A stretch of DNA of 45,182 nt, from the NCBI GenBank assembly GCA_017421325.1, contig JAFOJO010000016.1, forward strand, positions 1 to 45,182, read 5' to 3'. This stretch comes from Candidatus Saccharimonadota bacterium (GTDB lineage: Bacteria; Patescibacteriota; Saccharimonadia; Saccharimonadales; Saccharimonadaceae). Below the pieces are notes generated by a model that ran no database searches, had not been told where the DNA came from, and saw nothing but the letters and a program-made list of their open reading frames with translations. Shown here one piece after another: positions 1 to 45,182 of the stretch. The number at the start of each line of letters is the position of its first letter. Position 1 is the first letter of the stretch. Position numbers and translations under genes: made by a program.

Positions 1-1
1 A

Positions 2-151
2 GCTTGGTTTAAGAGTGGAACTGAATGGGGAATATTAGGATATCCTACTAGCGGAGAACAAAAAGATAGTAACGGCACGACTTATCAGGAATTTGAAAAG
101 GGACGTATTTACTGGACTGCAAAAGATGGTGCATGGATAATAAAAGTATGA
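2..151 (+). CDS. LGFP-repeat cell-wall protein, C-terminal fragment
   Basis: The reading frame is open from the window edge to a TGA at 149-151 and gives about 49 residues. It contains the core pattern of an LGFP repeat: [11 protein letters not shown], then a Q.FEKGRIYW segment and a final GAWIIKV. LGFP repeats occur in actinobacterial wall-associated enzymes and are thought to anchor proteins to the envelope. Only the last repeat is visible, so the catalytic or structural domain upstream is unknown. The family assignment rests on the motif alone. Because Saccharibacteria live on Actinobacteria, a host-derived or host-directed role is an inference worth keeping in mind. Confidence 0.7.
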
Positions 152-163
152 TAGAATAGAGAA

Positions 164-1174
164 ATGAAGGTTTTATCGGTAGTTATTCCGGCATATAATA
201 CGGAGTTGTATCTGGAGAGGTGTCTTGATAGTCTTTTGTATAATGAAAGCGTAATCCAATATTTGGATATTATAGTAGTTGACGATGGTAGTTCTGACGA
301 TACTTCAAAATTAGCAAATAGATACAGGAAATTATATCCAGAGAGTATTTCCGTATTGGAGAAGGAAAATGGTGGTCATGGATCGGCAGTTAATGCTGGA
401 ATAAAGGTAGCAACGGGTAAGTATGTTCGTATAGTTGATTCTGATGATTGGGTGGATGTAGATAATTTTGAAGAATATGTAAAAAAATTAAAGAAGGAAA
501 AGGCTGATATAGTTGTGACTGATGTACGTAGGCAACAGCTGTACGATGAGAGCGAATTAAACTTTAGGTTTAAAGAAAAAAATGATAAGCCGATACCAAT
601 TGGGAAAATCGAGGATAAAGTTATGGAGGATGATTTTTTCTTCGAGTTTTCGATGCATTCTATGACGGTGAAAACCGAGAAATTGAGAGAAGTTTGGGGT
701 AGTGGATTGCTAGAAAAGACTTTTTATGTTGACCAGCAGTTTGTCGCAAAGGTTTTTATGTGCGCAAGGACTTATATAGAGTATAACTTTAATATTTACA
801 TGTATTTTATTGGTCGTCCTGAACAGAGTATGGGGGATGGTTTTTTAAAGCATATCGATGATCACGAGAGAGTGTTGAAGTGGTTGCTGAAAACTACTAG
901 GGATAAGAATTTACCCAAATATTATAAAAAGATAGTTTCAAGACAGATAGTCTTGATGTTGGGGACTCATTATAAAGCATATGCGAATCAGGTCAGACTT
1001 CCGAAAAATAAAAAGAAGGAAATAAAAAGTTTTGATAAATATTTGAGAAAAAATTATTCTAACTATTATTACAAGTCTGAGGCTCCGATGGTTTTTGAGC
1101 AGATTAGATCTGTATTTAGTAATACTTTATTGAATAAGTTGGTGAGGTATTATAGAGGAAGGAGTGAGGTATGA
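164..1174 (+). CDS. Family 2 glycosyltransferase
   Basis: This is a 336-residue GT-A fold transferase of family GT2. It has the N-terminal strand LSVVIPAYNTE, the nucleotide-binding VVDDGSSDDTS at about residues 40-50, and the metal-binding region RIVDSDDWVD at about 90-100. These residues bind the nucleotide sugar and divalent metal. No transmembrane segment is obvious, so it probably acts on the cytoplasmic face on a lipid-linked intermediate. The donor and acceptor cannot be read from sequence. The stop overlaps the next start by four bases (ATGA), so the two are translationally coupled. It starts 12 bases after the LGFP protein stop. Confidence 0.9.
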   Translation: MKVLSVVIPAYNTELYLERCLDSLLYNESVIQYLDIIVVDDGSSDDTSKLANRYRKLYPESISVLEKENGGHGSAVNAGIKVATGKYVRIVDSDDWVDVDNFEEYVKKLKKEKADIVVTDVRRQQLYDESELNFRFKEKNDKPIPIGKIEDKVMEDDFFFEFSMHSMTVKTEKLREVWGSGLLEKTFYVDQQFVAKVFMCARTYIEYNFNIYMYFIGRPEQSMGDGFLKHIDDHERVLKWLLKTTRDKNLPKYYKKIVSRQIVLMLGTHYKAYANQVRLPKNKKKEIKSFDKYLRKNYSNYYYKSEAPMVFEQIRSVFSNTLLNKLVRYYRGRSEV

Positions 1175-2481
1175 AAAAAGGTTTTGTCATCAGTTGGTAT
1201 TATCCTCCTGGTAATTCTTCTGAGGGTTTAGTAACATATAAGCTGTTAAAAAATTCTAAATATAAATATGACGTTTGGACCAGGAAGAATCAGCAGCAAA
1301 ATGTATGGGATCGTAAGAGTAAAGAAGATAAACTTATTGCTGAGAATGTGAAAATAATACCCGGAGATTGTGAGAGCGAAAAAGAGTGGGTAAAACAAGG
1401 TGTCCAGTATTTTCTTAAACATAGAGATGAGTATGATTTTATTATGTCCAGAAGCATGCCTGTTGAATCTCACGAGATAGCTATGAAGATTAAGGAATTG
1501 TTTCCGGACATAAAGTGGATTGCTTCTTTTGGTGATCCAATTGTGAATACCCCGTATATTGATGCTATAACTATGGAAAAACAGAAAAATCCATTTATAA
1601 TGCGTGAATATTTTAAAAGAGAAGATATGTCAGTTATGAAGACTTTGAAAATTTTTCTTTCTCCAGCTAGACAGGCCAAGAAATATCTTTGGAAAAGGGA
1701 TAAGCATTGTGGTTCAAAAGTAGCTAGATATTTTAGTAAAATTAATGACTATGTAATAAAGAATGCGAATGTTTTGATTTATAATAATTCGTATCAGTTG
1801 GAGCATGCGTTTTTAGACGATAAATTGAAAGATTATAAAGAGAAAAGTTATATTTTAGAGCACTCTTTTGACCCTGGTCTCTATTCAGCAAAAAAAGAGT
1901 CGAGGGCCGATAATAAAATCTCTTTTGTTTATGTTGGTCATTTGGATGACACTAGAAATGCTCGTTCTTTGTTTAAGGCAATTAAAAAACTAAAGGAACA
2001 CGATAAAGATTTGAACAATAAGGTCAGCTTTAAGTTTTATGGTAATTTGAGTAATTGGGACAAACTATTATTATTGGATAATGACTTGACTGATGTTGTT
2101 GAAATTGGTGGTGATATAGGATATTTGGATAGTCTTAGGAAAATAAAAGAATCGGATTGGGCAATTTTAATAGACGCTAATTTTACAAGCATGGTTGATA
2201 ATTGTATTTATTTGCCGGCAAAACTGATTGATTATATAGGTGCTAGAACTAAAATTTTCTCGATTTCACATGTGAAGGGTGCAGGATCAGATATTATTCG
2301 TGAGGTTGGTGGTGGTAAGGTCGTAACGCATAGCCCAGATGATATATATTTATATTTATCCAAGATAATTTATCAAGGTTTTGAGCCAAAACCTTATGAT
2401 GAAAAGTGTGCGAATCGTTATAGTTCAAAGACGATTGCGAAACGATTAGACGAGATTGAAGATAAATTGTTGGGAGAATAA
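1171..2481 (+). CDS. Probable GT4-like glycosyltransferase
   Basis: This 436-residue protein begins with a GT-B style N-terminal segment (KKGFVISWYYPPGNSSEG). It has a central segment typical of the linker to the second Rossmann domain (ISFVYVGHLDDTRNARSL, about residue 250). In the C-terminal half, the region around LPAKLIDYIGART resembles the donor-binding part of GT4 enzymes. Conservation is weaker than in the neighbouring GT2 proteins, so the family is a reasonable guess only. AGGAGTGAGGT lies just before the ATG. It overlaps the upstream GT2 gene by four bases and ends three bases before wecB, so all three form one operon. The substrate is unknown. Confidence 0.7.
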   Translation: MKKGFVISWYYPPGNSSEGLVTYKLLKNSKYKYDVWTRKNQQQNVWDRKSKEDKLIAENVKIIPGDCESEKEWVKQGVQYFLKHRDEYDFIMSRSMPVESHEIAMKIKELFPDIKWIASFGDPIVNTPYIDAITMEKQKNPFIMREYFKREDMSVMKTLKIFLSPARQAKKYLWKRDKHCGSKVARYFSKINDYVIKNANVLIYNNSYQLEHAFLDDKLKDYKEKSYILEHSFDPGLYSAKKESRADNKISFVYVGHLDDTRNARSLFKAIKKLKEHDKDLNNKVSFKFYGNLSNWDKLLLLDNDLTDVVEIGGDIGYLDSLRKIKESDWAILIDANFTSMVDNCIYLPAKLIDYIGARTKIFSISHVKGAGSDIIREVGGGKVVTHSPDDIYLYLSKIIYQGFEPKPYDEKCANRYSSKTIAKRLDEIEDKLLGE

Positions 2482-2484
2482 AAT

Positions 2485-3585
2485 ATGTCCAAGAAAGTTT
2501 TGTCAATTTTTGGAACTCGACCGGAAGCTATAAAGATGGCTCCAGTAGTTAAGGAATTGGAAGGTAGAAAATCTGAAATTGAATCTGTGGTTTGTGTTAC
2601 GGCGCAGCATCGTGGAATGTTGGATCAAGTATTGGATGCTTTTAAAATAAAGCCTGACTATGATTTAGATATTATGAAGGCGGGACAAACGTTGTCTTAT
2701 ATCACATCTGAAGTGTTGAAGGGAATAGAAGAAATTATTGTAAAAGAAAAACCAGATTTGGTACTCGTGCATGGTGATACTACTACAGCTATGGCGGCTA
2801 GCTTGGCAGCTTTTTATCAACAGGTGAAGGTCGGGCATGTGGAGGCAGGGCTCAGGACTTTTGATAAATATTCTCCTTTTCCTGAAGAAATGAATCGTCA
2901 GATTATAGATTGTATAGCGGATTATCTGTTTGCTCCGACTGAGGTTAGCAAAAAGAATTTAGCAAGTAGTATAAATAAGGGTCAGAATATTGTAGTAACT
3001 GGTAATACGGCAATTGATGCTCTTAAAACTACAGTTTCTGGTGGCTATACTAATCCTATAATTGAGTGGGCAGAGGGGTCAAGAATGATTTTGGTGACTG
3101 CCCATAGAAGAGAAAATCTTGGTGAACCTATGCGAAATATTTTTAAAGCAATTAGAAGAATAGTGGAAGAATTTCCTGATGTAAAAGTGATATATCCAGT
3201 ACATTTGAACCCTAAAGTACAAAGCGTGGCGAAAGAAGTTTTGGGAGATAATGAAAGGATAAAGCTAATAGAACCGTTAGATGTGCTTGATTTTCATAAT
3301 TTTATGGAAAACGCGTATTTTATTATGTCTGATTCTGGTGGAGTACAAGAGGAAGCACCTTCTTTGGGTAAACCGGTACTTGTATTGAGGGATACGACTG
3401 AGCGCCCGGAAGGTATTAATGCTGGTACTTTAAAATTGGTGGGGACTGATTCTGAGAATATATACGAAGAAGCAAAAAAACTTTTAGTTGATATGAATGC
3501 GTATAAGGATATGTCCGAAGCAAAGAATCCTTATGGCGATGGTTTTGCTAGCAAGTATATTGTTGACGCAATTCTAAAAGATTAA
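2485..3585 (+). CDS. wecB: UDP-N-acetylglucosamine 2-epimerase (non-hydrolysing)
   Basis: This enzyme interconverts UDP-GlcNAc and UDP-ManNAc, the precursor for ManNAc-containing envelope polymers and teichoic-acid linkage units. At 366 residues it has the usual length. Family motifs appear in order: GTRPEAIKMAPVV at the N-terminus, HGDTTTAMAASLAAF and HVEAGLRT near residues 95-120, FPEEMNRQIID, VTAHRRENLG near 205, and SDSGGVQEEAPSLGKP near 280-300 with the catalytic acidic and histidine residues in place. A GGGAG ribosome-binding site precedes the ATG. Its stop shares TTAA with the stop of the convergent downstream gene. The product fits the teichoic-type locus on the opposite strand further along. 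Confidence 0.95.
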   Translation: MSKKVLSIFGTRPEAIKMAPVVKELEGRKSEIESVVCVTAQHRGMLDQVLDAFKIKPDYDLDIMKAGQTLSYITSEVLKGIEEIIVKEKPDLVLVHGDTTTAMAASLAAFYQQVKVGHVEAGLRTFDKYSPFPEEMNRQIIDCIADYLFAPTEVSKKNLASSINKGQNIVVTGNTAIDALKTTVSGGYTNPIIEWAEGSRMILVTAHRRENLGEPMRNIFKAIRRIVEEFPDVKVIYPVHLNPKVQSVAKEVLGDNERIKLIEPLDVLDFHNFMENAYFIMSDSGGVQEEAPSLGKPVLVLRDTTERPEGINAGTLKLVGTDSENIYEEAKKLLVDMNAYKDMSEAKNPYGDGFASKYIVDAILKD

Positions 3586-4649
3586 TCCTTTTTGTATAGA
3601 TGTAAGAATTGTAGTGTTCTTTTGCCGTTATGACGAATGAAACGTCTTGCTTTGGTGGCATAGAGTATAGATTTTGTAATTGCCCAGTTTGGAGTGGTAA
3701 TTAATCTTAGAAAAACTTTATCGTAATCGGTGAAGTATTTGTATTTGAAATTTTTATCATTGATGACTGGCTGGAAAATTTTACGCAGTTTTTCGTAGTA
3801 TTCTTTTTGGTATTTTTTGGATATATTTAGAAAGAAAGTAGTATTGGCCCAGAGGATGTGGGCATATAATGGCTCTTTTAATTCTTCCATAAGGCCACAT
3901 TTTTCAACTATTTTAACACCAGTTGCTGAATTGTCTGCCATTAGCATTAATTTTTTACCTTTAGCACTTGTTGAATTACCTTGGTCTGGGTCGTTGCGCC
4001 AATGCACGAATCCATCTGATACTACTGAAATCCTTTTAGCTTTGCATAAGACTTCTACCATAAATGGGAAGTCTTGATAGGAGGCACCTGCAGTATCGGC
4101 GAGTTTGATTTTCTTGATAAAACTTGATTTATATATGGATGACCATATGGAAGCGTGAAAGGCTAAAAGCTGTGGCCATTCTGTTATATTGAATACGGTT
4201 TTGGGGGCTAGTCTTAAATCAATTTTTGACGGGTTTTTGTAATATTCGTTTTGTTTCTTTTTTGGAAGAGTAGAGTTGTATTTCCAAAAACCGCCTTTTG
4301 TAACGTCTGTGTTGTTCTCTTTTGCGTTTTTATACAAGACCTCGTACATATTTGGTTCTATCCAATCGTCTGACTCTATAATGCCAATATATTCTCCTTT
4401 GGCTAACTGGATACCTTTGTTAACTGCTGTAGTGTAACCAGAGTTTTTTTGATGTATAGCTTTTAACCTTTTATCTTTTTTTGCATATTCATCAATTATC
4501 TTGCCACAGTTATCAGGTGAACCATCGTCTATTGCAATTATTTCGATATCTTTTAGGGTTTGCGCCAGGATACTGTCGAGACATTCTCTTAGATATTTTT
4601 CTACATTATAAATGGGAACAACAATAGATACTTTGGGTTTATTGGTCAT
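3582..4649 (-). CDS. Family 2 glycosyltransferase
   Basis: This is a 355-residue GT2 enzyme with SIVVPIYNVEKYLRECLDS at the N-terminus, AIDDGSPDNCG near residue 40 and IGIIESDDWIEP near 90, the nucleotide- and metal-binding motifs of GT-A enzymes. The C-terminal 150 residues are basic and aromatic, as often seen in transferases acting on surface glycans. It starts behind a good AAAAGGAG site five bases upstream. It diverges from the next GT2 gene, and its stop overlaps wecB by four bases (shared TTAA). It resembles the 4703-5698 enzyme closely in the first 100 residues, so the two may be paralogues. The sugar specificity is unknown. Confidence 0.9.
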   Translation of the reverse strand: MTNKPKVSIVVPIYNVEKYLRECLDSILAQTLKDIEIIAIDDGSPDNCGKIIDEYAKKDKRLKAIHQKNSGYTTAVNKGIQLAKGEYIGIIESDDWIEPNMYEVLYKNAKENNTDVTKGGFWKYNSTLPKKKQNEYYKNPSKIDLRLAPKTVFNITEWPQLLAFHASIWSSIYKSSFIKKIKLADTAGASYQDFPFMVEVLCKAKRISVVSDGFVHWRNDPDQGNSTSAKGKKLMLMADNSATGVKIVEKCGLMEELKEPLYAHILWANTTFFLNISKKYQKEYYEKLRKIFQPVINDKNFKYKYFTDYDKVFLRLITTPNWAITKSILYATKARRFIRHNGKRTLQFLHLYKKD

Positions 4650-4690
4650 TTAACTCCTTTTCTTATATTATGATTATATCAAAAATAAGC

Positions 4691-4696
4691 TATAAT
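4691..4696 (+). promoter_or_regulatory. -10 box of a leaderless GT2 gene
   Basis: A consensus TATAAT ends six bases before the ATG at 4703, and no Shine-Dalgarno sequence lies between them. Transcription would begin at or next to the start codon. This supports 4703 as the start over the in-frame ATG at 4670. Confidence 0.6.
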
Positions 4697-4702
4697 AAGA
4701 AT

Positions 4703-5698
4703 ATGAAAGATTGCAAGATATCTGTTTTGGTACCAATCTATAATTCTTCGGAATACCTTGAAGAATGTTTGAATTCTCTGAAAAATCAGACATTGAAAGA
4801 AGTTGAATTTATATTGATAAACGACGGCTCTACTGATAATTCGTCGGAGATTATGAAGAAATATAAGGAATTGGATTCTCGTTTTAGAATTATAAATAAG
4901 GAAAATACCGGATATGGTGATAGTCTAAATAAAGGAATCAAGATTGCTCGAGGTAAATATATTGGCATTGTAGAGCCAGACGATTTTTGTAATAAAAATA
5001 TGTTTGAGATTTTGGGTGGGTTAATAGAAGAGGATGGGGCCGATATTGTGCGTGGTGGTTATTATTATCATTCTGAAAAGGATAATAGAATTAGAAGAAC
5101 TATTTTTGCTGATGAGAAGAAAAGAGTTTTTTATCCAATAAAAGATTATAGGATTTTTTGTGAACCACCAGCAATTTGGTCGGCAATTTATAGAAAAGAC
5201 TTTTTGAGGGGTAATAATATTGAATTTCTTCCCACTCCCGGGGCTTCTTATCAGGATACGGGTTTTTATATAAAAACGTTGGTGTGTGCTAATAGGGTAG
5301 TTTTTATTGATAAACCACTTTACTATTATAGGGTAGACAATTGTAATTCTTCGGTTAATGACAAGAGCAAGATTATGGCGGTAGTGAATGAATACAGGGA
5401 GATAGAAAAATTTGTAGCAAAATTGAGTGATGGTGATTTGTGGTTGAGATATTGTCAGGCGGCTAAATTTGGAAGTTACAATTGGAATTTGTCTCGTCTT
5501 TCTGGCAGGGAAGAGCAAAATTTTATAGCGTTAATGAAAAGAGAGTTTAGTAAAGAGAAACGCGTGGGAAATATTAAAAAAGAGTATTTTTCAAAAAAAT
5601 ATTGGATATCTTTAAAACTTCTTTTGGGTATGCCGGTGTGGTTTTACAAGACTACCTTTGATTTTAAGAGATGGATGAAAGGTGTTATAATTAAATAG
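4703..5698 (+). CDS. Family 2 glycosyltransferase
   Basis: This is a 331-residue GT2 enzyme. KISVLVPIYNSSEYLEEC opens the fold, LINDGSTDNSS follows near residue 38 and IGIVEPDDFC near 85. The DD pair is the metal-binding site. An in-frame ATG exists 33 bases upstream, but the TATAAT at 4691-4696 lies inside that extension and homologous proteins begin at the KISVLVP strand, so 4703 is the better start. No ribosome-binding site is seen, in line with a leaderless message. Eighteen bases separate it from glf downstream, which suggests cotranscription. Donor and acceptor are not known; galactofuranose is possible because of the mutase next door. Confidence 0.88.
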   Translation: MKDCKISVLVPIYNSSEYLEECLNSLKNQTLKEVEFILINDGSTDNSSEIMKKYKELDSRFRIINKENTGYGDSLNKGIKIARGKYIGIVEPDDFCNKNMFEILGGLIEEDGADIVRGGYYYHSEKDNRIRRTIFADEKKRVFYPIKDYRIFCEPPAIWSAIYRKDFLRGNNIEFLPTPGASYQDTGFYIKTLVCANRVVFIDKPLYYYRVDNCNSSVNDKSKIMAVVNEYREIEKFVAKLSDGDLWLRYCQAAKFGSYNWNLSRLSGREEQNFIALMKREFSKEKRVGNIKKEYFSKKYWISLKLLLGMPVWFYKTTFDFKRWMKGVIIK

Positions 5699-5716
5699 AG
5701 ATAAATTGGAGAAAAA

Positions 5717-6856
5717 ATGGGAAATATTGAGTATTTAATAGTAGGAGCGGGGATATTTGGAGCGACAGTAGCTGAAAGATTGGCTAGCGCTGGGAAGAAA
5801 GTGTTGGTGATAGATAGGCGAGAACATTTGGCTGGGAATATATATTCTTATACTGATGAAGAAACTGGAATAGAAGTGCATGAGTATGGTTCGCATATTT
5901 TTCATACAGAAATGGATGAGGTGTGGGACTATATTACAAAATTTATAGATTTTAATGACTATGTACATACGGTAAATACGCGTCATAATGGTAAATTGTA
6001 TCCGATGCCAATTAATTTGGATACAATTAATTTGTTGTATGGCACGGATATGTCGGCAGAGGAAGCAGAAAGATTTGTGGCAGAGGAAGCAAGGCGAGAT
6101 AGTGAAAAATATGGAATTAAAGACCCGCAGAATTTTGAAGAAAAAGGAATAAGTTTGGTGGGAGAAAAGTTATACGATGCATTTTTGAAGAATTATACAG
6201 AGAAACAATGGCATACGTCGGCGAAAAATCTTTCAGCAGATATACTGAAGCGAATACCAGTAAGATTTTCGCATGACAATCGGTATTTTATGACAGCCAA
6301 ACACCAAGGGATACCTTGTGGTGGATATACCAAGATGGTGGAGAAAATGCTTGAATCAGATAATATAGAGGTTCGGTTGGGGGTAGATTTTAAGGATATT
6401 GAAAAAGATTTGCCAGAGAGTGTGAAAATTATATATTGTGGGCAGGTGGATGAACTGTTGGATTATGAACTAGGCGTGTTGCCATATAGGTCACTAAGAT
6501 TTGAGGAAGAGCGAACGGAAAATGGATTAGATGAGGCAGTAATAAATGAGGCCGACAAGGATGTGCCATATACTAGAGCGCATGATTATAAGTATTATCA
6601 GATTGACCAGCCGGAAGTAATTGAACAGAAGATATCGATTGTGGCGAGAGAATATCCGGCAGATTTTGAAAAGGGCGGGGAAGCATACTATCCGGTAAAT
6701 AGTGAAGAATCGGCAAGGTTATATGATAAATATGTAGCGTTGGCGAAGGAAAGGTATCCTAATTTGATTTTGGGTGGAAGGCTTGGAGCGTATCAATATT
6801 GGGATATGGATAAAGCGATTAAGAATGCGTTAGATTTGTCTAGTACTTTAAGATAA
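5717..6856 (+). CDS. glf: UDP-galactopyranose mutase
   Basis: This flavoenzyme converts UDP-galactopyranose to UDP-galactofuranose, the donor for galactofuranose-containing glycans. The 379-residue protein has the FAD-binding dinucleotide motif VGAGIFGATVAERL at the N-terminus and IDRREHLAGNIYSY just after it. Further family signatures are EYGSHIFHT near residue 55, NYTEKQW near 155 and RYPNLILGGRLGAYQYWDMD near the C-terminus. The flavin-contacting RLGAYQYWDMD region is intact. A GGAG site lies six bases before the ATG. Its end overlaps the convergent licC-like gene by nine bases. galE at 14888 could supply the UDP-galactose it needs. Confidence 0.95.
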   Translation: MGNIEYLIVGAGIFGATVAERLASAGKKVLVIDRREHLAGNIYSYTDEETGIEVHEYGSHIFHTEMDEVWDYITKFIDFNDYVHTVNTRHNGKLYPMPINLDTINLLYGTDMSAEEAERFVAEEARRDSEKYGIKDPQNFEEKGISLVGEKLYDAFLKNYTEKQWHTSAKNLSADILKRIPVRFSHDNRYFMTAKHQGIPCGGYTKMVEKMLESDNIEVRLGVDFKDIEKDLPESVKIIYCGQVDELLDYELGVLPYRSLRFEEERTENGLDEAVINEADKDVPYTRAHDYKYYQIDQPEVIEQKISIVAREYPADFEKGGEAYYPVNSEESARLYDKYVALAKERYPNLILGGRLGAYQYWDMDKAIKNALDLSSTLR

Positions 6857-7585
6857 GAATTTTAATTTTTCTGCATTTTTTAGGTCGTCTTTGTTGTCTA
6901 TCTCATACCAGTCTTTGGGGTCGATTTTGATGGTAGCCATACTATCGGTTTTGATTTCGCTGATAAGTCGGAAAACTTGTTCATAGTATTCGTTTGCGCC
7001 AAAAATTTTTAAGAAGAATTCTAGAAATGGGATTAGATAATTATTAGAGTAATCTTTATTGATTTTGTAGATATTTACTGTTTTAAATAATTCATTTTTG
7101 TTTTCACTATCTATGTATTGCTTTGGTATAAAACGGGTAATTTTTTCATTATTATTTATTTTTACGGTAGTTCCATCCATCCATGAATCATATTTACTGA
7201 TAACTGCCGTTGTATCAGGTTGCTTAGATAGATTAGGTAGTATGTTGTTGTTAAAAATTAAGTCTGATTCTAATAGTATGGCGTCTTCTTTTTTTAGGTA
7301 GTTTTTTGATAGATAGAGGGAATATATATTATTGGTTGAATTGTAGATTTCGTTTTCTATGAATATAATTGGAGTTTTTATATTTAGTGATTTGATATAT
7401 GGCTCTAGTACATCTTTTAAATAGCCATCAACTACAATGATTCTGGAGAGGTTTAGTATATCGAGTTGTTTTAATTGTCTTTCTACGATAGTGCGGTTTT
7501 TAACTATGACCATACACTTTGGCTTTTTTTGAGTAATTTCTTTCAGTCTAGTGCCCATACCGGCTGCTAAGATGATTGCTTGCAT
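6848..7585 (-). CDS. licC: LicC-like nucleotidyltransferase (probable choline-phosphate cytidylyltransferase)
   Basis: This 245-residue nucleotidyltransferase opens with AIILAAGMGTRLKEIT, the nucleotide-binding loop of the sugar-1-phosphate and choline-phosphate cytidylyltransferase family. It is followed by KPKCMVIV and, near residue 105, LLESDLIFN, where the acidic residues bind metal. Nine bases separate it from a LicD-family gene, and this pairing is what suggests CDP-choline synthesis rather than a plain sugar nucleotide. No LicA kinase or LicB transporter is in the window, so the source of phosphocholine is unknown. A generic NTP-transferase for another alditol or sugar phosphate remains possible. 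Confidence 0.75.
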   Translation of the reverse strand: MQAIILAAGMGTRLKEITQKKPKCMVIVKNRTIVERQLKQLDILNLSRIIVVDGYLKDVLEPYIKSLNIKTPIIFIENEIYNSTNNIYSLYLSKNYLKKEDAILLESDLIFNNNILPNLSKQPDTTAVISKYDSWMDGTTVKINNNEKITRFIPKQYIDSENKNELFKTVNIYKINKDYSNNYLIPFLEFFLKIFGANEYYEQVFRLISEIKTDSMATIKIDPKDWYEIDNKDDLKNAEKLKFLS

Positions 7586-7594
7586 ATCGTCCTT

Positions 7595-8647
7595 TCATAT
7601 GATCTTATTATTTTGGATAATTTCTTCAATTTTCATTATGGTAAAAGTGTTTATGCGTGATTCAATGTCTTTGTGTTTTTGGTCGATATCGCTTGGGAAG
7701 GCAAAATAATCGCCGTAGTATTTTTCTAGTAAAGTATGAATGTTATTTGGTATTGGAACTTGGATGTCCAAGAACTTTATTTTTCGTAGAGGAAAAATAT
7801 CATTATAATCAAGTATATAAGTTCTTTCATATCTGGGAGATTCGGGACTATGTATTATCGTAGATTTTATTTTGTTTGCTTGTTCTGCGGTGATATCTTT
7901 GTCGCATACTTCATGATAGTAATGTTTGCGTATTTCTTTTAGTGTTGGTGAGACTATGACGCTTTCTTGAAGGAAGAGTTTTTCCCAATTAAACTTTATT
8001 ATGGAATTGTAATTTATTACTTTTTGTTTTAGGATTTGTTTACCCTCTTTATTCAGGTTTTTATCATAAAAATCTATTGGGAAAATATCTAGTTGTAGTG
8101 GTGTATTTTGATAATATATTCTAATGATTTCACTTTGTTTGTAAAATAATCCAGTATTTTTAAATACGTTGTCGAATATTGAAGGTAGTAATTCGTAATA
8201 TTGCCTTGGAACGCTTATGTCTATGTCGTCATCCCATGGTATGAAATTATTATGCCTTGCAATACCTATAAGGATGCCGAAATCTAAAAAGAATTTTATT
8301 TTTTTAGAATCAAGGATTTTTGTAATTTCTTTATATAATATGAAATTGCCTTCTTGTAAAACTTTTTCGAAACCTTGGGCTTTGGGTATTTTAGTGATAT
8401 CGTGAGTGTATTTCAAGAGAGAGGTGGCATAACTAATATTTTTGTTTTGTAAATCTAGATTTTGTTGAATAGTTTGTTGAATAGTTTGGAGGGTTTTTTC
8501 TAAGGTGAGCAATTTTTCTGTTGTTTGATTTTGTGTTTCTTTTATGTTTAGTTCTTCAGCATGGATTTTTTCTAATTGGTGGGTAAGTTCATCGATTTTT
8601 AGTATTTTGCTGTAGCTTTCTTTGGCAATGTTGACTGGGCTTTTCAT
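7595..8647 (-). CDS. licD: LicD-family phosphotransferase with N-terminal coiled coil
   Basis: LicD proteins transfer phosphocholine, or related phospho-groups, from a CDP-activated donor to glycans. In this 350-residue protein the family core lies in residues about 95-330: FFLDFGILIGIARHNNFIPW followed directly by DDDIDISV, the characteristic acidic motif. Residues 1-85 are rich in Leu, Gln, Lys and Glu and look like a coiled coil, a feature not needed for catalysis and perhaps used for oligomerisation. It lies one base from the ABC ATPase upstream and nine bases from the licC-like gene downstream. With those neighbours it most likely decorates the exported or nascent polymer. Confidence 0.82.
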   Translation of the reverse strand: MKSPVNIAKESYSKILKIDELTHQLEKIHAEELNIKETQNQTTEKLLTLEKTLQTIQQTIQQNLDLQNKNISYATSLLKYTHDITKIPKAQGFEKVLQEGNFILYKEITKILDSKKIKFFLDFGILIGIARHNNFIPWDDDIDISVPRQYYELLPSIFDNVFKNTGLFYKQSEIIRIYYQNTPLQLDIFPIDFYDKNLNKEGKQILKQKVINYNSIIKFNWEKLFLQESVIVSPTLKEIRKHYYHEVCDKDITAEQANKIKSTIIHSPESPRYERTYILDYNDIFPLRKIKFLDIQVPIPNNIHTLLEKYYGDYFAFPSDIDQKHKDIESRINTFTIMKIEEIIQNNKII

Positions 8648-8648
8648 G

Positions 8649-9425
8649 TTAGCTCCATAAGTTTTTATAAGCTTTGGCGACAGTTTTGGGGGTACCGTCT
8701 AGAGTGATTTTGCCGTTTTCTATAAGGATGGCCCGATCGCAGAACTTAGTGATATTTTCCATAGAGTGGGTAACTAGGATGACTGTTTGATTGCCATGTA
8801 AAGATTTAAAATAATTATTACATTTTTGTTGGAAAGCAGCATCGCCAACGGCGAGGACTTCGTCTAGTAATAGGATGTCTCCTTTGGCGCGAATGGCAAT
8901 AGAGAAGGCTAGACGGACTTGCATACCGGAGGAGTAATTTTTTAATTTTTGATTTTGGAATTGCTCTAATTCAGCAAATTTCCAGATTTCATCGTACATT
9001 GTATCTACTTCTTTGTTGGAAAAACCGAGCATAGCACCATTAAGGTAAACATTTTCGCGACCAGTAAGCTCTGGATTGAAGCCGACGCCAAGCTCTATGA
9101 AAGGGATGAGATTGCCATCTATGATGATTTCGCCTTTTTGAGGATAATAGATGCCGGCCAGGGTTTTAAGTAGAGTGGATTTACCGGAGCCATTGCGGCC
9201 GACGATGCCAACGAATTCTCCTTTTTTAACGTCGAAACTGATATCGTTGAGAACTTTTTGTTCTTTATAGCCTTTAATACCTTTGAGACGGTTGAAGAAG
9301 GCTTGCTTGAGACCAAAGGCGCGTTCGGTGGGGAGTTTGAAGCCTTTGTATAAATTTGAGACATGGATAGCTATGTCGCCATTTGTGCTAATTTCTTTTC
9401 TAGTGCCAATTTTATATTTACCCAT
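8649..9425 (-). CDS. tagH: Polysaccharide/teichoic-acid ABC exporter ATPase (Wzt/TagH type)
   Basis: This is a 258-residue nucleotide-binding subunit. Walker A is GRNGSGKST at residues 76-84, the ABC signature is YSSGMQVRLAFS near 165, and Walker B is ILLLDEVLAVGD near 185, followed by the switch histidine in VTHSM. The AVGD Walker B and the upstream region (NLYKGFKLPTERAFGLKQAF) are typical of the TagH/Wzt group that exports finished glycans. It lacks the C-terminal carbohydrate-binding extension of Wzt. Its ATG shares one base with the stop of the permease gene, so the two are coupled. It should pair with that permease to move an undecaprenyl-linked polymer. Confidence 0.92.
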   Translation of the reverse strand: MGKYKIGTRKEISTNGDIAIHVSNLYKGFKLPTERAFGLKQAFFNRLKGIKGYKEQKVLNDISFDVKKGEFVGIVGRNGSGKSTLLKTLAGIYYPQKGEIIIDGNLIPFIELGVGFNPELTGRENVYLNGAMLGFSNKEVDTMYDEIWKFAELEQFQNQKLKNYSSGMQVRLAFSIAIRAKGDILLLDEVLAVGDAAFQQKCNNYFKSLHGNQTVILVTHSMENITKFCDRAILIENGKITLDGTPKTVAKAYKNLWS

Positions 9426-10237
9426 TAGATTTCCTCTGCGAAGAACTTAGATTTTTTGCGGAAGTAAAAGGCAGCGAATATGAGGACGACAACTATAAGT
9501 ATGATAGGCAGAAATTCTAGTAGAGGGTTGCTAATATAGTTCCAGGTGGTGATGGTTTCGGGCGTGATAAGATTATGGCGGATGTCTTGGATGGCTTGGG
9601 CTATTGGGTTTAAGAGGATGACTTTAGCGGCGAGAGCGCTGCTGGCTGCTACCATAGCTACTGGATAAATGATAGGTATCGCATAGAATAAAGCTTGGAT
9701 GCAGACATCCCAAATGGATGTGATGTCGCGATATTTGACGTTGATAGCTCCAAGTAGGAAGGAAATTCCTAGAGATAAAACGTAGAGTTCTATAAGTGAT
9801 AATGGGACTAGAAACCAGGTCCAACTGAATTCTACGCCGTTAATGAGGGCGAAAATTATAATGACTACTAGATTGATAAGCATATTAATTACTGCGGTGA
9901 GGGTGGCAGAAACAACTACTATGTATTTGGGAAAGCTGATTTTACGGATTAAATCGCCGCGAGCAATCATAGCTTGAATACCTTGGGAGGTGCACTCGGT
10001 AAAAAAGCTCCACATGGTAGTACCACATAAAAGATAGACTGGATAATGAGGAATATCCCCACCAAATTTAAGAAGTTTCGCAAATACTACATAGAGGATA
10101 GCAAACATCATGAGAGGACGCAAGAGCGCCCAGAGATAACCGAGGACGGAGCCTTGATAGCGAAGTTTAAAATCTGTCTTAGTTAGTTCCGCTAAGAGAA
10201 CACGATTTTTCTTATTTAATACACGAGGTATATTCAT
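9425..10237 (-). CDS. tagG: Polysaccharide/teichoic-acid ABC exporter permease (Wzm/TagG type)
   Basis: This is a 270-residue integral membrane protein of the ABC-2 family with about six hydrophobic segments. Family features include DFKLRYQGSVLGYLWALLRP near the N-terminus and ISFLLGAINVKYRDITSIWD near residue 160. It forms the channel for export of a lipid-linked glycan together with the adjacent ATPase. A TAAAAT hexamer ends eight bases before the ATG with no ribosome-binding site, so this gene may have its own leaderless promoter within the 50-base gap behind the TagD-like gene. The polymer itself is unknown but the neighbours suggest a glycerol-phosphate type. Confidence 0.9.
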   Translation of the reverse strand: MNIPRVLNKKNRVLLAELTKTDFKLRYQGSVLGYLWALLRPLMMFAILYVVFAKLLKFGGDIPHYPVYLLCGTTMWSFFTECTSQGIQAMIARGDLIRKISFPKYIVVVSATLTAVINMLINLVVIIIFALINGVEFSWTWFLVPLSLIELYVLSLGISFLLGAINVKYRDITSIWDVCIQALFYAIPIIYPVAMVAASSALAAKVILLNPIAQAIQDIRHNLITPETITTWNYISNPLLEFLPIILIVVVLIFAAFYFRKKSKFFAEEI

Positions 10238-10287
10238 ATTTTATTATTTTACCATAAAATAGGGAAAATGTCTGTGGCGGGTGGAAT

Positions 10288-11610
10288 CTAAATAAGAATG
10301 ACACCTTTGTTTTGTTGGAATTCTTGCATAGTTTTACAGATTGTTAGTGTGATGTCATGGTCTATACGGGGAACATCTTTTTGGTCTGCGATGGCTTGCA
10401 AGAATTCTACTAATTCATAGCGGATGCCCTCACCGTCTAGCTGGTAAAAATATCTGCGATTATTGGACGGATTTTCGTAACGAAGCTCAAAATATTCGGT
10501 TTTCCACCAAGGAGCGGGGACATAGATATAGCCTTTGGTACCAGAAATGATTAATTCGCCTTCTGATTTGGCGCCTTCGGCGACAAAAATAGAAGCTACA
10601 GCCTTATCGTAGATGAAATTGATTTTAGTAAAAGTATCGCCAAGTGGTGGAGCTGTATTTTCAATATGGGAAATGATAGTTCTTTCTTTATAGTTAGTGC
10701 CAAGTATTTGGAAAATTGGCAGTAAAGCATTGGGACCCCATTCAAAAAGACTGGCATATTTACTTGGGTCGTTGCGTTTCATATTGGTGCAGGTTGATTC
10801 GATTGAAACGATGTCGCCAACTTTACCAATTTCGGCGAGTAGAGCTAAACGTTTATATGCTGTGGTGTAAGCGGTACGGATAGCTTCCATTAATACTAAG
10901 CCTTTTGTTTTGGCTAAATCGAAAAGTTCTTGACATTGTGTTTTGTCTAGACAAATTGGTGATTCGCAAAGTACGTTCTTATTGTTTTCGAGAGCTTTTT
11001 TAATATAATCATATCGTTTGTCATAACTAGTTTTTATGTAGACAGCGTCAACTTCTTTTAGGATAGAGTCGTATGATTTGTATTTTTTGATGCCGATATC
11101 TGTGTTGGCTGAACTTGGTTTTTCTGAGTAAATGCCGATGATGTTTAGGCCGTTGACGGAGTTATTTTCTTTAATGATTTTTTGAAAATAGTTGTAAGAA
11201 TCGCCTATAAGGCCAAGGTTAGTTGCTCTTTTTTCGGCGCGAATTTCTGAACTAGAAACGCCCTGGGTGCGCTCTAGGTAAGTCACTTTACAATATTTGT
11301 TAAGATAATCGAATTTGCCACGCCAGTCTGAGCCAACTGTAAAGATGTCAACATTGTATTTTTTGATATCGTCGATTTTCTGACCGTCATATTCTTCGAC
11401 AATAATCATATCGGCAAGGCCGGTAGCTTTGACGGCGGCAATGCGCTCGGCTAGGGGTTGTGCTATATTGATTTTGCCACGGACGCGATCGTAATCGTCG
11501 CTAGTGACGCCCACGATGAGGTAATCGCCAAGTGCTTTAGCGCGTTCTAATAAACGTTGGTGGCCGAAATGGAACAAATCGTATGAGCCATAAGTGATAA
11601 CTTTTTTCAT
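10288..11610 (-). CDS. Fusion: TagD-like cytidylyltransferase plus Gfo/Idh/MocA-like oxidoreductase
   Basis: Residues 1-130 form a glycerol-3-phosphate-cytidylyltransferase-like domain: VITYGSYDLFHFGHQRLLERA with the HxGH nucleotidyl-transfer motif, VGVTSDDY, and the late GVSSSEIR motif. Residues about 145-440 resemble the Gfo/Idh/MocA family, with the helix-rich region KKALENNKNVLCESPICLD. There the family's EKP lysine is replaced (ESP), and the glycine-rich NAD loop is reduced to LGLIGDS. The first domain probably makes CDP-glycerol or a related CDP-alditol. The second may produce or modify its substrate, or may have lost dehydrogenase activity. It sits between an aminotransferase and the exporter in one transcription unit. 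Confidence 0.82.
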   Translation of the reverse strand: MKKVITYGSYDLFHFGHQRLLERAKALGDYLIVGVTSDDYDRVRGKINIAQPLAERIAAVKATGLADMIIVEEYDGQKIDDIKKYNVDIFTVGSDWRGKFDYLNKYCKVTYLERTQGVSSSEIRAEKRATNLGLIGDSYNYFQKIIKENNSVNGLNIIGIYSEKPSSANTDIGIKKYKSYDSILKEVDAVYIKTSYDKRYDYIKKALENNKNVLCESPICLDKTQCQELFDLAKTKGLVLMEAIRTAYTTAYKRLALLAEIGKVGDIVSIESTCTNMKRNDPSKYASLFEWGPNALLPIFQILGTNYKERTIISHIENTAPPLGDTFTKINFIYDKAVASIFVAEGAKSEGELIISGTKGYIYVPAPWWKTEYFELRYENPSNNRRYFYQLDGEGIRYELVEFLQAIADQKDVPRIDHDITLTICKTMQEFQQNKGVILI

Positions 11611-11622
11611 TTTAAAATCTCT

Positions 11623-12681
11623 TTATTTATCAATTTCTAGTAATGCCTTAGTAAAGATTTCCATACATTCTCTGTCGCCTATGGATACGCGCAAGCAATC
11701 ACCCAGTTCACCTACATTGGGATAACTTTTGATAAGAATCTTTTTTTCTTTCTTCATGCGATTGACGATGTCGTTGGCGTTTGTCTTTGGTTTGACAAAT
11801 ATAAAATTACCAGCCTCTCCTTTACATTGGTAATTATTTTCATCCAACCATTCGATAAAATAATTTCTACCTTCATTAAAATTATTAATTAGTTTATCTA
11901 ATGTACCTGGCGTTTCTAGTACGGTTTCTGCAATTTTTAAGGCAAAGACGTTAGTATTGTGCGGTGTACATAATTTCTGTACCATTTTAATACCTTCTGG
12001 CCAACCAACCACATATCCAAGTCTACAGCCTGCCATTGAAAAGAGTTTTGAGAATGTGCGTGTAATGAAAATGTGTTCATTGTTTAATGCGTAGTTGATA
12101 AAAGTTTTCGGATAGAAATAATGGTAAGCCTCATCAATAAGGACGGTGATTTGTTTTTCTTTTGCTACCTGGAGAATTTTTTTGAGTTCATCTTCGGTGT
12201 ATGTATTACCCATGGGGTTGTTTGGGTTGAGTAATATTAGGAGTTGCGTGTCATTGGTTAGTTCATTTATGATGTTGTCTATGTTCATTTTTAGGTCGTT
12301 GTCGTAGGAAACTTTAACGAATTGTCTCCCATACATTTCTGAGTATATTTGAAACATGAAATAAGAGGGAACAACTCCTACAACGCGTCCATTTTCGCTA
12401 GTGAATGCTTCAAAAATATAGCGTATGCCTTCTGCGGAGCCATTAACTAAGCATAAATGTTCCGGAGTTGTATTTAAATGTTTGGCTAGAACTTCTGTAA
12501 AATGTTTGGTCTCTGGATATTCGGCGGCAAGTTCGGGAGTAATTTTATTTAATGCCTTTTGTAGGATTTCTTTTGGTAAACCTTTGGGGTTTTCGTTTAG
12601 GTCTAGACGGAGATAGTCACTTCTTTCATTTTGATCAAAAATTCTATTCAGATTTTTAAGCTTTGGATTGAGATAATACAT
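11623..12681 (-). CDS. PLP-dependent aminotransferase, histidinol-phosphate aminotransferase-like
   Basis: This is a 352-residue fold-type I aminotransferase. It shows LVNGSAEGIRYIFEAF (phosphate-binding turn), LLNPNNPMGN near residue 155, VLIDEAYHYF near 185 with the aspartate that contacts the pyridine nitrogen, and TRTFSKLFSMAGCRLGY near 215, where the lysine binds PLP. The overall pattern is HisC-like. No histidine genes are nearby, and CPR genomes often lack that pathway. Its place between a cytidylyltransferase fusion and a TagF fusion suggests it makes an amino-substituted building block for the polymer. The substrate is unknown. AGGGA lies a few bases upstream of the ATG. Confidence 0.85.
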   Translation of the reverse strand: MYYLNPKLKNLNRIFDQNERSDYLRLDLNENPKGLPKEILQKALNKITPELAAEYPETKHFTEVLAKHLNTTPEHLCLVNGSAEGIRYIFEAFTSENGRVVGVVPSYFMFQIYSEMYGRQFVKVSYDNDLKMNIDNIINELTNDTQLLILLNPNNPMGNTYTEDELKKILQVAKEKQITVLIDEAYHYFYPKTFINYALNNEHIFITRTFSKLFSMAGCRLGYVVGWPEGIKMVQKLCTPHNTNVFALKIAETVLETPGTLDKLINNFNEGRNYFIEWLDENNYQCKGEAGNFIFVKPKTNANDIVNRMKKEKKILIKSYPNVGELGDCLRVSIGDRECMEIFTKALLEIDK

Positions 12682-12695
12682 ATCTGGTCCCTATG

Positions 12696-12935
12696 TTATT
12701 TCTTTTTATTTTCTTTGGTTTTTTGGCTTTTTTCGCTTTTAATTTCGATTTCGTCGGATTCGACTTCTTTGTTCTTATTTTCATCGACGCCAAGTTTTTT
12801 ATTTACTTTTTTCTTAGCTTTTCTGAAATAAAGGCCAACAAATGCGCCAACGGCGATAACGATGCCGGCACCTGCCTGAATGGCATAGGTCATAACCGAT
12901 GGATCTATATAACCAAAAATTGATAATTCGTTCAT
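12696..12935 (-). CDS. Small membrane protein with YIDP motif and lysine-rich tail
   Basis: This 79-residue protein has an N-terminal FGYIDPSVMTYAIQAGAG segment that leads into one transmembrane helix (about residues 17-37). A strongly charged tail of Lys, Glu and Ser follows. Short proteins with a YIDP-plus-helix pattern are commonly found beside surface-polysaccharide genes; their function is not established. Its start overlaps the end of the YidC-TagF gene by four bases, and AGGAAG lies in front of the ATG, so it is translated with that gene. It may help place the biosynthetic enzyme at the membrane, but this is inferred from position only. Confidence 0.75.
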   Translation of the reverse strand: MNELSIFGYIDPSVMTYAIQAGAGIVIAVGAFVGLYFRKAKKKVNKKLGVDENKNKEVESDEIEIKSEKSQKTKENKKK

Positions 12936-14830
12936 TTTTTCTTCCTTTCTTTTACTTTAGTTTGAACACAATTGATGATATATTCAGCACCTATTTTTGC
13001 GCTATTACCTAGATTATACACTGAATCTTTTTTAAGGGCAGAAATTTTTTTCTGGTATTTTTTAGGGTCTTTTAGCATTTTGTCGATTACTTTATCGATA
13101 TTTTTGACGTCTTTTACTTTGACGACTTCGCCAATTTGCTCACGAGCCCAAATGTTAAATGGTTCGACTTTGATTTTTTTGTACTCTGGGTTCATGATTT
13201 TCATAGGAGTATCTATAGAGATGACTGGCTTTTCGGTGGTAAAGGCGTATTCATAGCCAATGCTGGACCAGTCGGTAATGAGGAGGTCGGCATTGAATAC
13301 TGAGCTGGTTTTTGAAAAATCGGTTTGGATTTTGATATTGGTGCCTTCGTATTTTTCCTTCATTTTTTCGAAAGCATCTTTCATATGGCGAACTTGCTGA
13401 GGATGAGGACGGACGATGACTTGATATTTTTTGCCTTTGAGAGGTTTAAGAATATTGTTTAAACATAAATCGATAATGTTGTCTTTTTGCCAAGACGGAG
13501 CAATCATGATAGTTTTTTCTTTTTGTGGTTTCTTTTTAGATTTTTTGTAATCGGAAATCATATCGTCTAGTAAAGAGTAGCCCCAATCGATAATTTTGCG
13601 ATTTTTTAGATTATAAACTTGATTGGTTTTTTCACATTCTTCGCGCTGGTGTTTGCCGGTGACGAAGACAGAGTCATAATTATCCATAGAGCCTTTACGC
13701 ATAGTTAGGTTAGGGCTGTCAATGCCGTGTGGGATATAAATATATTCGATATCTTTCCTGATATAGCTACGCTTGATGTGATAGTTGTTGATATCTGGCA
13801 TAGTCATAACTACTACATCGGCATCCATTTTCATCATGAGAGTGATTAATTTCTTTTCTTCAATGTAGTATGGTTTGATATGTTTTTCGGTTTTAGCGAG
13901 TTCGAAGATATTGTCGTTATAATCGCTGGTGATGTAGTGAATAGTGATGTTGGTGTTTTCTAAAATATATTCAATGATGCCTTTGTAATATTTATAGAAA
14001 CCATTGCTTTCGGAGTAGAAGACAAGTTTTTTGTTGGCAATAGAAAAGAATTTTTTGTAATCTTCTTTTTCTTTTTTGATTTGTTCTTTGGTGCGTTTGT
14101 GAGATTTACTGATATCTTGGAGCTCTTTGAGCTCTTTGCGAGATTCTTCGAGGGCTTTGTAATCAACATATTTTTTAGGATTGATAAAAATGTTGAGAAG
14201 CCATTGTTGAAGGATGGCCATAAGGTTGCTGGCAGTCCAATAAAGAGCAACGCCGGCGGTGACAAAGGTACCAAGGTAAACTGACAGGCCGACAGAAAGA
14301 ACAAGCATACCGTATTTGTTCCATTTGGATTGTTCGGCCTGGAGGACATTCATGATATTTTGACCAATACAAAGTGCAAGGGCGGATAGGCCGGCGATGA
14401 TAGGGATCCAGATAGCCATACCGCCGTTTTCAGAAGCAATCCAGCGGAGGTCAAAACCGAGAAAATTGTAGTCGAGATTTTCTACGCCAATATAGAGAGT
14501 AGGATTTTTGACAATTTCTACTACGCCAAGGAGGAGAATGATTTGTGCTACGAGTGGGACAAGAGAAGCAAGGGGATTATACTTGTGTTTTTTGTAGATT
14601 TTGGATTCTTCTTCGGCGATAGTGTCTTTATCGCCAAAATATTTAGCTTTGAGGCGATTGATTTCCGGTTGCATTTTGACCATTTTAATGGAATTTTTCT
14701 GAACCCAAATTGAAATAGGTAAGAGAATGATTTTGCTAACCAAGGTAAAGAGAATAATGGCGGCACCGTAATTACCAACTATGTCGTAACATAGTTTCAT
14801 AATCCAGCCAAGGAAATCAACAAAAAACAT
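12932..14830 (-). CDS. Fusion: YidC/Oxa1 membrane insertase plus TagF-like CDP-glycerol glycerophosphotransferase
   Basis: Residues 1-220 match the YidC core: GAAIILFTLVSKIILLPISI, then KMVKMQPEINRLKAKY and the helical hairpin, then three further hydrophobic segments ending in ALYWTASNLMAILQQWLLN. Lys33 is at the place of the conserved groove arginine of YidC. A charged linker (about 225-270) leads to a GT-B glycerophosphotransferase domain (about 270-620) with YIPHGIDSPNL near 390 and ITDWSSIGYEYAFTTEKPVI near 540, hallmarks of the TagB/TagF family. The catalytic domain would face the cytoplasm and polymerise or prime glycerol phosphate using CDP-glycerol. AAC-GGAG lies nine bases upstream. 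The two halves share one uninterrupted frame. Confidence 0.88.
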   Translation of the reverse strand: MFFVDFLGWIMKLCYDIVGNYGAAIILFTLVSKIILLPISIWVQKNSIKMVKMQPEINRLKAKYFGDKDTIAEEESKIYKKHKYNPLASLVPLVAQIILLLGVVEIVKNPTLYIGVENLDYNFLGFDLRWIASENGGMAIWIPIIAGLSALALCIGQNIMNVLQAEQSKWNKYGMLVLSVGLSVYLGTFVTAGVALYWTASNLMAILQQWLLNIFINPKKYVDYKALEESRKELKELQDISKSHKRTKEQIKKEKEDYKKFFSIANKKLVFYSESNGFYKYYKGIIEYILENTNITIHYITSDYNDNIFELAKTEKHIKPYYIEEKKLITLMMKMDADVVVMTMPDINNYHIKRSYIRKDIEYIYIPHGIDSPNLTMRKGSMDNYDSVFVTGKHQREECEKTNQVYNLKNRKIIDWGYSLLDDMISDYKKSKKKPQKEKTIMIAPSWQKDNIIDLCLNNILKPLKGKKYQVIVRPHPQQVRHMKDAFEKMKEKYEGTNIKIQTDFSKTSSVFNADLLITDWSSIGYEYAFTTEKPVISIDTPMKIMNPEYKKIKVEPFNIWAREQIGEVVKVKDVKNIDKVIDKMLKDPKKYQKKISALKKDSVYNLGNSAKIGAEYIINCVQTKVKERKKK

Positions 14831-14875
14831 TTTTCACACTCCGTTATATTGTAAGTATATTTTATCACATAATGA

Positions 14876-14881
14876 TATAAT
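14876..14881 (+). promoter_or_regulatory. Extended -10 promoter of galE (leaderless)
   Basis: TGATATAAT gives an extended -10 whose last base is six bases before the galE ATG. There is no ribosome-binding site in the gap, so the transcript probably begins at the start codon. The 57-base gap to the divergent YidC-TagF gene holds both promoters. Confidence 0.65.
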
Positions 14882-14887
14882 TGTGGT

Positions 14888-15886
14888 ATGGAAAGAATTT
14901 TAGTTACTGGGGGGACCGGTTATATCGGGTCGCATACAATAATTGAACTTTATAAAAAAGGTTATGAAGTTGATGTTTTGGATAATTTGTTTAATTCCAA
15001 GATTGAAGTGTTGGATAAAATTGAGAAGATTTGCGGTAAGAGACCGGGGTTTTATAAAATAGATCTTTGCGATTATGGTAAAATGGACGAGCTATTTAAA
15101 AAGAATCAGTATGATTTAGTGATGCATTTTGCTGGGTTGAAAGCTGTGGGAGAGTCCGTAGAAAAACCATTAGAATATTACGAAAATAACGTGAGTGGAA
15201 CGATAAATTTGTTGAAGTGCATGCAGAAACATAATGTGAATAAAATTATTTTTTCTTCTTCGGCGACGGTTTACGGTGATCCTGGCGATCCGAAATATGT
15301 GGAGACGATGGAGACTGGAAGAGGTTTGACGAATCCGTATGGCAAAACCAAGTACATGATTGAAGAAATATTAAAAGATTGCGCAAAGGCGGATTCGAAT
15401 CTGCAAGTCGTGCTGCTCCGTTATTTTAATCCGATAGGGAACCATCCGTCTGGACTTTTGGGTGAGGATCCAAATGGAATTCCGAATAATTTAATGCCAA
15501 TAATCATGAAGGTGGCGAGAGGCGAAATAAAAGAGCTATCCATATATGGCGATGACTATCCGACTCCGGATGGGACTTGTCTTCGTGATTATATACATGT
15601 AGTAGATCTAGCGAAAGGACATGTATCCGTGGTGGATAAGATGGAACCTGGAGTGTTGATTTATAATTTGGGTTCTGGGAGAACGACTTCGGTGTTGGAA
15701 ATGGTGAGGGCTTTTGAAAAAGCAAGCGGAGAAAAATTGGCATATAAAATCGCAGAAAGACGAGATGGAGATTTAGCGGAATTTTATGCTGATCCTTCTA
15801 AGGCGATGCGTGAGCTTGGTTGGGAAACAGAGCTTACAGTTGATGATGCAATGGAAGATACGCTAAAGTTTTTAAATAATAGTTAA
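14888..15886 (+). CDS. galE: UDP-glucose 4-epimerase
   Basis: This extended short-chain dehydrogenase interconverts UDP-glucose and UDP-galactose. The 332-residue protein has the NAD-binding LVTGGTGYIGSH at the N-terminus, VMHFAGLKAVGESVEKP near residue 80, SSSATVYGDP near 123 and the catalytic NPYGKTK (Tyr and Lys) near 149. It also has RYFNPIGNHPSGLLGEDP, LRDYIHVVDLAKGH and YNLGSGRTTSVLEM in the usual order. It could feed UDP-galactose to glf at 5717. It is transcribed alone from a leaderless promoter and its stop shares TTAA with the convergent glycosyltransferase. Confidence 0.95.
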   Translation: MERILVTGGTGYIGSHTIIELYKKGYEVDVLDNLFNSKIEVLDKIEKICGKRPGFYKIDLCDYGKMDELFKKNQYDLVMHFAGLKAVGESVEKPLEYYENNVSGTINLLKCMQKHNVNKIIFSSSATVYGDPGDPKYVETMETGRGLTNPYGKTKYMIEEILKDCAKADSNLQVVLLRYFNPIGNHPSGLLGEDPNGIPNNLMPIIMKVARGEIKELSIYGDDYPTPDGTCLRDYIHVVDLAKGHVSVVDKMEPGVLIYNLGSGRTTSVLEMVRAFEKASGEKLAYKIAERRDGDLAEFYADPSKAMRELGWETELTVDDAMEDTLKFLNNS

Positions 15887-16722
15887 AGAGATTTTTTAGC
15901 GCGTGCTTTGGAACGAAGATAAGAAATACGCCAACGCAATAGGATGATTTTTAGCCAGAATTTTTCTTTAGTAGTAGAGTTTTTGCCGGTCCAAGTTTTG
16001 AGATCTTGATAGGATTTTTGCCAATTTGCCCATTTGGTGGCAGATTTGTTCACCGTACTGGTTTCTGAGCCAAAATTATAGATGTAGAGAGGTTCTAAAA
16101 TGAACGATATTTTATAATTGGTTTGTTTGAGGTAATCTAAGACAAATTTTGTATCTTCGGCGAAATTTTGTGATGCATTAAAATGCAGTTTTTTCACAAT
16201 TTTAGAGATAAAAAGTTTGTTGTCTACAGAATAAAGACGGCCATCTATGGCTAATAGTCGGAGAACATAGGATTTCTTAGTATCGGTTTTCTTGAAAGGA
16301 CTTGCAGGAGTTAAAAACATATTTTCGGTTTGTTTAGTTTTTAGAAATTTGCGTGAGAATCCACAAACGGTTAGGGATATATCTTTGTTTTTTTGATAAG
16401 GGACCAGGAGCTGTTCGATAAAATTTTCGGTGATTTCGTCGTCATCGTCGACGAAGCTAACATATTTGCCGGTGGCGAGTTTGATGCCATGATTCCTAGC
16501 TGCAGATTGTTTGGCGTTTTCTTGATGGACGAGTTTGATGCGGGGATCTTTTTTAGCATAAGATTTGGCGATTTGGTAAGAATTATCGGTAGAACCATCA
16601 TCTACCAAAATAATCTCGAGATTTTGATAAGTTTGATTGATAATGGAATCTAAGCAGGCGGGCAAATATTTAGCGGCGTTGTAAATGGGAACAATTATTG
16701 ATACAAGGGGATTATTTTTCAT
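15883..16722 (-). CDS. Family 2 glycosyltransferase
   Basis: This is a 279-residue GT2 enzyme: VSIIVPIYNAAKYLPACLDS, LVDDGSTDNSYQ near residue 40 and VSFVDDDDEITENF near 90, the nucleotide- and metal-binding motifs. A TTG seven codons upstream could extend it, but the ATG at 16722 lies at the family start and has GAAGG six bases before it. The ATG is inside the last codons of the GtrA gene (11-base overlap), so the two are coupled. It may add a sugar to the same lipid carrier that the GtrA-type flippase handles. Substrate not known. Confidence 0.88.
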   Translation of the reverse strand: MKNNPLVSIIVPIYNAAKYLPACLDSIINQTYQNLEIILVDDGSTDNSYQIAKSYAKKDPRIKLVHQENAKQSAARNHGIKLATGKYVSFVDDDDEITENFIEQLLVPYQKNKDISLTVCGFSRKFLKTKQTENMFLTPASPFKKTDTKKSYVLRLLAIDGRLYSVDNKLFISKIVKKLHFNASQNFAEDTKFVLDYLKQTNYKISFILEPLYIYNFGSETSTVNKSATKWANWQKSYQDLKTWTGKNSTTKEKFWLKIILLRWRISYLRSKARAKKSL

Positions 16723-17233
16723 GGGCGACCTTCTTTTTACCAAAAACGAATTTATCGTAGAAGAGGAAGTTGAGAATCATAATAACGATGGAGTTGAGGA
16801 CAAAAGCACCGGTGGTGAGGACGAATTCATAGGAAAAAGGTAAATAGATAGCGCTGGTAATATTATAGACAAATTCGTAGAGAGGAGTAAAAAGGCTAAA
16901 AAGTTGCGTAAAGCCAGGAGCGATAGCAACGGTAAGTATAGCGTTCCAGATGAAAAATCTGATAATGGAATGTTTGGTGACTTTGCGCTCTTTCCAGGTG
17001 ATTTTCGAATGTGCAAAGTAGGCAACGATGGTGGTGACGGCAGTAGCAATAAAATTGGAAAGCCAGATGAGGTCGTTGCTTTTGATAATGAGATTAGATA
17101 GAATCGCAAAAAGGGCGTAATTGAAGCCAGTAACTAGAACTCCTACTATAAAATAACGAAAGGCATGCCTAGAAGTTTTGACATCTTGTTGAGTGCCTGA
17201 AGAGTTGGGTTTTTCTGGTTTTGCGGTTGTCAT
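16712..17233 (-). CDS. gtrA: GtrA-family membrane protein (putative polyprenyl-phosphate-sugar flippase)
   Basis: This 173-residue protein has four hydrophobic helices arranged as in the GtrA family. The opening AFRYFIVGVLVTGFNYALFA and the turn NFIATAVTTIVAYFAHSKITW are characteristic. GtrA proteins are believed to flip polyprenyl-phosphate-linked glucose or a related sugar to the outer face of the membrane. A longer reading frame exists upstream, but a TATAAT on this strand ends six bases before the ATG at 17233, so this ATG is the probable start. The divergent gene at 17294 encodes the matching GtrB-type synthase, which supports the role. Confidence 0.85.
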   Translation of the reverse strand: MTTAKPEKPNSSGTQQDVKTSRHAFRYFIVGVLVTGFNYALFAILSNLIIKSNDLIWLSNFIATAVTTIVAYFAHSKITWKERKVTKHSIIRFFIWNAILTVAIAPGFTQLFSLFTPLYEFVYNITSAIYLPFSYEFVLTTGAFVLNSIVIMILNFLFYDKFVFGKKKVAHEK

Positions 17234-17239
17234 GGTTTG

Positions 17240-17245
17240 ATTATA
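17240..17245 (-). promoter_or_regulatory. Extended -10 promoter of gtrA (leaderless)
   Basis: On the minus strand TGTTATAAT ends six bases before the gtrA ATG. It faces away from the similar promoter of the GtrB-like gene within a 60-base intergenic gap. Confidence 0.65.
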
Positions 17246-17281
17246 ACATTTTGCAGGCGATATGAGACGTATCGATAGTGA

Positions 17282-17287
17282 TATAAT
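17282..17287 (+). promoter_or_regulatory. Extended -10 promoter of the GtrB-like gene (leaderless)
   Basis: TGATATAAT ends six bases before the ATG at 17294, and no Shine-Dalgarno sequence is present. It is the mirror arrangement of the gtrA promoter, so both divergent genes start without a leader. Confidence 0.65.
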
Positions 17288-17293
17288 ATTAAT

Positions 17294-18247
17294 ATGAGGA
17301 AGGTGATTTCGGTAGTGGTGCCGGTGTATAACGAAGAGGCAGGGATACGGGATTTTTTGATGCAACAATTGATACCAGTATTGGATGAGCTAAAATATGG
17401 GGCGGAGGTGATTTTGGTAAATGATGGGTCGGGCGATAAGACGGTGGAGAAAATTCGGGAATGCGTGGGCGGAAAGAAAGACATAAAGTTGATTAGTTTT
17501 GCGAGAAATTTTGGTAAAGAGATTGCATTGACCGCAGGGCTACAGCATGCGAAGGGCGATGCGGTGATTATGATAGATGCAGACGGACAACATCCGGTAG
17601 AGATGATTCCGAAAATGGTGGAAAAGTGGGAAAATGGAGCACAGATAGTAACGGCGGTGAGGGATGAAAATACTACGAAGCACAAAATGGGTTCGCGAAT
17701 TTATTATGCAATGATGAGAATGTTTGGAAATAAAAATATTGTGGTAGGAGCGATGGACTTTCGGCTAGTGGATAGAGATGTGATGGATGAATTTAATAAA
17801 ATGACGGAACGAAATAGGCTAACGCGGGGACTAATAGATTGGCTAGGTGTACCACAGGAATATATTAAAGTACACACGAAAAATAGAATGAATGGCAAGC
17901 CGACTTATAGTGCTAAGAGGCTAATGGCTTTGACAGTGGATGGTTTGGTGTCTTCGTCTAGAACTCCGCTTTTGATTTTTGGCTATATTGGGCTATTTAT
18001 TACAGTAGTATCGCTGATTTTGGGATTGTTTATTTTGATTCAACAGTATATAATGGGTGATCCGCTGGGGTTAGATTGGAGTGGGGCGGTGGCGATGAGT
18101 GTGTTTGTGTCGTTTCTTGTGGGGCTGGTACTGATTTCGCAGGCGATTACAGCGATTTATATTTCGCAGATTCATGTAGAGGCAAAGGGAAGGCCACTTT
18201 ATGTAGTAGATAAAAGAAAATCGTTTGGGCTGGATGATGAGCGGTAA
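17294..18247 (+). CDS. gtrB: GtrB/DPM1-like polyprenyl-phosphate glycosyltransferase
   Basis: This is a 317-residue GT2 enzyme of the dolichol-phosphate-sugar synthase type. It has ISVVVPVYNEEAGI, LVNDGSGDKTVE near residue 40, LISFARNFGKEIALTAGL near 75 and MIDADGQHPVEMIP near 95 with the catalytic DAD. Two transmembrane helices follow at about 230-255 and 265-295. It should load a sugar, usually glucose, on undecaprenyl phosphate. The divergent GtrA homologue would flip it and the GtrII-like protein two genes downstream would transfer it to a surface polymer. It overlaps the deacetylase gene by 11 bases. Confidence 0.92.
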   Translation: MRKVISVVVPVYNEEAGIRDFLMQQLIPVLDELKYGAEVILVNDGSGDKTVEKIRECVGGKKDIKLISFARNFGKEIALTAGLQHAKGDAVIMIDADGQHPVEMIPKMVEKWENGAQIVTAVRDENTTKHKMGSRIYYAMMRMFGNKNIVVGAMDFRLVDRDVMDEFNKMTERNRLTRGLIDWLGVPQEYIKVHTKNRMNGKPTYSAKRLMALTVDGLVSSSRTPLLIFGYIGLFITVVSLILGLFILIQQYIMGDPLGLDWSGAVAMSVFVSFLVGLVLISQAITAIYISQIHVEAKGRPLYVVDKRKSFGLDDER

Positions 18248-19046
18248 GATATTACTTAGTTTTGATGTGGAGGAATTTGATTTGCCGAGGGAACATGGAG
18301 AGGAAATTTCTTTGGAAGAGGGGTTAAAAGTATCGGCGGAGGGATTAAAGAGGATTTTGAAAACTTTAAATGAAACTAATGTGAAGGTGACATTTTTTTG
18401 CACGGGGAATTTTGCGGAAGGCAGGCCGGAGCTAGTGAACGAAATTGTGGAAGGTGGACATGAAATAGCTTGTCACGGAGTGGATCATTTTAAACCGATG
18501 GCAAGTGACGTGAAAAAGTCTAAGAAAATAGTAGAAAAGGTGGCGGGCGTGAAAGTGCGTGGATATCGCCAGCCAAGGATGCAAAAAATAGATTATGAAG
18601 AATTGAAGCGATGCGGGTATAAATATGATTCAAGTGTGAACCCAGCGTTTATTCCGGGAAGGTATAATAATTTGAAAGTGCCGAAAAAGCCATTTATGAG
18701 AGGTGGGGTGTTAGAAATACCTGTTTCGGTGGTGACCTTTATGAGGGTGCCCATGTTTTGGTTGGCGTTGCATCTTTTTCCGAAAAAAATATATTATAGA
18801 TTGGCCAGGATGTGTGTGAAACGAGATGGGTATTTTGCGACCTATTTTCATCCGTGGGAGTTTGCGGATTTGGTTGGATTTGCTGTAGTGCCAGGATATA
18901 TTAAAAAGAACAGCGGTGTGAAGTTAGTAAAGAGACTTCACGGATTAATTGATAATTTGAAAGCTGCTGGGTATGATTTTGTGACTTATGGGAAATTTGG
19001 AGAGGAATGGCTTGAATTAAAGGAGGAAAATGAAAGAGAAATATAA
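18237..19046 (+). CDS. Polysaccharide deacetylase (NodB-like)
   Basis: This 269-residue carbohydrate esterase shows the NodB fold: LSFDVEEFDLP at the N-terminus with the metal-binding/catalytic aspartate pair, VTFFCTGNFAE near residue 50, HEIACHGVDHF near 75 (metal-binding histidines), GYRQPRM near 110 and YFHPWEF near 200. It removes acetyl groups from N-acetylated sugars in surface glycan or peptidoglycan. No signal peptide is seen, so it may act on cytoplasmic lipid-linked intermediates. ATG codons at 18234 and 18237 and a TTG at 18225 are all possible starts; 18237 is chosen as nearest to the conserved core. It overlaps both neighbours, so the three genes form an operon. Confidence 0.85.
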   Translation: MSGKILLSFDVEEFDLPREHGEEISLEEGLKVSAEGLKRILKTLNETNVKVTFFCTGNFAEGRPELVNEIVEGGHEIACHGVDHFKPMASDVKKSKKIVEKVAGVKVRGYRQPRMQKIDYEELKRCGYKYDSSVNPAFIPGRYNNLKVPKKPFMRGGVLEIPVSVVTFMRVPMFWLALHLFPKKIYYRLARMCVKRDGYFATYFHPWEFADLVGFAVVPGYIKKNSGVKLVKRLHGLIDNLKAAGYDFVTYGKFGEEWLELKEENEREI

Positions 19047-20565
19047 AAAGTTTAAAATTAATTTGAAGAAGGTTTGGCGAGAGAATCGATTTTTGATGAA
19101 GCCGTTTTTGGTGATGCTAGCGATTTATTTGTTGGGAGTTTCGGCGCTGCTGTTAGCAGGGGTACATTATGCAGATGATGTGGCGCGGACGACTTATGGG
19201 TATGCAGAATGGGCTGGGTTTAGCCGATATATTAGCACGATAGTGTCGCATGGTTTACACGGTGATTGGTATTTGACAAATATTGCTCCTTGGCCGCAGT
19301 TGCTTGCGCTAGTGGTATTGGCATTTTCTAGCATAGCTTTTATTTGCGTGGTGCTGGGGCGAGAAATTTTCAAAAAGAAGTGGACAAAATGGATTTGGCC
19401 GATTATAGCGGTGGTACCGCTAGGACTAAATCCATATATGTTGGAATGTTTGTCATATCAATACGATTCGATTTATATGGCCGTGTCGATTTTGTTTGCG
19501 ATTTTGCCATTTTTGTTTTGGAAAAAACAGAATTGGTGGATGTTTGGTTTAGCGATTGTGGTTGGGATATTGGTGGTGTGTATGACTTATCAGGCATCGA
19601 TTGGGATTTTTCCGATGCTAGTGATTTTTGTGGCAGTGAGAGAGTGGAGCAAGAAGGAAATAAAAAATAAAGAAATTGTGAAGTTTTTACTGGTAACGAT
19701 AGGTGTGTTTTTGTTGACGGTAGTAGTATTTCAGAAATTTTTGATGAGACCAAGAGATGCGTATGCGTCGAATAGCTTGCCGGAAATTGGGAGTTTTTTG
19801 CCATCGCTTTTTGAACACCTGCGACAATATTTCGAATTGATATGGGGAGATTTCCGGATGACATGGAAAGTGCTGGTTGGTATAATTGGCGTGATTTTTG
19901 TAGGGCTTTTTGTGGCGAGAAGTCGTAGGAATCGGATTGTAGCATTTTTGGTGGTTAGCGTTTCGTTGATTTTGATGGCGGTGGCAACGTTGGTGATGTA
20001 TGCAGCTTTGGAAAAACCACTTTATGCGCCAAGGGCGATGTATGCAATAGGGAGTTTGCTAGCTTTGATGAGTGTGTATATAGTGAGTGGTGCATATAGT
20101 AAATGGGTGATGAAAATGCCGGTATTGATTTTGACATATTGTTTTGTGATGTTTGCTTTGACATATGGGAACGCTCTGAGAGAGCAAAATGAGTTTAGAA
20201 ATAGTAGGGTAGAAATGGTGTTGGCGGATTTAAATAAGATGCCAATAATGATTAATGGCGGAGAAAAAATGGTACAGGTGGATGGAGAGATTGGTTTATC
20301 TCCGGTGGTTCGTAATATGCCAATAGAGGATTATAGAATATTGTATCGGCTATTGATGCCGAGTTTTAGTGAAAATATTCCGTGGATGGCATATAGAATA
20401 ACCGAACAGCGTTGGCTGGAAAATATACATTATGTGCCAGGAGTAGATTTGAAAGAGAAGGAGCTACCACTATTAGAGGAAACGATGCTGTATGATATTT
20501 ATGGAGATAAGGAAAATATTTTGATAAAGTTTAAGAATGAAGTGCGATACGATCTGTTGTTTTAA
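19030..20565 (+). CDS. GtrII-like membrane glucosyltransferase
   Basis: This 511-residue protein has about ten hydrophobic helices and resembles the glucosyltransferase GtrII family. The early luminal loop [16 protein letters not shown] carries the acidic pair expected of GT-C enzymes that use polyprenyl-phosphate sugars, and [17 protein letters not shown] lies near residue 145. It would transfer the sugar made by the upstream GtrB homologue to an exported glycan on the outer face. AGGAGG sits four bases before the ATG, which lies inside the deacetylase gene (17-base overlap). A soluble tail of about 100 residues follows the last helix. The acceptor is unknown. Confidence 0.8.
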
Positions 20566-20590
20566 TGGTTTGTAGGTCGGTAGGTTTGTC

Positions 20591-20619
20591 TGGACAAAAG
20601 TTGAATTTTGGGGTATAAT
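20591..20619 (+). promoter_or_regulatory. uvrA promoter
   Basis: TGGACA (20591-20596) and TATAAT (20614-20619) are separated by 17 bases. The predicted start leaves only a few bases before the ATG at 20634. Confidence 0.65.
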
Positions 20620-20633
20620 ATATGCGTTTATAA

Positions 20634-23570
20634 ATGAAGGATGCTATGAGCGAAGATGAAAAAATACGGGAAATAGAGGGGGAGATTTTTGGTAATGAGA
20701 ATTGCATAAGGGTGCGGGGGGCGCGACAAAATAATCTTAAGAATATAGATGTAGATATTCCAAGGGATAGGCTAGTGATAATTACGGGGCTTTCGGGGTC
20801 TGGTAAATCATCGCTCGCATTTGATACGGTATATGCAGAAGGGCAGAGGCGGTATGTAGAGTCACTATCGAGCTACGCCAGGATGTTTCTAGGGATTATG
20901 GACAAGCCGGATGTGGATTCTATCTCTGGGCTATCACCAGCGATATCGATTGACCAGAAATCTACTTCTAGAAATCCGCGTTCGACGGTAGCAACGGTGA
21001 CGGAAGTGTATGATTATCTTAGACTTCTTTTTGCACGGGTAGGGATACCACATTGCCCGATTTGTCATAAACAAGTAAGCAGGCGAACGGTAGATGATAT
21101 CGTGAATGAAGTGATGAAATTGCCTCTAGGATCTAAATTAATGTTACTGGCGCCAATTGTAAGCGCAAAAAAAGGTGAATTTTTACATATACCAGAGCAA
21201 TACTCGGCAAAAGGGTTTTCGCGGGTAAGGGTAGATGGAATAATTTATGCACTGGATGAATTTCCAGAATTGAATAAGAATGAGCGGCATAATATAGAGA
21301 TAGTGGTGGATAGATTTGTATTGAACCCGGAATTAAAAACAAGGATTGCGGGCTCGATAGAACAGGCTTTGGAGATGGGGCAGGGGATTATCCAGCTTCT
21401 AAAGATTAATGACCGGACCACGGCGGTGGGGGAGAGTAAGATTACGGCAGATAATACGGAAGTGTTAACTTATTCGCAAAGATATGCTTGTCCGGACCAT
21501 CCGGATGAACTAATACCAGAATTGACACCGAGACTATTTAGCTTTAACGCACCAGAGGGGGCATGCCCGACTTGTACGGGTCTAGGGTCGAGGATGGAGA
21601 TAGATCCAGGGCTGGTATTTAATAATAACCTCACGATTGCGGAAGGTGGAATTCGGCCATTTAATAGGGTGGGGCAGGATTCGTGGTGGCTGAAACGGCT
21701 GATGGCGGTGGGGGTAAAGCATAATTTTAATGTGTATACGCCGATAGGGGAATTATCTGAAGAAGTGCGGCAATTGATTTTGTATGGTACGGGGGATGAG
21801 AAGTACGAGATGAAGGTGTCGGGAAGCGGGAGGTTCGCTGATGGTACGGTATATCAGACTACTTATGAAGGCGTAATCCCGACATTGGAGAGAAGATATA
21901 ATGATCCGAAGATTTCGGAATTTATGAAGCATGATATTGAAAGATTTATGCGAGTGCGAGAGTGTCAGACTTGCCATGGGGCGCGGTTAAAACCGGCAGT
22001 GTTAGCAGTAACGATTCATGATTTAAATATTGTAGATATGTGCAATTTGGATGTGGATGCGACTTTAGAAGTGTTAAATCAAGATTTGGGTTTTAGCGAG
22101 GATGAAGAGTTGATCGCGAAGCCTATTTTGAAGGAAATTCGTGAGCGAGTAAAATTTATGCAAGATGTGGGATTGGGGTACTTGGAACTGGGGCGAGCGG
22201 CGAATACTCTCTCTGGTGGTGAGGCGCAACGGATACGACTAGCTACGCAAATAGGGTCGGGGCTCCAGGGGGTGCTGTACGTGCTAGATGAGCCATCTAT
22301 CGGATTACATCAGCGGGATAATGATAAGCTGATTGCGACCCTGAAGCACTTGCGTGATTTAAAAAATACGGTACTAGTAGTGGAACATGATGAAGACACT
22401 ATGCTTTCGTCTGATTATATCATAGATATTGGGCCAGGCGCTGGTGCAAAAGGTGGGCTACTGGTGGCAGCAGGGACGCCAGAGGAGATAATGGCGAACC
22501 CGGATTCGATTACAGGAAAATATTTGTCTGGCGAAATGACGATTGCGACGCCGAAAAAGCGAAGAAAAGCGAAAAAGGGTAAAGAACTAGTGGTGGTGGG
22601 AGCTAGGGAAAATAATCTTAAAAACATAGATGTGCATTTTCCTCTAGGGGTAATGACGGTAGTGTCTGGCGTATCGGGTTCTGGCAAATCTACTTTGGTG
22701 AATTCGATTTTGGCAAATGAGCTGGCGGCGAGGCTAAATCGGGCACAAACTGTTTCGGGGACTCATGAACGGATTGATGGAATTGAGAATTTGAATAAAG
22801 TAATAGTAATAGATCAAAGCCCAATTGGACGAACGCCCCGGAGTAACCCGGCCACATATACTGGGGTGTTTACGGCGATACGCGAACTATTTGCGGCGCA
22901 GCCGGAGGCGGAAGTGCGAGGCTATAAGGCTGGTAGGTTTAGTTTTAACGTGAAAGGTGGGCGATGTGAAAATTGTCAGGGTGATGGGGTGAACAAAATT
23001 GAAATGCACTTTTTGCCGGATGTATATGTAACGTGTCCGAAGTGCCGTGGTAGACGGTATAATGCAGAGGCTTTGGAAATTAAATATAAAGGTAAAGATA
23101 TTTCGCAAGTGTTAGATATGACGATAGACGAGGCGGTGGAGTTTTTTGCGAATATTCCATCTATTGCTACAAAGTTGCGTACTATTCAAGAAGTAGGGTT
23201 AGGCTATATTAAATTAGGTCAACCGGCTACGACTTTTTCGGGGGGCGAGGCGCAACGGATTAAGTTGGCTACAGAATTAGCAAGGCGGTCTACAGGTAAA
23301 ACTTTATATATTTTAGATGAGCCGACCACGGGGTTACATACGGATGACGTGAAGCGGTTGCTTGCGATTTTAAATAAGTTGGTGGATGGCGGAAATTCAA
23401 TGATTATTATTGAACATAATTTGCATGTGATAAAGAGCGCAGATTGGGTGATAGACATGGGGCCGGAAGGGGGGTTAAAAGGCGGTATGGTTTGCGCAGA
23501 AGGTACGCCAGAGGATTTGGCGAAAAAAGCTAACACGCCGACTGGAGAATATCTTAGGAGGTATTTGTGA
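20634..23570 (+). CDS. uvrA: Excinuclease ABC subunit A
   Basis: UvrA recognises DNA damage in nucleotide excision repair and hands it to UvrB. The 978-residue protein has two ATP-binding cassettes: Walker [10 protein letters not shown] near residue 52 and GVSGSGKST near 680, ABC signatures [12 protein letters not shown] and [12 protein letters not shown], and Walker B regions [11 protein letters not shown] and [11 protein letters not shown]. Zinc-binding cysteine pairs occur at CPIC near 141, at CPTC in the middle, and as CENC/CPKC near 779-805. It is slightly longer than usual because of about 22 residues before the [16 protein letters not shown] core; an ATG at 20646 is an alternative start. 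It has its own promoter. Confidence 0.97.
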
Positions 23571-23580
23571 TTCAGGATGC

Positions 23581-23702
23581 GAAAAACATCGTATCTCGGA
23601 AGCTTCGCGACGTGGTAATCTTTGATTGTACCACGTCGCTGCGCCCCTTCGGCGACAAAATCATAGATTTTGTCTTTATGTTCCTCAATACTGATGTTTT
23701 TC
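23581..23702 (+). repeat. Structured intergenic element, copy A
   Basis: This 122-base element lies between uvrA and the methyltransferase gene. It is closed by a perfect 10-bp helix (23581-23590 with 23693-23702). Inside are an 11-bp hairpin (23607-23617 with 23629-23639) and a 9-bp hairpin (23654-23662 with 23666-23674). The joining parts CGGAAGC, CGGCGAC and GTCTTTATGTTCCTCAAT are shared with copy B at 40107-40207, whereas the helices differ in sequence. The strand is assigned by the shared orientation of both copies and is not certain. It may be an RNA processing or small-RNA element, or a miniature mobile element. Confidence 0.7.
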
Positions 23703-23727
23703 ACATTTTAAACCAAGGATTTGTGAG

Positions 23728-24324
23728 ATGAGTTTCAAGAATGATCAGGTTTCGGAACTGGAAACAGAGAGGATATTGGAAATAGCCAGAGAGTGTTTAA
23801 CGGTGGATGGTGATTTTGTGGAATTGGGGTGTTATAGGGGTGACACTTCGCTATTATTAGCAGAGCTGCTTGTGGAAAAGTCGGTGGAAAAACCTGTGAA
23901 AAAGTTGTGGATATATGACTCTTTTGAGGGTTTACCGGGGAAAAGTAAAGAAGATGAATCGGAAGTAGGAAAAGAATTTCAACAGGGGGAGCTAGCGGTA
24001 ACAAAAAGAGAGGTGAAGGCAAGGTTTTTGAGAGCGGGGCTACCAGTACCAGTGATTAAAAAGGCGTGGTTCAACGAGTTGACAGAGGCGGATTTACCGG
24101 AAAAAATTGCTTTTGCGTTTTTAGATGGGGATCTATATGAGTCTATTAGAGATAGCTTGAGGTTGGTTGAGGATAAAGTGAGTAAAGGGAGTGTAATAAT
24201 GGTACATGATTACGATAATCCAGCTTTACCAGGGGTGACAAGGGCGGTAGATGAGTGGCTAAAGAATAGAGATATAAAAATGCAAAAATATCGAAGTTTG
24301 GCGATAATTAATTATATAGTATAA
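23728..24324 (+). CDS. TylF/MycF-like methyltransferase
   Basis: This is a 198-residue class I methyltransferase-like protein. The SAM-binding motif is FVELGCYRGDTSLLLAEL (about residues 31-48) and the second strand is LWIYDSFEGLPG near 72. FAFLDGDLYESIRDSL near 133 carries the metal-binding aspartates of the TylF group, and IMVHDYDNPALPGV near 155 completes the pattern. TylF enzymes O-methylate sugars in antibiotics; bacterial relatives often methylate surface glycans, which would fit the envelope genes upstream. AAGGA lies nine bases before the ATG. It follows structured element A by 25 bases. Confidence 0.82.
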   Translation: MSFKNDQVSELETERILEIARECLTVDGDFVELGCYRGDTSLLLAELLVEKSVEKPVKKLWIYDSFEGLPGKSKEDESEVGKEFQQGELAVTKREVKARFLRAGLPVPVIKKAWFNELTEADLPEKIAFAFLDGDLYESIRDSLRLVEDKVSKGSVIMVHDYDNPALPGVTRAVDEWLKNRDIKMQKYRSLAIINYIV

Positions 24325-24325
24325 T
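24320..24325 (+). promoter_or_regulatory. -10 box of the TetR-like gene (leaderless)
   Basis: TATAAT ends seven bases before the ATG at 24333 and includes the last codons of the methyltransferase gene. No ribosome-binding site is seen between it and the ATG. Confidence 0.55.
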
Positions 24326-24332
24326 AAGGATT

Positions 24333-24908
24333 ATGAGTATTGCTAGGCTGACGGAAAGGAAGCTAAGGGATGCTCGTTTCAGAAAAAATGAAGAGGCCTT
24401 ATTTAGGGCCTTTTTTGAAGAAGAAGTCGAAATGAAGCTTAGCATGGGTGAACTAGCTCGAAAAATAGGGGTGAATAGAGTGACTATTTACCGTCATCAC
24501 CGGATGCCGCGCGAAATTATGGGAGATTATGAACGGCATATTTTAGAAAAATACGTAGAGTTGATGGTCGAGATAAGAAAAAGAGAGGGTATGGAGCTAA
24601 GGCGAATGTATTATGAGGTGATATTGTTTATTTTGCAAAATCGAAGAATATTTGAGATGCTAATGGAACGGAAGAATTTTAAAGTATTAGAGGGGATGAT
24701 AGTGATGCTTGAGCCAGAAATAATGGATTTTATAAAATTATCTGGTGATTATGAACGGATTTTTAGGGTATATGTGGGGGAGATTGTGGGGTTAATTGTG
24801 AATTGGGAGTTAGATGGATTCCAAGAGGTGGAAATAATGAAATTATTAAATAATATGATGTATCTAACGAAAAGTGCCAGACAGAGACTTTTGCCATTGG
24901 TAAATTAG
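24333..24908 (+). CDS. TetR-family-like transcriptional regulator
   Basis: This 191-residue protein has an N-terminal helix-turn-helix of the TetR type: EALFRAFFEEEVEMKLSMGE, then LARKIGVNRVTIYRHHRMP (about residues 42-60), where the recognition helix ends in the usual YRHH pattern. The rest is all-helical and rich in Met, Glu and Arg, as expected of a ligand-binding/dimer domain. Its target is unknown. The stop codon lies inside the CIRCE operator of groES, so the gene sits directly before groESL without belonging to HrcA, which would be about 340 residues and is not in this window. Possible targets are itself or the neighbouring methyltransferase. Confidence 0.72.
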   Translation: MSIARLTERKLRDARFRKNEEALFRAFFEEEVEMKLSMGELARKIGVNRVTIYRHHRMPREIMGDYERHILEKYVELMVEIRKREGMELRRMYYEVILFILQNRRIFEMLMERKNFKVLEGMIVMLEPEIMDFIKLSGDYERIFRVYVGEIVGLIVNWELDGFQEVEIMKLLNNMMYLTKSARQRLLPLVN

Positions 24909-24931
24909 CACTCGGGGGTTGTAAGTGCTAA
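24905..24931 (+). promoter_or_regulatory. CIRCE operator of groESL (HrcA-binding site)
   Basis: TTAGCACTC, nine spacer bases, then AAGTGCTAA; one mismatch to the consensus inverted repeat. It covers the -35 region of the groES promoter and overlaps the stop codon of the TetR-like gene. HrcA binds CIRCE and represses chaperone genes until heat stress. Confidence 0.9.
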
Positions 24932-24946
24932 TTTTTGTGCTATAAT
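24919..24946 (+). promoter_or_regulatory. groESL promoter
   Basis: TTGTAA (24919-24924) and TATAAT (24941-24946, preceded by TGC) are spaced by 16 bases. The -35 is inside CIRCE, so HrcA binding should block RNA polymerase. Unlike many genes here, a 5' leader with AAAAGGAG follows. Confidence 0.7.
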
Positions 24947-24967
24947 GGGGGCAGAAAAGGAGACAAT

Positions 24968-25222
24968 ATGGCATTAAAACCGTTGAAAGATAGGGTAGTG
25001 GCAAAAGTAGAAAAGCCACTAGAAAAAACAAAATCAGGAATACTATTGGGGGAAGCAAAGGAAAAACCGGCTTATGCGGTGGTAGAATCGGTAGGTCCAG
25101 AGGTAAAAGCTGTGAAAAAAGGTGACAAGATAGTGTATAAAGAATATTCTACGACAGAGATAAAAGTAGAAGAAATAGATTATATTATCTTGAAAGAAGA
25201 AGACATACTGGCTACTTTGTAG
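24968..25222 (+). CDS. groES: Co-chaperonin GroES
   Basis: This is an 84-residue lid of the GroEL chamber. It has LKPLKDRVVAKVEKPLEKT at the N-terminus, then TKSGILLGEAKEKPAYAVVE, which contains the mobile GroEL-binding loop, and the KKGDKIVYKEYSTTEI barrel strands. The C-terminal YIILKEEDILATL is typical. It is slightly shorter than the usual 95 residues because the N-terminal frame before ATG 24968 is only leader. AAAAGGAG lies five bases upstream. groEL follows after 42 bases, so the two are cotranscribed under CIRCE control. Confidence 0.95.
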   Translation: MALKPLKDRVVAKVEKPLEKTKSGILLGEAKEKPAYAVVESVGPEVKAVKKGDKIVYKEYSTTEIKVEEIDYIILKEEDILATL

Positions 25223-25264
25223 ATTGTGAAAAAACTTGTGGAAAACTTATAAAAAGGAGAAAAT

Positions 25265-26881
25265 ATGGCAAAGAAAATTTATTACGAAGCAGAGGCGCGG
25301 GAAAAAGTGTTATCTGGGGCGAAGCAATTATATGATGCAGTGAAAGTGACGTTTGGCCCGAAGGGTAAAAACGTAATTATAGAGAAGGAGTATGGTGCGC
25401 CGGTGATTACGCATGATGGTGTAACAGTGGCAGAAGCGGTGGAGCTGCCGAATAAGGATGAGACGCTAGGCGAAGCGGTGGGGGCGAAGTTAATTAAAAC
25501 TGCAGCGCAAAAGCTAAACAAGGTGGCTGGTGATGGTACTACTACAGTGACGGTGTTAACTTATAACATTTTGAACGAAGCGAATAAGCTGATTGCTGCA
25601 GGGGTGAACCCGATGGAGTTACGCCGTGGTATGGAGAAGGCTGGCGCAGAAATTGTGGCGGAAATTGATAAGATGGCGGAAAAGATCGAAGGAGATGATA
25701 AGAAGGTGGCTGAAGTAGCGACGATTTCTGCTGGGGATGAGAAGATTGGCGGGCTAATTGCGGAAGTGATTTCAAAAATTGGTAAAGATGGTGTAGTAAC
25801 AGTAGAGGCAGGTCAGGGGTTGGAGATGGAAGAAGAAATTGTAGAAGGGTTTTCTTATGATAAGGGATATTCTTCGCCGTTCTTCGTGACAGACGTTAAC
25901 CGGCAGGAAGCGATTTTTGAGAAGCCACTAGTGTTGATTACGGATAAAAAGTTGTCAGCGGCGAGCGATATTTTACCGCTGCTAGAAAAGTGTGCGCAGG
26001 CTGGGAAGAAAGACTTGGTGATTATTGCGGAGGAAGTAGAAGGTGAGGCGCTGTCGCTACTGGTGCTTAATAAACTGAAGGGTGTGTTTAATTCACTAGT
26101 ACTCAAGGCTCCTTCGTTTGGCGATAGACGCAAGGAAATAATGGAAGATATTGCGATACTCACGGATGCAACGGTGGTGTCTGCGGACAAGGGGTTGAAG
26201 TTGGAAGAAGTTGGGTTAGAGGTGCTAGGTTCAGCGGCAAAGGTGATTGCTGCGAAAGATGAAACTACAATTATCAAGGGTGCGGGTGATGCAAAGGCGG
26301 TAGCAGATAGGATTAAATTAATTCACGCACAGGCTGAGATGGCAAAATCTGATTACGAGAGGGAAGAATTTGAGAAGCGTGCGGCGGCATTATCTGGTAA
26401 GGTAGCGGTGATTAAAGTAGGTGGCGCAACGGAAACTGAGATTGATGAGAAGAAATTCCGGGTAGATGATGCAGTAGCAGCAACTAAGGCGGCACTAGCG
26501 GAAGGTATAGTAGCTGGTGGTGGGGTAACGCTAGTGAATTTGGCAGGTAAACTAAAGGCTGACAACGCCGGTGCGAAAATTGTACAAAATGCTTTGAAGG
26601 CGCCGTTTGTACATATTATGGAAAATGCAGGGCTAAATGCGCAGGCATTACTAGCCGAGGTGGAGAAATCTGGCAAGGCAGGGTTAGGCGTAGATGTGAT
26701 GGCTCCAGAGAAAGGTTTGGCAGATTTGAAAAAGGCTGGCGTGATTGACCCGGCGAAGGTGACAAAAGAAGCAGTAAAGAATGCTACTTCTATAGCGGCG
26801 ACGGCGATTACGATGGGGGCTCTCATCTGTGAAATTCCGGAAGAGAAGCCGGTAACTCCAGATATGGGTGGTATGTACTAA
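25265..26881 (+). CDS. groEL: Chaperonin GroEL
   Basis: This is a 538-residue subunit of the ATP-driven folding chamber. Typical segments are KVTFGPKGKNVIIEKEYGAP near residue 28, VAGDGTTTVTVL near 84 with the catalytic aspartate, EEIVEGFSYDKGYSSPFFVT in the apical domain near 190, VAAGGG-type VAGGGVTLVN near 408, and GLGVDVM near 475. The C-terminus ends in DMGGMY, a short version of the GGM repeat tail. AAAAGGAG precedes the ATG. A strong hairpin terminator follows the stop codon immediately. It works with the upstream GroES. Confidence 0.97.
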   Translation: MAKKIYYEAEAREKVLSGAKQLYDAVKVTFGPKGKNVIIEKEYGAPVITHDGVTVAEAVELPNKDETLGEAVGAKLIKTAAQKLNKVAGDGTTTVTVLTYNILNEANKLIAAGVNPMELRRGMEKAGAEIVAEIDKMAEKIEGDDKKVAEVATISAGDEKIGGLIAEVISKIGKDGVVTVEAGQGLEMEEEIVEGFSYDKGYSSPFFVTDVNRQEAIFEKPLVLITDKKLSAASDILPLLEKCAQAGKKDLVIIAEEVEGEALSLLVLNKLKGVFNSLVLKAPSFGDRRKEIMEDIAILTDATVVSADKGLKLEEVGLEVLGSAAKVIAAKDETTIIKGAGDAKAVADRIKLIHAQAEMAKSDYEREEFEKRAAALSGKVAVIKVGGATETEIDEKKFRVDDAVAATKAALAEGIVAGGGVTLVNLAGKLKADNAGAKIVQNALKAPFVHIMENAGLNAQALLAEVEKSGKAGLGVDVMAPEKGLADLKKAGVIDPAKVTKEAVKNATSIAATAITMGALICEIPEEKPVTPDMGGMY

Positions 26882-26908
26882 AAAATAACCCCGAAAGGGG
26901 TTATTTTT
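26881..26908 (+). terminator. Bidirectional intrinsic terminator after groEL
   Basis: A 12-bp stem AAAAATAACCCC/GGGGTTATTTTT with a GAAA tetraloop. The flanking A and T runs allow it to stop groEL transcripts and the convergent gene at 26918. Confidence 0.9.
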
Positions 26909-26917
26909 AAAGGAGGT

Positions 26918-27532
26918 TTACATTTTATCGATCGATTCGACCAGGTAGAGGAGGGCTTCGGCGCGCTCGGTACTGTTGGCGATTTCGGAAGCGGCACGGT
27001 AAGCTTGCTCTAAGACGGTGTAATCGCGCAAATCCTCAAAGATATTGCGGCAGATATTGAATTTTTGTGAAGGAGTCATATTGAGACGATCAAGCAGAGG
27101 GATAAGGTCGCGAAGAGCAGCTTCTTTAACTTGGTGCATGCTAAGATTGGGTGAAGGCGCATTGAATGAACTTGGTGGAGTGGCCGTGGCTGGTTCTGGA
27201 GCAACTGGGGCTGGCGGCATGATAGGCTCTGGAGCTGGCATTGGAGCGGGTGTGGGCGCGGGCATCGGCGCTATTGGACTTGGCGCGGGAACGCTGAGCT
27301 CTGGAATATCGATAGGTTCGAACGGAGCAATGGGTTCTGGCGCCGGGGCGACCATTTCTACTTTAGGTTCTGGGAAAGGACCGACTGGTTCGCCAAGTTC
27401 GCCAGTATCACCTTCGGGAATCGAAGATGGCGCAGCGACAGGGTCGGAAAAAACTGGGTCGGTATTAGTAGTATTAGTAATGTCGTCGATAGCTTTTTGT
27501 AGATCGTTGTCTACAGTTTGATTTTGGTCCAT
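26918..27532 (-). CDS. Proline-rich protein with C-terminal helical domain, unknown function
   Basis: This 204-residue protein is not recognised. Residues 1-55 are acidic with several Asn, Thr and Asp. Residues about 55-125 are a low-complexity Pro/Ala/Met stretch with repeated PAPEP and PAPTP units, likely unstructured. Residues about 125-204 form a predicted all-helical domain (LRDLIPLLDRLNMTPSQK, RAEALLYLVESIDKM). No signal peptide or transmembrane helix is visible, so it is probably cytoplasmic. AAAGGTGG lies upstream of the ATG. It is followed by the terminator shared with groEL. The proline-rich linker may present the C-terminal domain to a partner. Confidence 0.75.
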   Translation of the reverse strand: MDQNQTVDNDLQKAIDDITNTTNTDPVFSDPVAAPSSIPEGDTGELGEPVGPFPEPKVEMVAPAPEPIAPFEPIDIPELSVPAPSPIAPMPAPTPAPMPAPEPIMPPAPVAPEPATATPPSSFNAPSPNLSMHQVKEAALRDLIPLLDRLNMTPSQKFNICRNIFEDLRDYTVLEQAYRAASEIANSTERAEALLYLVESIDKM

Positions 27533-27583
27533 TGAATGCCCACCTTTTTATATTAAACTTATGTTTATAATAGCACGGATTTA

Positions 27584-28051
27584 TTAAATACGCAAGAAAT
27601 TAACAATTTTATCGAGAAAATCGAGTTTGACATCTTCCATAGGAAGACGTGCGCCAAGCGCATCTACGATAGCTTCGCCGCTACCACCAGGGAAGTAAAC
27701 TTTAACCTGCAAGGCAAAACGTTTTTTAGGGATAAGGATAGCAGAAAAGTGCGAACCTTCTTTTAAAATGCCAAAAGCGCGAAATTCGTCGTATTTGTGA
27801 AGTCTGTCGCCTTCGGTGAGGCCATTTTGGTCGAGAGTGTATTTGATTTTGCGGGGTGGGCGTGATGAAGTGACTAGAATAGCGATAATACAGACCACGA
27901 TAAGAGCGATAAAAGTCCACCATTGCAAAAATACCGATAGCGCACAAAGACCGGCGCCGACTACAAACAAGCCAACATACCACCAAACGTTACGCTCGCG
28001 TTCGATGTATTCTTCGGCTTCCCAAGAAACGTTTTGGATAGCTTTTGCCAT
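27584..28051 (-). CDS. Membrane protein of unknown function, two helices plus a soluble domain
   Basis: This 155-residue protein begins MAKAIQNVSWEAEEYIERER. Two transmembrane helices follow at about residues 24-42 and 44-62. A basic RPPRKIKYTLDQNGL strand leads to a soluble beta-rich domain with IPKKRFALQVKVYFPGG. The arrangement resembles small PH-like membrane proteins found in Patescibacteria, but no family can be named with confidence. The reading frame could extend six codons upstream, but a TATAAT ending six bases before 28051 marks this ATG as the start of a leaderless message. It is separated by about 50 bases from the proline-rich gene downstream. Confidence 0.75.
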   Translation of the reverse strand: MAKAIQNVSWEAEEYIERERNVWWYVGLFVVGAGLCALSVFLQWWTFIALIVVCIIAILVTSSRPPRKIKYTLDQNGLTEGDRLHKYDEFRAFGILKEGSHFSAILIPKKRFALQVKVYFPGGSGEAIVDALGARLPMEDVKLDFLDKIVNFLRI

Positions 28052-28057
28052 AAGTTT

Positions 28058-28063
28058 ATTATA
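28058..28063 (-). promoter_or_regulatory. Extended -10 promoter of the 28051 gene (leaderless)
   Basis: On the minus strand TGTTATAAT ends six bases before the ATG at 28051, again without a ribosome-binding site. Confidence 0.6.
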
Positions 28064-28089
28064 ACACATTAAAATTATTAGAATAGACT

Positions 28090-28109
28090 AAAAAACGCCC
28101 GGGTGGGCG
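28090..28109 (-). terminator. Intrinsic terminator of tRNA-Ser
   Basis: On the minus strand CGCCC, an ACCC loop and GGGCG are followed by six T residues. It lies 15 bases after the tRNA 3' end. Confidence 0.8.
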
Positions 28110-28124
28110 AAGCTAATATTGGTT

Positions 28125-28217
28125 TGGCGGAGGGTGAGGGATTTGAACCCTCGCTCCAGGTTGCCCCAGACTAACTCGTTAGCAATGAGTCCCCTTCGAC
28201 CACTTGGGTAACCCTCC
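28125..28217 (-). tRNA. tRNA-Ser (anticodon GCU)
   Basis: A 93-base class II tRNA with an encoded CCA end. The acceptor helix pairs GGAGGGT with ACCCTCC and the discriminator is G, as in serine tRNAs. The anticodon loop is TTGCTAA, which gives GCU (reads AGY serine codons). The TTCAAAT T-loop and a long variable arm are present. The anticodon stem has one A-C mismatch next to the loop. A terminator follows directly. Confidence 0.95.
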
Positions 28218-28270
28218 GTTCCTTCTATTCTATCATACTTCTCTATTTTTTCCACATATAAATTTTGTGA

Positions 28271-28858
28271 TATAATGGTACTATCTATTGGGCACCAACT
28301 AGTACGGCTGCAACGATAAACTTTACCAGTACAACTGTAACTGGTTGGAATAGTTCTAACATAACTCCAGCTTCTGCCAATAAAATCGATAGCACAGAAG
28401 CTGGTCATGCATCACTAGGCAATTGGTACAACTGGACTGCTGCTATAGCTAGTAATAACCCTTCTTCGTTAACGCAAAGTACACTAAACGATACAACTAA
28501 GAACCCCAAAAACTCCATTTGTCCAAAAGGCTGGAGACTGCCCACTATATCCAATCAATCTGAAACGGTAGCTGGTTCCACTAATGAGTTTGCGAGGTTG
28601 AATTACTTGTATAATAATAGTTCTGGCACAGTGGACTTAGGCTTGGTTGATTCGCCGCTATATTTTATAAGATCTGGGATGATTGCGCTTGGTGCAATTC
28701 AGTCGCAAACCTGTGGTTTTTATATGTCTAGTACGTTGTATGATCAAAATAGCGATTATTTTATAATGTTTGCGAACAACCAAGTTGTGACCGCCAATTC
28801 TGCTACTGGTTGGTGGAGTAGGAGTGGAGGAAAAACTGTGCGGTGTGTGGTGAGATAA
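28271..28858 (+). pseudogene. FISUMP-domain surface-protein fragment without a start (possible silent cassette)
   Basis: The frame is open from 28271 to TGA 28856-28858, about 195 codons, and is preceded by an in-frame TGA at 28268. It aligns over its whole length with residues about 311-494 of the surface protein at 41521-43005: IYWAPTSTAATINFTSTTV against IYWTPANTATTINFTGTTV, then GHASLGN, NPKNSICPKGWRLPTIS, and a final VRCVVR against VRCVAR. These are marks of the Fibrobacter succinogenes major paralogous domain. No ATG, GTG or TTG start exists before the conserved part, and signal peptide and stalk are missing. Nucleotide similarity is also clear. It is a remnant or a donor for recombination. 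Confidence 0.85.
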
Positions 28859-28862
28859 AATC

Positions 28863-28893
28863 TTGACGAGTTTGAGGAAATATGTGGTATAAT
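28863..28893 (+). promoter_or_regulatory. Promoter of the 28900 pilin gene
   Basis: TTGACG (28863-28868) and an extended -10 TGGTATAAT (hexamer 28888-28893) are spaced by 19 bases. The -10 ends six bases before the ATG; GGAGG in between is too close to the start to act as a normal ribosome-binding site. Confidence 0.65.
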
Positions 28894-28899
28894 GGAGGT

Positions 28900-29319
28900 A
28901 TGAAAAAGATTTTGAGAATTGTATTACCAATGTTGATAATGGTGGTAGCTGTGGTGGTTTTGGCCTCTAGTAGCGTATCGGCGCTCACTTTGCAGGAGGG
29001 CGCAGAGGCGGCACGGTGCGATGGTTGCCCGGCGGATTTATTTGGTGATAACGGTGTATTTAAGAAAATTACAAATACAATTCTTTATATCGTGGGTATT
29101 ATAGCGGTAATTATGTTAATTATCGGTGGTATTCGTTACGTGACTTCGGGCGGTGATGCAAAGAAGGTGACAGATGCGAAGAATACAGTGCTATATGCGA
29201 TTATTGGGTTAGTGATTGCGTTCTTGGCTTTTGCAATTGTAAACTTTGTGATTTCGGCTTTGCCGAGTAGTGATAAAAAAGAAGAGACTTCACTTTTGCT
29301 CGAGACGACTAACGGCTAG
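28900..29319 (+). CDS. T4SS pilin-like protein (TrbC/VirB2 type)
   Basis: This 139-residue protein has a signal peptide-like start (KKILRIVLPMLIMVVAVVVL, cut probably after SVSA). Two transmembrane helices near residues 60-80 and 97-118 follow, joined by the loop IRYVTSGGDAKKVTDAKNTV. This loop pattern (Gly-Gly, Tyr, Thr-Ser, Gly-Asp, Lys, Ala-Lys) is the hallmark of the Patescibacteria T4SS pilin family and recurs in the four proteins at 30637-32592. A frame extends six codons further upstream but the promoter covers it. Pilins of this type assemble in, or are exported through, the VirB machinery encoded at 32778-40086. It overlaps convergent comF by 30 bases. Confidence 0.82.
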   Translation: MKKILRIVLPMLIMVVAVVVLASSSVSALTLQEGAEAARCDGCPADLFGDNGVFKKITNTILYIVGIIAVIMLIIGGIRYVTSGGDAKKVTDAKNTVLYAIIGLVIAFLAFAIVNFVISALPSSDKKEETSLLLETTNG

Positions 29320-29958
29320 AAGTGCAACAACGATATTCTTAGCTCCGGCTTGCCGGAGCTTTTTGACAGCGGCTTTCATGCTGGCGCCGGTGGTCCAAAC
29401 GTCATCGAAAAGAAGGTAGGTGGCGGTTGGATTGATTTTAATGTCAGGATTAACTAAATAAGCAGATTTGGCTTGCGTGAGGCGAGTTTTGCGGTCTGAA
29501 CCGACCTGGACGGTGTTGTTGTTGCGGATGAGCAGTCTTTCCATGCGGCAACCGCTGAGTCTGGCGAGTTTTTTAGTAATAAGGTAGGTATGATCTAGTC
29601 CACGAGCGTGAATGTGCTGTTGGGCGGTGGGTAAGGGAACGATAATAGTGGAAGAGGGTAGGGGCGGAAGGATTTGGTGTAAAATTTCGGCGAAGGACGT
29701 AGCTAGGGCGCGGGCAGAATTGTATTTGAAATCGTGAATGAGGACATTGACGAGGCCAGCGCGATCGCTAACGATGAAAGTAGGTGGAAAGGATTTGGGG
29801 AGCTTGAGTTTGGGTGGGCGTTCTAAATGATCCAAAATAATGTTATTTTTACAACGATTACAAAGTATGCTATTGATATGGCCGCAACCCCTACAGGAGT
29901 GGGGCGCAAGAAGGTCTAAAAGGCCAGGAAATGTTGTATTTTTTACAATAAAACTCAT
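29290..29958 (-). CDS. comF: ComF-family phosphoribosyltransferase-like protein
   Basis: This 222-residue protein has an N-terminal zinc-finger-like segment (CRGCGHINSILCNRCKNN, about residues 21-38) and a C-terminal PRTase fold with the PRPP-binding loop YLLFDDVWTTGASM near residue 190. ComF proteins act in natural transformation in several bacteria, on single-stranded DNA entering the cytoplasm; the exact reaction is not known. A longer frame upstream starts with an unlikely 16-residue extension, so the ATG at 29958 is preferred. It diverges from hsp20. Together with the T4SS-like genes nearby it hints at DNA uptake, which is an inference. Confidence 0.85.
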   Translation of the reverse strand: MSFIVKNTTFPGLLDLLAPHSCRGCGHINSILCNRCKNNIILDHLERPPKLKLPKSFPPTFIVSDRAGLVNVLIHDFKYNSARALATSFAEILHQILPPLPSSTIIVPLPTAQQHIHARGLDHTYLITKKLARLSGCRMERLLIRNNNTVQVGSDRKTRLTQAKSAYLVNPDIKINPTATYLLFDDVWTTGASMKAAVKKLRQAGAKNIVVALLAVSRLEQK

Positions 29959-29965
29959 ATTCTTC

Positions 29966-29994
29966 TTGATTTTACTATAAGAGTAGGGTATAAT
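29966..29994 (+). promoter_or_regulatory. hsp20 promoter
   Basis: TTGATT (29966-29971) and TATAAT (29989-29994) with a 17-base spacer. A leader of roughly 20 bases with GGAGG follows before the ATG at 30023. No CIRCE is present here. Confidence 0.7.
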
Positions 29995-30022
29995 AAAGCA
30001 TAACAATATAAGTGGAGGAAAT

Positions 30023-30535
30023 ATGGCTCGTACAAATAGTGACGATTTGCTGATGGAGGATGACCTCGCTGCCGCGTTCCTAGGTGGGGACGAAGAACTG
30101 GTTGCTCCGGTGGAGCCGGAAGAAGAAGTAGTTGCGGTGGAAGAAGAAGTTATCCAAGAACCTAGCGAATCAGCCGAAGATGAGTGGGAAAATACTGATG
30201 ACTTTCCTGGACAGCTCGCAGTAGATGTCTATGAAACCACAGACAAATTAGTAGTTAAAGCCCGCACAGCTGGTATATCGAAGTCGGATTTGGATGTGAG
30301 TATTTCCGACAATATTCTAACCATTTCAGGTGTGCTGTCGGGCGGCGAGGATGAACAAACTACTAGATGGCATATCCAAGAATGTTATTGGGGTGAGTTT
30401 TCGCGGACGATTGCTTTACCGGTGCAGGTGCGCGAGGATGAGAATAGCGTAAAAGCGGAATTAAAAGATGGTGTACTCACGATTACTTTTGAGAAGGAAA
30501 AGACTGAGGCGCCAAAGAAGATTGCGATTCAGTAA
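30023..30535 (+). CDS. Small heat-shock protein, Hsp20/alpha-crystallin family
   Basis: This is a 170-residue holdase chaperone. Residues 1-58 are a long acidic leader rich in Glu, Val and Ala (LMEDDLAAAFLGGDEEL). The alpha-crystallin domain spans about 65-165, with LAVDVYETTDKLVVKARTAG at the start, ISDNILTISGVLSG and, at the end, ELKDGVLTITFEK, which contains the conserved GVLTI. The domain binds unfolding proteins without ATP. The acidic extension is longer than typical. Promoter and GGAGG ribosome-binding site are strong, and a terminator follows the stop. Confidence 0.93.
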   Translation: MARTNSDDLLMEDDLAAAFLGGDEELVAPVEPEEEVVAVEEEVIQEPSESAEDEWENTDDFPGQLAVDVYETTDKLVVKARTAGISKSDLDVSISDNILTISGVLSGGEDEQTTRWHIQECYWGEFSRTIALPVQVREDENSVKAELKDGVLTITFEKEKTEAPKKIAIQ

Positions 30536-30552
30536 TTTTAACACATAGCGAG

Positions 30553-30574
30553 AGCGCCCGAGAGGGCGCTTTTT
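30553..30574 (+). terminator. Intrinsic terminator after hsp20
   Basis: A 7-bp stem AGCGCCC/GGGCGCT with a GAGA loop is followed by four T residues, 18 bases after the hsp20 stop. Confidence 0.85.
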
Positions 30575-30596
30575 GGTGATGTTTTTTTGCGGGTGC

Positions 30597-30626
30597 AAAA
30601 AATATCTCCCTTGCGAGAGATATTTT
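30597..30626 (-). terminator. Intrinsic terminator of the pilin operon
   Basis: A 10-bp stem (30599-30608 with 30617-30626) ends in a six-T run on the minus strand. It lies about 10 bases after the stop of the 30637-31002 gene and ends the minus-strand pilin cluster. Confidence 0.8.
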
Positions 30627-30636
30627 AGTAAACTAG

Positions 30637-31002
30637 TTAGGCGATTTGCTGTTCAATAACGAGAGAGGTGCCTTCTTGATTATTGCTGTCACCGCCAGAA
30701 GATGAACCTTGTTCCAAGATAGTGCCGATGACAAAGTTGACAATCACGAAGGCAAGTGCAGCAATGATGAGGCCAATAAGACCATAAAGGATAGTTTTTT
30801 TGCCTTTTTCGACTTTGCTGGCATCGCCAGATGAAGTCATGTATTGGACGCCACCGATGATCATAACAACGACACAAGCTATGCCGAGTACGGCGATAAT
30901 GTTTGTTAGGATGGTGGTGACGTTGCTTTCTAAATTGTTGCCAGCACCTTCGATAGGCGTAACTTTGCTACCTACGGCCAACTGCGAGAATATTTTGCTC
31001 AT
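30637..31002 (-). CDS. T4SS pilin-like protein
   Basis: This 121-residue protein has two hydrophobic helices near residues 32-52 and 72-95. They are joined by the signature loop IGGVQYMTSSGDASKVEKGK and followed by TILYGLIGLIIAALAFVIVN. There is no long signal peptide; the N-terminus (KIFSQLAVGSKVTPIEGAG) is short and polar. The loop and the DNA encoding it are nearly identical to those in the 31344 gene, so the copies are recent duplicates or are kept alike by gene conversion. It is the last gene of the minus-strand cluster. It would be a structural or channel-lining pilin. Confidence 0.82.
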   Translation of the reverse strand: MSKIFSQLAVGSKVTPIEGAGNNLESNVTTILTNIIAVLGIACVVVMIIGGVQYMTSSGDASKVEKGKKTILYGLIGLIIAALAFVIVNFVIGTILEQGSSSGGDSNNQEGTSLVIEQQIA

Positions 31003-31019
31003 GTGATCTCCGAATTAGA

Positions 31020-31313
31020 TTAATTTGCCAATATAGTGCCGATTACGAATTGGACTAGCGCGAAGGCTAACACACAAACGATTAAGCCGATAAGACCATA
31101 GAGAATGGTGTCCTTAGCTTTTTTGACTTTGCCGGCATCACCAGAAGAGGTCATGTAATTAACGCCGCCGATGATCATAACGACTACACAAACGAAACCT
31201 AGTACACCGATGATGGTACTGAGAATAGTTTTAACGTCTGCTTCTAACGTGTTATCATCTGCGACATCTTTAAGTTCGGTGCCGATTGCGAACTTTGTAA
31301 TAAGATCTTTCAT
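31020..31313 (-). CDS. T4SS pilin-like protein, short form
   Basis: This is a 97-residue version of the same family: a short start KDLITKFAIGTELKDVADD, a first helix ending in the loop IGGVNYMTSSGDAGKVKKAK, and a second helix LYGLIGLIVCVLAFALVQFV. It lacks the Ser/Asp/Gly-rich C-terminal tail of its neighbours and ends just after the second helix. Seventeen bases separate it from the next gene in the cluster. The short polar start matches that of the 30637 protein. Function as for the other pilins is inferred from the shared motif and position. Confidence 0.8.
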   Translation of the reverse strand: MKDLITKFAIGTELKDVADDNTLEADVKTILSTIIGVLGFVCVVVMIIGGVNYMTSSGDAGKVKKAKDTILYGLIGLIVCVLAFALVQFVIGTILAN

Positions 31314-31343
31314 TTTTATCCTTTATTTTAACTTAGTTTTATT

Positions 31344-31808
31344 TTATAACTGTTTCCCCAAAAAAGCAATAGGTAATTCGGTGGGCTGTGGCAATAAACT
31401 GCTTGCTTCGCCGCCGTCGGTGGCTTGTTGACCAAGGATATTGCCGATGACAAAGTTGACAATCACGAAGGAAAGTGCGCAGACGATAAGGCCAATGCAA
31501 GCGTAAAGGATGGTTTTTTTGGCTTTTTCGACTTTGCTGGCATCGCCAGAAGAAGTCATATATTGGACGCCACCGATAATGATGTAAACAACGGATACGA
31601 GCCCAGCTACGCCGATAATGGCGCTAAGAATGTTGACAATAGCAGTGGGAAGGGCATCGGTGCTACCGTCACAGCCGGCGGCGGTTTTTACGGCATCTAC
31701 TCCGGATTCGCACGCGCCAGCTGCGAAGGTTGGTGATGTTGCGGTGACGGTAGTGAAGAAAAGGGCGCTAAGAATAGCAATAGTGGCAACTTTAAGATGT
31801 TTTTTCAT
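31344..31808 (-). CDS. T4SS pilin-like protein with signal peptide
   Basis: This 154-residue protein has a clear signal peptide (KKHLKVATIAILSALFFTT, with AFA before the probable cleavage site). The mature part has a cysteine-containing segment (CESGVDAVKTAAGCDGS), then the two helices with the loop IGGVQYMTSSGDASKVEKAK. The paired cysteines at the mature N-terminus also appear in the 28900 protein (CDGC) and may form a disulfide outside. It overlaps the upstream 266-residue gene by 17 bases, so translation is coupled. As a secreted two-helix protein it best fits a classical TrbC/VirB2 pilin. Confidence 0.85.
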   Translation of the reverse strand: MKKHLKVATIAILSALFFTTVTATSPTFAAGACESGVDAVKTAAGCDGSTDALPTAIVNILSAIIGVAGLVSVVYIIIGGVQYMTSSGDASKVEKAKKTILYACIGLIVCALSFVIVNFVIGNILGQQATDGGEASSLLPQPTELPIAFLGKQL

Positions 31809-32592
31809 TGATAGTCTCCTTTAAAATAATATTTTTTGACTCTATGAGGGAAGTTTCTTCTGTGGTGGTTGAGGTGCTGGTGTCAGCGTCTTTAATAATA
31901 CCGGTAACAAAAGCAGTAATAATTTCGGCGAGGGCGACGATAGCGAGGCCGATTAAAGCGTAGGTAATCATGCTTTTAGCTTTTTGGAGTTTGCCTGGGT
32001 CACCGGCAGAAGTAGTATAAGAGATGCCGCCGTAAACGACGAAAATGGCTGAAATAACGCCGGCGATACCAATAACCCAGCTGATTGCCGAGCTGATGAC
32101 TGCGGGAGCAGTGTCAACTTTGATACAATTTGCGCCAGTATTTGGGTCGCAAGTTAATTGATTGCCACCAAGTGCGGCACGAATAGAGCTCATAATAACG
32201 TAGGCTAGCATAACGATAGCGAGCCCAATGAAAGCTTGGGATAGGGCTTTTCTGCCGGTGGCGACTTTGCCGGGGTCTCCGCCAGAGAATGTGTAGAGAT
32301 ACCCGCCATAAATAACATATCCTAGTACTAGATAAGCGGCAAGGACTGTGATATCCGTAGCTACATTGGCCGCTATTACCCAAATCTTATTTTGAAGGTC
32401 TGTTTCGTTGTTTATGTTTTCTCCTGTTAAGCCATCGTCCCAACATACAAAACCAAGGAATTGACAGGACTCGTTACTGCGGTTATCGATTTGCACGGCT
32501 GAAGTTTGGGCTGGGGTTAGTGCGGCTAAGCTGGCCGAGACTATACTAATTAAGCCAAAGAATACGAGTGTTTTTTTGAGTAAGTTTTTCAT
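31792..32592 (-). CDS. Double-module T4SS pilin-like membrane protein
   Basis: This 266-residue protein begins with a signal peptide-like helix (VFFGLISIVSASLAAL). It contains two pilin-like modules in tandem. The first has YVIYGGYLYTFSGGDPGKVA and a second helix (about residues 75-140). The second has VVYGGISYTTSAGDPGKLQK with IGLAIVALAEIITAFVTG (about 165-245). Duplication within one chain is unusual among TrbC/VirB2 proteins and gives about five transmembrane segments. It is first in the minus-strand cluster, behind a TAATAT box preceded by TGG. It may act as a channel or assembly component instead of a pilus subunit. Confidence 0.78.
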   Translation of the reverse strand: MKNLLKKTLVFFGLISIVSASLAALTPAQTSAVQIDNRSNESCQFLGFVCWDDGLTGENINNETDLQNKIWVIAANVATDITVLAAYLVLGYVIYGGYLYTFSGGDPGKVATGRKALSQAFIGLAIVMLAYVIMSSIRAALGGNQLTCDPNTGANCIKVDTAPAVISSAISWVIGIAGVISAIFVVYGGISYTTSAGDPGKLQKAKSMITYALIGLAIVALAEIITAFVTGIIKDADTSTSTTTEETSLIESKNIILKETINEKTS

Positions 32593-32714
32593 ATAAATCC
32601 GATTTATTTGCCTTTATATTACCATAAAAATCTAGAAAATCCAAATAATGGAATAAACATAAATAATATTTTTGACATATATTTGACGATATATAGAAAA
32701 ATCTGTGTTTAATA

Positions 32715-32743
32715 TTGACAAAAAAGCTTATGCGTGCTATAAT
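32715..32743 (+). promoter_or_regulatory. Consensus promoter of the T4SS operon
   Basis: A perfect TTGACA (32715-32720) and TATAAT (32738-32743), spaced by 17 bases with an upstream TGC of the extended -10. This is the strongest match to consensus in the window. It rules out the in-frame TTG at 32715 as a start. Confidence 0.85.
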
Positions 32744-32777
32744 AAATCTACGCCTTGAAAGGGAGGCGAGTTTATCT

Positions 32778-35700
32778 ATGATAACGAAAAAAAGATCAAA
32801 AAGAGATGTTTTTAAAGCCATTTTTGGTGCTTTTTTCGTGATGATAGGATTATTTACTGGGGTATTTGGTATAGTGTTGACTTCGGATACGGTATATGCG
32901 GACCCAGAGACTAGCGAAATAAACACCGATGAAAATGAGAATGGTGAAAATGACAGTGAAAATGCTGAAGAGGATGGATCAGAGACTAGCGAAATAAACA
33001 CCGATGAGAATGAGAATAATGAAGATGACAGTGAAAACGCCGAAGAGGATGGGTCTGAGGATAATACCAATAATAACAATAACAATGATGATGGTGGCGA
33101 TAGTAAGGTAAATGCGAACGCTTGTAAGGATAGTTTAGGTGAAATTGGTTGGTTGGTGTGTCCGACTACAGGCAAAATTGCTGAGGCGGCGGATTGGCTT
33201 TACGATAAGATTGAAGATATTTTAATGATTGAGCCGGTGTCGACAGAAGATGGATCGCCGATTTACGAAATTTGGAAATATTGTCTGAGTTTGGCAAATA
33301 TAGTGTTTATTATCTTCCTGTTGGTGGTGATTTATTCGCAAATTACTGGGATGGGGGTTTCTAACTATGGTATTAAGAAGGCCTTACCGAAGTTGATAAT
33401 AACGGCGATATTGGTAAACTTGAGTTTTTTGATTTGTTCGCTGGCGGTGGATTTATCTAATATTATAGGGAATGGATTAAGAGGAGTGTTCACGGCGGTG
33501 CAAGAGTCGGTAGTGGCGAGTAACGCTGCTGGCGTAACGGCTGAAAATGCGATTGCGGCGAAGATTGAGTATGCAAAAAGTTATACGGTGGCAGCGGGCG
33601 GTATAGGTTTGGCAGCGATTGCAGGAGTGGTGGCGGTAGAAACCGGAGCGATTTGGATGTTGATACCGGTGGTGCTAGGGGCGGTGGTAGCAGTGGTAAC
33701 GGGATTAATTACAATTGCCCTTAGGCAGGCGGTGGTGGCGCTGCTGATTATGATTGCGCCGCTGGCGATAGTGGCTTATATTCTGCCAAATACGGAGAAG
33801 TGGTTTAAGAAGTGGAAAGATTTATTGATAAAGATGTTGGTGTTTTACCCAATGTTTTCGCTGCTATTTGGGGCATCCAGTTTGGCGGGGTTTGCGATAG
33901 CAGCTAGTGCGAAAGATGGATTTGGTGTGTTACTGGGTATAGCAGTGCAGGTATTCCCGCTATTTTTCTCGTGGAAATTGATGCAGATGTCTGGCACGTT
34001 CCTAGGTGCAATTAATGCGAAGATAAGTACATTGGCGGCAAAGCCTTTGGCGACCAATCGGGCATGGGCGGATTCGCATCGTCTAAATACGAAACAGAAA
34101 TTTCTATCTTCAGGAGGGGGCTATACGCCATCATTGAGGTTGATGCAGTTTGTCTCAAACCGAAAGGTTGCTCGTGAAGCGGAAACTGATGAAAAAGCAG
34201 CATTGGTGAAGGAGCGTGGCTTGGCATACAGAGCACGGAAGAATTATAAGAATGGTGATGTGTACGGAGGGCTATTATCGAGAAAGGGCGAGAAAACCTA
34301 TAAACAGCAGGCACAGATTATGGAATATCAGCAGGTAAGTTTGAGGGATAAAAACAACTTTAATAAAGGTTTTTCGTATCTTGCGACGGAGGGTACGTCT
34401 AGATATAATCGGTTGTATAAATTGGATACGATGAACGTGAATGCTTCAGATAGATTGAAAGCGGAGCAAGCGCGAGGTGAGAGAATTGAATATGAGAATG
34501 CGGAAGGTTTTAATAAGAGGATGCAAGATGCCGTGAATGCGCATATGGATGTAGTGCATAGTAAATTGGCGAACGGTGAGGACAATGTAGGGTATAAGAG
34601 ACACTTTAATCAGGGTAGTCCGGAAGAGTTGGCAGCAATGGCTAGATATAATGCAGTGAGCAAAATTATGGAAGGCAATACGGCTGATGTACAATATGCA
34701 GCGGCGACGGCGGCACAGGCTTATGATACGCAAAAGAAGCTTGTGGAGGCCAAAATGCAGAAGTATTTTGAATTGACGGCCCCTACGAAAGATATAGAGT
34801 ATAGGCTTGGTGAATTGACGAAAGTAAAAGGTGCCGCTAGCAATATTGATTTTATTGTGCCAGGATTGAGAATTTTGAATCAGCGGGGTGACACTAATTT
34901 GGTAAAGGAGCAGATTGATAATTTGTTGGATATTAATGTGGGCGGTGGGATTGAATTGGGAACTCATGCAAGCCAAGCCTTAGCAAGCTTTTTGATGTTT
35001 GAAGTGAAGGGTAGTGATTTTGGATTGAGGCGTTTTGGAAAATACATTAACCTTGAGACGGCAAGAGCTTATAACAATAATGACCGGAAAGTAATGAATG
35101 TGACGTACGATGAATATATTAAAGGGTATCACGATGGGGAAATGCAACTAGTTAACTCGGATAATCCAGAGGGGCGTATGTATGCAAAGAAGAGTATGAA
35201 GCAGCTAGTGGAAGGTACTTCGCTTGATGATATCGAGCGGACGGCTTTATCTAATCTTGACGACAGTCTAAAGAAGGCATATGGATATGATGAAAAGGAG
35301 AATAACAAAGATTGGGACGTTAAGGGTTATTTGAAGAAAAGAGAAGAGATTCAGACAGCAATTGAGCCAGCGTTCTTGTCGGCGAGCTTGAAGTGGTTGT
35401 CTGGTAGCGAGCAGATTAATAGTGGCGTGAAATTCTGGACTGGTTACGAATTGAAACAGAAGAAGGATGAAAAGGGTAACGTTATTGTAGGCGAAGACGG
35501 TAATCCGGAGTATGATTTGGCTCCGGTGTGGGACGGTAAAGAGTTTGCTGGCCATGAGACTGAAGTAGAAGAATATTATCGTAGAAAAACTGGGGATTAT
35601 TTCAAAGATCAGACAACGGGTCAGATTTTAGGTATGCGGACCGATTACCGTGATGCTACAATGGAACATTTGGTAAACTCGTATCTGGAAGATGATTCGG

Positions 35701-36326
35701 AAGAAGAGAGCTCTGCTGAGCGGAAGCGTGAGTATGAAGCGGCGCGGTCTGAGATTCAGAGCAGATATGCAGATGAAACTCCGGAGAAGGCAAAAAAGTT
35801 GAGAGACAAGGATTTGAAGGCCTTAAAGATGGAATTGGCTGGTAGACAGGTGAGAAAGATATTGGGTGAAACTGGCAAGTTGAAACAAATTTATCGCACA
35901 AGGACTAGTGGCACGGCAATTAATGCGAAAGACTGGTTGCGTAGGTGGGTAAATTTGGATAATGAGGAAGCTTTGCGAAGAGAAATGAACTTTTACGATG
36001 AACAGAGGAAGAAGAAAAAGCCTGTAGCGGGTCCTGGGGATACAGACACGGAAGAGGAAAGGCCAGCAAGGATTTACACTGAGGCTGACAGGGAAGATTT
36101 CTTAACAAGAATGAGCGATTTGAAGGATAGAATTATGGATGAAGAACCGGAGATTTTCTTTGAAGATACTAGGGGTCAGCTTGAAAGATGGTTTGGGGAA
36201 GGTGCTTTAATTGTGAAAAAATATGAGCATTTTTATCGTGAAGACGATCCGAGTGCAGATAATATTGAGTTGTATAAATTCTTGAGAGAACTTTTGGAAG
36301 ACGGAGATAATTATCCGGATGTATAA
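32778..36326 (+). CDS. Large VirB6/TrbL-like membrane protein of the T4SS
   Basis: This 1182-residue protein starts at ATG 32778 with GGGAGG 11-12 bases upstream, after the strong promoter. Residues about 12-40 are a signal helix (FFVMIGLFTGVFGIVL). Residues about 44-113 are an acidic low-complexity stalk that contains a 25-codon tandem duplication. Residues about 160-420 hold about six hydrophobic helices like VirB6/TrbL channel proteins (NIVFIIFLLVVIYSQ; VVALLIMIAPLAIVAYILP). The rest, nearly 760 residues, is hydrophilic, charged and probably cytoplasmic. PrgI and VirB4 genes follow on the same strand, so it is likely the inner-membrane core. The long soluble tail is not recognised. Confidence 0.82.
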   Translation: MITKKRSKRDVFKAIFGAFFVMIGLFTGVFGIVLTSDTVYADPETSEINTDENENGENDSENAEEDGSETSEINTDENENNEDDSENAEEDGSEDNTNNNNNNDDGGDSKVNANACKDSLGEIGWLVCPTTGKIAEAADWLYDKIEDILMIEPVSTEDGSPIYEIWKYCLSLANIVFIIFLLVVIYSQITGMGVSNYGIKKALPKLIITAILVNLSFLICSLAVDLSNIIGNGLRGVFTAVQESVVASNAAGVTAENAIAAKIEYAKSYTVAAGGIGLAAIAGVVAVETGAIWMLIPVVLGAVVAVVTGLITIALRQAVVALLIMIAPLAIVAYILPNTEKWFKKWKDLLIKMLVFYPMFSLLFGASSLAGFAIAASAKDGFGVLLGIAVQVFPLFFSWKLMQMSGTFLGAINAKISTLAAKPLATNRAWADSHRLNTKQKFLSSGGGYTPSLRLMQFVSNRKVAREAETDEKAALVKERGLAYRARKNYKNGDVYGGLLSRKGEKTYKQQAQIMEYQQVSLRDKNNFNKGFSYLATEGTSRYNRLYKLDTMNVNASDRLKAEQARGERIEYENAEGFNKRMQDAVNAHMDVVHSKLANGEDNVGYKRHFNQGSPEELAAMARYNAVSKIMEGNTADVQYAAATAAQAYDTQKKLVEAKMQKYFELTAPTKDIEYRLGELTKVKGAASNIDFIVPGLRILNQRGDTNLVKEQIDNLLDINVGGGIELGTHASQALASFLMFEVKGSDFGLRRFGKYINLETARAYNNNDRKVMNVTYDEYIKGYHDGEMQLVNSDNPEGRMYAKKSMKQLVEGTSLDDIERTALSNLDDSLKKAYGYDEKENNKDWDVKGYLKKREEIQTAIEPAFLSASLKWLSGSEQINSGVKFWTGYELKQKKDEKGNVIVGEDGNPEYDLAPVWDGKEFAGHETEVEEYYRRKTGDYFKDQTTGQILGMRTDYRDATMEHLVNSYLEDDSEEESSAERKREYEAARSEIQSRYADETPEKAKKLRDKDLKALKMELAGRQVRKILGETGKLKQIYRTRTSGTAINAKDWLRRWVNLDNEEALRREMNFYDEQRKKKKPVAGPGDTDTEEERPARIYTEADREDFLTRMSDLKDRIMDEEPEIFFEDTRGQLERWFGEGALIVKKYEHFYREDDPSADNIELYKFLRELLEDGDNYPDV
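32907..33056 (+). repeat. Two tandem 75-bp units in the T4SS membrane protein
   Basis: Two in-frame copies (32907-32981 and 32982-33056) encode ETSEINTDENEN-type acidic 25-residue units that differ at only a few positions. The repeat lies in the stalk just after the signal helix and could vary in copy number. Confidence 0.9.
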
Positions 36327-36395
36327 GATTAGAAAATAGGAAATTTATCGGTTTGATTTGGCTATTTTTCCTTATGTTTTTATAATGATTTATGT

Positions 36396-36401
36396 TATAA
36401 T
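36396..36401 (+). promoter_or_regulatory. Extended -10 promoter of the PrgI gene
   Basis: TGTTATAAT ends eight bases before the ATG at 36410, and no ribosome-binding site is visible. The gene can thus be expressed apart from the 32778 gene. Confidence 0.6.
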
Positions 36402-36409
36402 ATTTGCAT

Positions 36410-37348
36410 ATGGCGCAGTATAAAGTCCCTCAAGACGTTGAGGCCGACGATAAACTCTTAGGCCCGTTTAGCTTCCGGCAGTTTGTGTATCTTTTGGTGT
36501 CTGGTGGCTTGGTTGCGCTAGCGGTGGGGTTATTTCAATTGTTCCCGTTGCTAGCGATTATCCCAATACCGCCGATATTGCTTTTTGTGGCATTGGCGTT
36601 GCCTTTGAAAAAAGATCAGCCGATGGAAACGTATTTGGCAGCGATAGTGTCGTATTACTTGAAGCCGCATACTAGATTGTGGACGCCTGGGCAAAAGGAA
36701 TCTACTATTCAGATTACGGCACCGAAAATAGTAGAAGATAGTCGCACAAGGAGTATTACGGGCGAAGAAGCCACACATCGGTTGTCTTTCTTGGCAGATA
36801 TTGTGGATACGGGTGGTTATGCAATAAAGGGTGCAGGTAGTAGCCCGATGCGGGAAGATTTGGTGGCGGAAGCTAATACGGCGGTAGATATGTTTGAAGG
36901 TAATCATTTTGATAACTTAAGTAATGTGATTCAGAGGGATGAAAATGCGCGACATGCAGAGGTGGTGCGTGAAATGCAGGAGGCGATTGATGCTACGGAG
37001 AATATTGCGATATCTAATGCGAAGTTGGAGAAAAGATTTGCCGAGATGCGGCCAAGTGTGGTAGTGTCGTCAACCACAGGGCAGGCTACAATGACGATGC
37101 CGGTAACTAGGGAGGAAATATTTAATTCGCCAACAGTGATTTTGCCGAATTCGCCGGTGGTGGAAAAGCCTGTGGAAAAGTCTAACCGAGTAAATCGGAA
37201 TTCGGTTGAAAAAGCTTCCACAACTCCGCCGAAACCTAGTATAATTGAATTAGCAAATAATGACGCTTTTTCTGTGCAGACGATTGCAAAAGAAGCTAAC
37301 CGTATAAATAGAAAGGATGAGGGCGAGGTTTTTATATCGCTACATTAG
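36410..37348 (+). CDS. PrgI-family T4SS protein
   Basis: This 312-residue protein starts AQYKVPQDVEADDKLLGPFS, the typical PrgI opening, followed by two transmembrane helices (about residues 25-46 and 47-65) and the basic end of the PrgI domain (about 85). PrgI proteins are small inner-membrane parts of Gram-positive-type T4SS, comparable in place to VirB3. Here the domain carries an additional 220-residue soluble tail with polar and Pro-rich segments. A TTG two codons upstream is less likely than the ATG. The VirB4-type genes follow after three bases, and the VirB3-VirB4 order is the usual one. Confidence 0.88.
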   Translation: MAQYKVPQDVEADDKLLGPFSFRQFVYLLVSGGLVALAVGLFQLFPLLAIIPIPPILLFVALALPLKKDQPMETYLAAIVSYYLKPHTRLWTPGQKESTIQITAPKIVEDSRTRSITGEEATHRLSFLADIVDTGGYAIKGAGSSPMREDLVAEANTAVDMFEGNHFDNLSNVIQRDENARHAEVVREMQEAIDATENIAISNAKLEKRFAEMRPSVVVSSTTGQATMTMPVTREEIFNSPTVILPNSPVVEKPVEKSNRVNRNSVEKASTTPPKPSIIELANNDAFSVQTIAKEANRINRKDEGEVFISLH

Positions 37349-37351
37349 AGT

Positions 37352-38257
37352 ATGGATCCACAACAAAATTACTACACTAACCAAGGCGCACCGCAGATGA
37401 TAATGCCGAACCAGCCGGTGTCTGGGCAGCCGATGCAACCTGTGCAACAACCGATGCAGCCAGGAATGCCGCAGACGGTAATGCCAGGGCAGCAAAATGC
37501 GAATGCAGCAAACCTGGGAGCTGCAGCGGTGGCAGCGAATCAGGCAAAACCGGTATCGTCAAACAAAGACGTGCCGACTTCTACGCAATCTACACTACTA
37601 ATTTCGGAACTTCGCGATAACGTGGTGATTATGAAAGACGGATCTTTTAGGGCGGTAGTGGCGTGTAAGTCGATTAACTTTGATTTAATGAGCGATGTGG
37701 AGAGGGAAGGTGTAGAATATTCTTATCAAAATTTCTTGAATTCTCTTAAATTTACAACGCAGATATTAGTGAGAAGCCAAAGGGTAGATATTGGGCCATA
37801 TATTGAACGGCTTTCTGAGATTCGGCGGAATAATGATAATATGTTGCTAGGCGTATTGATGGACGACTACATTAACTTTATTGATATTTTGTCGCAAGAA
37901 GCAAATATTATGGATAAATCATTCTTTATTGTGGTGCCGTATTACACTTCGGCAGATGCAGAGAAGGTATTGCAGCAGACAAAGAATTTCTTTAAGACTT
38001 TTTCGAAGGCTAAGGCGCCAGAAGTAACACGAATAGATCGAGCGACGTATGATAAGGCTTTGTCGGAATTAACTAACCGGGTGGATACGATTATTTCGGG
38101 GCTATTTCAAATTGGAATCAATTCGGTGCGATTGAATACAAAAGAATTGGCGGAGCTGTATTATAACTTTAACAATCCGGATACGGCGGTGAGGGAGCCG
38201 TTGGTAGATTTTAATAAGTTAGCTACAATGTACGTAAGAAAAGGAGAGCAAGCATGA
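37352..38257 (+). CDS. VirB4 N-terminal-domain-like protein (TraC-like)
   Basis: In this 301-residue protein residues 1-75 are Gln, Pro and Met rich with repeated QPMQP units and look unstructured. From about 80 a folded domain starts with STLLISELRDNVVIMKDGSF and FRAVVACKSINFDLMS, the beta-rich opening found in the N-terminal part of VirB4/TraC-type proteins. It contains no Walker motifs. The ATPase domain is in the next gene, which overlaps by four bases (ATGA). The two products together would equal a normal VirB4, so a complex is expected. The split is shared by inference with other Patescibacteria and cannot be verified here. Confidence 0.75.
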   Translation: MDPQQNYYTNQGAPQMIMPNQPVSGQPMQPVQQPMQPGMPQTVMPGQQNANAANLGAAAVAANQAKPVSSNKDVPTSTQSTLLISELRDNVVIMKDGSFRAVVACKSINFDLMSDVEREGVEYSYQNFLNSLKFTTQILVRSQRVDIGPYIERLSEIRRNNDNMLLGVLMDDYINFIDILSQEANIMDKSFFIVVPYYTSADAEKVLQQTKNFFKTFSKAKAPEVTRIDRATYDKALSELTNRVDTIISGLFQIGINSVRLNTKELAELYYNFNNPDTAVREPLVDFNKLATMYVRKGEQA

Positions 38258-40086
38258 GTAAGAAGAAGAAATTGACAGCGGCGGAGATAGCGGCGCAAAA
38301 TGAAGCGATGGAAGCGGCGCAGATTCAGCAGGCTTTTGAACAGGGCACCAATACTTTACGTGACTTGATTTCGCCATCGGCGATAGAAATACATTCGGAT
38401 TATTTTAGGCTGGGTAATAAATATGGGCGGACTTTGTATGTGTATGGTTACCCAAGGTCGCTTTATACGGGGTGGATTTCGCCGATTATTAACATTGACG
38501 AAGTGATAGATGTATCGATGTATATTTATCCGGTGGAAACTGCGGTGGTGATGAAGAACTTAAAGACCAAGGTGACGCAGCTAGAAGCTTCGATGAATAT
38601 TAATGCAGAAAAAGGCCGGGTGCGTGACCCAGAGCTAGAGGCGGCGATTTCCGATGCCGAGGAACTACGTGATCAATTACAGGTGGGGGCGGAGAAGTTT
38701 TTCCGGTTTGGGCTATATATTACTTTGTGGGCAGATTCTTTAGATGAGATGAAATTTGTGCAGCAGAAGATTGAGACGATTTTTGGGCAACAGATGATTT
38801 TTTCGAAGGTGGCTAATTCGCAGCAAGAGCAGGGGATGAATTCGATTATGCCGCAATGTACGGATCAACTACAAATTCGGCGGAATATGAATACTGGTGC
38901 GATTTCGACATCTTTCCCATTTACTTCGGCGGACCTGACGCAGGATAAGGGAATATTGTACGGCATTAATATGCACAACAATGGCCTGGTGATATTCGAT
39001 CGGTTTAGTCTGGAAAACGCGAACATGGTGGTGTTTGCGAAATCTGGTGCTGGTAAATCGTTTACGGTGAAGCTAGAGGCGCTACGTTCGATGATGGTGG
39101 GGAGTGAGATTTTGATTATTGACCCAGAAAACGAATATCAGAAATTATGTGATGCGGTAGGTGGGTCGTATATTAGATTGTCTTTGAATTCGGATGTGCG
39201 GATTAACCCGTTTGATTTACCGAAGGTAATAGATTCGGAAGATGCAAATGATGCATTGCGCGCGAATTTGGTAACGCTGCACGGGCTATTTAGGTTGATG
39301 TTGGGTGGTAATCAAATGTCGGCTTCAGGTCAGGTGGTGCCGGCCCTTACGGCTAACGAAGAGGCAGATTTAGATCAGGCTTTGATAGATACATATGCTA
39401 GGGCGGGGATTACTTCAGACCCATTAACTCACCAATCTACACCACCCACGATTATGAATTTGTATGACACGCTGCTTCATATGGGGGGGAGTGGGCCGCA
39501 ATTGGCGCAGCGACTTCGTAAATACACGACTGGTACTTTTGCAGGGATTTTTTCGCAGCAATCAAACGTAGATATTAATAACCAAATGGTGGTGTTTAAT
39601 ATTCGCGATCTTGAGGATGAACTTCGGCCGGTGGCAATGTATATTGTGCTATCGCATATTTGGAATATTGTACGTGCGCAACAGAAAAAACGCCTACTAA
39701 TAGTAGATGAGGCGTGGCAACTAATGAAATATGAGGATTCGGCGAATTTCTTATTCTCGCTTGCAAAGAGGGCGCGTAAATATTACTTGGGCCTCACGAC
39801 GATTACGCAGGATGTGGAAGATTTTATGGGCTCCAAGATGGGCCGAGCGATCGTGGCGAACTCGTCTATGCAGCTACTTTTGAAACAGTCTGCTTCGGCG
39901 GTGGATGTGTTATCTGATGTGTTTAAGTTGACAGAAGAAGAGAGGCGGCGGCTTTCTAACTTCCCGGTAGGGCAGGGGTTATTCTTTGCAGGGCAAAATC
40001 ACGTACATATTCAGATAATTGCGTCGGAAACTGAGGAAAGTTTGATTACGACTAATCCAGCAGCAAGTCCGGCGCGGCCACAGTAG
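38254..40086 (+). CDS. virB4: VirB4/TraC-type secretion ATPase
   Basis: This 610-residue ATPase of the HerA/FtsK-like superfamily powers T4SS assembly and transport. Walker A is AKSGAGKSF near residue 265, followed by ILIIDPENEYQKLCDAVGG near 287. Walker B is LLIVDEAWQLM near 480, and the sensor region is YYLGLTTITQDVEDFMG near 510. The N-terminal 250 residues hold SDYFRLGNKYGRTLYVYGYP and the remainder of the VirB4 N-domain. It is coupled to the upstream TraC-like gene. No VirD4 coupling protein or relaxase is in the window, so whether it exports DNA, exports proteins or serves uptake is open. Confidence 0.9.
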   Translation: MSKKKKLTAAEIAAQNEAMEAAQIQQAFEQGTNTLRDLISPSAIEIHSDYFRLGNKYGRTLYVYGYPRSLYTGWISPIINIDEVIDVSMYIYPVETAVVMKNLKTKVTQLEASMNINAEKGRVRDPELEAAISDAEELRDQLQVGAEKFFRFGLYITLWADSLDEMKFVQQKIETIFGQQMIFSKVANSQQEQGMNSIMPQCTDQLQIRRNMNTGAISTSFPFTSADLTQDKGILYGINMHNNGLVIFDRFSLENANMVVFAKSGAGKSFTVKLEALRSMMVGSEILIIDPENEYQKLCDAVGGSYIRLSLNSDVRINPFDLPKVIDSEDANDALRANLVTLHGLFRLMLGGNQMSASGQVVPALTANEEADLDQALIDTYARAGITSDPLTHQSTPPTIMNLYDTLLHMGGSGPQLAQRLRKYTTGTFAGIFSQQSNVDINNQMVVFNIRDLEDELRPVAMYIVLSHIWNIVRAQQKKRLLIVDEAWQLMKYEDSANFLFSLAKRARKYYLGLTTITQDVEDFMGSKMGRAIVANSSMQLLLKQSASAVDVLSDVFKLTEEERRRLSNFPVGQGLFFAGQNHVHIQIIASETEESLITTNPAASPARPQ

Positions 40087-40106
40087 GGAATAATAGTCTA
40101 GTTTCG

Positions 40107-40207
40107 TTACATAATTCACTGCATTTCGGAAGCCGTCTCTACGGCGACCAAATTCACCTAAAGATAAATTTGGTCTTTATGTTCCTCAATGCTAGTGAAT
40201 TGTGTAA
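40107..40207 (+). repeat. Structured intergenic element, copy B
   Basis: This 101-base element fills most of the gap between the VirB4 and dnaJ stops. The outer helix is 14 bp with one G-T pair (40107-40120 with 40194-40207). Inside are a 5-bp hairpin (40132-40136 with 40141-40145) and an 8-bp hairpin (40146-40153 with 40168-40175). CGGAAGC, CGGCGAC and GTCTTTATGTTCCTCAAT match copy A at 23581-23702, whereas all helices differ but keep pairing. Strand follows copy A. Confidence 0.7.
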
Positions 40208-40216
40208 TAGTGTTAG

Positions 40217-41125
40217 CTAGCCCCAGAAGCCGCGTTTTTTGGCGCCGCGAAATTCTTCTAGGAGCTCTTTTTGCTTTTTGCTGAGATTTTTTGGAGTTTC
40301 TACGATTACGGTAACAATATGTGGGCCTCTATCGCCATTAGAGCGGAAAGGCACACCATGACCAGAAAGTTTAAACGGAGTGCCAGACTGAGTGCCGGCA
40401 GGGACTTTCATAGTAATCTTGCCGTCTACCGTCTCAACATCTATTTCGGTACCGAGGGCGGCATCTACCATGCTGATATGTTCTTCGGAAAGAATAATTG
40501 TGCCTTCGCGGGTAAGGTGTTTGTGAGGTTTTACTCGCACGCGGATGTAAAGATCGCCCTTTTCGCCACCTTCGGGAGCGTCGCCACCCTTGCCACGTAA
40601 GCGAATAGACATACCGTCGTCTATGCCGGCGGGGATTTTAACTTTAATACTACTGCCGTTATGAGAGATAGTTTCGGTGGTGCCGAAAATGGCATCTTCA
40701 AAGCTGACAGTGACAGAGGTTTGGTAGTCTGCGCCGCGGCGAGGGCGCCGGGCGCCACCACCAAAGCCGAAGATGCTACCCAAAATGTCGTCAAAACCGC
40801 CACCGCCAAAGTCGAAATTAAAGGATTGGCCGTTGAAATTGAAATTGCCACCACTAAACGGATTACCGGCGCTTCCGCCGAATGGGCTACCAGCATTGCC
40901 GCCTACGCCGGCGTGGCCGAATTGGTCGTACCTAGCGCGCTTTTGCTTATCGCTTAAGACTTCGTGAGCCTCGGAAACTTCTTTAAACTTAGCTTCAGCT
41001 TCTTTATCACCGGGATTTTTATCTGGATGGTATTTGATAGCTAGCTTGCGGTAAGCTTTCTTAATTTCATCATCAGAAGCGTTTTTGGATACGCCAAGAA
41101 TTTCGTAGTAATCGCGTTTTGCCAT
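40217..41125 (-). CDS. dnaJ: DnaJ-type chaperone without zinc finger
   Basis: This 302-residue Hsp40 stimulates DnaK ATPase and delivers clients. Residues 1-70 are the J domain with HPD at 33-35. Residues about 75-125 are Gly/Phe-rich ([19 protein letters not shown]). The two C-terminal client-binding domains follow, with [19 protein letters not shown] and [17 protein letters not shown]. The CxxCxGxG zinc-binding domain of classical DnaJ is absent, so it is a type B (CbpA/DnaJB-like) protein. Its promoter TATAAT ends seven bases before the ATG, implying a leaderless message. A perfect CIRCE just upstream shows HrcA control. DnaK and GrpE are not in the window. Confidence 0.93.
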
Positions 41126-41132
41126 ATGAGTT

Positions 41133-41138
41133 ATTATA
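41133..41138 (-). promoter_or_regulatory. -10 box of dnaJ (leaderless)
   Basis: On the minus strand TATAAT ends seven bases before the dnaJ ATG. The adjacent CIRCE lies at the -35 side, so repressor and polymerase would compete. Confidence 0.65.
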
Positions 41139-41143
41139 TTACT

Positions 41144-41170
41144 TTAGCACTCAAAATGCAAGAGTGCTAA
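41144..41170 (-). promoter_or_regulatory. CIRCE operator of dnaJ (perfect)
   Basis: TTAGCACTC, nine bases, GAGTGCTAA: a perfect 9-9-9 CIRCE inverted repeat. It places dnaJ in the same HrcA regulon as groESL at 24905. Confidence 0.95.
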
Positions 41171-41310
41171 GTGTAGTTGCAACCAAATTTAATTCTTTCA
41201 GAGTTTGTTTTCTTAATGAGTTTCCAAACTGTAATTTTTAATAGCGGTTTTACTGCACGCAAAGGTATAATAATCTCAAAACTAACCTTTTGTTTGCACC
41301 TACGATATAA

Positions 41311-41515
41311 GGCGGGTCCTGTCCGCACATATTTTTCTGGTAGTGGGACTTGGATTTTTGAGCACGTCATACGCTGGGTGTCCGGGAAAGATTACCCTTA
41401 CGGGTAACTTTCTCGGCACCGACGACCGGAGGTCGGACCTTCGGTGCAGGAATATACGTGTTAAAAATCCAAATCAATTTTATACTACCAGAAAAATACG
41501 TGACGGCCACCCGCC
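41311..41515. mobile_element. 205-bp element with long imperfect inverted repeats (MITE-like or structured 3' element)
   Basis: The ends GGCGGGT (41311) and ACCCGCC (41515) begin an inverted repeat of about 60 bases per arm. It includes TATTTTTCTGGTAGT/ACTACCAGAAAAATA (15 bp perfect) and TTGGATTTTT/AAAAATCCAA. The centre carries two strong hairpins: GAAAGATTACCC/GGGTAACTTTC at about 41385-41412 and GCACCGA/TCGGTGC at 41416-41447. No open frame of note lies inside. It abuts the FISUMP stop at 41521. No obvious target-site duplication is seen, so mobility is not proven; a transcript-end structure is the alternative. Confidence 0.6.
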
Positions 41516-41520
41516 ATTTG

Positions 41521-43005
41521 TTAGCGCGCTACGCAGCGTACAGAGAACCCGAGGTCCTTGCCACTATTATTGGCTGGGTTAACACTATCGCTACTAAAGC
41601 GTAGAGTGTAAGTGAGACTGCTATTAACTGTACTAGACAAATAGTCGCCGCGGGCACCAAAACTGAGTGGATTGGTACTGTTCACGTTGCCGGATCGCAC
41701 AAACCACAAAGGGGAAGTAATTAGGCTAGCGTCACTAGAAGTGGAGCCATTGTTATATGTATTATTTAACTTACGAAATTCATCTTTATCTGCCACACTA
41801 GATATGGTGGGCAATCTCCACCCTTTTGGACAAATAGAGTTTTTAGGGTTCTTAGATATATCACTCAGCGTATCTTGCGTTAATGAAGAAGAGTTATTAC
41901 TAGCTATGGTTGCCGTCCAGTTATAATAATTGCCTAGTGAAGCATGTCCGGTTTCTGTGCTATCAGTCTTATTAGCAGAATACGGTTTCGTATTACTATT
42001 TATCCAATTAGTTACAGTTGTGCCGGTAAAATTTATAGTAGTGGCTGTATTGGCTGGTGTCCAGTAGATAATATCTCCTGGTTTAGTGTAGCCATCACTA
42101 TATTCTTGATATTGCCCATTGTTATAAATTACATTTAAATCTGTAGTTTGCGAGTTTAGCGTAGTATTAGTGCTTATATCAAAATCTAAATTCTGTGTCA
42201 TCCAAATATTTCCGTCTTTTAGTTTTGTTACCCAATAAATCTTACCGTCTCTAATATCTATTGCTTGTACGCTTTCTTCTTCGTCTAAATCATTCTTCCA
42301 ATTAGCGACTTCCTGCATAATGAAATAGCTGGTGTCAGGCTCTGCTGCTGAAGGGTGTGTTAATAGATATTTGACTTGTCCTATATATGTACCTGCTGCT
42401 TGAGTAGGAGAGATATATGTAGCATAAGTAGTAGTAAAGTTAGAACCTTTCTCCATATCGGTAGTAGAAGAAGGTATAGTAGCTACTTTAGTCCAAGTAG
42501 CAGGTACTGTAGAATAGGAGTCAAATGGAGAAATAATAGTAGGTGGAGTAGGGGAAGTATCACCTGCTTTTAAAGCTAGTTTCATAGCCCAGTTAGAAGT
42601 ATAGCCTGAAGTAGCAGTTCCTGAAGGTATATCATAATTATTATTAATGTTACTGGCTAATACATTATTACCTTCACTATTTAGGCTATCGCCAATAGCA
42701 TATACTGAGTAACCATTCTTATCATTACAAAAGGTAGATAGTGTAGTAGTTCCTATATCAGATCTATAAGTACCATTAATAATGCTAGCACTATGGGCTT
42801 CATCTACAGAACTAGCTAAAGTACAAGAAGAAGGGACTGATATAGCTAGACTGTCTGAAGAAGATACGCGAGCAGAAGAATGAGGAATAGCAAAACCAAG
42901 AATTAGGGCGGAAATGACAAGGAGAGGTAATGAAACGACTAGAATGTTTCTGAAGAAATGATAGTAGAAGTCTGTATAGCTATTTGTTTGATTGCTCTGG
43001 CTCAT
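41521..43005 (-). CDS. Surface protein with FISUMP (Fibrobacter succinogenes major paralogous) domain
   Basis: In this 494-residue protein a polar start of 18 residues is followed by one membrane helix (about 19-42, ILVVSLPLLVISALILGFAI), so it is anchored with the rest outside. Residues about 50-220 form a Ser/Thr/Asn-rich, probably beta-rich stalk with two cysteines. Residues about 250-494 are a FISUMP domain: LKDGNIWMTQNLDFDIS, GHASLGNYYNWTATIAS, NSICPKGWRLPTIS and the terminal FSVRCVAR. Such domains occur in many surface and lipoproteins and have no proven enzymatic role; adhesion is likely. A truncated homologue lies at 28271. Its long leader folds into a riboswitch-like structure. Confidence 0.88.
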   Translation of the reverse strand: MSQSNQTNSYTDFYYHFFRNILVVSLPLLVISALILGFAIPHSSARVSSSDSLAISVPSSCTLASSVDEAHSASIINGTYRSDIGTTTLSTFCNDKNGYSVYAIGDSLNSEGNNVLASNINNNYDIPSGTATSGYTSNWAMKLALKAGDTSPTPPTIISPFDSYSTVPATWTKVATIPSSTTDMEKGSNFTTTYATYISPTQAAGTYIGQVKYLLTHPSAAEPDTSYFIMQEVANWKNDLDEEESVQAIDIRDGKIYWVTKLKDGNIWMTQNLDFDISTNTTLNSQTTDLNVIYNNGQYQEYSDGYTKPGDIIYWTPANTATTINFTGTTVTNWINSNTKPYSANKTDSTETGHASLGNYYNWTATIASNNSSSLTQDTLSDISKNPKNSICPKGWRLPTISSVADKDEFRKLNNTYNNGSTSSDASLITSPLWFVRSGNVNSTNPLSFGARGDYLSSTVNSSLTYTLRFSSDSVNPANNSGKDLGFSVRCVAR

Positions 43006-43040
43006 GTATGTATTACCTCGTTTAATTAACTAGTCTTTGT

Positions 43041-43209
43041 GGTGCCATTTGTAAACGGGGTATATTACAAAAATGGCACCGCAAGGGTGCTATAGTCTGA
43101 TATCTAGTTGGCAAAACCCACTAAACATTGACTCCTTACGGTGCCGTCTAAATGTTTAGTGCTCTACCAATAAAAATTGGCTTTGCCTATAAAATACCAA
43201 ACTATAGCA
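43041..43209 (-). promoter_or_regulatory. Candidate structured regulatory leader (riboswitch-like) of the FISUMP gene
   Basis: Read on the minus strand, the RNA begins almost exactly at a 9-bp helix P1 (43201-43209 with 43088-43096). P2 (43182-43187 with 43110-43115) encloses P3 (11 bp, 43151-43161 with 43119-43129) and P4 (43176-43180 with 43167-43171). A strong hairpin follows (43075-43080 onward with 43041-43054). The GGUGCC segment at 43080-43075 can pair with that hairpin arm, with GCACC at 43090-43086 that overlaps P1, or with GGCACC in the P3 loop. Such exclusive choices are typical of riboswitches. No known class was recognised. Confidence 0.6.
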
Positions 43210-43214
43210 TCTTC

Positions 43215-43220
43215 ATTATA
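43215..43220 (-). promoter_or_regulatory. Extended -10 promoter of the FISUMP leader RNA
   Basis: On the minus strand TGGTATAAT ends about six bases before the P1 helix of the structured leader, so transcription would begin at the first base of the fold. No clear -35 is seen. Confidence 0.6.
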
Positions 43221-43311
43221 CCATATTTCGGTTTTTGTTGGTGCTAGTGCTTGATTTTTTGGTTTTAATTTAATAAACTGGGAAAAATGTTTTAACGAAG
43301 AAAGGAGAAAA

Positions 43312-43539
43312 GTGGGGAAGTTGGAGGAAATGCTTGTGGGAAATGGACTGATTTGCAAACTACCAGATGGGTCCAGTTCTCATATAGAAGGAAGTTTGGT
43401 TTCTAATTCATTAGTGGTGCGAAATTCGGCGGGGTGGGTGACGCATAGAATTGAGAAGTCTTCAAATGGGGTGGATTTAGTAGTGCGGAATACTTCTACG
43501 GGGTTTGTAGAGATGCGAATTTCGGGATCAATTATTTAG
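43312..43539 (+). CDS. Small protein of unknown function, GTG start
   Basis: This 75-residue protein starts with GTG behind AAAGGAG, five bases upstream; a methionine at residue 7 is an alternative. The sequence looks like repeated beta-strands with polar turns: LICKLPDGSSSHIEGSLVSN, SLVVRNSAGWVTHRIE, DLVVRNTSTGFVEMRISGS. Two similar VVRN units suggest a small duplicated beta-meander. No signal peptide, membrane helix or cysteine pair is present (one Cys). It precedes rny by 101 bases and has no relation to it that can be seen. No family is recognised. Confidence 0.65.
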   Translation: MGKLEEMLVGNGLICKLPDGSSSHIEGSLVSNSLVVRNSAGWVTHRIEKSSNGVDLVVRNTSTGFVEMRISGSII

Positions 43540-43549
43540 GCTTTCGTGG

Positions 43550-43555
43550 TATAAT
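43550..43555 (+). promoter_or_regulatory. Extended -10 promoter of rny
   Basis: TGGTATAAT lies 85 bases before the rny ATG. The leader contains a hairpin at 43597-43620 (GCTGGTAT with ATATCAGC) and GAAAGGGA before the start. RNase Y might act on this leader, but that is a guess. Confidence 0.55.
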
Positions 43556-43640
43556 AGACAGTGGAAACTTATTAATTGATGTTATTTGTTAACCCGCTGG
43601 TATAGAGAAAAATATCAGCAAAAACAATTAGAAAGGGAAT

Positions 43641-45158
43641 ATGGAAATAGTAATTCCAATTATTGCCGCCGTAGTGGGTGTTGCTGCTGGGGCGGGCGGG
43701 ATTTTTGCGTATAATAAGCGCAACGAAAACGGGGGCAAAAACAAGGCGGATGATCTAGTGCGCAAAGCTAAGCACGAGGCTAGTGAAATAGTTTTGAATG
43801 CTAAAAAAGAGGCGGCGAAGGTAACCGAAAAAAACCAAGCCGAAGAAAACGATCGCCGCAGAGAGTGGCGCGCTACGGAAAGGCGTTTGTCTGAACGTGA
43901 AGCTACGTTAGATGCGAAGTTAGATCAGCTAGAGAAGAAAACAGAAAAGTTAGCGAAGGAAGAACGTGAGCTAGAAGAATTAAAAAACGAGGTGCGGGAA
44001 ATTCGCACCAAGCAACACGAGAAGCTAGAGAAGATTGCCGGGCTAACGCGGGTAGATGCGCGTGATAAGCTAATGAAGATGACTGAAAACGATATTAAGC
44101 AAGATCTCGCAGGCCTAGTGATGAAAGAGCAAAAGGAAATTAAGCACGAGATAGATGAGACGGCGCAGGCGGCATTGCTTACCGCAATGGAAAGGATGAG
44201 CTCTGAAGTAACGGCAGATCGCACCGTAACGGCACTAAAGTTGCCAGACGAAGATATGAAAGGCCGGATTATCGGTAAAGAGGGGCGGAATATTCAGGCT
44301 TTGCAACGGGCGACTGGTGTAGATATTATGGTGGATGATACGCCAGGGATGGTAGTGCTTTCCTCCTTTGATCCAATTCGTCGGCAGGTGGCGAGATACG
44401 CCATGGAGAGATTAATGAAAGATGGGCGGATTAACCCGAGCTCTATTGAAGATGCAGTGGCGAAGGCCGAGCGCGAGATAGAAAAAGAGGTAGTACGGGC
44501 TGGTGAAGATGCGGCGCGCGAAGTAGGCGTAGTGGGGATACCACGTGAAATCTTACACTTATTGGGCGAGTTAAAATTTAGGACATCTTATGGGCAGAAT
44601 GTGCTGCTTCATTCTATTGAGATGGCGCATATTGCCGGAATGATCGCGGAAGAAATTGGGGCAGATAAGCGGGTGGCGAAGACTGCTACGCTTCTTCACG
44701 ATATTGGTAAGGCGGTAACGCATAAGATTGAAGGTAAGCATGCAGAAATTGGTGCGGAACTCGCCAAAAAATATGGTATGCCAGATGAAGTAGTACATGC
44801 AATTGCGGCGCATCACGAAGATATTGAGCCGACTACGCCAGAAGCGGTGATTGTAAAGATAGTAGATGCAATCTCGGCGGCACGGCCAGGGGCGAGAAAT
44901 ATTTCAGCAGAGAATTTTGCAGAACGGATGCGTGATTTGGAAAATATTGCAACTTCCTTCCCAGGTATTGAAAAGGCTTATGCGATATCCGCAGGGCGAG
45001 AAATTCGCGTGATAGTGGAACCAAAATCTATTGATGATTTATCCGCATTGAAACTTGCGCGTGATATTGCCAATAAGATAGAAGCTACAATGAGCTATCC
45101 GGGTGTGATCAAGGTAAATGTAATTCGTGAAACTCGGGCAGTGGAATACGCGAAATAA
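43641..45158 (+). CDS. rny: Ribonuclease Y
   Basis: RNase Y is a membrane-anchored endoribonuclease that starts mRNA decay. The 505-residue protein has one N-terminal helix (IVIPIIAAVVGVAAGAGGIF), then a long charged coiled coil (about residues 35-145). A KH RNA-binding domain with GRIIGKEGRNIQAL follows near 207, and an HD domain with LLHDIGKAVTH near 350 and AIAAHHEDIEP near 390. The HD histidines and aspartate that bind metal are intact. It is of usual length. The next gene begins three bases after its stop. Confidence 0.96.
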   Translation: MEIVIPIIAAVVGVAAGAGGIFAYNKRNENGGKNKADDLVRKAKHEASEIVLNAKKEAAKVTEKNQAEENDRRREWRATERRLSEREATLDAKLDQLEKKTEKLAKEERELEELKNEVREIRTKQHEKLEKIAGLTRVDARDKLMKMTENDIKQDLAGLVMKEQKEIKHEIDETAQAALLTAMERMSSEVTADRTVTALKLPDEDMKGRIIGKEGRNIQALQRATGVDIMVDDTPGMVVLSSFDPIRRQVARYAMERLMKDGRINPSSIEDAVAKAEREIEKEVVRAGEDAAREVGVVGIPREILHLLGELKFRTSYGQNVLLHSIEMAHIAGMIAEEIGADKRVAKTATLLHDIGKAVTHKIEGKHAEIGAELAKKYGMPDEVVHAIAAHHEDIEPTTPEAVIVKIVDAISAARPGARNISAENFAERMRDLENIATSFPGIEKAYAISAGREIRVIVEPKSIDDLSALKLARDIANKIEATMSYPGVIKVNVIRETRAVEYAK

Positions 45159-45161
45159 TTT

Positions 45162-45182
45162 ATGATAATTGGGCTAGATATA
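45162..45182 (+). CDS. Start of a further gene, truncated by the window edge
   Basis: An ATG three bases after the rny stop opens MIIGLDI. An LGLDxG-like beginning is found in RNase H-fold proteins such as RuvC and YqgF; a RuvC-type Holliday junction resolvase is one option. Seven residues are too few to decide. Confidence 0.4.

Follow-up and report, generated by a model that had tools for sequence, protein, structure and literature searches.

A YidC-TagF fusion that co-occurs with a YIDP microprotein and a membrane AlkP-type protein: a candidate headgroup-transfer machine of gut bacteria

Results

The window, a 45,182-nt stretch of DNA from a Saccharimonadota genome (contig JAFOJO010000016.1), carries a single gene whose product joins a YidC/Oxa1 core to a TagF-type GT-B domain. 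It lies in a locus with genes for a microprotein, an ABC exporter and putative headgroup supply (Table 1).

Table 1. Features of the window and of loci elsewhere that are discussed in the text. Positions without a prefix are those of the window; G000 is the genome of the window, and L numbers denote loci.
Feature	Position	Strand	Remarks
YidC-TagF fusion gene	12932-14830	-	632 aa, stop-free; residues 1-222 YidC/Oxa1 core, 224-263 helical linker, 264-632 TagF-type GT-B domain (Pfam, AlphaFold model, structure comparison)
YIDP microprotein gene	12696-12935	-	79 aa; directly downstream of the fusion, 4-nt ATGA overlap
HisC/CobD-like PLP enzyme	11623-12681	-	putative headgroup supply
TagD-like cytidylyltransferase fused to Gfo/Idh/MocA oxidoreductase	10288-11610	-	putative CDP-headgroup supply
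ABC-2 permease, TagG/Wzm-like polymer exporter	9425-10237	-
ABC ATPase, TagH/Wzt-like	8649-9425	-
LicD-family phosphotransferase	7595-8647	-	PF04991, E 4.2e-25
LicC-type nucleotidyltransferase	6848-7585	-	PF00483, PF12804; CDP-headgroup supply
Stand-alone yidC	G000:C30:38457-39251		369 aa; flanked by rnpA and a jag-like gene
AlkP gene (L137)	G000:C30:42271-43011		unlinked to the fusion
Type I signal peptidase gene	L070:5672-6163		PF10502
Stand-alone TagF-domain relative	L005:1498-2649		other Patescibacteria genome
Distant YidC-AlkP protein	L133:3823-6630		further loci also seen
Distant YidC-AlkP protein	L134:3920-6685
Distant YidC-AlkP protein	L135:7-2718

Both halves of the fusion score above the curated Pfam cut-offs: PF02096 (YidC/Oxa1) covers residues 21-213 (E 1.4e-32; 113.4 bits against 35), and PF04464 (CDP-glycerol glycerophosphotransferase) covers residues 266-600 (E 5.3e-12; 45.8 bits against 22.1). 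Residues 1-224 of an AlphaFold model computed from an alignment of 34 relatives (mean pLDDT 87, pTM 0.70) superpose on Bacillus halodurans YidC 3wo7 (Z 18.5, 199 residues, 2.8 Å), and the C-terminal half matches Staphylococcus epidermidis TagF (Z 21.9, ~16% identity; Foldseek E 2.5e-10). This latter match comes from fold comparison only: a sequence search of the PDB with the C-terminal half found no TagF, and the TagF domain alone had no match to the NCBIfam TagF/TarF models at E 0.001. Since the Pfam domains and the superpositions on solved YidC and TagF structures agree, the preliminary description was right to report a complete YidC core and a TagF-like GT-B domain in one uninterrupted frame. 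The groove lysine that it had pointed out, K33, is likewise present, and among the matches listed it is K in 78 of 80 relatives, with R in one and a gap in another. Its retention across the family suggests that the YidC half may be capable of ordinary insertase activity. Residues of this half that are invariant in the 34 aligned relatives include S47, P92, Q96, N158, N161, Q164, Q167, Y197, W198, and N202, while the TagF half conserves the catalytic-type residues H368, R474-P-H476-P, and D520.

When bacterial and archaeal genomes were scanned, at least 80 other loci proved to carry the fusion, 50-91% identical to that of the window and almost all matched over their full length. Because the architecture recurs at so many loci, the fusion is no artefact, and a sequencing error or a lack of the architecture in all relatives, both raised at the outset as possible refutations, is ruled out, as is a chimeric contig. 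Of the listed relatives, 14 are Saccharibacteria from gut or rumen and 66 are Bacillota, most of the latter from guts and belonging to Lachnospiraceae, Oscillospiraceae, Erysipelotrichaceae, and Bacilli. Their distribution is patchy. The genome of the window is the sole carrier in a set of 380 from its own phylum; among 200 Lachnospiraceae genomes, eight do, two of them (G597 and G459) counted via split matches.

The genome of the window (861 kb, 98.5% complete) was also searched for a second yidC, and one was found in the canonical rnpA-yidC-jag setting; no PF04464 protein other than the fusion occurs in this genome. The suggestion that the cell would depend on a single YidC for both insertion and transfer is thereby contradicted, and the fusion is not the sole YidC of the cell. 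Another YidC is present in 25 of the 29 fusion-carrying genomes scanned. The fused YidC was the only one found in four Lachnospiraceae MAGs (G391, G392, G398, and G399, the genomes of L057, L058, L086, and L087); either these bins are incomplete or the cells rely on the fusion.

The microprotein encoded beside the fusion consists of a short N-tail, a YIDPSVMTYxIQ motif, one transmembrane helix, a basic stretch, and a conserved tail (LGVDENKNKEVESDEI). Such a small membrane protein had been noted here before, and the attention given to it proved justified. Seventy-nine of the 80 other listed loci have a YIDP homologue, almost always immediately beside the fusion and often with translational overlap; at the exception, L083, the sequence ends within the fusion. 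All 81 YIDP sequences carry the motif Y-[IVL]-D-P-S (Y, D, P, and S each 81/81), and conservation extends to T at +7 and Y at +8 (79/81 each), I at +10 (81/81), and Q at +11 (80/81). Of these sequences, 51 have, ahead of the motif, a leader that resembles a signal peptide (small residues at -1/-3), and the other 30 have only a short N-tail. Both forms would give the same product, in which the outer-face motif is followed by a single membrane helix, a basic region, and a conserved cytosolic tail (DENKNKEVESDD). Type I signal peptidase genes (PF10502) occur in 28 loci, for example near the microprotein gene in L070, and could be dedicated to cleavage before YIDP. The microprotein family has no Pfam model of its own and was recognised here via two specific DNA patterns.

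The other partner is a membrane protein in which five predicted N-terminal helices precede a PF00884 (AlkP) domain; it is encoded in 35 of the 48 long loci. The window locus lacks it, and the single PF00884 protein of the genome (L137) is an unlinked full-length homologue; its identity to the AlkP neighbours of the fusion elsewhere is mostly 36-43%. L137 has the five long N-terminal helices, the Asp/His metal ligands, and the Thr nucleophile of membrane AlkP transferases of the EptA/LtaS type. Across the AlkP partners the catalytic set D211, T248, H395, and D448-H449 is invariant, PbgA/YejM and MCR-1 rank first in a Foldseek search, and LtaS and LTA primase are among the sequence matches. About 3 kb separate the L137 gene from rnpA-yidC-jag, the housekeeping locus, and coordinates suggest a similar placement in G383, G384, G387, and G389. 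Four of the seven Bacillota fusion genomes without a nearby AlkP gene (G393, G402, G405, and G854) had no homologue at E 1e-10. Because of these genomes and of the AlkP-free window locus, the AlkP part is perhaps replaceable; G402 carries a YidC-AlkP fusion of a second, distant kind.

Genome-wide co-occurrence of the three components extends to unlinked copies. The YIDP-class DNA pattern was found in 7 of the 200 Lachnospiraceae genomes, all among the eight fusion carriers, and in none of the 192 fusion-free genomes or the reversed control. The eighth carrier, G597, has a diverged copy (YIDPATTSY) adjoining the fusion, which brings the microprotein to 8 of 8 carriers against 0 of 192 others (Fisher 1.8e-14, relatedness ignored); in G543 YIDP is on a different contig from the fusion. 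Similarly, all 11 tested fusion-carrying Saccharibacteria possess an AlkP homologue, unlinked in six, and none of 23 fusion-free genomes of the same family does (Fisher 3.5e-9, relatedness ignored). These genomic associations make joint action of YIDP, YidC-TagF, and AlkP a well-supported proposition.

The four modules (YIDP, TagF, YidC, and AlkP) occur in four fusion arrangements. YIDP, YidC-TagF, and AlkP are separate proteins in the genome of the window; in 11 Solobacterium/Erysipelotrichaceae loci YIDP is the N-terminal part of the AlkP protein and YidC-TagF is encoded nearby; and AlkP-YidC-TagF is a single protein of ~1180-1200 aa in L055, L078, and L082. In the fourth and distant arrangement, YIDPGTGSM and a membrane helix are fused to the TagF domain, beside a YidC-AlkP protein of 903-935 aa. 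The corresponding YIDPGTGS pattern gave eight matches in 200 genomes, all N-terminal in TagF-type proteins, and none in the reversed control or in 247 genomes from another class, to which G404 belongs. The TagF domains of the first and fourth arrangements have a common motif set (KRS, H, AP-W, RPHP, D-x-S), and on these sequence features the L133-L135 type is the same putative machine in a second, distant form. All arrangements would fit one topology, derived from the known topology of YidC and from helix counts: YIDP and YidC N-out/C-in, TagF cytosolic, and AlkP N-in with its catalytic domain outside. The position aligned to K33 is Asn in all five distant YidC-AlkP proteins, which argues against ordinary insertion there, although the positive groove residue, described as strictly conserved in YidC homologues, can be dispensable in some of them (PMC8920935).

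As initially reported, TagD-like, TagG, and TagH genes are present at the window locus, the TagD-like domain (TIGR01518 E 9.7e-30, below the cut-off of that model) being fused to a Gfo/Idh oxidoreductase. The same TagD-like-Gfo/Idh/MocA fusion also adjoins YidC-TagF in the Bacillota loci L047 and L050, and a HisC/CobD-like PLP gene is near the fusion in 4 of the 15 Saccharibacteria loci. TagGH exporter genes accompany it in 12 of these 15 loci and are not general elsewhere, so the earlier idea that the insertase helps to assemble the exporter does not suit the family. What stays constant across phyla is YIDP, commonly with the membrane AlkP-type transferase and nucleotidyl-headgroup genes.

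Nucleotidyl genes occur in 38 of the 48 long loci. The headgroup genes encode LicC-type and TagD-like enzymes, a LicC-choline-kinase-like fusion, and a LicC-CobD-like PLP fusion that probably makes CDP-ethanolamine from phosphoserine. PhnW, PEP mutase-cytidylyltransferase, and phosphonopyruvate decarboxylase genes are found together in four loci; the same three, as judged from sequence, lie beside the fusion in L150. In L005 the stand-alone TagF-domain relative has two neighbours, a phosphonopyruvate decarboxylase and an Fe-ADH; the latter matches a phosphonate-enzyme model best, with a score below the cut-off of that model. These neighbours suggest a hydroxyethylphosphonate donor. Gene contexts thus suggest several donors for the TagF domain, not CDP-glycerol alone. 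The surface-polymer setting given in the preliminary description holds, and its plain tether for glycerol-phosphate polymerisation is not supported in the form proposed, as several loci appear to make aminoethylphosphonate or CDP-choline.

Discussion

YidC is known as a membrane-protein insertase. The fusion, its conservation, its co-occurrence with YIDP and AlkP, the shuffling of modules, and the gene contexts are observations that we read, with a probability of roughly 0.55, as follows: YidC-TagF would form the membrane and cytosolic half of a conserved machine, and the task of that machine would be to bring a small phospho- or phosphono-headgroup from a cytosolic CDP/CMP donor to a polymer outside the cell. 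Judging from gene content, enzymes of the locus would first make CMP-aminoethylphosphonate, CDP-choline, CDP-ethanolamine, or a CDP-glycerol-like donor. The cytosolic TagF-type domain, because of its fold and its invariant His, RPHP, and D-S residues, is then a candidate for transferring the headgroup onto an acceptor in the membrane, which may be a lipid carrier or YIDP itself. The YidC fold and YIDP might carry the headgroup, or its lipid, over the membrane; E. coli YidC scrambles lipids in liposomes in vitro (PMC10491306), which serves as the precedent for this step, and DltX is the precedent for a microprotein carrier (PMC12148441). Finally, the outer five-TM AlkP-superfamily enzyme would load the headgroup on its catalytic Thr and pass it onto a glycan, as its EptA/LtaS/PbgA-like fold and conserved catalytic residues suggest. 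The last three steps, like the substrate, the direction, and the roles of YidC and of the YIDP tyrosines, are what we infer. Several points count against the proposed machine: proteins with TagF domains usually act without any YidC, the retained K33 would be compatible with ordinary insertion, and no AlkP gene was found at the window locus or in four of the Bacillota carriers.

In the main rival account, the YidC half is dedicated to inserting YIDP, and perhaps also AlkP, and TagF is a separate enzyme tethered beside the assembled product. Short-tailed N-out proteins such as the Pf3 coat are classic Sec-independent clients of YidC, and YIDP is N-out/C-in with a basic C-terminal flank and, in 30 of 81 sequences, a very short translocated tail. 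The retention of K33 and the near-obligate, often translationally overlapping adjacency of YIDP and the fusion also speak for such an insertase. Against it, the 51 YIDP proteins with a signal-peptide-like leader could use Sec, the groove residue is Asn in the five distant YidC-AlkP proteins, a resident YidC is normally present, and the fusion to both TagF and AlkP is left unexplained. On balance we consider this account unlikely, though deserving of serious attention. A mere membrane anchor for a polymerase of the glycerol-phosphate type, close to the tether of the preliminary description, would suit the TagF-like GT-B fold of the C-terminal half and the fact that TagF enzymes work at the membrane; it is improbable, since the invariant YidC residues of the 34 relatives exceed the needs of an anchor and a second system fuses YidC to AlkP, not to TagF. 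That the fusion of adjacent surface-polysaccharide genes was accidental, and that transfer spread the products without any common mechanism, as the frequent recombination of such loci and the few Lachnospiraceae carriers might invite one to think, is very hard to credit in view of four permutations of four modules and near-perfect co-occurrence.

Each component can be set beside a known system. The TagF half resembles TagF/TarF (S. epidermidis TagF, PDB 3l7i-3l7m) in its GT-B fold, its PF04464 score over the gathering threshold, and its paired His and RPHP-type motifs; it differs in its low identity, the lack of an NCBIfam TagF/TarF match, its fusion to YidC, a family motif set of its own (KRS...H...APSW...RPHP...D-S), and nearby headgroup genes that often indicate aminoethylphosphonate or choline. 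The YidC half shares with B. halodurans YidC2 (PDB 3wo6/3wo7) the core fold, the groove lysine, and 24% identity over 199 residues, but unlike YidC/Oxa1 proteins it bears a C-terminal transferase domain and is an extra paralogue away from rnpA-yidC-jag. The AlkP partner has the five N-terminal helices, the AlkP domain, the metal Asp/His, and the nucleophile-position Thr of LtaS, EptA/MCR-1, and PbgA/YejM, whereas it forms its own sequence family and accompanies, or is fused to, YIDP and YidC.

The Dlt system (DltA/C, DltB, DltX, DltD) is alike in logic only, combining cytosolic activation, a multi-pass protein, an outer transferase, and a microprotein that has a Tyr motif at the outer face and, in some relatives, is fused to a partner. 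The two have no common family: YidC stands for MBOAT, AlkP for SGNH, and TagF for DltA/C, and the chemistry is phospho rather than acyl. Where the hallmark of Dlt is MBOAT (DltB) with SGNH (DltD), the multi-pass part here is PF02096 and the outer enzyme PF00884. A metabolic parallel exists with the PntC/LicC pathways, which also make CMP-aminoethylphosphonate or CDP-choline for surface decoration (Rice et al. 2019, PMC6697681). In that paper, phosphonate tailoring is called enigmatic in its later steps, and LicD is mentioned but not YidC-TagF; the present machine is a candidate for the missing transferase.

All parts belong to known superfamilies and headgroup transfer is a known process; the assembly including YidC was not found in the open literature. 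A search of open-licence papers only, and thus weak evidence of absence, returned none describing the YidC-TagF architecture. It is possible, if rather doubtful, that these loci encode a new class of envelope machine in which the YidC fold is the translocator of a headgroup, or of a lipid-headgroup, between TagF and AlkP, YIDP is a DltX-like carrier acting via its invariant Tyr/Ser/Thr residues, and the whole supplies the missing surface-transfer step for CMP-aminoethylphosphonate and similar donors. With YidC genetically bound to a phosphoryl-transfer pathway, movement of non-protein cargo by an Oxa1-family groove becomes testable in cells. The machine may also place aminoethylphosphonate and related zwitterionic groups on the surface glycans of gut bacteria, and surface zwitterionic headgroups are read by host immunity.

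The TagF-domain tree, a quick tree with outgroups on very long branches, unites the 15 Saccharibacteria in one clade (support 100) within a well-supported clade of Bacilli and Clostridia. Because of this nesting, a single acquisition of the surface system from gut Bacillota is probable for the host-dependent gut Saccharibacteria, which retain their ordinary YidC; the direction of transfer rests on the nesting since the outgroup branches are very long. A search for a plasmid origin gave no plasmid match. Three unannotated human-faecal records labelled 'Bacteriophage sp.' (MT838376, MT836777, and MT836947) carry a match over 97-99% of the length of the fusion and are possibly bacterial DNA filed as phage. 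The Erysipelotrichaceae MAG CADABS01 (G408) carries two different YidC-TagF loci (L092/L136 and L113), each with its own YIDP-AlkP gene.
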